Virus record (IMG/VR): IMGVR_UViG_3300009285_000974 | Span: 1-33,519 of that record | DNA from: a virus | Direction: 5' to 3' (one strand) | Length of the DNA: 33,519 nt | Part shown: one piece after another, positions 1-33,519 of the stretch | Position numbering within the stretch: the stretch's first letter is position 1 | Layout of the letters: every line of letters begins with the position of its first letter | Notes under the pieces: model-generated | The model's input: only the letters and a program-made list of their open reading frames with translations | Told to the model about the DNA's origin: nothing | The model's database searches: none | Position numbers and translations under genes: made by a program

Positions 1-1
1 G

Positions 2-547
2 CACGCCGTCGATGTCGACGAATGCGTTTCGGGCCTGCTGGTGCGGATGGTCCACCGCCTCGGCCATCGAAAGGACCGGTGCGAAGCACGCGTCGCTGCC
101 TTCCAGAAGCGTGCACCATTCGGTCCGCGTCTTCTGCGCGAAGCGCGCAGCGAACAGCCGCTTTGCCTCGTCCCAGTTCTGCGGGTGGGCGAGGTCCGGA
201 AAGTTCGCCGCGTCGAAACCCATCAATGTCAGGAGCTGTTGTCGGAACTTGTCCTCGATCGGCGCGATGGAAACATATGCGCCATCGCTGCAGCTATAGA
301 CCTCGTAGTGCGGGGCCCCGCTGTCCAGAAGATTGGACCCGCGTTCGCGCAGCCACAGGTCGGCCGCCTGCAGACCCATCAAGGGCGTGGCCAGAAGGGA
401 GACGCCATCGACGATGGCGGCGTCCACCACCTGGCCTTCTCCTGTGCGGATCGCATGGACGATCGCGCTCACCAGCCCGAAGGCCAGAAGGAAGCTTCCG
501 CCGGCAAAATCTCCCAGAAGGTTCAGCGGCGGCGTCGGTGGCGCACC
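2..547 (-). CDS. Alpha-methylacyl-CoA racemase (CaiB/BaiF CoA-transferase family), internal/C-terminal fragment
   Basis: The minus strand is open from 547 to the left edge and reads as the middle and C-terminal part of a bacterial alpha-methylacyl-CoA racemase, which epimerises 2-methylacyl-CoA thioesters in branched-chain or sterol side-chain catabolism. Visible family motifs are LNLLGDFAGG (the Asp of GDF is the catalytic acid in this family), GEGQVVDAAIVDG, APHYEVY, IAPIEDKF and GSDACFAPVLS. The N-terminal half, including the catalytic His region, is missing because the frame meets a stop at 548-550 where phage sequence begins; the other end runs off the window. This is a cellular metabolic gene with no partner in the phage. 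I infer host or unrelated bacterial DNA joined to the phage contig, not a phage gene. Confidence 0.85.
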
Positions 548-857
548 TCACATCCTCCAACGTCGACGGTCCACCGCAAACCCAATCCCGTGTAATCGTC
601 AGGCACAGCGCAATGGCTACCTGCCCCTCCGGTGTAACCAGGTGGGCCACTTGCTCCGCGCAATCGCACGCAGCTAAGCATAGCTTCTTACGCGCGCCAC
701 TGCCGGGCTCGCCCGACAACTTTCCAGCAAGCCAGAGCATCCAATCCCCGCGCCGGCACTTCTTCCACGCCACGGTGAGGCTAGGTTGCTTTCGGCACCA
801 CGCGACCGCCTCGCTACAGGCGTTGAGAGACTTGAGTTTATCTGACCAGTGGGTCAT
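294..857 (-). CDS. Hypothetical phage protein, 3' end replaced at the chimeric junction
   Basis: The open frame has 187 codons, but only about the first 103 (857 down to about 548) are phage sequence; the rest is the racemase gene read out of frame. The phage part begins MTHWSDKLKSLNACSEAVAW and is Trp/Cys/Lys-rich. I recall this N-terminal domain from phage proteins that continue into a long Ala-rich repeat, the same architecture as the protein at 7731-8285; no function is known. The start ATG overlaps the stop of the 854-1228 gene (ATGA), with AAGG about nine bases upstream, so it is translationally coupled. The native C terminus is lost. Confidence 0.6.
   Translation of the reverse strand: MTHWSDKLKSLNACSEAVAWCRKQPSLTVAWKKCRRGDWMLWLAGKLSGEPGSGARKKLCLAACDCAEQVAHLVTPEGQVAIALCLTITRDWVCGGPSTLEDVRCATDAAAEPSGRFCRRKLPSGLRAGERDRPCDPHRRRPGGGRRHRRWRLPSGHALDGSAGGRPVAARTRVQSSGQRGPALRGL
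545..551. other. Chimeric junction between bacterial and phage DNA
   Basis: Racemase homology, read leftward, begins at about 547, and the phage-type protein starting at 857 loses its character at about 548. The position is approximate to a few bases, because both partners are GCC/GAC-rich here and the join is masked by microhomology. Confidence 0.7.
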
Positions 858-1228
858 GGGGTCACCTTCTTGGATTTAACCAAGGCCTCGGCTAGCGCGT
901 TGTATCCTCGCACCCACCATTCAGTATCCATGTCTGGATCCTCATTCTCCTCACATAGCAAGATCATTTGCTGTGCCGCCCCACACAGCTCCTCCACCAT
1001 CGCGCGGGAGGCGGCGAGGTCGGCCTCCACGATAGCCTTAGCCCGCAACGCCTGTTGTTGCGCCTCGCTCTGGGCTAGGGCGCCGGCTTTGTAGCGATCG
1101 CGCTCCTTTGTCAAGCGTTCAATAGCCGCATCCTGCCCCATTAGGAGGGCCTCTGTTGCTGCCCTGTCCTCTTCCCGCTCTCTCGCTTCGACCTCAATGA
1201 GACCATCCACATAATCACATGGGTCCAT
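854..1228 (-). CDS. Hypothetical coiled-coil protein
   Basis: This encodes 124 residues, starting MDPCDYVDGLIEVEAREREE. Residues about 10-85 are rich in Glu, Arg, Ala and Gln with heptad-like spacing and should form a helix or coiled coil; the C-terminal 40 residues include the acidic stretch LLCEENEDPDMDTEWW. No catalytic motif is visible. The start is supported by GAGGAG seven bases upstream, and this ribosome-binding site overlaps the end of the preceding gene (1231-1518). The stop overlaps the next start. It belongs to the leftward operon; its function is unknown. Confidence 0.75.
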   Translation of the reverse strand: MDPCDYVDGLIEVEAREREEDRAATEALLMGQDAAIERLTKERDRYKAGALAQSEAQQQALRAKAIVEADLAASRAMVEELCGAAQQMILLCEENEDPDMDTEWWVRGYNALAEALVKSKKVTP

Positions 1229-1230
1229 GA

Positions 1231-1518
1231 CTACTTCTCCTCTGGCTTTCCCTCACAGCGCGGTCCGGCGAGTGAGCCATCAAAATCAAAGAACCAGCCC
1301 GGAGTGCCGCCCAGCTCAACACAGCTTGTCGCCCAAGCTTGCAATGCCCTGTCTTTCTTGTAAGTCACGGCCATCTTGAGCAAGCAATATCCTTGGGTGT
1401 AGTCTTCCAGGGCACGGTAGGACATTTCTCGCCCCATAAAGAGTCCACCAATGATTAGCCCTGTAACGATAGCCGAAATGACAAGCGCTTTCAATAGACG
1501 GGCCCAGGTAATAAGCAT
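1231..1518 (-). CDS. Small single-pass membrane protein
   Basis: This encodes 95 residues. The chosen start is the ATG at 1518 because GGAGG lies six bases upstream; an in-frame GTG at 1530 would put that ribosome-binding site inside the gene. Residues about 8-28 (LLKALVISAIVTGLIIGGLF) form one clear transmembrane helix, followed by a soluble domain with two Cys residues about 20 apart (GYCLLK and TSCVELGG) that could form a disulfide if exported. There is no lipobox. The gene sits between a zinc-ribbon gene and the coiled-coil gene in the leftward operon. Inner-membrane location is inferred; the role is unknown. Confidence 0.75.
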   Translation of the reverse strand: MLITWARLLKALVISAIVTGLIIGGLFMGREMSYRALEDYTQGYCLLKMAVTYKKDRALQAWATSCVELGGTPGWFFDFDGSLAGPRCEGKPEEK

Positions 1519-1529
1519 GGCTTCCTCCA

Positions 1530-1721
1530 CTAAAACGTGTGAGTACAGGAGCAGAATGGGCAGGCATACTCAACGGACTTGTGTTGCTCGAAGTCTTCCT
1601 TGCTCATCTTCACCCTTACGCGCCTATGGCACGTTGGGCATTCCGTGTACACGCACGGCCCAAAGGTTGCGTCCCACTTGTTATCGTCTTCAAGCTTCAA
1701 TGGGCGACTGATGATTGCCAT
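1530..1721 (-). CDS. Small zinc-ribbon protein
   Basis: The 63-residue product has two knuckles, CPTC at about residue 29 and CPFC near the C terminus, spaced as in a classic four-Cys zinc ribbon, separated by a charged helix (KMSKEDFEQH). Its start codon overlaps the stop of the ATPase gene by one base (TAATG), so the two are translationally coupled. Such mini-ribbons bind nucleic acid or protein; which one applies here cannot be told. Confidence 0.75.
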   Translation of the reverse strand: MAIISRPLKLEDDNKWDATFGPCVYTECPTCHRRVRVKMSKEDFEQHKSVEYACPFCSCTHTF

Positions 1722-2758
1722 TAGAGTTCCTCCTGAATAAGCTTAACCTTACCCGCCCGGCCGGTCTTAGTTAGTATCTCGTCATTGATTAGCTGATCAC
1801 GAACAGCCATAACCATATCGGCCGAGAAGCCCCACGCCCTACACAAGTCTCGGACGCCATAGCTCTCACCCGCGAGTAGGCATTTAGCACAATTATCAAG
1901 CAGGTCTGCATCCAGATTGTCTATGCTTAGCTCATCCATCTGGAGCGCGGCCGTGCTCAGCTCCTTGTCAATGTCCCAGTGCACTACGAATTGGCGCTCT
2001 TCGTCGTCCTTATGCCGGGCAATGAGATTAATAGAGTCGCTGCGCGAAGAAGCTTTTCTAAGAGCAAGGTGTGTGTCGTAAAACCCTTGCAGTGCAGAAG
2101 AGCCACGCACTTCATCGTCGATGTCGATCTCCAGCTCGGGGTCGCCTGGCTTCTTGAGGTGATGAAGGTAAAGGACTGTACAACCGAGCTTGGCTTGTCT
2201 GATAGCATCGATGGCCCTCATTACGTTGCCCACATCCCGGGCACTGTTCTCGTCAGCCCGACTAGCCTTGGCGAGCGTATCTACCACCACGAAAGATATG
2301 TTCCTTGTCCGCACCAGTTCTTTGATGCGCTCAACCCATGTTGGATCATCGAGGAGGACAGGATAGCGATGAATGAATGTGATCTTACCAGGCGGAACGT
2401 CAGCCCCCGACAGTAGGTATTTCCAGCGATTACGAGTCTGCTTCCGAGCACCCTCAAGCTCCAGTACCAAGCTGTTGTAGGCGGCTGTTGGCTCAAGTTT
2501 TGATATAGAAGTTCCTTTCGCCAGAGCCAAACACATCTGAAAAGCGAGCCAAGTCTTGAAACTGCGCTTGGCCACTCCCGACATGATAACGGCTGCATCG
2601 CTAGGCACCAGCCTTTTGAGGAGCCACTCGGGCTCGGTTTCCTTATCTACTTGGGCGCACCACTCTTCTAGGAACGGAGGGGGCCAACCCCAGCGTGAGT
2701 CTTGCCCACTGACGGCTGGCACGTCGACAATCTTTGTGATGCTGGCCAGCTTTACCAT
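1721..2758 (-). CDS. RecA/RepA-like (AAA_25-type) ATPase, probable replication or recombination helicase/loader
   Basis: The 345-residue length fits the family. The order of motifs is: a P-loop region GVAKRSFKTW (61-70), Walker B ISFVVVDTL with Asp160, a His pair in VLYLHHLKKPG (about 196-205), and RGSSALQGFYDTHLALRK (218-235). The C terminus has a winged-helix-like segment (YGVRDLCRAWGFSADMV). This set is typical of hexameric RepA/RecA-fold ATPases encoded by phages and plasmids, which act on DNA during replication. The P-loop is unusual: Phe stands where the second Gly of GKT is expected, a variant also known in AAA_25 proteins with a PKSFKSW-type loop. No good Shine-Dalgarno sequence precedes the start at 2758. 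It is coupled to the next gene by TAATG. I am fairly sure of the family; the exact role is inferred. Confidence 0.8.
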   Translation of the reverse strand: MVKLASITKIVDVPAVSGQDSRWGWPPPFLEEWCAQVDKETEPEWLLKRLVPSDAAVIMSGVAKRSFKTWLAFQMCLALAKGTSISKLEPTAAYNSLVLELEGARKQTRNRWKYLLSGADVPPGKITFIHRYPVLLDDPTWVERIKELVRTRNISFVVVDTLAKASRADENSARDVGNVMRAIDAIRQAKLGCTVLYLHHLKKPGDPELEIDIDDEVRGSSALQGFYDTHLALRKASSRSDSINLIARHKDDEERQFVVHWDIDKELSTAALQMDELSIDNLDADLLDNCAKCLLAGESYGVRDLCRAWGFSADMVMAVRDQLINDEILTKTGRAGKVKLIQEEL

Positions 2759-2769
2759 GTTGAATTCAC

Positions 2770-2798
2770 TTGTCTTCTAGGGCAGACCGTGCTATCCT
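2770..2798 (+). promoter_or_regulatory. Sigma70-like promoter for the plus-strand zinc-ribbon gene
   Basis: TTGTCT (2770-2775) and TATCCT (2793-2798) are separated by 17 bases, and TGC directly before the -10 gives an extended -10 element. It points against the surrounding leftward operon. The predicted transcription start lies within about two bases of the ATG at 2807. Confidence 0.5.
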
Positions 2799-2806
2799 AT
2801 AGACCA

Positions 2807-2983
2807 ATGGTAGCTCAAGCTGCTCCCACCCTTTGGGTCTGCACAAGGTGCGGCCAACGCTACGCATCGTGTGGTCCATTGCTTCGAGACTTACCCCGCC
2901 AGTGCTTAATGTGCCACGCGAAGCTTGTTCAGCAAGCCACCTCGGATTCACGGCCCCGCCCAATGTCCAAGGAGCCACACTAG
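2807..2983 (+). CDS. Small zinc-ribbon protein, antisense to the operon, predicted leaderless
   Basis: The 58-residue product starts MVAQAAPTLWVCTRCGQRY and carries CTRC, then CLMC about 16 residues later, then a basic tail. This is a plausible four-Cys zinc ribbon. It lies on the plus strand in the only sizeable gap of the leftward operon, between the ATPase and regulator genes, and its last bases overlap the end of the regulator gene (convergent TAG/CTA overlap at 2980-2983). There is no Shine-Dalgarno sequence, but a good promoter ends eight bases before the ATG, so translation from a leaderless mRNA is likely. A competing minus-strand frame (2766-3035) has no motif and overlaps its neighbour more heavily, so I prefer the plus-strand reading. 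Confidence 0.5.
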   Translation: MVAQAAPTLWVCTRCGQRYASCGPLLRDLPRQCLMCHAKLVQQATSDSRPRPMSKEPH

Positions 2984-3654
2984 GTCGCGTCCCATTCGCA
3001 AAAGGGCTCCTCTTCTTCTGCCTTGTCCTCGTCATCTTCGTGCGGCTCCTTCTCTTCTAGCTCCTCAACCAAGTTCTCAAGTCCATTCTTCTCGGGAGGA
3101 GCCGGCCTGACCTCGGGGCCAGCTACCTTGCAGGCCAATTCCATATCGCCCTCAAGGATGGCGCGCAAATCAGGATGATACTTCAATAGCTCAACCATTT
3201 GTGTTCTCCTGATTAAGTCGTTGGCCACCTTCAGTGTGGAGAGGACCACCGGAGCATTGAGCAGTCTATCCACCGCGATTGCAACCAACTCTTCCGAGGT
3301 CAGACCGATTCTTCCCGCTTCATTTCTAAGACGTTCTCGAAGGGCTGGCTCCAGCATCACCCTCAAGGCCAACCACTTTTTGCCAATGGCTGCCGCGTGA
3401 TAGGACTTGGGATGCTTGTGTCCCTCGAAGGACACGCCCTCCCACATCCAACGCTTAATGCGTTGCTGGAGCCAGGGCGCGGGCACCATACGACCTTCCT
3501 CTAACAACGGGAAGGCCCCGGTTGGCATGCCGAGCTGCTTAGCAGCTTCAGTAACCGTCAACCCGCGAGCAGTGCGGACACTCAGCACCCGCGCACCGAG
3601 TTTGGCGCACAGCGGGTTCAATGCTGGGTCCACACTGCGTAGTTCAGTCGGCAT
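2980..3654 (-). CDS. Helix-turn-helix DNA-binding regulator with acidic tail
   Basis: This encodes 224 residues. Residues about 20-60 (VRTARGLTVTEAAKQLGMPTG onward) look like an XRE/Cro-type helix-turn-helix, followed by a Trp-rich linker. A second helical segment (ALRERLRNEAGRIGLTSEELVAIAVDRLL, split here only by prediction) resembles a ribbon-helix-helix or dimerisation unit. The last 35 residues are strongly acidic (EELEEKEPHEDDEDKAEEEE). It probably controls phage transcription or replication by binding DNA; the target is unknown, although the palindrome at 3988-4006 just upstream of its operon segment is a candidate operator. A ribosome-binding site is weak and distant, suggesting coupling to the gene ending at 3657. 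Confidence 0.6.
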   Translation of the reverse strand: MPTELRSVDPALNPLCAKLGARVLSVRTARGLTVTEAAKQLGMPTGAFPLLEEGRMVPAPWLQQRIKRWMWEGVSFEGHKHPKSYHAAAIGKKWLALRVMLEPALRERLRNEAGRIGLTSEELVAIAVDRLLNAPVVLSTLKVANDLIRRTQMVELLKYHPDLRAILEGDMELACKVAGPEVRPAPPEKNGLENLVEELEEKEPHEDDEDKAEEEEPFCEWDAT

Positions 3655-3656
3655 GG

Positions 3657-3962
3657 CTACGTGTCCATCTCCGAAATACCCACGTTTTGATTCTTGTGCC
3701 CATTCGTCTTTAGTTCTCGAACCAAGTACATCACGAGCGCAAGATTGTCCTCTACTTGGTGCACCGCTGTGTCTAGGAGGGCAAAGTTACCGATAATCGC
3801 ATCCTTTTGGGACTTGGCCCATTGCTGCTTTGCAATATCAAACGCCTCTTCTTTGATGGCAAAGATAGCATCGCGCAGGCTTTGGAGTCTAGGTACGAGC
3901 TGTCGCGCCCGAAACTCGTAATGAACCGCATCAGGGTCGGGCTTGTATTCGAACTCAGACAT
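3657..3962 (-). CDS. Hypothetical alpha-helical protein
   Basis: This encodes 101 residues, predicted to be mostly helical: charged N terminus SEFEYKPDPDAVHYEFRARQ, then a helix-rich core (SLRDAIFAIKEEAFDIAKQQW and AVHQVEDNLALVMYLVREL). No Cys pairs, signal or catalytic motif are seen. The start is well supported by AGGAGGAG seven bases upstream. A promoter with a palindrome lies directly upstream (3987-4015), so this may be the first gene of a transcript that continues into the regulator. Function not recognised. Confidence 0.75.
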   Translation of the reverse strand: MSEFEYKPDPDAVHYEFRARQLVPRLQSLRDAIFAIKEEAFDIAKQQWAKSQKDAIIGNFALLDTAVHQVEDNLALVMYLVRELKTNGHKNQNVGISEMDT

Positions 3963-3986
3963 GGTGCTCCTCCTATCGAACGCAAA

Positions 3987-4015
3987 AGTGTATCAAAAGC
4001 GTACACGTTTGGCAA
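3987..4015 (-). promoter_or_regulatory. Candidate leftward promoter with embedded palindromic operator
   Basis: Read on the minus strand, TTGCCA (4015-4010) and TACACT (3992-3987) are 17 bases apart, 25-30 bases before the Shine-Dalgarno sequence of the 3657-3962 gene. An inverted repeat GTGTA-N9-TACAC (3988-4006) covers the -10 element and spacer, the position a repressor would use. Confidence 0.4.
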
Positions 4016-4016
4016 G

Positions 4017-4475
4017 CTAAAATCCACACTTGGTGCATACCTGTGCCGAACTAATGAACAATTGAATTGTCTTCGTGGCCGCCCCGCACTTTACGCACGA
4101 AGTCTGCCCATCGTTGTTGCGCACGGCTCTAGGCTGGGGGGCAATCTCGGGCTCGGGAAACTCCTCGCCAAAGAGATTCTTCATAGCAACCTGCGCCGGG
4201 GACGGGAGCGGTGCTTGCGTTATGGATTGCCCAATGGGCTGGATTGGTAGATTGAATGGAACGCCATGAAGGGTACAAAACTGGCCCAGGGGAGAAGTAG
4301 CTCCTACCTTGGGGTGCGAAAGCCACGGCGTTACCGACAAGGCATAGCCTGCCAACGGGGCAAGCCAGACATAATTATCGGGGGTATAGGCTACCTTATG
4401 CAACTGGCCCCTCGTGTCCTGGTAGAAAGGGATGAGGAAGTGTGCACCCAGCCGTTTCAAGTCTACACCCGTCAT
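4017..4475 (-). CDS. Hypothetical protein with C-terminal zinc ribbon
   Basis: This encodes 152 residues. The N-terminal 75 residues form an unrecognised domain rich in aromatic residues and Pro (LIPFYQDTRGQLHKVAYTP, YVWLAPLAGYALSVTPWL). A Pro/Gln-rich linker follows, then a ribbon with CVKCG at about residue 128 and CTKCGF at the extreme C terminus. A terminal ribbon of this type usually contacts nucleic acid or a partner protein. The start has AAGGAG seven bases upstream. It follows the 64-residue Cys-rich gene by 13 bases and lies downstream of the amidotransferase/amidoligase pair, so a link to that pathway is possible but unproven. Confidence 0.7.
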   Translation of the reverse strand: MTGVDLKRLGAHFLIPFYQDTRGQLHKVAYTPDNYVWLAPLAGYALSVTPWLSHPKVGATSPLGQFCTLHGVPFNLPIQPIGQSITQAPLPSPAQVAMKNLFGEEFPEPEIAPQPRAVRNNDGQTSCVKCGAATKTIQLFISSAQVCTKCGF

Positions 4476-4488
4476 GGTTAACTCCTTG

Positions 4489-4683
4489 TTAATCTTGACA
4501 AATCTGGCACAGGACTACTATACCCCCGCCCTTTTCGAGCCATTGGGCTACCTGTGTCGTGTTCCCACAGCACTCACACGTTCCTACATGCCATGCGCCC
4601 GGCCCCGAGAGTTCCGGGGGGCCCTCACAGTGCGTCAGCAGTCTAACCTTACGAGCGAGCTTCCCTGTCAGTTTGCGGATCAC
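4489..4683 (-). CDS. Small Cys-rich zinc-binding protein
   Basis: The 64-residue product has a basic N terminus (MIRKLTGKLARKVRLLTHC) and two Cys pairs, CECC and CQIC, about 18 residues apart, consistent with a zinc finger. Its ATG overlaps the stop of the glutamine amidotransferase gene (ATGA), so it is translated together with it. It may be a small accessory subunit of the amidoligase system; this is inferred from coupling only. Confidence 0.7.
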   Translation of the reverse strand: MIRKLTGKLARKVRLLTHCEGPPELSGPGAWHVGTCECCGNTTQVAQWLEKGGGIVVLCQICQD

Positions 4684-5489
4684 GTTTCACCACTTTGCAT
4701 CCACTGCTGGGCCCATTCTTCGTCTGCTGCATCCTGCTGCTTAGCAAAGGCCTCATACTCGGGCAGGAGAAACCGGGGGCTCGTAACGACTTTGGCATTA
4801 GCCCGGTCAATAGCATCATTAGCGGCCTTGGCGAGCATATTCTCGGTCTCGGGAGCGGCGACGGGGCTAGGCTTTGTCCAGTGCTTCTTGTACTTCTTGG
4901 GCGAGTCGTACTGGCCAAGCCCTGAGTACACATAGGCGCTCTCGGCTGCCCGTTGCCAATGGAGATTACTAGCCCAGAGCCCATCGCCAATCGAGCAAAA
5001 GTCCCCAACCTTGTAGAGGCGGGTTGGGGTTAGCACGACAAACTTTCCCGCCCCCGTGGCCGCTAGCTCCCTAACTAGTTCATCATTGCGCAGTCGAGAA
5101 TGGACCCATGTGATAAGGCGAGAGTCACTCCAGGGGCCCGGACTGTCTGGAGTGCCTTTCGCGTTCCAATGTCCCTGGTGGCCATTGTGGAAGAGCACGC
5201 CCTGGTCCGTGTCCCCTCGCAAGTCCAAGCTGGCCTTATCGTCCAAGGGGAATGGATGGGTCAACTCCGCGCCTTTGCCCCCAACGGTGGCAAACCGGAC
5301 GTGCATAACATAGGGCTGGGGCAGACACTTCGCCATGCTCATCATGGTCGGCAGATTGAGCCCCTTGTGCCAGCGCACGAGCCCATTGTGGACCCAAGCG
5401 GCCCCACCACCGTCCGAGTTATGCTCCCAAGACAGCTTGAGCTGCTCTGGTGTAACACGGCCCTTGTCGCTCACGAATATAACGCACAA
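4680..5489 (-). CDS. Class II glutamine amidotransferase (Ntn-hydrolase fold)
   Basis: The family hydrolyses glutamine with an N-terminal Cys and passes ammonia to a synthetase. I place the start at TTG 5489: AGGAGG lies six bases upstream and overlaps the previous stop, and the second codon is then Cys2, exposed once Met is removed. An in-frame ATG at 5525 would bury this Cys at position 14. Matching motifs in the 269-residue product are NSDGGGAAW (24-32), HVRFAT with Arg65 (63-68), THP (77-79) and LFHNGH with Asn102-Gly103. There is no fused synthetase domain; the C-terminal 100 residues are helical and unassigned. The coupled upstream amidoligase is the obvious ammonia acceptor. The family call is strong; the partner is inferred. 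Confidence 0.8.
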   Translation of the reverse strand: MCVIFVSDKGRVTPEQLKLSWEHNSDGGGAAWVHNGLVRWHKGLNLPTMMSMAKCLPQPYVMHVRFATVGGKGAELTHPFPLDDKASLDLRGDTDQGVLFHNGHQGHWNAKGTPDSPGPWSDSRLITWVHSRLRNDELVRELAATGAGKFVVLTPTRLYKVGDFCSIGDGLWASNLHWQRAAESAYVYSGLGQYDSPKKYKKHWTKPSPVAAPETENMLAKAANDAIDRANAKVVTSPRFLLPEYEAFAKQQDAADEEWAQQWMQSGET

Positions 5490-5499
5490 GACGGGCCTC

Positions 5500-6369
5500 C
5501 TAGGTATTTGTACAGTCGATTTCAATCTCGTCGCAGGTCACAATATTCTCAGGTTGCTGAAAACTTCGTCCACCCGCAAGCTCTTGTGTGGCCGAAAAAG
5601 TCCACTCTGCGGGCTCGGCCTCTTTAAGGGTAGCCCTGCTGTTGTACTCTTCAGTGAACTCCAAGACTTTCTTGAAGTAACGAGTGGTCTTGGGTATAGC
5701 CGTGCTCCTATCGGCACACCAGCCCTCGACGAACTTGACCCAGGCCTCAAGAGCCGCCACGGCCAAGTTAGAATCGAGGAACATTGGGAGCAGGCGCAGC
5801 TCAAGCGTGCCGTGCATAGCATGACAATAATTCACACCCGAGTAGCGCACTGAAGCTTTTGACTTCAGACGGACTTGCTCGTCGGGCTGATAGTCGCTCC
5901 GACAGAACAGGGACTCGTTGGCCAATCTGTGCCAGAAGGGCTCCTTTGCCGGGATGGCCTTTTCCTTGCCCCAGGCAGCCCAAAAAGTATAAACAGCTTC
6001 AAAGAACCTCCGCTGCATTAGGCGTTGGTAATGACTCGGCCGCGTCATGCTGATGTGGATATGAAAGCCACAGTTATCGTCTGACGCCCACTTCGTGGGC
6101 AAAATATCCGGGTAGGTACCCAAGAGAAAGGCCTTAGCCTTCTCAAGGTCTTCATAGGCCGAACTTGGCAACTCGCCTTTCCAGCCCCCTGCCCAAGGGT
6201 GCCTCTCGTCAGGGCCTCTACATTCGTGCTCGAACAAATGGACTGAGCCATCCCCTGTAAACAGAGTCCCGTATTCCCCTGCAACTTTGCAGGCCTTCTT
6301 ATGGGCCTCTGCCGTCCAGCCACCCTCTAGCTCGAAGCCTACCTTGTTAATGAACTTTCCAAGTGGCAT
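5500..6369 (-). CDS. Amidoligase (glutamine synthetase/GCS-like COOH-NH2 ligase family)
   Basis: The 289-residue protein carries the three signatures of the putative amidoligase family: VGFELEGG near the N terminus (Glu13, Glu15, metal/ATP ligands), DNCGFHIHIS (His103, His105) and VNYCHAMHGTLELRLLP (Glu190, Arg192). These enzymes form amide bonds between a carboxylate and an amine or ammonia using ATP, acting on small molecules, peptides or proteins. The start has AGGAGG five to six bases upstream. The stop codon lies inside the ribosome-binding site of the glutamine amidotransferase gene, so the two are made together. The substrate cannot be read from sequence; a cell-wall peptide, a host protein or a metabolite are all possible. 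Confidence 0.8.
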   Translation of the reverse strand: MPLGKFINKVGFELEGGWTAEAHKKACKVAGEYGTLFTGDGSVHLFEHECRGPDERHPWAGGWKGELPSSAYEDLEKAKAFLLGTYPDILPTKWASDDNCGFHIHISMTRPSHYQRLMQRRFFEAVYTFWAAWGKEKAIPAKEPFWHRLANESLFCRSDYQPDEQVRLKSKASVRYSGVNYCHAMHGTLELRLLPMFLDSNLAVAALEAWVKFVEGWCADRSTAIPKTTRYFKKVLEFTEEYNSRATLKEAEPAEWTFSATQELAGGRSFQQPENIVTCDEIEIDCTNT

Positions 6370-6379
6370 GACGAGCCTC

Positions 6380-6853
6380 CTAGCGGAAAATCTTGATTGT
6401 AGCCTTCATCGTGGTCTCACGCATGTACTCACGATAGAGCTTGGCCAGCGAAGTCTGTGCGACCTCGTACAACTTGGTGCCCTGCTCTTCCGAGTACAGG
6501 CCTGAATAGGTTACCTTAACCGGTCCCACCGCAGCGGACTCATGACGAAGAATGGACAAGTTACACTCGCTAATCCTTATCATGTACTCAGGTCCGGTGT
6601 TGTAATGCTGAAGACAGGGCGGAAATCCCGTATTACACTCGTCGACGTCGAAGAGGACCTTGCCCTCGCTTGGCCAGCCCGCACGGACTGCACCCATCCC
6701 GTCTTGCCATCTCTTGAACACATGGCCCTGCTCTATGAGCCACTTGTGGACTTCAGGGGCCAAAACGCTCAGAGTCAGGCCCTTGACGTTCCGAACGACA
6801 ATGATTTCGTTGATGACGGGGATTTTAGCCTCGCCTTGTACCGTGATAGCCAT
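6380..6853 (-). CDS. Hypothetical protein upstream of the amidoligase
   Basis: This encodes 157 residues with alternating beta and helical character: IPVINEIIVVRNVKGLTLSV, HKWLIEQGHVFKRW, GKVLFDVDECNTGFPP, and a C-terminal helix LAKLYREYMRETTMK. There are two Cys residues in CNTGFPPC and no recognised catalytic set. A clear CAGGAG precedes the ATG, and a structured leader (6865-6940) lies just upstream. It ends ten bases before the amidoligase start, so it is in the same transcript and could supply or carry the substrate; that is only a positional inference. Confidence 0.7.
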   Translation of the reverse strand: MAITVQGEAKIPVINEIIVVRNVKGLTLSVLAPEVHKWLIEQGHVFKRWQDGMGAVRAGWPSEGKVLFDVDECNTGFPPCLQHYNTGPEYMIRISECNLSILRHESAAVGPVKVTYSGLYSEEQGTKLYEVAQTSLAKLYREYMRETTMKATIKIFR

Positions 6854-6884
6854 GGTTTGCTCCTGTTAAGGCACGAGTGCCCTT

Positions 6885-6940
6885 ACAGGTGCTTAGGGGG
6901 CTAATGACCACGCAAGCCACGCCTTATCCTAAGCACCTGT
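6885..6940 (-). repeat. Perfect 13-bp inverted repeat in the leader of the amidoligase operon
   Basis: ACAGGTGCTTAGG (6885-6897) pairs with CCTAAGCACCTGT (6928-6940) across a 30-base loop that can itself form a short GGCT/AGCC stem. A second small hairpin built from GGCAC and GTGCC (about 6870-6882) sits between it and the ribosome-binding site. No U-tract follows on either strand, so a simple intrinsic terminator is unlikely; a regulatory leader or RNA-processing structure is more probable. Confidence 0.6.
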
Positions 6941-6958
6941 GGGGGCTACCGAGCCGGC

Positions 6959-7195
6959 TTAGCCCTCCGCGCGGTCAAAGCGGACGCAAGCGTCATCACG
7001 GATGATGACGATCTCGTCTTCCTTCACGGTCGAGCGCAGGCCGTTCGACAGGCGGGTACAATTGCCCCCAACCTTCGAACTGTGGCTCGACTTGAGGTAC
7101 AGCTTGCGGCTGCCCTCACGCTGAAAGACAGCGCCGTCTTCCAGGTCGGCAAAGACGATCTTGTCAATAACATCAGGCCGGGAAATAATCAGCAT
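6959..7195 (-). CDS. Hypothetical small protein
   Basis: This encodes 78 residues, beta-rich and compact: MLIISRPDVIDKIVFADLED, then a basic SRKLYLKSSHSSKVG segment and a VKEDEIVIIRDD strand. No membrane segment or Cys pair is present. The ribosome-binding site AGAGG stands eight bases before the ATG. It is the gene before the structured leader at 6885-6940. Function not recognised. Confidence 0.65.
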   Translation of the reverse strand: MLIISRPDVIDKIVFADLEDGAVFQREGSRKLYLKSSHSSKVGGNCTRLSNGLRSTVKEDEIVIIRDDACVRFDRAEG

Positions 7196-7301
7196 GTTCT
7201 ACCTCTTCTTCTACCTTGCAAGGTCATTGGGCACCATGCCCGCAGACTTTCTACGAAACCGGAGCCCCTAGTTTGTACCAGGGAGCCTTAGTTGAAATTG
7301 G

Positions 7302-7412
7302 TTAGACTTTTCGATACTGGCTTAGTCTACGGGTTACACCTCTGAGGTAAACACCCGCAAGGTCGCGGTCGCTACTGAGTGCTGGCCGTTCTTCTAAGGC
7401 ATCAGCCGCCAT
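7302..7412 (-). CDS. Possible 36-residue peptide
   Basis: This is a short open frame in the 231-base gap between two leftward genes. It starts MAADALEERPALSSDRDLAG and is Arg/Leu-rich with a basic C terminus, so composition is protein-like. The ribosome-binding site is poor (GAG about ten bases upstream), so it may be chance. The rest of the gap (7196-7301) shows only a small GGGCA/TGCCC hairpin near 7230. Confidence 0.3.
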   Translation of the reverse strand: MAADALEERPALSSDRDLAGVYLRGVTRRLSQYRKV

Positions 7413-7426
7413 ACTAGGGGCTCAAT

Positions 7427-7729
7427 CTACTTTGTTTTACTTGCATCCAGGGCAATTCGCCCCAAATGCATCAGGATATTGTTCTTCTCGACCACATCGG
7501 CTCTAGTCTGCTCCAGGTCGTCTTGGAGCCGCTGAACGCCCGCAGCAATCTGCGAAAACAGATCGAAGCCCGTATCATCGCCCTGTGAGGTCAACCAAGC
7601 TTCAAGCAAGATCAGGGCTTGGTTGAAGTCGATCTTGACCTCGGCCATAACGACGGCGGGGACAACTGCGGATGCGGCCGGGGGCTCAATAGCCTTCTCA
7701 GCTGCGGGGGTCTTCTTCTCAATGCTCAT
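7427..7729 (-). CDS. Hypothetical protein with Ala-rich N terminus and coiled coil
   Basis: The start is the ATG at 7729, with GGAG seven bases upstream overlapping the stop of the Ala-repeat gene; an ATG at 7741 would waste this site. The 100-residue product has a low-complexity Pro/Ala/Val N terminus (to about residue 30), then helices LILLEAWLTSQGDDTGFDLF and GVQRLQDDLEQTRADVVEKN likely to form a coiled coil. No known domain. Its tight spacing implies coupling to the upstream Ala-repeat protein. Confidence 0.7.
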   Translation of the reverse strand: MSIEKKTPAAEKAIEPPAASAVVPAVVMAEVKIDFNQALILLEAWLTSQGDDTGFDLFSQIAAGVQRLQDDLEQTRADVVEKNNILMHLGRIALDASKTK

Positions 7730-7730
7730 G

Positions 7731-8285
7731 TTAAGCTCCATACCGTGTTCTAAGATAGTCCTGCCACCATTGCTCTTGCTTTGTCTTTTCGGCTGCGTGG
7801 GCTGTGTGGGCTGCGTAGGCTGCTGCGTTGGCTGCGTTGGCTGCGTCGGCTGCGTTGGCTGCGTGGGCTGCGTAGGCTGCGTTGGCTACGTTGGCTACGT
7901 TGGCTACGTTGGCTACGTTGGCTGCGTGGGCTGTGTGGGCTGCGTGGGCTGCTACGTTGGCCTCTTCAGAGCACCAACGGGCAAAGTCAACAAATGCCTG
8001 CTTATCAAGACGGTACTTACGAATAGCCAAGCGCCGCTTTCCAACGGCCTTGTCCAAGTGATAGTGCATCTGCCCTTGAAGACGAACGCTCCAAAGTATG
8101 GGCCCACAGTTAAAGGACAAAGCATCAATGATTCGGGGACTAGCATGCATCCCTGTGATGCACATTACAGGCGTACCTTTGGCTGTGAGCCAATGGCCTT
8201 CTTGGACTAGTCGGCCATCGCCATGTGTCAACTTGCAGTCCTCGGGCGTGAAATGCCACATAGCCTCGTGTCGTTTGGTCTTCAC
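7731..8285 (-). CDS. Phage protein with DUF7666-like N-terminal domain and Ala-rich tandem repeat
   Basis: The 184-residue product has an N-terminal domain (about 10-100) with FTPEDCKLTHGDGR, GHWLTAKGTPVMCITGMHAS and a basic VGKRRLAIRKYRL segment, resembling the small domain I know as DUF7666 in phage and bacterial proteins. Residues about 112-168 are an Ala-Ala-X repeat (AAHAAHTAH, ANVANVANVANV), followed by a short charged tail. The start is GTG at 8285: it overlaps the stop of the 47-residue membrane gene (GTGA), which favours it over the ATG eight codons later. Function is unknown; the repeat probably forms an extended helix. Confidence 0.65.
   Translation of the reverse strand: MKTKRHEAMWHFTPEDCKLTHGDGRLVQEGHWLTAKGTPVMCITGMHASPRIIDALSFNCGPILWSVRLQGQMHYHLDKAVGKRRLAIRKYRLDKQAFVDFARWCSEEANVAAHAAHTAHAANVANVANVANVANAAYAAHAANAADAANAANAAAYAAHTAHAAEKTKQEQWWQDYLRTRYGA
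7791..7960. repeat. 9-bp tandem repeat encoding the Ala-rich helix
   Basis: About eighteen units of the form GGCTRCGTN read on the plus strand, sixteen of 9 bases and two of 12 bases. Four consecutive units are identical (GGCTACGTT). All length changes are multiples of three, so the minus-strand frame stays open. Such arrays expand and contract by slippage. Confidence 0.9.
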
Positions 8286-8425
8286 AGCTTGCCCCCGTCA
8301 TGCCCACAGCGTGGGCCCGTGCTGTCCTCGTCCTCGATGACATGGCTCATGAGGAACATGGCCCCGAGCCCAATGATGGCCCCAATGAGCCAAACCATAC
8401 CTATGCCATAGAATATGCTAGCCAT
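8282..8425 (-). CDS. Small membrane protein (47 residues)
   Basis: The short gene starts at ATG 8425 with AGGAG nine bases upstream and ends in TGA overlapping the GTG start of the next gene. The product begins MASIFYGIGMVWLIGAIIGL and has one transmembrane helix (about residues 3-28) followed by an acidic tail (IEDEDSTGP) with one Cys. Operon position, ribosome-binding site and coupling argue that it is real. It could be a membrane peptide of phage takeover or lysis timing, but nothing specific identifies it. Confidence 0.6.
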   Translation of the reverse strand: MASIFYGIGMVWLIGAIIGLGAMFLMSHVIEDEDSTGPRCGHDGGKL

Positions 8426-8460
8426 GGGCGTGCTCCTATGATTGTTAGTGGTATAGAATA

Positions 8461-8550
8461 GGCAGGGCAGGGGAAGGAAATAGGGCGCAGCGAGAGGAGT
8501 TGAACCCCTATACCGTTCTACTGCCCCGAGTAATGCCGTCCTGTCCTGCC
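8461..8550. other. 90-base structured element closed by an 11-bp stem
   Basis: GGCAGGGCAGG (8461-8471) pairs with CCTGTCCTGCC (8540-8550). In plus-strand RNA all eleven pairs form, with one G-U; in minus-strand RNA one pair is A-C. Inside, ATAGGG (8480-8485) pairs with CCCTAT (8506-8511). The minus strand contains a T-arm-like GGGGTTCAACTCC, but no matching acceptor stem, so I do not call a tRNA. It lies between small membrane-peptide genes. Confidence 0.5.
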
Positions 8551-8562
8551 TAATCTACTACA

Positions 8563-8640
8563 CTAGCAGGTGAAGCCCATGACCATGATACTAACGAACA
8601 TCAGTGCGCACGAGATGCAAGAGATGACTTCGATTGCCAC
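8563..8640 (-). CDS. 25-residue membrane peptide
   Basis: GTG start with a strong AAGGAG seven bases upstream; stop TAG at 8563-8565. The peptide begins MAIEVISCISCALMF and is almost wholly hydrophobic (one transmembrane helix) with three Cys residues. It is the second of two consecutive genes with the same length, start codon and ribosome-binding-site layout, which argues against chance. Confidence 0.45.
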   Translation of the reverse strand: MAIEVISCISCALMFVSIMVMGFTC

Positions 8641-8655
8641 GGTATACTCCTTGGG

Positions 8656-8733
8656 TTAGAGACAGAGAACGAGTAGGGCTACAAGCCAGCCCATGATTGC
8701 GAGAAAGCTCAGCGTAAAGAACTCTACCACCAC
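8656..8733 (-). CDS. 25-residue membrane peptide
   Basis: GTG start with CAGGAG seven bases upstream; stop TAA at 8656-8658. The peptide begins MVVEFFTLSFLAIMGW and forms one hydrophobic helix to its end. It lies 15 bases before the next 25-residue gene. Membrane insertion is likely; the role is unknown. Confidence 0.45.
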   Translation of the reverse strand: MVVEFFTLSFLAIMGWLVALLVLCL

Positions 8734-8767
8734 GGTGTGCTCCTGTTGTTACTGATGGCCTCATCAG

Positions 8768-8806
8768 GCTAGCCATTAGCTAGCTACAGCCCTCCCAAGG
8801 GGCTGT
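8768..8806 (-). terminator. Tandem hairpins after the 8818-9120 gene
   Basis: ACAGCCC (8786-8792) and GGGCTGT (8800-8806) form a 7-bp stem, next to a GCTAGC-N5-GCTAGC stem (8768-8784). They follow the stop codon of the leftward gene by a few bases, the position of an attenuator, but no U-tract follows, so termination would be partial at best. Confidence 0.35.
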
Positions 8807-8817
8807 TTCGGCCTTGC

Positions 8818-9120
8818 CTAGACCTTGGCGGGCTTGTAGCTGAGCTTGCTCTTGTTATCGGCAATGAACTTGGTGATGGTCTCGCCCATGCCCAAGAGCT
8901 TGCCCCATTGCTCGGCGTAGAGCGTAACTGGGAAGCGCCCCAGGCCATAGACGCTGACAGCGCCCTTGGTCGAGACCTTGACTCCCGTGGCCTGGACCGT
9001 GCCCATGTTGGCCACCAGCTTGGCATTCTCAGCCTTGATAGCGGCCATCTCTGCCAACAGTGCGTCAACGTCAACGGTCGTGGTCTGGACGGTCTCAACG
9101 GTCGGATTCTGCTTAGCCAT
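8818..9120 (-). CDS. Conserved small phage protein of unknown function
   Basis: The start is ATG 9120, with AAGGAG six bases upstream; an upstream ATG at 9150 would place that site inside the gene. The 100-residue product has a helical N terminus (VDALLAEMAAIKAENAKLV) and a C-terminal domain with VSVYGLGRFPVTLYAEQW and IADNKSKLSYK. I recognise this C-terminal pattern from many phage and environmental proteins, none with a known function. It is the first gene of the leftward block, next to the intergenic control region. Confidence 0.7.
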   Translation of the reverse strand: MAKQNPTVETVQTTTVDVDALLAEMAAIKAENAKLVANMGTVQATGVKVSTKGAVSVYGLGRFPVTLYAEQWGKLLGMGETITKFIADNKSKLSYKPAKV

Positions 9121-9210
9121 TCTCTGCTCCTTGGTTGTGGCTGGGCTCATCAGGTAGTCAGCCTTGTTATCGCCCTCTAAGACTACTATGCCTATTTGCT
9201 GGCATTAAGC

Positions 9211-9261
9211 AACAACGCCCCTTGGCCAGCTAACTGCTCTGGCCAAGGGTTAATCGTTGTT
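9211..9261. repeat. Nested inverted repeat / bidirectional hairpin
   Basis: An inner perfect 11-bp stem CCCTTGGCCAG (9219-9229) / CTGGCCAAGGG (9239-9249) is flanked by an outer perfect 7-bp pair AACAACG (9211-9217) / CGTTGTT (9255-9261). On the plus strand it is followed by a T-rich tract (TGTTTTGTTCTTGTTTT), so it could terminate plus-strand transcription; on the minus strand no U-tract follows and it would lie in the leader of the leftward operon. Confidence 0.6.
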
Positions 9262-9274
9262 TTGTTCTTGTTTT

Positions 9275-9343
9275 GTGACTTCTTCCGTCACTCTTGACTA
9301 CGTTGGTCCATCGTGTAACTTGGTTACTCATGGCGTAGTCAAG
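9275..9343. repeat. Two further inverted repeats
   Basis: GTGAC-N7-GTCAC (9275-9291) is followed at once by CTTGACTACG (9293-9302) and its perfect complement CGTAGTCAAG (9334-9343) across 31 bases. The clustering beside 9211-9261 suggests protein-binding or structured-DNA sites rather than chance. Confidence 0.5.
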
Positions 9344-9657
9344 GCGCATCCATCGGCACTCCTGAAGTGGGTCCGCGTGGGTGGGCAAGTCATAGCGCCG
9401 CTTTGGACGCGCCTCCCGTACGTTATGGCACGGTCTGTGGTCTGTCCAACCCGCTAATCATGGCCCGGGCTCCCTGTGTTCAGGCATACCGAGTCAATGC
9501 TCTCTCCAGACCTACATGTTGTGCTGGCTCACCAAGGCCATCAAACTCCGCGTGGCCAAGGGCTGGACGGGTCGTTCCCGCAATTCAGCCATCCGCTGCG
9601 CATTGCCGCTCGGATGCAAAAATACAATGCAGCGAACGTGCCAGCGCAAAAAACCCA

Positions 9658-9821
9658 ATGAAATCCACGTTGGCATGATTCTCGCGTGTGACATGAATGT
9701 CATACTGAACAAGCGAAAGTGAATGAAATCAAGCGAGTTCACTATGACAAAAATGTCATACTGAACGGAATTCCTCAATGAAATCAACGGACACAAATGT
9801 CATACCGCGAAATCATTGAGG
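9658..9821. repeat. Three iteron-like units with dyad symmetry
   Basis: Each unit has ATGAAATC (9658, 9723, 9778) followed by a dyad ending ATGTCATAC (9697, 9753, 9797). The dyads are TGACAT-GA-ATGTCA (9689-9702), TATGACA-N4-TGTCATA (9743-9760) and GACA-N4-TGTC (9790-9801). Unit spacing is 65 then 55 bases. A CCTCAAT (9773) / ATTGAGG (9815) pair encloses the third. Binding sites for a replication initiator or repressor are the likely meaning. Confidence 0.6.
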
Positions 9822-9847
9822 TTTTGCAGGCAGGGGGGAGGGAGGCC

Positions 9848-9874
9848 CGCGCGTGTGTGTGTGCGTGTGTGCAC
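9848..9874. repeat. 27-base alternating purine-pyrimidine tract
   Basis: A perfect CG/TG/CA alternation, the type of sequence that can adopt Z-DNA under negative supercoiling. It follows a G-rich run (9829-9847) and the iteron cluster. Confidence 0.7.
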
Positions 9875-10140
9875 AAGGCGTAAGTGGGCGCAGTAATAGT
9901 GAGAATGGTTGTATCATGCAACAACATGGAGAAGGGAGGGATGGAAGTGGGGAGGAGCATCACGTCCACACGCCCGGAATCATTACTATATTCAAGATCC
10001 CGCTGACAGTCCGCGCGCGGGCCGACCCCACGGTAGGTGTCGGGAAGGCCACGGGTCTGAGGGTGTATGATTCATGGCGACTACGCGCGCGAAGTGAAAA
10101 AGGATTTTTCCCAAGTTTTTCAGTCAACTGCCTCGCCATA

Positions 10141-10160
10141 CACTACACTACACTACACTA
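10141..10160. repeat. CACTA pentanucleotide repeat, four copies
   Basis: Four exact CACTA units in tandem just beyond the end of the HNH gene. No coding sense is evident. Confidence 0.85.
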
Positions 10161-10183
10161 CGTTATACTGTCAGATAATTGGG

Positions 10184-11113
10184 CTAAAATTTCGGCTTTA
10201 ATGGGCCCCAGTCGACCCGATAGGGCTCGGGAGTGGCCAAGAGGGACACATCAGAAGTCTTCTTTTTCAGGGGGACTACAGCTCCGACTTGATAAAAGGC
10301 CTTGAATTTTTCCTTTTGGGCAGCTGAAAGCTGCGGAGCACGGACGGGTTTAGAAAAGAGGGCGTGATGCTTGATATTTCTGGGGGTTTTTTTGGGCTCG
10401 GTACGGAGTACCTCAAGGCGCTTCCGGTCGAGTTCACGGCGCTCGGCTTGGAGAGCCTTGAAGTGGCTGGACTCCTCCGGGCCATCCTCCGGGGCTAGAT
10501 GGCGAAGATGCTTCGGAATGAAGTCTCGGCGACAAGTTCCGCTAAACTTAAAGGTTTTATTGCGCCGTTTGAGTTCCTCAACAACAATGGGTTCCATTTC
10601 AAGGGGAAGGCAATCGCAACCTTTACGCTTATTGCACGCCTCGCAGCACCAGACGAGGTTCTCGAAGTTAGTCAGGCCACCAAAGGCCTTGGGAAAAACA
10701 TGGTCCGCCTGAAAGGGGCCTTGACGAGAATTGCAATAAAAACACTGGTGTAGATCTCGGGACTCCAAAGAGGGGCGGTTTCGCTTACCCATCCCGAAAT
10801 TCCCAGATAAAGCGTAATGTTTCTCCCGGCATCCATCCGAACAGTAGAGGTGCCGCGTGTGCTTTGGGAGGAAGTCTTCGGCACAGCCGAGGCAGGAAAT
10901 CTTGTCGCCCTCCCAGGGATGGATTTGGTCTCGGGGGCGAGGAGTGGCCAAGTGCTCGGGACAGCGGGTGTACTTGATGTCGAACTCGCCCTCGAAATTG
11001 AGTTCGCAGTGCTCACAATCCTCGGCGACGAGTAGGAACTCGACCTTACGGGGGTGGTCAAAGAAGGGAGACTTCGGATTTATAAGGGCTTTCCAAACGC
11101 CTTTGTTGATCAT
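10184..11113 (-). CDS. HNH endonuclease with extra zinc-binding modules
   Basis: The 309-residue protein has a clear HNH core: CFYC (124-127), ADHVFPKAFGG with Asp137-His138, LTNFENLVWCCEACNKRKG with Asn149, Asn152, Cys157 and Cys160. Two additional Cys/His modules precede it, CEHC/CPEH (33-54) and CLGC/CSDGC (74-95). The C-terminal 130 residues are basic and probably bind DNA. Such genes cut DNA as homing endonucleases or assist phage DNA packaging. It stands alone, oriented away from the terminase and next to the candidate origin. A consensus promoter ends six bases before the ATG and there is no Shine-Dalgarno sequence, so the mRNA is predicted to be leaderless. A free-standing homing role is my preferred reading. 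Confidence 0.85.
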   Translation of the reverse strand: MINKGVWKALINPKSPFFDHPRKVEFLLVAEDCEHCELNFEGEFDIKYTRCPEHLATPRPRDQIHPWEGDKISCLGCAEDFLPKHTRHLYCSDGCREKHYALSGNFGMGKRNRPSLESRDLHQCFYCNSRQGPFQADHVFPKAFGGLTNFENLVWCCEACNKRKGCDCLPLEMEPIVVEELKRRNKTFKFSGTCRRDFIPKHLRHLAPEDGPEESSHFKALQAERRELDRKRLEVLRTEPKKTPRNIKHHALFSKPVRAPQLSAAQKEKFKAFYQVGAVVPLKKKTSDVSLLATPEPYRVDWGPLKPKF

Positions 11114-11119
11114 GAGTCT

Positions 11120-11148
11120 AGTATAGCGAGTTCAAGGGGGCGTGTCAA
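11120..11148 (-). promoter_or_regulatory. Consensus sigma70-type promoter of the HNH gene
   Basis: On the minus strand TTGACA (11148-11143), a 17-base spacer and TATACT (11125-11120) precede the ATG at 11113 by six bases. Transcription should start at or within a base or two of the A of ATG. Confidence 0.75.
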
Positions 11149-11191
11149 CGAAAATTTTGGCAAAAAGTTTCCCGCCCATGTACGATTTTAC

Positions 11192-11221
11192 TTGCGCTGA
11201 CCCCCGCAATTGCGATATACT
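11192..11221 (+). promoter_or_regulatory. Candidate rightward promoter in the divergent intergenic region
   Basis: TTGCGC (11192-11197), an 18-base spacer and TATACT (11216-11221). No convincing gene starts in the next 270 bases; the transcript would begin near 11228, contain the hairpin at 11328-11361 and run into the gene at 11500, or be a short RNA. Confidence 0.4.
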
Positions 11222-11327
11222 AGTGAAAGAAGGGTCCCGGCGAGGAACGAGGAAAGGGAGCCGCATCGGCACTGATGAACGCAATGAATCTCTCTGTTAC
11301 ACACTAGAAGGGTCATACGATCTGCGC

Positions 11328-11361
11328 CTGGGGGCCCGCCGCGGAGGCCGCGGCACCCCAG
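11328..11361 (+). ncRNA. GC-rich hairpin, part of a possible leader or small RNA
   Basis: An inner perfect stem GCCGCGG-AGG-CCGCGGC (11338-11354) extends into CTGGGG (11328-11333) / CCCCAG (11356-11361) with an asymmetric internal loop. A moderately T-rich stretch follows about 18 bases later. Between 11149 and 11464 no credible gene is seen, so the transcript from 11192-11221 may be a structured small RNA ending near here; this is inference. Confidence 0.35.
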
Positions 11362-11464
11362 CGCGCTTCGGGTTCAGGGGTTTCGTTGTTATTCCTGTCG
11401 AGCCATTGAGTCAGAGTTCGGGATTCCCTTCGAGCTGCCACTGACCGCGTGGACTAGATTTTCC

Positions 11465-11493
11465 TTGACTCGTCCGTAAAAGAGGCGTATAGT
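11465..11493 (+). promoter_or_regulatory. Promoter of the rightward (virion) block
   Basis: TTGACT (11465-11470), 17 bases, TATAGT (11488-11493), then six bases to the ATG at 11500. Layout is the same as for the HNH gene, again without a Shine-Dalgarno sequence. Confidence 0.7.
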
Positions 11494-11499
11494 TCTAAG

Positions 11500-11859
11500 A
11501 TGGCGATCAATTGGGAGTCCTGGCCCGTCCTTGACCAAGCAAGTAGGCCCAAGAAGCTCTACTACTGCTCAGAGATGGCCGAGGAGTGGTCGACTGCCCT
11601 CAAAGAGGCGGGGTGGATTCCGATTGACATTCGGACCTTGCCCGAGCGAGATGATGACGAAAAGATTGAGGCCATCAAGGCATATTTGCAAGGAATCCGG
11701 CTCGGCTCGATTGCGGCTCCAACGAGGGGCTACTTCAGTGAATTAGAGGCCCGCGTATATGGCCTGCTCTCGAACAAGAGACCCGAAAAGACTAAGGAAC
11801 CTATGAACCCGGAGGACCTAGAGAGCATCCTGGGTCCACTGGCGAAGAAGGCTAAGTAA
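11500..11859 (+). CDS. Hypothetical protein, first gene of the rightward block
   Basis: This encodes 119 residues. The N-terminal half (KKLYYCSEMAEEWSTALKEAGW, then IDIRTLPERDDDEKIEAIKA) is helical and charged; the C-terminal part is Lys-rich (NKRPEKTKEPMNPEDLESIL). No helix-turn-helix is convincing, so I do not call it the small terminase subunit, although its place ahead of the large subunit would allow that. The start is fixed by the promoter at 11465-11493; the message appears leaderless. Confidence 0.65.
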   Translation: MAINWESWPVLDQASRPKKLYYCSEMAEEWSTALKEAGWIPIDIRTLPERDDDEKIEAIKAYLQGIRLGSIAAPTRGYFSELEARVYGLLSNKRPEKTKEPMNPEDLESILGPLAKKAK

Positions 11860-11863
11860 ATCC

Positions 11864-12529
11864 ATGACGTACTACGGAAAACTCACGACCCGGGGCTACT
11901 TGGGCGCGAACAGCGACTACTCAATGCCCGAGGTAGACACCAAGACCGAGGAGCATGCCCTTACCCCGACCATTTATTTGCACCAAAGGCTACACCTGAG
12001 TACGGACGAAAGCACGGTCGAGCTTGGCAATTTCACAACGATTACAGGCTTGCTAGTAATTAATCACAGCACGACCGCGGCAGAGATTGTCCGGGCCCGC
12101 TGGATGGCCGCCTTGGGCACAATCCAGGCCGCTGTTGGAGCGACACTGGACTTTGCGACTGCGGCCACCTATAACTCCATTACCCGAGGCACAACAGGGT
12201 TTAATACCAGTGAGACTGCTCCCCAAAATGGCCTTTTGGTTGTTTCCTCGGCAGTTGATGCGGGAAACGACGGCAATTGGATTGTCACAGGCATGGGAAC
12301 CTCCGCAGTTACGAACGACATTTTGTACTTGGACCGGAGAGCGGGGGCGATGACAGCCAATGCCGCAGACGACGCAGCCCTTCTTACCTTTTACGGGGCC
12401 TGCGTTCAGCCAGTAGCGGCTTCGGGTGGGCAGCTCGTCCTTACGAGTAACATCTTGATCTCGGACGATCTCCACCTCGCGGCTGTAACGGGCACCCCCG
12501 AGGTCGAAATTTTCATAGTGGGGTCATAA
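11864..12529 (+). CDS. Putative virion protein, beta-rich
   Basis: The 221-residue product is rich in Thr, Ala, Gly and Val with alternating beta-strand character and only one Cys (FYGACVQPVAAS, IYLHQRLHLSTDES, FTTITGLLVINHSTTAAEIV), as in phage capsid-decoration or fibre proteins. The C-terminal half resembles in composition the small virion proteins at 20522-22032. No enzymatic motif is seen. It starts four bases after the previous stop with a weak ribosome-binding site. Virion role inferred from composition and position. Confidence 0.55.
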   Translation: MTYYGKLTTRGYLGANSDYSMPEVDTKTEEHALTPTIYLHQRLHLSTDESTVELGNFTTITGLLVINHSTTAAEIVRARWMAALGTIQAAVGATLDFATAATYNSITRGTTGFNTSETAPQNGLLVVSSAVDAGNDGNWIVTGMGTSAVTNDILYLDRRAGAMTANAADDAALLTFYGACVQPVAASGGQLVLTSNILISDDLHLAAVTGTPEVEIFIVGS

Positions 12530-12712
12530 GTGGCTAATCCAATTGACGAATCCCTGACGGGCCCAAGTCACGGAGTCGTTTACCGAGGGGACCGGGAGAC
12601 TAGCTCTGAGCTTGAAGCGGAGCGACTTGCGACCGAAGAGAAACTAAAGGCTTGCCTAGGCTGGGACACGATCCGGTGGGCCTACGAGGACTATGACGGC
12701 GAGGAGATTTAA
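12530..12712 (+). CDS. Hypothetical small acidic protein
   Basis: This encodes 60 residues from a GTG that follows the previous stop directly (TAAGTG), so it depends on coupled translation. The sequence is polar with a Glu-rich helix (SSELEAERLATEEKLKACLG) and an acidic end (YEDYDGEEI). Function not recognised. Confidence 0.5.
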   Translation: MANPIDESLTGPSHGVVYRGDRETSSELEAERLATEEKLKACLGWDTIRWAYEDYDGEEI

Positions 12713-12714
12713 GC

Positions 12715-12918
12715 ATGGACCAGCCCGAAAAGCGGTGCATTAAGAGACTCGAGGGTGTGCTCGATGGCCGTCCCATTAGCACGTTCATGTGTACGTGCCG
12801 ACTTTGCTCCGTGGTCCTGCCCAAGCTGCTTGATTTCGCCATGAATTGCCAGGCCGAGATTGCCCGACTTGACGGCCAAATCAACCAGGACAAGAAGAAG
12901 CTGATCGTGGTTCCGTAA
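12715..12918 (+). CDS. Hypothetical small Cys-containing protein
   Basis: This encodes 67 residues starting MDQPEKRCIKRLEGVLDG, with CTCRLC in the middle and a C-terminal coiled-coil-like helix (EIARLDGQINQDKKKL). GAGGAG lies about seven bases upstream of the ATG. The Cys cluster may bind a metal with Cys8. It sits immediately before the large terminase gene, the usual place of a small terminase, but shows no such domain. Confidence 0.55.
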   Translation: MDQPEKRCIKRLEGVLDGRPISTFMCTCRLCSVVLPKLLDFAMNCQAEIARLDGQINQDKKKLIVVP

Positions 12919-12919
12919 A

Positions 12920-14791
12920 ATGGCCTCGTCCGCGCAAATGTCCTTTCCCGAGGTGGTTAAGCACTGTGGGGACATTTGTGCTATATTGAAGCAGCGAGAG
13001 CCCGACCGGACTAATTTCTACGAATATGCTAAGCAGGTCGGCTACTTAGCCACGCAGCTTTCCAAGTCCCAGAGAGAGTCATTGCCCTGGCTCTACCCCT
13101 GGGCGAGCCGATTCCGCGAGCTTTCAGATGACTTCGAGGCCCTTTGGAAAGCAGACCGGATGCTTCTATACGCCCCGAAGAACAAACACGCCCTAGCTTT
13201 CCATCAAAGCCAGGCTTACCTTCGCTACTTTAGGGCCGGCAACCGCACGAGTAAGACGCAGAGTGGGTTCGCCGAGGACTACTACGCCCTAACTGGGTTC
13301 CACCCCTACCGAGCCATGGCTCCGGGGCAAGCTTCGGTCGTGCTCGTCTCGGGCCTGCCCTTCACTGACTATGAGCCCTCGGTCTGGTCCAAGAAGCTGT
13401 TCTATGGCGAGGACCGGAACGTCCTGAGCCCAATGTTCCCCGAAGGGGGCAAGTGGTTCCACCGTTACGATGGCAAGCAGCGCATTCTGACCCTCGCGTG
13501 CCGTGAGTGCGCCGAGGCGGGCAAGGCGGGCTCGTGCCCTGGTCACCACAGCAAGCCCACAATTGCTCTGGTCTCGTCCGAAAAGGGCGTGTCCGTGCTT
13601 GAAGCCTTCTCCGTCCGGCTTGCGCACATTGACGAGCACTGTCCTGACGGGTTCTTGCCGGCGCTCCAGATGCGTGTCGCGGACCAGGCGGGCGACATTA
13701 TCATCACGGGCACGCCCCTAACGGGCCCCGATAGCTGGGAAGCCAAGATCGCGGCTAAAGCGGAAAGGCCCCCAGAGCTGAACCACTTTGACCCCGAAGA
13801 CCCGACTAGTCGGCCCTATGCGAGCTTGCATACCTGCTCGCAGTTCGAGGGTAACATTGTCTCCCACGACGTGATCCGGGCCGAGATGGCCGGGATGGAT
13901 GACTTCGAGATTGAATCCCGCGTTTACGGGCGCCCCGCGGCCCTCGCTAAAAAGCCCGTCTTCGACCGTAAAATACTTGCTGACATGAGGTCCCGAGCCC
14001 AGCAGCCTACCCGTGGCTACTTGAAGTGCCCTATCGACCTCCGCGAAGCGTCCGAAACAACCGAGATGAACTTCGTACTGAGTCAGATTGGGGCGCTTCG
14101 CGTGTGGGAAAGGCCCAAAGCGGGAGCACAGTACGTACTCGGCGTTGACACAGCGGCGGGCCTAGTTGATGGGGACGCTTCATGTTGTTCTGTCATCAAA
14201 ATTGATGTGAAAGATGGACGCCTTTCGCTACGCATGGTGGCACAACTCCACGGGTGGATGGGAATGTTCGACTATGCTGACGGCGTTTTCCAACTCGCAG
14301 TTTGGTATAATAGTGGCCTTGTTGTTGTTGAGCTTACTGGCGGCCTGGGGCGCGGTGTCATCGAGAGACTAAAGGGTGGCAAGAGTGGCGAGGGGCTTTG
14401 TTATTGGAACCTCTTCCGCGACACGCAGAAGGGTGAGTATGCACAATTCAGCCAAGATATGCGCTTTGGACTCGATACGAGCGCCTTCAGTAAGCCCAGT
14501 ATGATTGGGGCTCTTCAGCAACTCATTCGTGACGGAAACTTCACGACTCAATGCACGGATACAATTGCGGAGCTTGTGGCTTATGCCCAAGAAACGACGG
14601 ACATGGGCAATGTCCGGTTCCGTGGAGCGGGTGGAACCCATGACGACCGCGTGATGAGTCTCGTCTTGGGCTGTTATGTGGCAATTAGCTTCCCGGTGTA
14701 CGACTTCGGAGCCGATGTAGTTGTCGCGGCACAACAGGTCGAGAAAACTAAGGAGCGCGGCCCCGGTGTCGGCGAGGGCGGGACATGGTAG
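12920..14791 (+). CDS. terL: Terminase large subunit
   Basis: The 623-residue packaging motor has an N-terminal ATPase and a C-terminal RNase H-like nuclease. Walker A is AGNRTSKT (Gly107, Lys112, Thr113) with Ser in the place of the usual second Gly, a change known in other terminases. Walker B is LAHIDEH (Asp238-Glu239). The nuclease begins YVLGVDTAAG with Asp410 as the first metal ligand; THDDR near 570 supplies later acidic residues. A Cys/His cluster (Cys194, Cys197, Cys206, His209/210) inserted in the ATPase may bind zinc. It translocates DNA through the portal and cuts genomes from concatemers. It starts one base after the previous stop and overlaps the next gene by seven bases. Confidence 0.93.
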   Translation: MASSAQMSFPEVVKHCGDICAILKQREPDRTNFYEYAKQVGYLATQLSKSQRESLPWLYPWASRFRELSDDFEALWKADRMLLYAPKNKHALAFHQSQAYLRYFRAGNRTSKTQSGFAEDYYALTGFHPYRAMAPGQASVVLVSGLPFTDYEPSVWSKKLFYGEDRNVLSPMFPEGGKWFHRYDGKQRILTLACRECAEAGKAGSCPGHHSKPTIALVSSEKGVSVLEAFSVRLAHIDEHCPDGFLPALQMRVADQAGDIIITGTPLTGPDSWEAKIAAKAERPPELNHFDPEDPTSRPYASLHTCSQFEGNIVSHDVIRAEMAGMDDFEIESRVYGRPAALAKKPVFDRKILADMRSRAQQPTRGYLKCPIDLREASETTEMNFVLSQIGALRVWERPKAGAQYVLGVDTAAGLVDGDASCCSVIKIDVKDGRLSLRMVAQLHGWMGMFDYADGVFQLAVWYNSGLVVVELTGGLGRGVIERLKGGKSGEGLCYWNLFRDTQKGEYAQFSQDMRFGLDTSAFSKPSMIGALQQLIRDGNFTTQCTDTIAELVAYAQETTDMGNVRFRGAGGTHDDRVMSLVLGCYVAISFPVYDFGADVVVAAQQVEKTKERGPGVGEGGTW

Positions 14792-15156
14792 TTTATTTAC
14801 TCCTGATCGGGCTAAGTGTGATTCTGTGTGCAATTTCGACTACTGTGAGTGGTCTTTTGGTACACCATATCGAACAGAAGGCCCACACTATGGAGCTGGC
14901 CCGCCTTATGTACACCCACGAGCAAGCCATGCTCTTCCTCCGGGCGGGCTCGGCTACTGAGAAAGTACAGGCCGACGCCACAAGGAAGTCCGCCGACCTT
15001 CAGCTTCGTATGCTAGAAGATGCGCTCGCTCTTGAGCAAGACAGGAAGGCTAAGGACGAGAAGGAAGCACACCCCGTGCCCAAGTATGTGAACGGCTTCG
15101 ACTCGAAAGGAAATCCGGTCGAGGTCAATATGAATGACTTCGAGGTTGTAGACTAA
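14785..15156 (+). CDS. Membrane-anchored coiled-coil protein
   Basis: The 123-residue protein has an N-terminal transmembrane helix (YLLLIGLSVILCAISTTVSG, about residues 4-25), then a long charged helix (ATRKSADLQLRMLEDALALE) and a soluble end (YVNGFDSKGNPVEVNMNDFE). Its start overlaps the terminase stop by seven bases. The layout recalls Rz/spanin-like or membrane-anchored accessory proteins, but with no other lysis gene nearby I leave it unassigned. Confidence 0.7.
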   Translation: MVVYLLLIGLSVILCAISTTVSGLLVHHIEQKAHTMELARLMYTHEQAMLFLRAGSATEKVQADATRKSADLQLRMLEDALALEQDRKAKDEKEAHPVPKYVNGFDSKGNPVEVNMNDFEVVD

Positions 15157-15157
15157 A

Positions 15158-15592
15158 ATGAGTAAGCACCTAGAGCGGGCCCTTGGGCTCGCTGATGAAC
15201 AGCCTGACACTAGTGAACTCACTATTCAAGACTACCTCGGCGGCGCAGAGGACTTGGACGCCCCGATGGAAAATCCCGTGGCTGATGCCTTTGCTAGTAA
15301 TACCGAGGTCTCGGACGAGTACGAAAATCCTATTGAGTCCAGGGGCCCCGAAGACCCGGAGTTGGGCGGGCCAGACCCAATCTTCGAGCCCACTGAAGCC
15401 TTGAGTGGGTTTGAAGACGCGGACTTAGCCCTGCTCGATGACGAAGAGTCCCCATCCGACGACATGCGCCAGGCCTTGACACAAAAGTTTATTGAAAAGG
15501 CAAAAGAGCGCCTACTCAACTCTCAGCGTTTTCAAGATAGAGCGGACATGCTCAACAGGGGTAGCACCGAGGAAGAGGGGAGCGGACTATAA
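15158..15592 (+). CDS. Hypothetical acidic protein upstream of the portal
   Basis: The 144-residue product is very acidic (DEYENPIESRGPEDPELGG, ALLDDEESPSDDM) and largely disordered, ending in a basic helix (KFIEKAKERLLNSQRFQDR). Its stop overlaps the portal start (TAATG). It may be a small head-assembly or portal-associated factor; only position supports this. Confidence 0.65.
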   Translation: MSKHLERALGLADEQPDTSELTIQDYLGGAEDLDAPMENPVADAFASNTEVSDEYENPIESRGPEDPELGGPDPIFEPTEALSGFEDADLALLDDEESPSDDMRQALTQKFIEKAKERLLNSQRFQDRADMLNRGSTEEEGSGL

Positions 15593-18024
15593 TGCCGGCC
15601 TCAAGAAATTCAATCGACCCGACTGCAATTCTTCAGGGCTACACTGAGCCTGAGCAGAAGCCGCAGATTCGTGGAGAAGAGCAGGAACTGCTCACTGACC
15701 TCGAAGACCGCTTCCAGGGCGCTTATGAGGCGCGCATTCCATACGAGAGGGATTGGGAGATGTATCGCCTTTATCTCAAAGGCGAGCAGCTCATTATTCG
15801 TCACAAAGATTCAGGGGAGGTAGTCCGTGTCACGTCGGAAGATTCTAAGCGTCTCAGGAGTGTGCTCAATATACTCAGACCCACTGCGCGGTCACTCATT
15901 GGGAAGCTCACGCGCTCCATTCCGACCTGTACGGCCATTCCGGCCACAGCCGACTTCAATGAGCAACACGGAGCCAAAGTCGCCGAAGCCCTCCTCCAAT
16001 ATGCTCGACGCAAAGAAAATCTGGACCTCAAGTACCTAGAGGCCAATGAGTATTTACCTTGGGCGGGCAATGCGATTTTACAGCTCGCTTGGAATAAACT
16101 AGGGGGTCGCAAACTCGCCTTTTGTCCGGTCTGTGGCTTCAACGACTCCGACCAGGACATGATTAATGCTCCCTGCCCCGCCTGCCGAAACCAGCGAAAG
16201 ATGGAACTGGCCACGCAGAAAATGGAGCACGAGACTGCCAAGGCTATGGCCATGCTCGGGGGCGTGCAGCACGAAGCTGTACTTAATCAGGGGGCTGACC
16301 AGGCGGTTCAACAGGCCGAGTCTAGTGGTTTGCCAATTGAAGACGTGGCGGGCTCAATGGACGTGCCCCAGGCCCCCCCTGGCCCAGATTCTATTCCCCT
16401 TCCACCGATGAAGCAGGGTGGGCCTCTCCCGCTCGAAAAGGAGCCGGGCCCCTTGGTCGAAGCCTTCGAGGGTGACTTCGAGGTCTACGTCCGAGACGTG
16501 CGTGGGTTCTACATTGAACCCGGGTGTGTGAGCATCAAGCAGGCCAATTGGTGTTGCTATCGAGAGGCCCTCCCTGTTCCAGAAGTTCGCCGGATGTTTC
16601 CCGAGTGTGCCGAGTGGATTGCGGCCGACCCGAGTATTCACACAGATAGGACGGCCGAGCTTCGATATAATGCCCTCGTTGTGTCGGGAATCCAAACTCA
16701 GCTCCGGGACCACTGCTACGTCAGGGAGTACCACGAGCGGCCAACGGAAGCATATCCCAAGGGCCGAATTATCTACGTAGTCGGGGACCGTATTGCGCGC
16801 ATCGACAACGAGAGTCCCTATAACATTTTGGGGCGCTTTCCGTTCTACCATATGGGCTTTGACAAGTCCATTGGTGAGTTCTGGCACGAGCCATTCATTG
16901 CCCAAGCTTGGCACCGTCAGCGGGAATTGAATAATATCGAGACTCAAATCCGAGAGCATACCGAGCTTGCCCTGAAGCCCAAGATGCTCAACCCAATGGG
17001 CTCGCGCATCAGTCAGGACGAGATTACGGCCAACTCGGATCAAATTATTAAGTACAACGCTAATGCCGGCATGCCGACCTTCCTGGTTTGGCCTCAGTTG
17101 GCTCAGCAAGTGTTCGAACGTAAGGCCGAGCTTACGGGAGACATTCGACTTCAAGCTACAATCACTGGACCCGAGATGGGCGAGGCCGGCTCCGACCCCA
17201 ATGGGCGCGCGATGGCCATCATTGAAGCCGAGGCTGACCAGCAGTTGGGCCCAATTTTGCTGCGGAATCACAACGAGTGGCGCGAAATGCACCTCGGAAT
17301 CCTCAAGCTTTTCAAGCAGTATGCTCACCCGGACCGTAAGTGGTCTATTGCTGGCCCCGAGGGTGTAGAAATCTACTCATTTGACGAACTTATCCTTTCG
17401 GATGGGTTCGACCTTCAAATCGAGCAGGAGGACGGCCTTTCAAGAAACCCGAGCATTCGACTGCAACAGGCGGCCGACTTGGCCAACTTGCCTATTGGGC
17501 TGTTCGTTGACCCAATGACTGGCATACCAGATAAAAAGTCCTTCATCCGGTTCGCCAAGTTGAAGATGCCCCAGGGCGGGTATGACATTGAGGCCACGGA
17601 GCGGTCCGCTGCGGCTCAGATTCCTAAGCTAATTCAGCAGGGTATCATGCGCCCCCCGCAGATTGAGGACGACCCCATGCTTTTTGCTGAAGTTCTGCTG
17701 GGTTGGCTCCGTGGTCCCGGCCGAAAGATGGAACAGCAGAACCCCATGGTGGTCATGCAAGTTCGTCAAATTTGGCAGATTTACGCGATGTGGGCCATGT
17801 CGGGGCAGATGCCCGGCGTAATGGGGGCCCAGACAGGCCAACCAATGGCCCCTGGGGGGCCACCAGCGGCCGGTAGTGACATGAGCAGCCCCGGGGGGTC
17901 ATTCAATGACCCGGGCCACATGGGAACTGTTGCTATGCAAGCTGGAGCCCAAGTAGGCCAAGCCGATGCTATGGGTGAAAGGTCGGCTCAACAGGCCACG
18001 GGCCAGTCCAAGCACGAAAGCTAA
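15592..18024 (+). CDS. Portal protein (large, P22-like class)
   Basis: The 810-residue protein sits between terminase and scaffold. It has the features of large portals: an N-terminal wing with PYERDWEMYRLYLKGEQ and RPTARSLIGKLTRSIP, a central region WHEPFIAQAWHRQRELNNIE, the clip/stem part GEAGSDPNGRAMAIIEAEAD, and a Gln/Met/Gly-rich C-terminal barrel-like tail (from about 720). A four-Cys zinc ribbon (Cys178, Cys181, Cys195, Cys198) is inserted in the wing, followed by a Pro-rich loop (about 245-285). Twelve copies would form the ring at one capsid vertex through which DNA enters. The size, near that of P22-type portals and larger than HK97-type ones, fits a podovirus. Confidence 0.88.
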   Translation: MPASRNSIDPTAILQGYTEPEQKPQIRGEEQELLTDLEDRFQGAYEARIPYERDWEMYRLYLKGEQLIIRHKDSGEVVRVTSEDSKRLRSVLNILRPTARSLIGKLTRSIPTCTAIPATADFNEQHGAKVAEALLQYARRKENLDLKYLEANEYLPWAGNAILQLAWNKLGGRKLAFCPVCGFNDSDQDMINAPCPACRNQRKMELATQKMEHETAKAMAMLGGVQHEAVLNQGADQAVQQAESSGLPIEDVAGSMDVPQAPPGPDSIPLPPMKQGGPLPLEKEPGPLVEAFEGDFEVYVRDVRGFYIEPGCVSIKQANWCCYREALPVPEVRRMFPECAEWIAADPSIHTDRTAELRYNALVVSGIQTQLRDHCYVREYHERPTEAYPKGRIIYVVGDRIARIDNESPYNILGRFPFYHMGFDKSIGEFWHEPFIAQAWHRQRELNNIETQIREHTELALKPKMLNPMGSRISQDEITANSDQIIKYNANAGMPTFLVWPQLAQQVFERKAELTGDIRLQATITGPEMGEAGSDPNGRAMAIIEAEADQQLGPILLRNHNEWREMHLGILKLFKQYAHPDRKWSIAGPEGVEIYSFDELILSDGFDLQIEQEDGLSRNPSIRLQQAADLANLPIGLFVDPMTGIPDKKSFIRFAKLKMPQGGYDIEATERSAAAQIPKLIQQGIMRPPQIEDDPMLFAEVLLGWLRGPGRKMEQQNPMVVMQVRQIWQIYAMWAMSGQMPGVMGAQTGQPMAPGGPPAAGSDMSSPGGSFNDPGHMGTVAMQAGAQVGQADAMGERSAQQATGQSKHES

Positions 18025-18051
18025 ATATACTAAAATATAATATAGTATATT
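18024..18051. repeat. AT-rich palindrome upstream of the scaffold promoter
   Basis: AATATACTA (18024-18032) and TAGTATATT (18043-18051) form a perfect 9-bp inverted repeat in an otherwise GC-rich region. It lies directly before the -35 element, where it could act as an UP element or operator, and just after the portal stop. Confidence 0.65.
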
Positions 18052-18054
18052 GTG

Positions 18055-18083
18055 TTGACACCCAGGGCAATGTATGGTATCAT
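18055..18083 (+). promoter_or_regulatory. Strong promoter for scaffold and coat genes
   Basis: TTGACA (18055-18060), 17 bases, TATCAT (18078-18083) with an extended TG before the -10. The AT-rich palindrome upstream should strengthen it. Transcription would start near 18090. Confidence 0.75.
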
Positions 18084-18089
18084 ATTGCA

Positions 18090-18183
18090 GTAGGATGGGC
18101 CACTTCGTCTCGAAGACGTAAATCTCGATCCGGCCAGCCCTACTCGGGCGTTTGTTGGTTCGTAAAACCAAAAGGGAGTGCCA
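18090..18183 (+). promoter_or_regulatory. Structured 5' leader of the scaffold-coat transcript
   Basis: The leader of about 94 bases contains CTTCG-TCT-CGAAG (18103-18115), overlapping CGTCT-CGA-AGACG (18106-18118), and TTGGTT-N5-AACCAA (18155-18171), the last only two bases before the GGGAG ribosome-binding site (18174-18178). The hairpins may stabilise the mRNA or set translation. Confidence 0.45.
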
Positions 18184-19209
18184 ATGGCAGTGGACATGAG
18201 CAGCGTCGCGGATTTGGGGCAAGAGCCTTTGGAAGAGACAGCGGACCATGGTGTGGGCGAGGAAGGCCCTGACGAGGCGCTTTTGGCCGAGTTGGGTACT
18301 GAGTTCGCCCGGACTCAGAAGCCCGCCGAAACTCCAAAGGAAGGCGTCAATGACGCGGTGGACGAGCTAGCGGGTGAACCAGAGCCCGAAGCGGAGAAGG
18401 ATGAGGAGGTCGAAGAGACCAAGAGCAAGGAAGACGAGCCCAAAGGACGTGCCCAGAAGCGAATTCAGGCCCTCGCTAAAGAGAAGAAGGAACTTGAAGG
18501 TCGATTGGCACAGAGGGACCGCGAATTCCAGGCGCAAATGCAGGCCGTGCACCAGCAACAGCAGATGCAGGCCCAGGCCCTCGCTAGGCAGAACGAAATT
18601 CTCCAGCGACAGCTTGAACTGGTCGCAAAAGGGCAGCAGCCCATTGAGGACGAGTCGAAACTCACCCCGATGGAGCAGTACGAGCGCAAGTTGCTGAGAC
18701 AGGCCGAGGAGAGGGCAGAGGCCCGCCTCAGCCCCAAGATTGCTGCTATGGAGCAACGGTTGGCTCAGCAGGATGCAGAGAAGAAGCAAGACATCCAGCG
18801 TGCTCGGCAACAGGCCAATTTGCGGCAGTTTACTGAGAAGGCGAATCAGGCGAGCAAAGAAGTCCTTATGAACGATGTGGATATGGGGAACTTCGCCCCC
18901 GAGGACGGAAATGTTGCGTCAGATTTGCTGCTCGCCTACGTGGCAGCCACTGGCGAGGATACTCAGGTTGCGGCCCAGAAATTCAAAATGTGGCTCGACA
19001 AGTACCATCAGGGGCGCTTGCAAAGGGTTTCGAAAACTTCTGGTGCGAGAATACAGCAATCACAGCGGGTGTCCAGCCCGATGACTCAATCGAAAGGCTC
19101 AGTGCAGACGGAAACAAAGCCGTCCTGGGATGCGCTGAAATCGCACGGGTATGACAACTACGTGCAGTGGATGCGGGCCGGAGCGCCCACGCTGTCGGCA
19201 AAACGCTAG
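18184..19209 (+). CDS. Capsid scaffolding protein
   Basis: The start is ATG 18184 with GGGAG five bases upstream; a GTG at 18178 overlaps that site and is rejected. The 341-residue protein has an acidic disordered N terminus (to about residue 80), a long Gln/Glu/Arg coiled coil (about 90-225) and a basic C-terminal region (from about 280), the standard layout of scaffolds whose basic end contacts the coat protein. It lies between portal and coat genes, the conserved scaffold position. It guides procapsid assembly and leaves or is degraded on maturation. There is no protease domain. Confidence 0.8.
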   Translation: MAVDMSSVADLGQEPLEETADHGVGEEGPDEALLAELGTEFARTQKPAETPKEGVNDAVDELAGEPEPEAEKDEEVEETKSKEDEPKGRAQKRIQALAKEKKELEGRLAQRDREFQAQMQAVHQQQQMQAQALARQNEILQRQLELVAKGQQPIEDESKLTPMEQYERKLLRQAEERAEARLSPKIAAMEQRLAQQDAEKKQDIQRARQQANLRQFTEKANQASKEVLMNDVDMGNFAPEDGNVASDLLLAYVAATGEDTQVAAQKFKMWLDKYHQGRLQRVSKTSGARIQQSQRVSSPMTQSKGSVQTETKPSWDALKSHGYDNYVQWMRAGAPTLSAKR

Positions 19210-19232
19210 ACAGGCATCCGTAAGGCAATAAA

Positions 19233-20465
19233 ATGGCAGGCGTAAATATCGGTAACGTCGGCTTGACCTTCACCCGTTATCTTGACGGCGTGGTCGAGTC
19301 GCTCAATCAAATGTCCAAGGCCCGTAAGCTCGTCCGCCAGGACGATCAGTGGACTGGTGATCACATCGAAGGCCGTCTGCACGTTGCGCGCAGCCCGTCC
19401 TTTGGTTACCTGGAAGACGGTTCGGCCTTCGCCGCGCCGGACAAGCAAGACTACGCGGCCTACAAGGCCTATCGTAAGTTCATCGGCGGCTCGATTCAGC
19501 TGACCGATGGCGTTATGGCCACCGCGAGCAAGAGCAAGAATGTCGCCCGCGATGTCATCACCTCTGAGGTCGAAGGCCTCATGAATGGCATCCTGAAGAT
19601 GGAGAACTTCGCGTTCTTCCGCGACGGCACTGGTGCTGTTGCGACCGCGACCACGCAGGCGAACGCTGCTGCGACCACCTTGTACGTCGATGACGCCCGG
19701 GCCCTCTGGGACAAGGCGCGCTACCAGGTGTATACTACGACCACTCTTCAGGGTGATCTCACTGTGACCCGGACCGCCTCGGCTCCGTCTCTCAGTGCCG
19801 GCGTGTACCGCGCTACTGTTACTGTTCCGGCCCTTGCTCAGCAGGTTGACGCTGCGGACGTTCTCTATTGGAACGGCTCCTATGGTCGGGCCATCACGGG
19901 CCTGTCGTCTCTTGTCGACAATACTGCGACGACTTTCCAAAACATCAATGTCAGCTCTTATCCCCGCTATAGCTCGCTCGTTCTGAGCAATAGCGCCGTG
20001 AAGCGCGACCTGACCCCGACCTTGTTCCGCCAGATGATGGCGGGTATCAAGCAGAAGAGTGGCTCCGAGAGCCCGACCGACGGTCTCACCGTCCTCTGCA
20101 ACAACTGGGGCGCGATCAATGTCGAGGAGCTGTACGAGGGCGAGCTGCGCCTCAGCCCCGAGACCAAGACCGCTGGGCTTAGCGTTGCCAGCTTCCAGTC
20201 GGCCATGGGCAAGGTTGACATCGTGACGGACAGCGATGCTCCGTATGGCAAGATGTTCTTCGTTGACTTCAGCAAGATTTACCGTGCCGTCCAGAAGCAG
20301 TTGGCCTGGAGACGCGAGCCGGGTTCGGGCGCAATCTTCAAGCGTTCGGACGTTGCTGGTGTGTGGACCGCGACCGCTCTTGAAATCGCGGAGCTGTACA
20401 TCAAGGAGCGTCACACTTCGGGCCGTATCGACGACCTGAATGAGACCCCGGCGACGATGTACTAA
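19233..20465 (+). CDS. Major capsid (coat) protein, HK97-like fold inferred
   Basis: The 410-residue protein follows the scaffold gene, with TAAGG about nine bases before its ATG. The sequence starts MAGVNIGNVGLTFTRYLDGV; it has a long N-terminal helix region, a beta-rich insertion (about 140-240: TTLQGDLTVTRTASAPSLSA) and a C-terminal part (FRQMMAGIKQKSG, VDFSKIYRAVQKQLAW, AEWELYIK-like end) in the order expected of HK97-fold coats. Codon choice shifts to C-ending codons compared with neighbours, as for a highly expressed gene. It has no Cys except one (LCNNWG). I did not match it to a named subfamily. Confidence 0.82.
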   Translation: MAGVNIGNVGLTFTRYLDGVVESLNQMSKARKLVRQDDQWTGDHIEGRLHVARSPSFGYLEDGSAFAAPDKQDYAAYKAYRKFIGGSIQLTDGVMATASKSKNVARDVITSEVEGLMNGILKMENFAFFRDGTGAVATATTQANAAATTLYVDDARALWDKARYQVYTTTTLQGDLTVTRTASAPSLSAGVYRATVTVPALAQQVDAADVLYWNGSYGRAITGLSSLVDNTATTFQNINVSSYPRYSSLVLSNSAVKRDLTPTLFRQMMAGIKQKSGSESPTDGLTVLCNNWGAINVEELYEGELRLSPETKTAGLSVASFQSAMGKVDIVTDSDAPYGKMFFVDFSKIYRAVQKQLAWRREPGSGAIFKRSDVAGVWTATALEIAELYIKERHTSGRIDDLNETPATMY

Positions 20466-20477
20466 ACAAGTGGACAC

Positions 20478-20505
20478 GAGGGGGGCGCTAGTACAGGCCC
20501 CCTTC
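20478..20505 (+). terminator. Hairpin after the coat gene
   Basis: GAGGGGGGC (20478-20486) pairs with GCCCCCTTC (20497-20505), nine pairs with one G-U, loop of ten. No U-tract follows and the next ribosome-binding site (GGAGG) comes at once, so it more likely protects the coat mRNA end or attenuates partly than terminates fully. Confidence 0.45.
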
Positions 20506-20521
20506 ACCACGGAGGTACATT

Positions 20522-21046
20522 ATGTCGAGAAAAAATCTAGTGGCCCCAGATGTGGGCTGTCCACCGTTGCTGATTCGCCAAGTGCGAATTCCAACGGCAG
20601 ACGTGCTCACTCTGAATGCCACACCGTTCCTGCTCGTTCCCGCCCCGGGTGGGTTTGACCAGGCGACCTATGGCACGGCAATCGTCTTGGACATAGAGCA
20701 GACGAACAATAAGGCCCTTCTGTTCGAGAAGGCCATTGTGAACGTCGTTAAGGGCTCGGGCGCGGGCACAGCCTACGACGCTAGTGGTGACGGTCTGCGG
20801 GTTCAATACGCGGGTGGTGGGACGGCTGTTTCGTTCGTCTTTACGGATCCGCTTAATGCCGCGACGGCTGGGACAATCTTTGTCCTAAATCGCTGTGGCA
20901 CGGAAACGGCGACCCAAACAGTGCCCGCTTCTTTGACCCCCAATAAGGGTCTTGAGTTGACAAATGTTACGGCCGAGTTGACCACGGGTACGCACGACCT
21001 CATCGTGACTACGTTCTATCGAATCATCGAACTGAAGGGGAGCTAA
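20522..21046 (+). CDS. Small virion protein, paralogue A of a three-gene array
   Basis: The 174-residue beta-rich protein has GGAGG seven bases upstream of its ATG. Its core (ALLFEKAIVNVVKG, GLRVQYAGGG, GTETATQT, THDLIVTTFYRIIEL) aligns along its length with the products of the next two genes, so the three arose by tandem duplication. Position directly after the coat gene suggests a capsid decoration or head protein. There are no enzymatic motifs. Confidence 0.7.
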   Translation: MSRKNLVAPDVGCPPLLIRQVRIPTADVLTLNATPFLLVPAPGGFDQATYGTAIVLDIEQTNNKALLFEKAIVNVVKGSGAGTAYDASGDGLRVQYAGGGTAVSFVFTDPLNAATAGTIFVLNRCGTETATQTVPASLTPNKGLELTNVTAELTTGTHDLIVTTFYRIIELKGS

Positions 21047-21047
21047 C

Positions 21048-21518
21048 ATGGCCGCTACAGCGATGGACCAATTGAACGAGCCGTGTTCAATTGGGCCCCT
21101 TCAGTGTAGTAAGACTTTGCTCACGGCCGCTGAGTGGAAAGTCCTGAACTCGACCAAGAAGGGCCTTGTTCCGAGTCCCGGTCCCGGTCGAGCGATTCTC
21201 TTTGAGCGGGCCTATATTAACATCATCGGCGGTGCTACGGCGGGCGATACGGACGGGAATCTGTCCATTCGTTACACGGGCGGAACAGGCGATGATGTTT
21301 CTCAGGCGCAGGACGACTTCCTGAATGACTCGACCAAGGGCGGTCTTACGATGCCCATTGAGCGAATCGGAACGGAAACGACAACGCAGACCTTGGGCTA
21401 TCTGCAAGATAACTTGGGCCTTGAGTTGTATTCGGCCAGTGACCTGTCGGGCAGTGCGGGCGATTTCACCCTCGAAGTGGTGGTGTTCTACCGCCTCGTC
21501 GAAATGACGATTGGATAA
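21048..21518 (+). CDS. Small virion protein, paralogue B
   Basis: The 156-residue protein shares AILFERAYINIIGG, LSIRYTGGTGDD, DDFLNDSTKGG, RIGTETTTQT and LEVVVFYRLVEM with its neighbours. AAGGGGAG stands eight bases before the start, which follows the previous stop by one base. It is the paralogue closest to C in the central DDFLND segment. A decoration role is inferred from context. Confidence 0.7.
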   Translation: MAATAMDQLNEPCSIGPLQCSKTLLTAAEWKVLNSTKKGLVPSPGPGRAILFERAYINIIGGATAGDTDGNLSIRYTGGTGDDVSQAQDDFLNDSTKGGLTMPIERIGTETTTQTLGYLQDNLGLELYSASDLSGSAGDFTLEVVVFYRLVEMTIG

Positions 21519-21522
21519 AGCC

Positions 21523-22032
21523 ATGACTAGACGAGGTGGAAAAACGGGCATCCCGAGGAAGAACCAAGAACTCGCGGATATGGGCATTGGGCCGTTGATG
21601 TTTAGAACCATTACCATCGCGCCCGACACGGGAACAGCTCAGATGCCCTATTGGCAGATTGACTTGTCGTCGACGCCCATAGAAATCATCCCAAAGCCGG
21701 TCAGCAATAAGGCAATCCTCGTTGAGCGGGCCTTTATTAAGATGGGGCCCGGCGATGATGGCTGCGCTACTGATGGTGACCTCCTACTGCGATACAAGAG
21801 CGGGACGGGAGATAACCTGACCCAGGCCGTGGATGACTTCCTGAATGATGCAACGTCAGGAAAGGTCATGACAATGGAGGCTGTGGGCACGGAGGCCGAG
21901 CCACAGACGGTTGGGTTTCTTCAGCCCGATTTGGCAGTTGAGTTGTACTCTAGCACGAGCTTCGCGGCTGCCGCTGGTACGAACACTATTACCGTCACAG
22001 TGCTTTATCGCCTGATTGACGTGAGGTACTAA
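21523..22032 (+). CDS. Small virion protein, paralogue C
   Basis: I start at ATG 21523, four bases after the previous stop; a TTG at 21511 would overlap the upstream gene. The 169-residue product has a basic N terminus (MTRRGGKTGIPRKNQEL) absent from B, then the shared core AILVERAFIKMG, LLLRYKSGTGDN, DDFLNDATSGK and ITVTVLYRLIDV. The added basic arm might contact the capsid or DNA. Confidence 0.7.
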   Translation: MTRRGGKTGIPRKNQELADMGIGPLMFRTITIAPDTGTAQMPYWQIDLSSTPIEIIPKPVSNKAILVERAFIKMGPGDDGCATDGDLLLRYKSGTGDNLTQAVDDFLNDATSGKVMTMEAVGTEAEPQTVGFLQPDLAVELYSSTSFAAAAGTNTITVTVLYRLIDVRY

Positions 22033-22035
22033 GAA

Positions 22036-22818
22036 ATGTCAAGACGACGCCGGTTGGACATCAACTTTGCGAATGAGTTGACTGTTCCACAGATTTTCCC
22101 CGCCGCAACTGCGACGGTTGCACAGATTGATACAGGGACGGCCGTTACTGGTGACCCTTGCATGCGGGTTAATGGTCACTATCTTGAGTTCCACCGAGTT
22201 GGCGACGCCACGAATATTCGGTTCATTCCCGTCGCAGCGACTGGCTGGACCATTCCTCTGGATGCCACGGATGCAGAGGGCATCGAAATCACCACGGGGG
22301 CTTTGGCCGACCTTGGTGAGCTTGCCTTTGTGTGTGGCACGGATGCTTTCTTCATTGAAGCTGCCGTAAAGGTCACTACGCTCGCGAATATTGACCATCT
22401 CAAGGTCGGTTTTCGTAAGCAGGGCGCGTATGGTGCGGCCTCTGCGGAGATTGATGACATTACGACTTATGCGGACCACTGTTGCCTCGAAATTCGGGAC
22501 GCGGCTGGTGCTCTCGGGTGCCGGACGGACGTGGCCAATGCGGGTTCGACCGCGACCAACGCTACCCATGCGGCGATTAGTTCGGCAGACTTCTTGGTCT
22601 TTCGAATTGATGTCGACGCCGATGGCTTGGCCACCTTCCAGCTTGGCTCGGGCACGACTTTGGCCTTGGCCAAGGCAGACTTGGCAACGGACGCGGCTAT
22701 TGCGGCCGTTTCGTATACGTTCGGAGCCGTTACGGTTGTGCCGTGTATCATCGTGGGCGCCACGGTTGCTGGGGCCGCGAATGTTCAACTGTGCGAACTG
22801 CACTGTGGAGTAGCATAA
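22036..22818 (+). CDS. Putative virion protein, beta-sandwich-like
   Basis: The 260-residue protein starts MSRRRRLDINFANELTVPQI and is rich in Ala, Thr and Asp with repeated beta-strand pattern (GELAFVCGTDAFFIEAAVKV, SADFLVFRIDVDADGLATF). The order of strands and the 'not-quite lectin' composition recall concanavalin-like structural proteins of phages, a weak impression only. It contains seven Cys residues, more than its neighbours. It stands between the two duplicated arrays. Confidence 0.6.
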   Translation: MSRRRRLDINFANELTVPQIFPAATATVAQIDTGTAVTGDPCMRVNGHYLEFHRVGDATNIRFIPVAATGWTIPLDATDAEGIEITTGALADLGELAFVCGTDAFFIEAAVKVTTLANIDHLKVGFRKQGAYGAASAEIDDITTYADHCCLEIRDAAGALGCRTDVANAGSTATNATHAAISSADFLVFRIDVDADGLATFQLGSGTTLALAKADLATDAAIAAVSYTFGAVTVVPCIIVGATVAGAANVQLCELHCGVA

Positions 22819-22819
22819 C

Positions 22820-23158
22820 ATGGCCGCTACGCTTACCAAGCAGAAGATGAAGATGTTCTTCCCGACCGCGATGGAGGAGTGCTACTACTCCACCCTCGTA
22901 CCGGGTGTGACCGTCACGCATACCTTGCTCAATCAGATCAACCTGTGTCCCTTCCGGGTCATGTTTGAAGTAACTACTCCGGCAGATGACTTGTCCCCAG
23001 TGTTTTGTGCCCACGTCGAAGATAGCTTCGACAGCACAGACGGGGCCAATACCATCGCCCTCGTGTTTGACACGGTGGTTGGTGGCGATTTGACGGGCGC
23101 TGTTGTTAAGGTTTTCATTGAGCACCTGAGCCAGGCCTCTGGTGGCATCAGCGCGTAA
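22820..23158 (+). CDS. Small virion protein, first of a second array
   Basis: This encodes 112 residues starting MAATLTKQKMKMFFPTAMEE. Length, strand pattern and the C-terminal ASGGIS match the next two proteins, though the N terminus diverges. GTGGAG is about ten bases upstream. It is probably a distant paralogue; a head-decoration or fibre role is a guess from position. Confidence 0.65.
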   Translation: MAATLTKQKMKMFFPTAMEECYYSTLVPGVTVTHTLLNQINLCPFRVMFEVTTPADDLSPVFCAHVEDSFDSTDGANTIALVFDTVVGGDLTGAVVKVFIEHLSQASGGISA

Positions 23159-23168
23159 GGGGTAACCA

Positions 23169-23507
23169 ATGGCTTGGTCCTTTGATGGAATTACCAAGGC
23201 GCAGTTTGAAAGCGCAGTGGCCACACATGAGGCCCCCCGTGTCCTTTCTGCCACGCCCTGGTTGGTCAAGATGATTCAGGTCAACCCGGACAGCACGACT
23301 GCAGTGGAGATTCTCCACGGAGAGAGCATCATGCCGGACATCATGTTCGTGAGTGGTGCTATCGACGACCCAGACGCGGCCCAGACTATTTCGCTCTATG
23401 CAGGTTCCACTGCGGCGTACTTGGCAATTGACTGCGGCGGGGCCAGTGCCACAGCCGTTAATGTTTGCCTGATTTGGCTCAATGCCGCGTCGGGCGGGAT
23501 TTCGTAG
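23169..23507 (+). CDS. Small virion protein, second of the array
   Basis: This encodes 112 residues. It aligns along its whole length with the next protein: SFDGITKAQF/SFDGLTQAAF, DSTTAVEILHGE/DSTTAEEVLHGE, PDIMFVSGA/PDVIILNSA and SGGIS/TGGIS. AAGGGG precedes the ATG. No motif indicates an enzyme. Confidence 0.7.
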   Translation: MAWSFDGITKAQFESAVATHEAPRVLSATPWLVKMIQVNPDSTTAVEILHGESIMPDIMFVSGAIDDPDAAQTISLYAGSTAAYLAIDCGGASATAVNVCLIWLNAASGGIS

Positions 23508-23516
23508 GAGATAGTT

Positions 23517-23852
23517 ATGGCATATTCGTTCGATGGCCTCACGCAGGCCGCTTTTGATACCAATACGGCCCTCCATGGGGACCGCCCGGTCGTTATTGCA
23601 AGCACCCCCTTCTTGATTAAGAAGATTCGGGTGGTTGCGGATAGCACTACTGCGGAAGAGGTGCTTCACGGAGAGGCCGAGTTCCCGGATGTTATTATTT
23701 TGAACAGCGCTGTCGTGAATCCGCACGCAGATGGCACCCTGGCGGCGTACCAAGGCACGGCAAAGACGCAGGTCAAGTTCGACGTTGGCGCGGCCGCCAC
23801 GTTTGACGCCTATTTGTTCTGGTTTAGACAAGCTACGGGCGGGATTTCCTAG
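23517..23852 (+). CDS. Small virion protein, third of the array
   Basis: This encodes 111 residues, the paralogue of 23169-23507 with the same SFDG start, LHGE centre and GGIS end, but a more basic central strand (FLIKKIRVVAD) and no Cys. AGGAG lies six bases before the ATG. It is the last gene before the hairpin pair at 23879-23918. Confidence 0.7.
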   Translation: MAYSFDGLTQAAFDTNTALHGDRPVVIASTPFLIKKIRVVADSTTAEEVLHGEAEFPDVIILNSAVVNPHADGTLAAYQGTAKTQVKFDVGAAATFDAYLFWFRQATGGIS

Positions 23853-23878
23853 TCCGTAGTGGTTGGCACCTCTGGGTT

Positions 23879-23918
23879 GGGTCACGCTCTGCTCAGCGTG
23901 GCCCTTCCCTGAGCAGAG
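23879..23918 (+). promoter_or_regulatory. Two mutually exclusive hairpins, attenuator-like
   Basis: Hairpin 1 is GGGTCACGCT (23879-23888) / AGCGTGGCCC (23895-23904), ten pairs with one G-U. Hairpin 2 is CTCTGCTCAG (23887-23896) / CTGAGCAGAG (23909-23918), a perfect 10-bp stem followed by GGGTTTT. They share bases 23887-23904, so only one can form. Hairpin 2 resembles a terminator, and its 3' arm abuts the AGGGG ribosome-binding site of the next gene. Confidence 0.55.
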
Positions 23919-23928
23919 GGGTTTTACC

Positions 23929-24528
23929 ATGGCATTGTATCCTCCGTCAGCGGTATGTTCGCAATTGGCTCGGATTCACCCGTATCTTAGACTCGCTTGG
24001 CACGCTCGTGATCGACAAGATCCCGATGAGTTGAATGCCGGGGACTTCGCAGTGGTGCAGCTTTACCACTCGAAGGACGCGGGCACTCCGGCAGACCCGA
24101 AGACCTACTTCATGCATTGGCTAGAGCTTCCCGACTTCCGTGGCCCAATCTTCGCCAAGAATGGCAGTACGAGACCAGACTGGAACGAGAGCCGCTGGCC
24201 CATTTTCGTAGCGAATCTCGGCGAGTTTGGCATTACGAAGGAAGAGGTCTTCTCGGGGGCGTTCTTGAACGCCATCAAATACTGGCTCAGGCCCGCCCGA
24301 GTTCGGCTCGAAGAAAACGCCCGAGCCATGGGGCGAGAGTTGAAGTCCAAGGCTGCTGATATTGCTGCGGAACAGACCGACTTTCTCTGGTCTCAGGCCA
24401 ATGAAGCCGCTGCGGACCGAATCATCATGACCAGCGAAGACCGAAGCGCGGCCATGAAGCAGTTCGAGCAGGACAATTATGAACGCCCCCAGCTCGAAGA
24501 CTACTACTTGCCTGAGGGCATTAAGTAA
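23929..24528 (+). CDS. Hypothetical structural-module protein
   Basis: The start is ATG 23929 with AGGGG seven to eight bases upstream; an earlier ATG at 23863 would read through the hairpins. The 199-residue product has an N-terminal part with LARIHPYLRLAWHARDR and YFMHWLELPDFRGPIFAKNG, then a helical, charged C-terminal half (ALNAIKYWLRP-like region, NARAMGRELKSKAADIAAEQ). I do not recognise the family. It overlaps the adaptor gene (TAATG), suggesting a role at the head-tail junction. Confidence 0.65.
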   Translation: MALYPPSAVCSQLARIHPYLRLAWHARDRQDPDELNAGDFAVVQLYHSKDAGTPADPKTYFMHWLELPDFRGPIFAKNGSTRPDWNESRWPIFVANLGEFGITKEEVFSGAFLNAIKYWLRPARVRLEENARAMGRELKSKAADIAAEQTDFLWSQANEAAADRIIMTSEDRSAAMKQFEQDNYERPQLEDYYLPEGIK

Positions 24529-25178
24529 TGAATTTTCTAGAACTTCAGAGTGAGGTCAAGTTCATCCTGAATTGGAATGAGCAGCAAACAGATCAGGACT
24601 TCACGACCTTGCGCATTAAAAAGGCTCTCAATAGGGCCTATAAGCAGGAGACTATCAAGGCTGAGGAAGAGGGTGGACAGCGCTTCTTCAAGGCCACTTT
24701 GGACTTGCCTTGGCCGGGCGGAAGTGTTACTATGATACTCCCCCCGGAACTGAACGAGGAAGCCTTGATTGGTATCTCCGACATCACCACCGCGAGCATT
24801 GGCACGCCACTTGTGTTTAGCGATGATGGTATTTCGGGTGACATCTTCTGGAAGGACCATCAGACAATCCAGTGGGGCACCAATGGCCCGCCCTCTGACA
24901 AGACACTCCGCTTTACCTATTATGCGAGCGTTGAGGAGCTTGTTAATGATGGCGACGTGCCAATGCTCATTCCCGCTAAGTTCCACGAGCTTATTGCCTG
25001 GTCTGCGGCCCTGTTCTTGCAACAGATCTCGGACCAGGAAATGACTGAGGCCTGGGTCTTCGAGCGCAATGAGCTTAGAATCGACTTTTGGAAGTGGTTG
25101 AGCAGAGGGCGGGGTACGGACGACGTGCCCACCATCAAGAACATCAAGACCAATATTGACGGTGGTCTGATTTACTAG
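24528..25178 (+). CDS. Head-tail adaptor (connector) protein
   Basis: The 216-residue protein has the pattern of phage adaptors that bind under the portal: a helical N terminus (VKFILNWNEQQTD, RIKKALNRAYKQE), a beta domain (SVTMILPPELNEEALIGISD), then LRFTYYASVEELV with NDGDVPMLIPAKFHELIAW and a final helix. The FTYY...DVP.LIP..FHELI segment is the most typical. It begins in the stop codon of the previous gene (TAATG). It would link portal to tail hub. Confidence 0.6.
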   Translation: MNFLELQSEVKFILNWNEQQTDQDFTTLRIKKALNRAYKQETIKAEEEGGQRFFKATLDLPWPGGSVTMILPPELNEEALIGISDITTASIGTPLVFSDDGISGDIFWKDHQTIQWGTNGPPSDKTLRFTYYASVEELVNDGDVPMLIPAKFHELIAWSAALFLQQISDQEMTEAWVFERNELRIDFWKWLSRGRGTDDVPTIKNIKTNIDGGLIY

Positions 25179-25188
25179 GAGAGGTGCC

Positions 25189-26076
25189 ATGATTTTGAAG
25201 CGAATCTATAATCAGACTGCCGTTACGCAGTCAATTGCCTGGAAGGGCGTTCAGCTTTCGATCAAGCCCTACGAAGAGCAACTTGTAGATGAGGACGTGG
25301 CAGAGGCGTTTCTGGACCGCTGCCAGGATTTTGTGGTGCCGGCCGCTGAGGAATTCGCAACTGTTGCCACCACTGACAACAAGCCGACAACCAAGTGGCT
25401 CGCCAACATGACCGGCAACCCCGACGGGCCCGAGAAGATTGAGCTTCGCGTTTGGAAGGACAAGCAGTGGCAGTGGGTGATGAGCGAAAATCCTATCAAG
25501 CGCGCCCATAACCTCAAGGAATGGGCTAATGGGCCCATGGTCGAGTATACCACGAAGTCGGGCGTGCTTGAGGCCCTCAATATGCCCGGGCATTTCGTAT
25601 CGCTTCCCGCCTTTCAGCGTGTCGAGTTCGATCAGGGCACGGCCGATTGGTTCATGGAGCGCTCGCTCATGTCGAGCCCTTCGAGTCGCTCCGGCAACTT
25701 CCCGAAGATCTGCGAAAGCCGCAAGCCCAGCAACTTTGAGCCCGACATGAGTTGGGACTTGAATACGATGCTGGCATATCTCAAGTTCGTCGACCCGGAC
25801 TGCAAACTCCCCCGGGATGAGCAGCACTTTATTCGTCAGTATCGAAAGAAGACCCCTGAGGAGTTCAAGCAGCTCATCAATGAAGAGAAGCGGGCGTGCA
25901 TGAAGAAGTTGTACTTCCGCCTCGTCGACCCGAGCTATCGACTCCCAAGCCGCAAAGAGTTTGAGGAGTTCTTGAAGGGCCCCGGTGCTTTTGTTGAGGA
26001 ACCCACGCAAGAAGCCTCTGAAGACGCTCTGTTGGACGCCGCTTTGAAGCCGGACGCTGCCCCCTCAGTGGCGTAA
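25189..26076 (+). CDS. Hypothetical connector/tail-region protein
   Basis: This encodes 295 residues behind AGGAG. The N-terminal 55 residues (RIYNQTAVTQSIAWKGVQLS, VDEDVAEAFLDRC) resemble a small beta domain common in phage structural proteins; the middle is Trp-rich (LRVWKDKQWQWVMSE); the C-terminal third is charged and helical (MKKLYFRLVDPSYRLPSRKE). Position between adaptor and tail hub suggests a virion component. No family assigned. Confidence 0.6.
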   Translation: MILKRIYNQTAVTQSIAWKGVQLSIKPYEEQLVDEDVAEAFLDRCQDFVVPAAEEFATVATTDNKPTTKWLANMTGNPDGPEKIELRVWKDKQWQWVMSENPIKRAHNLKEWANGPMVEYTTKSGVLEALNMPGHFVSLPAFQRVEFDQGTADWFMERSLMSSPSSRSGNFPKICESRKPSNFEPDMSWDLNTMLAYLKFVDPDCKLPRDEQHFIRQYRKKTPEEFKQLINEEKRACMKKLYFRLVDPSYRLPSRKEFEEFLKGPGAFVEEPTQEASEDALLDAALKPDAAPSVA

Positions 26077-26088
26077 TAGGATAGCTCC

Positions 26089-28158
26089 ATGTCCCGTGCG
26101 CGGTTTTTACGACAGGGGATTACAGACTTTAAGGGCGGGGTCAACATTGAACCCGAAAACGCCAAGCCCAATCAAGTCCTCGACTGTCGTAATGTCTGGG
26201 CCCCGCACGGGATTTTGGAGCAACGGCCCGGGTATATGGGCATTCGGACAATACTCAAGCAGGAAGCCGAAGCTTGGACGGGCTCCGTAGTCGTCAAGGA
26301 AACCCCAGCGGGAACTTATGATTCCATTGCCATAGCTGGCGGCGGAAACCTCGACCTCAGTAGCTTGGCCGTGGGCAGTGCCTGGCTGGTTGGTGGAACC
26401 AGCAAGACCAACATCGCTGCGGTGATTGTGTCCGTCCTGACGACAAATAGTAATAACGTGACAGCCGTGCCCCAATACTGGAATGGCACAGAGTGGACCC
26501 GCCTCTACTCAGTAGAGGGTGGGGCTCTAGGAGGAGCATCGGGCCCGCCAAACTATCCACATCTCTCGACGGCCTCGACTGTGTTTGCATTCGTCCAACC
26601 CGCCGACTGGACAGCTAAGACTATCACCGTCTCGGGAACGGACTACACAAAGTATTTTTTGCGCTTTTTGTTGGTGAACTCCGGCAGTGCAACTCTCGAC
26701 GCCACTGTCACAGTCGATGGCGACGTGAACTTCTACCCCATTTTCACCACGAATTTGAAGGGCCTTTTTCAGCCCCAAGTGCTCTCCCAGTCCTACTTCG
26801 CCATGGTTCTCAACATGCCTGTCAACTACTTGAGTGGGGCGTTGTACATGGCACGGGCCTCGACCTGGGACAACCTTCTTACGTACACGAACCCGAACAG
26901 CTTTACGGCTCCCCCTTCTGAGCCCGCTACCCTCGCGGTGATTCCACAATTTGAGGAATCCTATATTGCTTATAGTCACCAGGTCTATTCCGTGCCCGCG
27001 ACGGGAACTATCGCCGTCGCCGAGATCGAAGCTCGTCCTGAGTTCGTTGGGACAATTGGAAGTATTAAGGGGGATTACAATCCTGACTATGTGCCTCAAT
27101 TAGGCGCGTTTCCACGGGCCAACTACGTTGAGTTCTTCAAGGGCCAGCTCTGGGCTGCCAATCTTCAAGAAGAGCCCTACACCATTCGTTGGTCGGCCCC
27201 ACAGCCCGCACACAAGGTTTGGCCCAACGAGTCTTACGAAATCCTAATGGAAGACGACAACTCACCTATCACAGGTCTCAAAGCCACGGGTGAGTACTTG
27301 GCCGTCTTTAAGCAGGACTCGATTTGGATTATGGTCCCGGCCGGCTTCAGCGAGTTGAGTGGACTTAATACCTATGTCCCCGTCCGCAAAGTTGGCGGCA
27401 TCGGCTGCGTAGCGAACTCATCCATTGTTGAAATCAATGGCAATCTCATATTCCTGGCCGAGGACGGCGTATATGCCTTCGACGGGAACTCAGCGCACAA
27501 GATTTCTGAAGCCCTCGACCATTTCTTCCTCTCAATCAATGCCGGTCGAAGGGCCTTCTCGGCTGCTTGCCATTGGCGACGCAAGCACTGTTACGTACTT
27601 AGTGTAAGTATTAACGGTTCTGGTGTAAATAATCGGGTTCTAGTGTATGACTACAGCGTGGGTGCGTGGTTCTTTTGGGACAATGTACCAGCGGAGTGTT
27701 GGTTACAGGCTGAAGGGCAGTACGACGAAGAGACGATTTACTTTGGGGACACGGCCGGGAATATTTACCAGTTTGGCCTAAGTGATACAGACAACGGGGC
27801 CGCGACGGATGCTTGGATATTGACTCATCGCATTGGCTATAACAGCAATCACCGTTGGATGTTCCGCGAGGTAGACATTCATGGCGAGATGCAGAGCGTG
27901 ACGGGACTCGAAGTTGATTTGTACAGGATGGACGCCAGCACTGCAACTCAGGCGGCGAGCGACTGGAGAGACGAGTTAGAGATTCCACTTGACACGATGA
28001 TCCTTGACACAGACAAGGTGGAGGAAGTTCGCCGCCGATATCGTCGCGTAGTTTTCCGAGATAGTGGCCGCTGGTTCAAGGTTAAGGTTCGTAATACTCA
28101 AAAGAATAGTCCGCTGAAGGTTTCGAGCCTCTCCTTTGGACTTACGAACAAGGTTTAA
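26089..28158 (+). CDS. Tail hub/nozzle protein (DNA-stabilisation-like)
   Basis: The 689-residue protein starts with ITDFKGGVNIEPENAKPNQ followed by LDCRNVWAPHGILEQRPGYM, a beginning typical of podoviral tail nozzle or packaged-DNA-stabilisation proteins (FxGGVN...QL.D..NV....G.L..R.G). Later parts are beta-rich with propeller-like repeats: LWAANLQEEPYTIRWSAP, ITGLKATGEYLAVFKQDSIW, GNLIFLAEDGVYAFDG, NRVLVYDYSVGAWFFWDNV and IYFGDTAGNIYQFG. It would close the portal channel or form the tail tip. Bases about 27595-27650 are more AT-rich than the rest. The named role is inferred from the N-terminal pattern and position. Confidence 0.6.
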   Translation: MSRARFLRQGITDFKGGVNIEPENAKPNQVLDCRNVWAPHGILEQRPGYMGIRTILKQEAEAWTGSVVVKETPAGTYDSIAIAGGGNLDLSSLAVGSAWLVGGTSKTNIAAVIVSVLTTNSNNVTAVPQYWNGTEWTRLYSVEGGALGGASGPPNYPHLSTASTVFAFVQPADWTAKTITVSGTDYTKYFLRFLLVNSGSATLDATVTVDGDVNFYPIFTTNLKGLFQPQVLSQSYFAMVLNMPVNYLSGALYMARASTWDNLLTYTNPNSFTAPPSEPATLAVIPQFEESYIAYSHQVYSVPATGTIAVAEIEARPEFVGTIGSIKGDYNPDYVPQLGAFPRANYVEFFKGQLWAANLQEEPYTIRWSAPQPAHKVWPNESYEILMEDDNSPITGLKATGEYLAVFKQDSIWIMVPAGFSELSGLNTYVPVRKVGGIGCVANSSIVEINGNLIFLAEDGVYAFDGNSAHKISEALDHFFLSINAGRRAFSAACHWRRKHCYVLSVSINGSGVNNRVLVYDYSVGAWFFWDNVPAECWLQAEGQYDEETIYFGDTAGNIYQFGLSDTDNGAATDAWILTHRIGYNSNHRWMFREVDIHGEMQSVTGLEVDLYRMDASTATQAASDWRDELEIPLDTMILDTDKVEEVRRRYRRVVFRDSGRWFKVKVRNTQKNSPLKVSSLSFGLTNKV

Positions 28159-28167
28159 CAGCTATTA

Positions 28168-28794
28168 ATGTCTAAGGTTGCATTCCATTTGCCAGGTAAC
28201 CGCGGTGTCCTTTCGGGCCCCGAGGGCGCCGTCATTGGCAACGAAATGCGCCGACAGCAAGCCATAGAGCAGGCCAAAGAAACACAGCTCTGGTTCAGTA
28301 ATGTGCCCGGAAATTTCAGTGGGCTGACTGATGTGGCTCCCGTTGATGGGACTTGCTATTTTTACCCCATGGAACCCCTCATAGGAAAGATTCGACTTAA
28401 CAAGGCTCGCATAGGGATTACCGTCGCGGGGGCGGGATGTAGCGCGGTGTGTGCTCTTTATAGACTTCAGTCGCCCGGTGCCATGCAACTTACTGAGGTA
28501 GCTAAGACCCGAGTGTCCTTTGATAGCTCCCTAGTCTCTGTCCGAGAAGTGCTCCTCCCCGAAGAGGTTGAAATTCAACCCAGTGGGCGCTACTTTGTGG
28601 GTTTTAGAGCAACCAGTCCGGCCCCAACTTCCTACTTGGGAATTGATTCTTCCGTGACGGGCAGTACCTTGGCGCGGCTGACTATTGCGGGAAGCCTGGA
28701 GAGTGCCGTCAATCTAGTAGCTTTGACGAAGGATTACTACGCCCCTGTGGTAGCAATTACCTACATGACGAATTTTGGAGCACAGGTGTTTTAA
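28168..28794 (+). CDS. Hypothetical virion protein
   Basis: This encodes 208 residues: helical N terminus (NEMRRQQAIEQAKETQLWF), then a beta-rich domain (PLIGKIRLNKARIGITVAGA, RVSFDSSLVSVREVLLPEEV, GRYFVGFRATSP). It looks like a receptor- or fibre-associated domain, but I do not recognise it. It ends in a TAATG overlap with the next gene. The ribosome-binding site is weak. Confidence 0.6.
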   Translation: MSKVAFHLPGNRGVLSGPEGAVIGNEMRRQQAIEQAKETQLWFSNVPGNFSGLTDVAPVDGTCYFYPMEPLIGKIRLNKARIGITVAGAGCSAVCALYRLQSPGAMQLTEVAKTRVSFDSSLVSVREVLLPEEVEIQPSGRYFVGFRATSPAPTSYLGIDSSVTGSTLARLTIAGSLESAVNLVALTKDYYAPVVAITYMTNFGAQVF

Positions 28795-29423
28795 TGAGCT
28801 TGACTCTTCCTAAAACGTGGTCAGCGGGTGAAGTTTTAACCGCGGCTGATCTCAACGCCCAATTCGACGCCATTGAGACTAAGTTCTCTGGTGCGATCCT
28901 TGGCAGTGAAGTGACGGCCGGGACCATCCCTAACTCGGCACTTATCAACGATGACTATGAATTCTTAGTCAACTTAAAGGTTCAAGTGGCTGCTGCGGCG
29001 GGAAAGATTACGTCCAGTGCGACCATGCCCCGAGCGGTAGTTGGCCTTCCCGGGAGCACGACTGACGGTACCGCCTATACCGTCTTATCGGCAACAGCCT
29101 TTTGTAGCGATACTGGAAATGCGGGTGATGTTTTAACTTTCGCTGTAAAATGGGGAGATTTTACCGCTGCCCTTGGGGCTTTTACCGAGGTAGGGGCCGC
29201 CTCAGTCATTACAGCGACTAATATCACGGCTGCTGCGGGTGCGGCTAATCAATTTCAGGCTGTCAAACCAAACATTACCACTTCAGCGCTGACGCTTACG
29301 GACGCCAATGCCCGATTCTTGGCCCTCTTCATTACGGCCAACGCCGGAGCAGCACTAACCGTGGCCTTCTCCGAGTTTTCCGTGACGCTCAAGTTGAAGC
29401 GCACTTCTGGATTGCGAGCATAA
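28794..29423 (+). CDS. Tail fibre/spike-like protein
   Basis: The 209-residue protein begins with LPKTWSAGEVLTAADLNAQF, a linker motif common at the start of phage tail-fibre and spike domains (W..GE.LTAADLNA.F..I). The rest is a Thr/Ala-rich beta domain (AYTVLSATAFCSDTGNAGDV, ALTVAFSEFSVTLKLKR). It may bind the host surface. It is short for a fibre and may be an accessory part. Confidence 0.55.
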   Translation: MSLTLPKTWSAGEVLTAADLNAQFDAIETKFSGAILGSEVTAGTIPNSALINDDYEFLVNLKVQVAAAAGKITSSATMPRAVVGLPGSTTDGTAYTVLSATAFCSDTGNAGDVLTFAVKWGDFTAALGAFTEVGAASVITATNITAAAGAANQFQAVKPNITTSALTLTDANARFLALFITANAGAALTVAFSEFSVTLKLKRTSGLRA

Positions 29424-29424
29424 C

Positions 29425-30432
29425 ATGGCCCTCATGAGAACAACCGGCCCGCTGCAAAATCAACAGCTCGCCATGTCAGCCTTGGGAGCTAAGAAGCTCG
29501 GAGCTGGCCCCGTCTCGGCCGGGATGGCCCCGCCCAAGCCTGGCGCGCCTCCTGTTGGCCCACTTGGTGGAACAAAGGGCTCGCCCTTTGTCGGACCACT
29601 AGGGCCCGGGCCGGCTGCTCAAGGTGGAGGACCGCAACCGCACTCAACAAATCCCATGGGGGCCCTGCTTGGTAGCCTAGGTTATCAAAACGCACAGGGT
29701 TCTAGCGCGGCTCAGCAAACCGCTGATGTCGTGGCCAACGCGCAAGCCAGGGCCAAAGCCGACCGTCAAGTGGGCGTGATAGTGCCTACCCAGTCTGCTG
29801 GCCCAGGCGGCCAAGCTCCGGGCACGGGCAGGGCCGGTGGAGCAACGACGGGCTCAGGCCCATCAGTAACGGGAACTCAGGGTGCGGCTTTTCAGCAGCA
29901 ACAAACTGAAGCTGCTACGGCTGCCGCAGACGCTGAGGCCGGGAAGTCTGACATTGACAAGCTCTATGAGCAAATGATTGCTCGTGCCGGGGACCAGTGG
30001 AAGATTACTGAAGACCTCAACCTGCAATCCATGGCGATGATGCAACGCAAGTCTGCTGCAATGCAAGGCTCGATGGGTCGCTCCGTAGCGGGTGGCTTCG
30101 CAGGCGCAATGGGCGGGGCATACATTGGCGGTATGAACCAGATGAACCAAGCCCGCGCTCAGCATGAGCAAGCCCTAAATGCTTTGCAAATGGGCATGCT
30201 GAAGAACAAGCAGTCTCAACAGTACCACGAGGACGAGATGGCGGGACAGATGGACGCCATGAGCCAAGTTGCTGAAATTAAGAGCGGCATGAGCGCAGAA
30301 GAGTGGCAGGCTCTGTGGAACGACTATGTAGCCGGTGGGGGCAACATCGAAGGGTCGAGTAACGGCTTGCCGGGCGATCCCGAGACCGCCGCAGCGCTTC
30401 TCGCCTTCCTTAACGCTCAAGGAAAGGCATAA
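29425..30432 (+). CDS. Ala/Gly/Gln-rich internal virion protein (ejection-type)
   Basis: The 335-residue protein has a disordered Pro/Gly N terminus (to about 160), then helical segments (KSDIDKLYEQMIARAGDQW, MMQRKSAAMQGSMG) and a Gly-zipper-like stretch (GGFAGAMGGAYIGGMNQMN, about 217-235), and ends in helices. Such composition is typical of podoviral proteins packed in the head and injected ahead of the DNA. Assignment is by composition and neighbourhood. Confidence 0.5.
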   Translation: MALMRTTGPLQNQQLAMSALGAKKLGAGPVSAGMAPPKPGAPPVGPLGGTKGSPFVGPLGPGPAAQGGGPQPHSTNPMGALLGSLGYQNAQGSSAAQQTADVVANAQARAKADRQVGVIVPTQSAGPGGQAPGTGRAGGATTGSGPSVTGTQGAAFQQQQTEAATAAADAEAGKSDIDKLYEQMIARAGDQWKITEDLNLQSMAMMQRKSAAMQGSMGRSVAGGFAGAMGGAYIGGMNQMNQARAQHEQALNALQMGMLKNKQSQQYHEDEMAGQMDAMSQVAEIKSGMSAEEWQALWNDYVAGGGNIEGSSNGLPGDPETAAALLAFLNAQGKA

Positions 30433-30435
30433 GTT

Positions 30436-31035
30436 ATGGCAATTAGTCGTCTAGGTCATCTAGTAGGCCTCTCGCACGCCCGAGAGGAAGCTGATGTCTA
30501 CAACCAGCGGAATATCTACGAGAGAAAGATTGCCGACCTCGAAAAGCAGAAGGCGGACGAGGACCGCAAAGCTAACGTGTGGGCTCGAAAATTCGCGGGG
30601 GTAATTGGGACAGGGGTGGGCGCGGCCGCGGGGGGCCTAGCTGGAACTTTCCTTATGCCTGGCCTTGGGACGGCCGCGGGAGCCGGCCTTGGAGCCGCTC
30701 TTGGTGGGGCTGTTGGGAACATGGCGGGTGGTTATGGCCTCAAAGACACGACCCAATTTGATGCAGGAATTGCACAGAGTCAGCAGGCAATTCAGGCTCT
30801 AAGCATGCGTTATAGCATGGGTGAGGGACTGAGGCGCGGTGGTGGGGGAATGAGTTATGGCTCGGCTGCTCTAGGAATGAATGCAATCAATGCCGGGGGT
30901 GGGGACTACGACGGGTTTGTCAGTGGTGGGTCTGGATACGACGCTCTGACGGGTCGAAGCTTTGATGTTCAGGAACCCGACTGGGAAGCCCTTAACGAAA
31001 TGGACGACCTCGAATTTGGTGGTGGGGTAAAATAA
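30436..31035 (+). CDS. Glycine-zipper protein, probable ejection protein
   Basis: The 199-residue protein has a basic coiled coil (about 15-50: IYERKIADLEKQKADEDRK), then about 50 residues of Gly/Ala zipper (GVIGTGVGAAAGGLAGTFLM, GAGLGAALGGAVGNMAGGYG), able to insert in a membrane, and a Gly/Ser-rich, acidic end. It would fit a protein that forms or lines a DNA-ejection channel in the cell envelope. No signal peptide is present. A holin-like reading is possible but less likely in this setting. Confidence 0.55.
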   Translation: MAISRLGHLVGLSHAREEADVYNQRNIYERKIADLEKQKADEDRKANVWARKFAGVIGTGVGAAAGGLAGTFLMPGLGTAAGAGLGAALGGAVGNMAGGYGLKDTTQFDAGIAQSQQAIQALSMRYSMGEGLRRGGGGMSYGSAALGMNAINAGGGDYDGFVSGGSGYDALTGRSFDVQEPDWEALNEMDDLEFGGGVK

Positions 31036-31036
31036 A

Positions 31037-31984
31037 ATGTCTAGCCCCCTCGCTGCTACAATCTTTGCACAAAGGATGGCTCTCCGTGAGCGTCTTCTTC
31101 AGCAATCTCGCGAAGACAAGATGGTCGAGGATGACCGCAAGGTTAAGTTGATTGCGGAGACCAATCGCAGCACGGACCTTGCTTTGCAGGCCCAATCTGC
31201 CGCAATGTCTCGTAAGCGAGAAGATGCGGCGGCCATGGCGCAAGAGGCGGCCTACCTTGGCGAGGAAGTCCCAAGGTTCGACTTAGAATCCGGTGCAGTA
31301 CGGGACGCGGCAGCTCGGGGAGCTGGCGCGGGAGCAATGTCCTCTGAGAAGCAGGTTAGGGCCGAAGTCGCCCGTAGACTGCTTGAGAACATTAAGCAAG
31401 AAGGGGCCACCGGCAGGACAGTTTACTCTCAGACCCAGGCTAATGAGCGTGCGGGGGCTACCAGAACTCAGCGAGAAGAGCACTTCGGGAAAGAGTTCCC
31501 ACTCAAGCAGCAGGAAGCAGTGCGACAAGATGCGCTGCTCCAGCCCCGAATTCGTGAATTGAATTCCAGGGCGGGGATGGAAGATCGATCACCCGTTGGC
31601 TACACAGCGCCTACGCACGACCCAGTGATTGCCTCACTGAAGCGCTTTGAGGATGTAGAAAAGCAGTATCCCACGGCCTTTAGTAAGTCCCAGACTTTTG
31701 GTAACGAGGCCGAGCGAGCTGTGAATCAGACCCTTCGAGAGCGCCTCCGGTACTTCAAAGAAGAGGCCACCCGAGCGGGACAAATGGCCGCAGGTAAGGA
31801 GATAGCACCTGGCCGTAGAGCAATGGCTGCTGAGTTGGCGGTTCAAGCAGTTTATGATAGAATGATGAGAGATCCTGACTTCTTGGGCGCCCTGCAGCAA
31901 ATGACCCAGGTTCAACCTTTCGCGCCTAGACCCGCGGGCGCGGCTGTGCCTGTTGATTCCAACGCTGATCCTCTGGCTTACTAA
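31037..31984 (+). CDS. Coiled-coil internal virion protein, probable ejection protein
   Basis: The 315-residue protein is almost wholly helical and charged: ATIFAQRMALRERLLQQSRE, AMSRKREDAAAMAQEAAYLG, QVRAEVARRLLENIKQEG and a C-terminal helical domain (NQTLRERLRYFKEEATRAGQ). No Cys. It shares an overlapping stop/start (TAATG) with the next gene. It resembles internal core proteins of podoviruses in composition; direct homology was not tested. Confidence 0.5.
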   Translation: MSSPLAATIFAQRMALRERLLQQSREDKMVEDDRKVKLIAETNRSTDLALQAQSAAMSRKREDAAAMAQEAAYLGEEVPRFDLESGAVRDAAARGAGAGAMSSEKQVRAEVARRLLENIKQEGATGRTVYSQTQANERAGATRTQREEHFGKEFPLKQQEAVRQDALLQPRIRELNSRAGMEDRSPVGYTAPTHDPVIASLKRFEDVEKQYPTAFSKSQTFGNEAERAVNQTLRERLRYFKEEATRAGQMAAGKEIAPGRRAMAAELAVQAVYDRMMRDPDFLGALQQMTQVQPFAPRPAGAAVPVDSNADPLAY

Positions 31985-33519
31985 TGCCCTACCAACCCCC
32001 ATTTTTGACCCCCGAAGAGCTAGCCCTCGACAAGCGTAGCAAAGCTATGTCCGGCGCGGGCAGTCAAATGCTCGGGTTGACCGAAGAGCTTGCTGCTCCG
32101 GCCTTCATGCCTGCGGAGACCGTTCAAGCCCAGGCGCTACGTCAGTGGGAGACAGATGAAGCTACCACCCATCGGAGCGCGAAACGAGTAAGGGCCGAGC
32201 TATTGGCTAGTCTTGGAAAACACCCTGAAGACCTTCCTTACTATAAGCAGACCGTCCTTAGTGACCCAAAGCTTCGGGCCCAGGCCGAGTCCATGCTGGC
32301 TAAGTACAAGAACGAAGAAGTTAGTGCCCTTTCAAGGCGCCTCGTACACAATGTTGTCCAAGATGCGGCCATCCGTACTCCAACTATTACACTGGCCGTG
32401 AAGCAGGGCGGGGAGAGAACTCCTGCCCAAGTTCTTCCAACTAGAGACCAGCTCCCCAAAATGGTTGCTGGTGGTGAGGGCGGGCTCGAACTCTTCAAGC
32501 AGAACGCCTCTGGCCGAGACCTAACGGCCGAAGAAATCAAGAAATACTTCCCGGGCAAGTTCAACCCGCGGTATGGTCTAACTGAAGAGCAGGCCCGGGG
32601 TAAGATTGCCCCACGCCTCAACAAAGACCTCGATACTCAAGCCTTACTGGGGTGGCTAACCCATCGGTTGCCCCCTCAGCTCGGGACGGAGGCTGACTTT
32701 GAGAAGAGCCTGCCTAATCAAGTGCAGGAGATGCCCCAAGAGGAGCGGGCTGCGGTCGTGAAGCAGCTCAAGGACCTAGGACACCAAGTCGACGAAGAGA
32801 GAGCGGCGGTCTACGTTGGAATTCCGACTAAGATGCCCGTGTTCACCACGAGTGCTCCGTATGTTCATCCCCTGAATGCTGCCCTGCGAGGTGCTCAGGG
32901 CGTGTCCGGTGCTACGGCCGGAATGCTCCAACCCCTAGTTGACAAGCAGGCTGACTTATCGCCGCGCCCCAGTGCCATGTCAGACAAGCAGCAAGTAGTT
33001 AATATTCAGTCTGTGGCTGGGGTAGACATCGAGCACGGGGGCAAGGACATCGTTGATAACCCGGCCCTCCTCTGGAAGATGGCCAAAGGAGCTGTCGAGG
33101 GAGCAAAAGAGGGCCTTAAGGGCCACACCGCATCGAGTATGCAGTCAATCTTCGAGCAAGCAAGGGCCCGCCATGTAGACCAGGCAGCAGCCGAGGTCAT
33201 CAAGGAGCTTGAGGACCAGGGTATGGAAGCGGGCAAAGTAAGCGCTGCCATGTTCTTGGATAAGGTTGAAAAGAAGGCCAACATTAGAGCCAAGCAAGAC
33301 CTTCTTGAGTATGGCGTGAAAGACCCCGCCCTCGGTGAGATGGCCCAGCAGATGGTTTTTGATCCTCTGTGGGCCGTAAGCCCCGCCAAAATTGCTGGGG
33401 TACTCGGAAAAGCCACCAAGTTCATTCCGGGTGTAGAGAAGCTTGGCCTTAAGGCTGGGGCGAAGGTCGCGGGGGGCACGAAGGAATTTCGCTACCTAGG
33501 GGGCGAAAAGGCCCTCATT
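31984..33519 (+). CDS. Large internal virion/ejection protein, 3' end beyond the window
   Basis: The frame is open from ATG 31984 to the right edge, 512 codons without stop. It starts MPYQPPFLTPEELALDKRSK and is Ala/Glu/Lys/Gln-rich, mostly helical (LPQEERAAVVKQLKDLG-like, ARHVDQAAAEVIKELEDQG, VEKKANIRAKQDLLEYG). A Gly-containing amphipathic part appears near 365-385 (LWKMAKGAVEGAKEGLKG) and another near the edge (SPAKIAGVLGKATKFIPGV). No lysozyme motif is visible in this part. Position after two similar proteins supports the largest ejection protein; a transglycosylase domain could lie beyond the edge. Confidence 0.65.
   Translation, partial: MPYQPPFLTPEELALDKRSKAMSGAGSQMLGLTEELAAPAFMPAETVQAQALRQWETDEATTHRSAKRVRAELLASLGKHPEDLPYYKQTVLSDPKLRAQAESMLAKYKNEEVSALSRRLVHNVVQDAAIRTPTITLAVKQGGERTPAQVLPTRDQLPKMVAGGEGGLELFKQNASGRDLTAEEIKKYFPGKFNPRYGLTEEQARGKIAPRLNKDLDTQALLGWLTHRLPPQLGTEADFEKSLPNQVQEMPQEERAAVVKQLKDLGHQVDEERAAVYVGIPTKMPVFTTSAPYVHPLNAALRGAQGVSGATAGMLQPLVDKQADLSPRPSAMSDKQQVVNIQSVAGVDIEHGGKDIVDNPALLWKMAKGAVEGAKEGLKGHTASSMQSIFEQARARHVDQAAAEVIKELEDQGMEAGKVSAAMFLDKVEKKANIRAKQDLLEYGVKDPALGEMAQQMVFDPLWAVSPAKIAGVLGKATKFIPGVEKLGLKAGAKVAGGTKEFRYLGGEKALI

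Follow-up and report, generated by a model that had tools for sequence, protein, structure and literature searches.

A divergent, stripped-down member of the phage amidoligase–glutamine amidotransferase cassette in a virus contig from IMG/VR

Introduction

The pairing of an amidoligase with a glutamine amidotransferase (GATase) in phages, together with the hypothesis that the pair modifies the cell wall and acts in superinfection exclusion, has been published for RIO1-like, phiEco32 and LUZ24-like phages (PMC5498523, PMC3890496) and repeated for OM43 phages (PMC10580990); published cassettes with the pair include those of phiEco32, LUZ24/tf, RIO-1 and the OM43 phages. PMC5498523 credits the ‘peptidoglycan modification cassette’ to Iyer et al. 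2009 and Hardies et al. 2013. In outline, the bacterial MurT–GatD system is also comparable to the locus described here, with a glutaminase and an ATP-dependent ligase that together amidate a carboxylate (PMC3267633, PMC5871853). For the phage members, no biochemical demonstration was found in the literature searched. The MurT–GatD families differ from the phage ones (Mur-ligase fold and class I-type GatD versus glutamine synthetase (GS)-like amidoligase and class II GATase), and the likeness is one of mechanism only.

Here we describe such a pair in IMG/VR record IMGVR_UViG_3300009285_000974, a linear virus contig of 33,519 nt (the window). As in the phiEco32, LUZ24 and RIO-1 cassettes, an amidoligase gene is followed by a class II GATase gene on one strand in the early/replication region; in phiEco32, gp84 (Amidoligase_2) precedes gp83 (GATase_6) in the same order. 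In contrast, the large phiEco32-type cassette additionally comprises an ATP-grasp protein, a COOH-NH2 ligase and a gamma-glutamyl cyclotransferase, none of which had a Pfam match among the 20 window proteins scanned from this linear and possibly incomplete contig, and the two window enzymes are shorter and very divergent. The original prediction had presented the pair as a candidate phage amidation system. The enzyme assignments and the pairing stand, whereas its novelty does not, since such cassettes were already published: the window pair is a divergent, stripped-down member of a known phage cassette and not a new pairing.

Results

Gene arrangement and translational coupling

The features of the locus are, in the order of transcription:

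6380..6853, minus strand: 157-aa protein without assigned function that opens the coupled run (ORF, TAGGAGG junction)
6370..6382, minus strand: junction TAGGAGGCTCGTC, in which the ribosome-binding site of the amidoligase gene contains the stop codon of the 157-aa gene (sequence)
5500..6369, minus strand: predicted amidoligase (GS-like COOH-NH2 ligase, Amidoligase_2-like), 289 aa (phage-derived profile, conserved motifs)
5490..5502, minus strand: junction TAGGAGGCCCGTC, in which the ribosome-binding site of the GATase gene contains the stop codon of the amidoligase gene (sequence)
4680..5489, minus strand: predicted class II GATase (glutaminase domain), 269 aa, TTG start, Cys2 (profile, invariant residues)
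4489..4683, minus strand: 64-aa protein with a CxxC...CxxC pair and GTG start, a possible zinc-ribbon partner (sequence)
4017..4475, minus strand: 152-aa protein with a C-terminal CxxC...CxxC pair and an AAGGAG site, of uncertain membership in the run (ORF)

The ORF list and the sequence give the minus-strand order 157-aa, 289-aa, 269-aa, 64-aa and 152-aa gene, and the first four ORFs lie where the original prediction had placed them, with junctions overlapping as it had described. At both the 157-aa–amidoligase and the amidoligase–GATase junction the ribosome site reads TAGGAGG with the upstream stop inside it, so that stop codon and next ribosome site share bases; the gap between amidoligase and GATase gene is 10 bp. 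The start of the 64-aa gene overlaps the GATase stop in the tetranucleotide GTGA. The TTG at 5489, from which a catalytic cysteine at position 2 had been predicted, is found at normal spacing behind GGAGG and encodes M-C (TTG-TGC), the start shared by all 12 aligned proteins. An upstream in-frame TTG at 5525 would yield a 281-aa form, but it is located within the amidoligase gene and does not have this ribosome site. For the 157-aa protein, no relatives were recognised in Pfam, in PHROG or by tblastn in phages.

Identity of the two enzymes

Queried directly against Pfam, PHROG and PDB, the window proteins gave no match above threshold; hits to ‘Cake’ designed proteins in the PDB-type search were discarded as repeats of one short chance match. 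Likewise, single-protein scans of IMG/VR yielded no relatives of the amidoligase or the GATase. The matches to Amidoligase_2 and to class II GATase families that the original prediction had named as its check did not come from the Pfam models themselves: the amidoligase alone fell short of the Amidoligase_2 cutoff (E = 0.17), and the GATase alone had no Pfam GATase match and a weak GATase-type match in PHROG (E = 0.074). Profiles built from other phages with the window excluded recovered both proteins, each as the sole match among 611 window ORFs, with E = 9.5e-10 for the amidoligase, whose profile members include the Pfam-confirmed proteins of L001, L003 and L006, and E = 1.5e-18 for the GATase.

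The active-site residues are retained in both proteins. In an alignment of 11 proteins, the window amidoligase keeps GxExE, DxS, HxH, RYxxxN and TxExR, which is more than the three signature motifs first ascribed to it. The GATase keeps Cys2, H-x-R-x-x-T, HPF, HNG and Asp, and the residues invariant across 12 aligned proteins are M1 C2, H63/R65/T68, N102 G103 and D122, among them the glutamine-binding Arg and Asp (R65, D122) and the oxyanion Asn-Gly (N102-G103). Single-sequence AlphaFold2 models of the two proteins reached pLDDT values of 36 and 34 (33.6 for the amidoligase), too low for use. The profile matches and conserved residues support the assignment of 5500–6369 as an Amidoligase_2-type amidoligase and of 4680–5489 as a class II GATase, the support for the folds coming from sequence.

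Linkage of the pair in other phages

When 50,697 phage records were searched by tblastn with the GATase, three matches resulted (28–31% identical), and in all three records an amidoligase lies just upstream of the GATase, two of them matching Amidoligase_2 (8e-54 and 3.5e-30) and the third the amidoligase profile (E = 1.4e-7). Further records were reached from these. We then applied leave-one-out profile searches to 12 phage records other than the window, picked through the GATase alone (L001–L003, L005–L013), a sample partly drawn from related groups whose counts are no census: in 11 of the 12, the GATase has an amidoligase no more than about 5 kb away on its own strand, upstream of it in 10 of those and often at a distance below 100 bp. 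The GATases are mostly 20–35% identical. The pairing noted originally thus receives support from independent gene neighbourhoods. In Stenotrophomonas phage StenR_269, the amidoligase follows the first-found GATase and precedes a second one by 22 bp. Bifidobacterium phage BP742P1 is the sole record of the 12 without an amidoligase near the GATase, and BP677P1 has a weakly matching amidoligase (E = 2e-5) whose reading frame may be broken in the record. In the latter Bifidobacterium phage (L011 1840–3521), the amidoligase-like sequence seems split over two frames upstream of the GATase, which could reflect a frameshift, a pseudogene or a record error.

The gene order of the window, with adjacent or nearly adjacent genes, recurs in OM43 phage MEP402 (PMC10580990), podovirus MW202733, mycobacteriophage Marvin and the Arthrobacter phages Salgado and Ottawa. 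The two genes directly adjoin in MW202733 (5 bp gap), MEP402 (overlap), Marvin (79 bp) and JM_313 (97 bp). When the search was started from the amidoligase, a GATase was nearby in 5 of 11 loci, namely two Arthrobacter phages (Salgado, Ottawa), two Zobellviridae (O4, KZY1) and one faecal contig. In Bacillus and Geobacillus phages, the amidoligase is paired with a gamma-glutamyl cyclotransferase and not with a GATase. A GATase of this type is thus nearly always accompanied by an amidoligase in this sample, while the amidoligase has other partners as well.

Two annotations in these records deserve mention. Marvin gp105 (L007 3560–4921) is labelled as a glutamine amidotransferase domain, yet both Amidoligase_2 (E = 0.001) and the amidoligase profile match it, and the label is likely a misannotation throughout the Marvin cluster. 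The proteins at L002 6001–7218 and L003 6001–6897, annotated as cyclotransferases only, consist of a GATase with a C-terminal gamma-glutamyl cyclotransferase domain.

CxxC segments near and within the cassette

The 64-aa protein has no better Pfam match than DUF6510 at E = 0.019; the original prediction had regarded it as zinc-binding and as a possible substrate or adaptor protein. The CxxC pairs are present, zinc binding is deduced from those pairs, and the role as a partner receives modest support from fusions in other phages. Small zinc proteins are common in phages. Among cassette ORFs of at least 250 codons, 11 of 37 contain CxxC pairs spaced 8–45 residues apart, versus 25 of 286 among the remaining ORFs of these loci, a post hoc count with a rough control on partly non-independent records; about 20 of the 25 non-cassette ORFs match the portal gene of the phage group in size and place. 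The pairs lie N-terminal to the amidoligase domain in MW202733, Marvin, MEP402, JM_313 and BP677P1; Marvin, MW202828 and phiEco32 have them in the C-terminal portion of the GATase. The amidoligases of MW202733, Marvin and MEP402 carry extra cysteine-containing N-terminal regions, whereas the window amidoligase lacks such a region and the locus has a small CxxC protein as a gene of its own instead. As CxxC segments are fused to either enzyme in several other phages, the 64-aa gene may belong to the system and could be the window equivalent of these segments, which we regard as a lead only. No description of such fusions was recognised in a text search of the literature.

The portal-like protein of the window (15592–18024) also contains a CxxC...CxxC pair (CPVCGFNDSDQDMINAPCPACRNQ). 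Most kin contigs have an ORF of portal size with such a pair, and the portal of this phage group may therefore contain an insert that binds zinc.

The phage and its kin

Relatives of the terminase and head proteins of the window are uncultured phages in IMG/VR. Profile searches of the kin loci, collected by terminase and major head protein (L004, L016–L049), recognised neither an amidoligase nor a GATase. In L017 (where the compared region runs to the contig end), L038, L042, L043 and L049, a homologue of the HTH gene that neighbours the cassette in the window is present, and the place of the cassette beside it holds other small genes. From this pattern of presence and absence, the cassette looks accessory and was apparently gained or lost as a unit; as kin phages do without the pair, phages of this type do not depend on it.

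Elsewhere in the window, a 9-bp unit repeated 17.7 times in tandem (7791–7952, within the minus-strand ORF 7731–8285) encodes an Ala/Asn/His-rich low-complexity stretch of a 184-aa protein, and an HNH endonuclease (10184–11113, minus strand; HNH_5, E = 6.6e-10) occupies the distal end of the early run of minus-strand genes. Three successive paralogous genes of structural type (20522–22032; 34–38% identity to the first) are followed by three successive short genes of one apparent family (22820–23852; 111–112 aa, 26–31% identity to the first).

Discussion

We consider it probable that the window encodes a divergent minimal member of the cassette, in which ammonia from the GATase would serve the amidoligase to amidate a host carboxylate to the benefit of the phage. 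We propose the following hypothetical sequence of events: (i) coupled translation in the early, replication-side operon would provide matched amounts of both enzymes, which probably work together in a complex that the small zinc-ribbon-like protein may join; (ii) the GATase would split glutamine via its N-terminal cysteine, exposed by removal of Met1, and hand the ammonia to the amidoligase; (iii) the amidoligase would use ATP to convert a carboxylate into an activated acyl phosphate and then form the amide; (iv) the most likely target would be a host carboxylate, in the published proposal a cell-wall peptide, that is altered during infection to the advantage of the phage. The analysis shows the family membership of both proteins, their active-site residues, the coupling of the genes and their recurrent linkage, whereas ammonia transfer, formation of a complex, the nature of the substrate and the advantage for the phage are inferred.

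A different activity for the same two proteins is conceivable though rather unlikely, namely that the GATase-like protein hydrolyses or transfers gamma-glutamyl groups and the amidoligase makes gamma-glutamyl or isopeptide bonds, so that both together would remodel a peptide. The cyclotransferase domain fused to the GATase in L002 and L003, the replacement of the GATase by a cyclotransferase beside the amidoligase in Bacillus and Geobacillus phages, and the listing of both the GATase and the cyclotransferase among genes for peptidoglycan degradation in one paper (PMC5498523) are consistent with this activity. However, the protein retains the complete class II glutaminase signature (Cys2, Arg, Asn-Gly, Asp), and in almost all cases an ATP-dependent ligase is encoded close to the GATase, as an ammonia donor would require.

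Still less probable, in our view, is that the pair modifies a small metabolite or a nucleotide precursor, including a DNA base precursor, instead of a wall peptide or protein. Class II GATase domains do occur in phage 7-deazaguanine pathways, and the pair shares the replication side of the genome with an AAA-type primase/helicase-like protein. Yet the scan of early proteins recognised no further gene for base modification or nucleotide synthesis, and elsewhere the linkage is to ATP-grasp and cyclotransferase genes. That two unrelated accessory genes became chance neighbours in a compact early operon might be suggested by the unrelated small genes at the same place in kin phages, but is so improbable, with an amidoligase accompanying GATases of mostly 20–35% identity in 11 of the 12 records, that we dismiss it.

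Within the preferred reading, amidation of a host carboxylate by the coupled pair, the smallest self-sufficient cassette might consist of three parts, namely the amidoligase, the ammonia-supplying GATase and a zinc-ribbon module that steers amidation to a specific host macromolecule; this module would be a separate small gene here and fused to either enzyme in many phages. We offer this three-part arrangement as a speculative extension.

In summary, phages of proteobacteria, actinobacteria and gut bacteria repeatedly carry the amidoligase–GATase pair, and its two- or three-gene form without recognised accessory ligases, as found in the window, is a simple object for biochemistry. If the minimal pair amidates alone, its product would reveal the substrate class of the whole family and test the old idea of superinfection exclusion.
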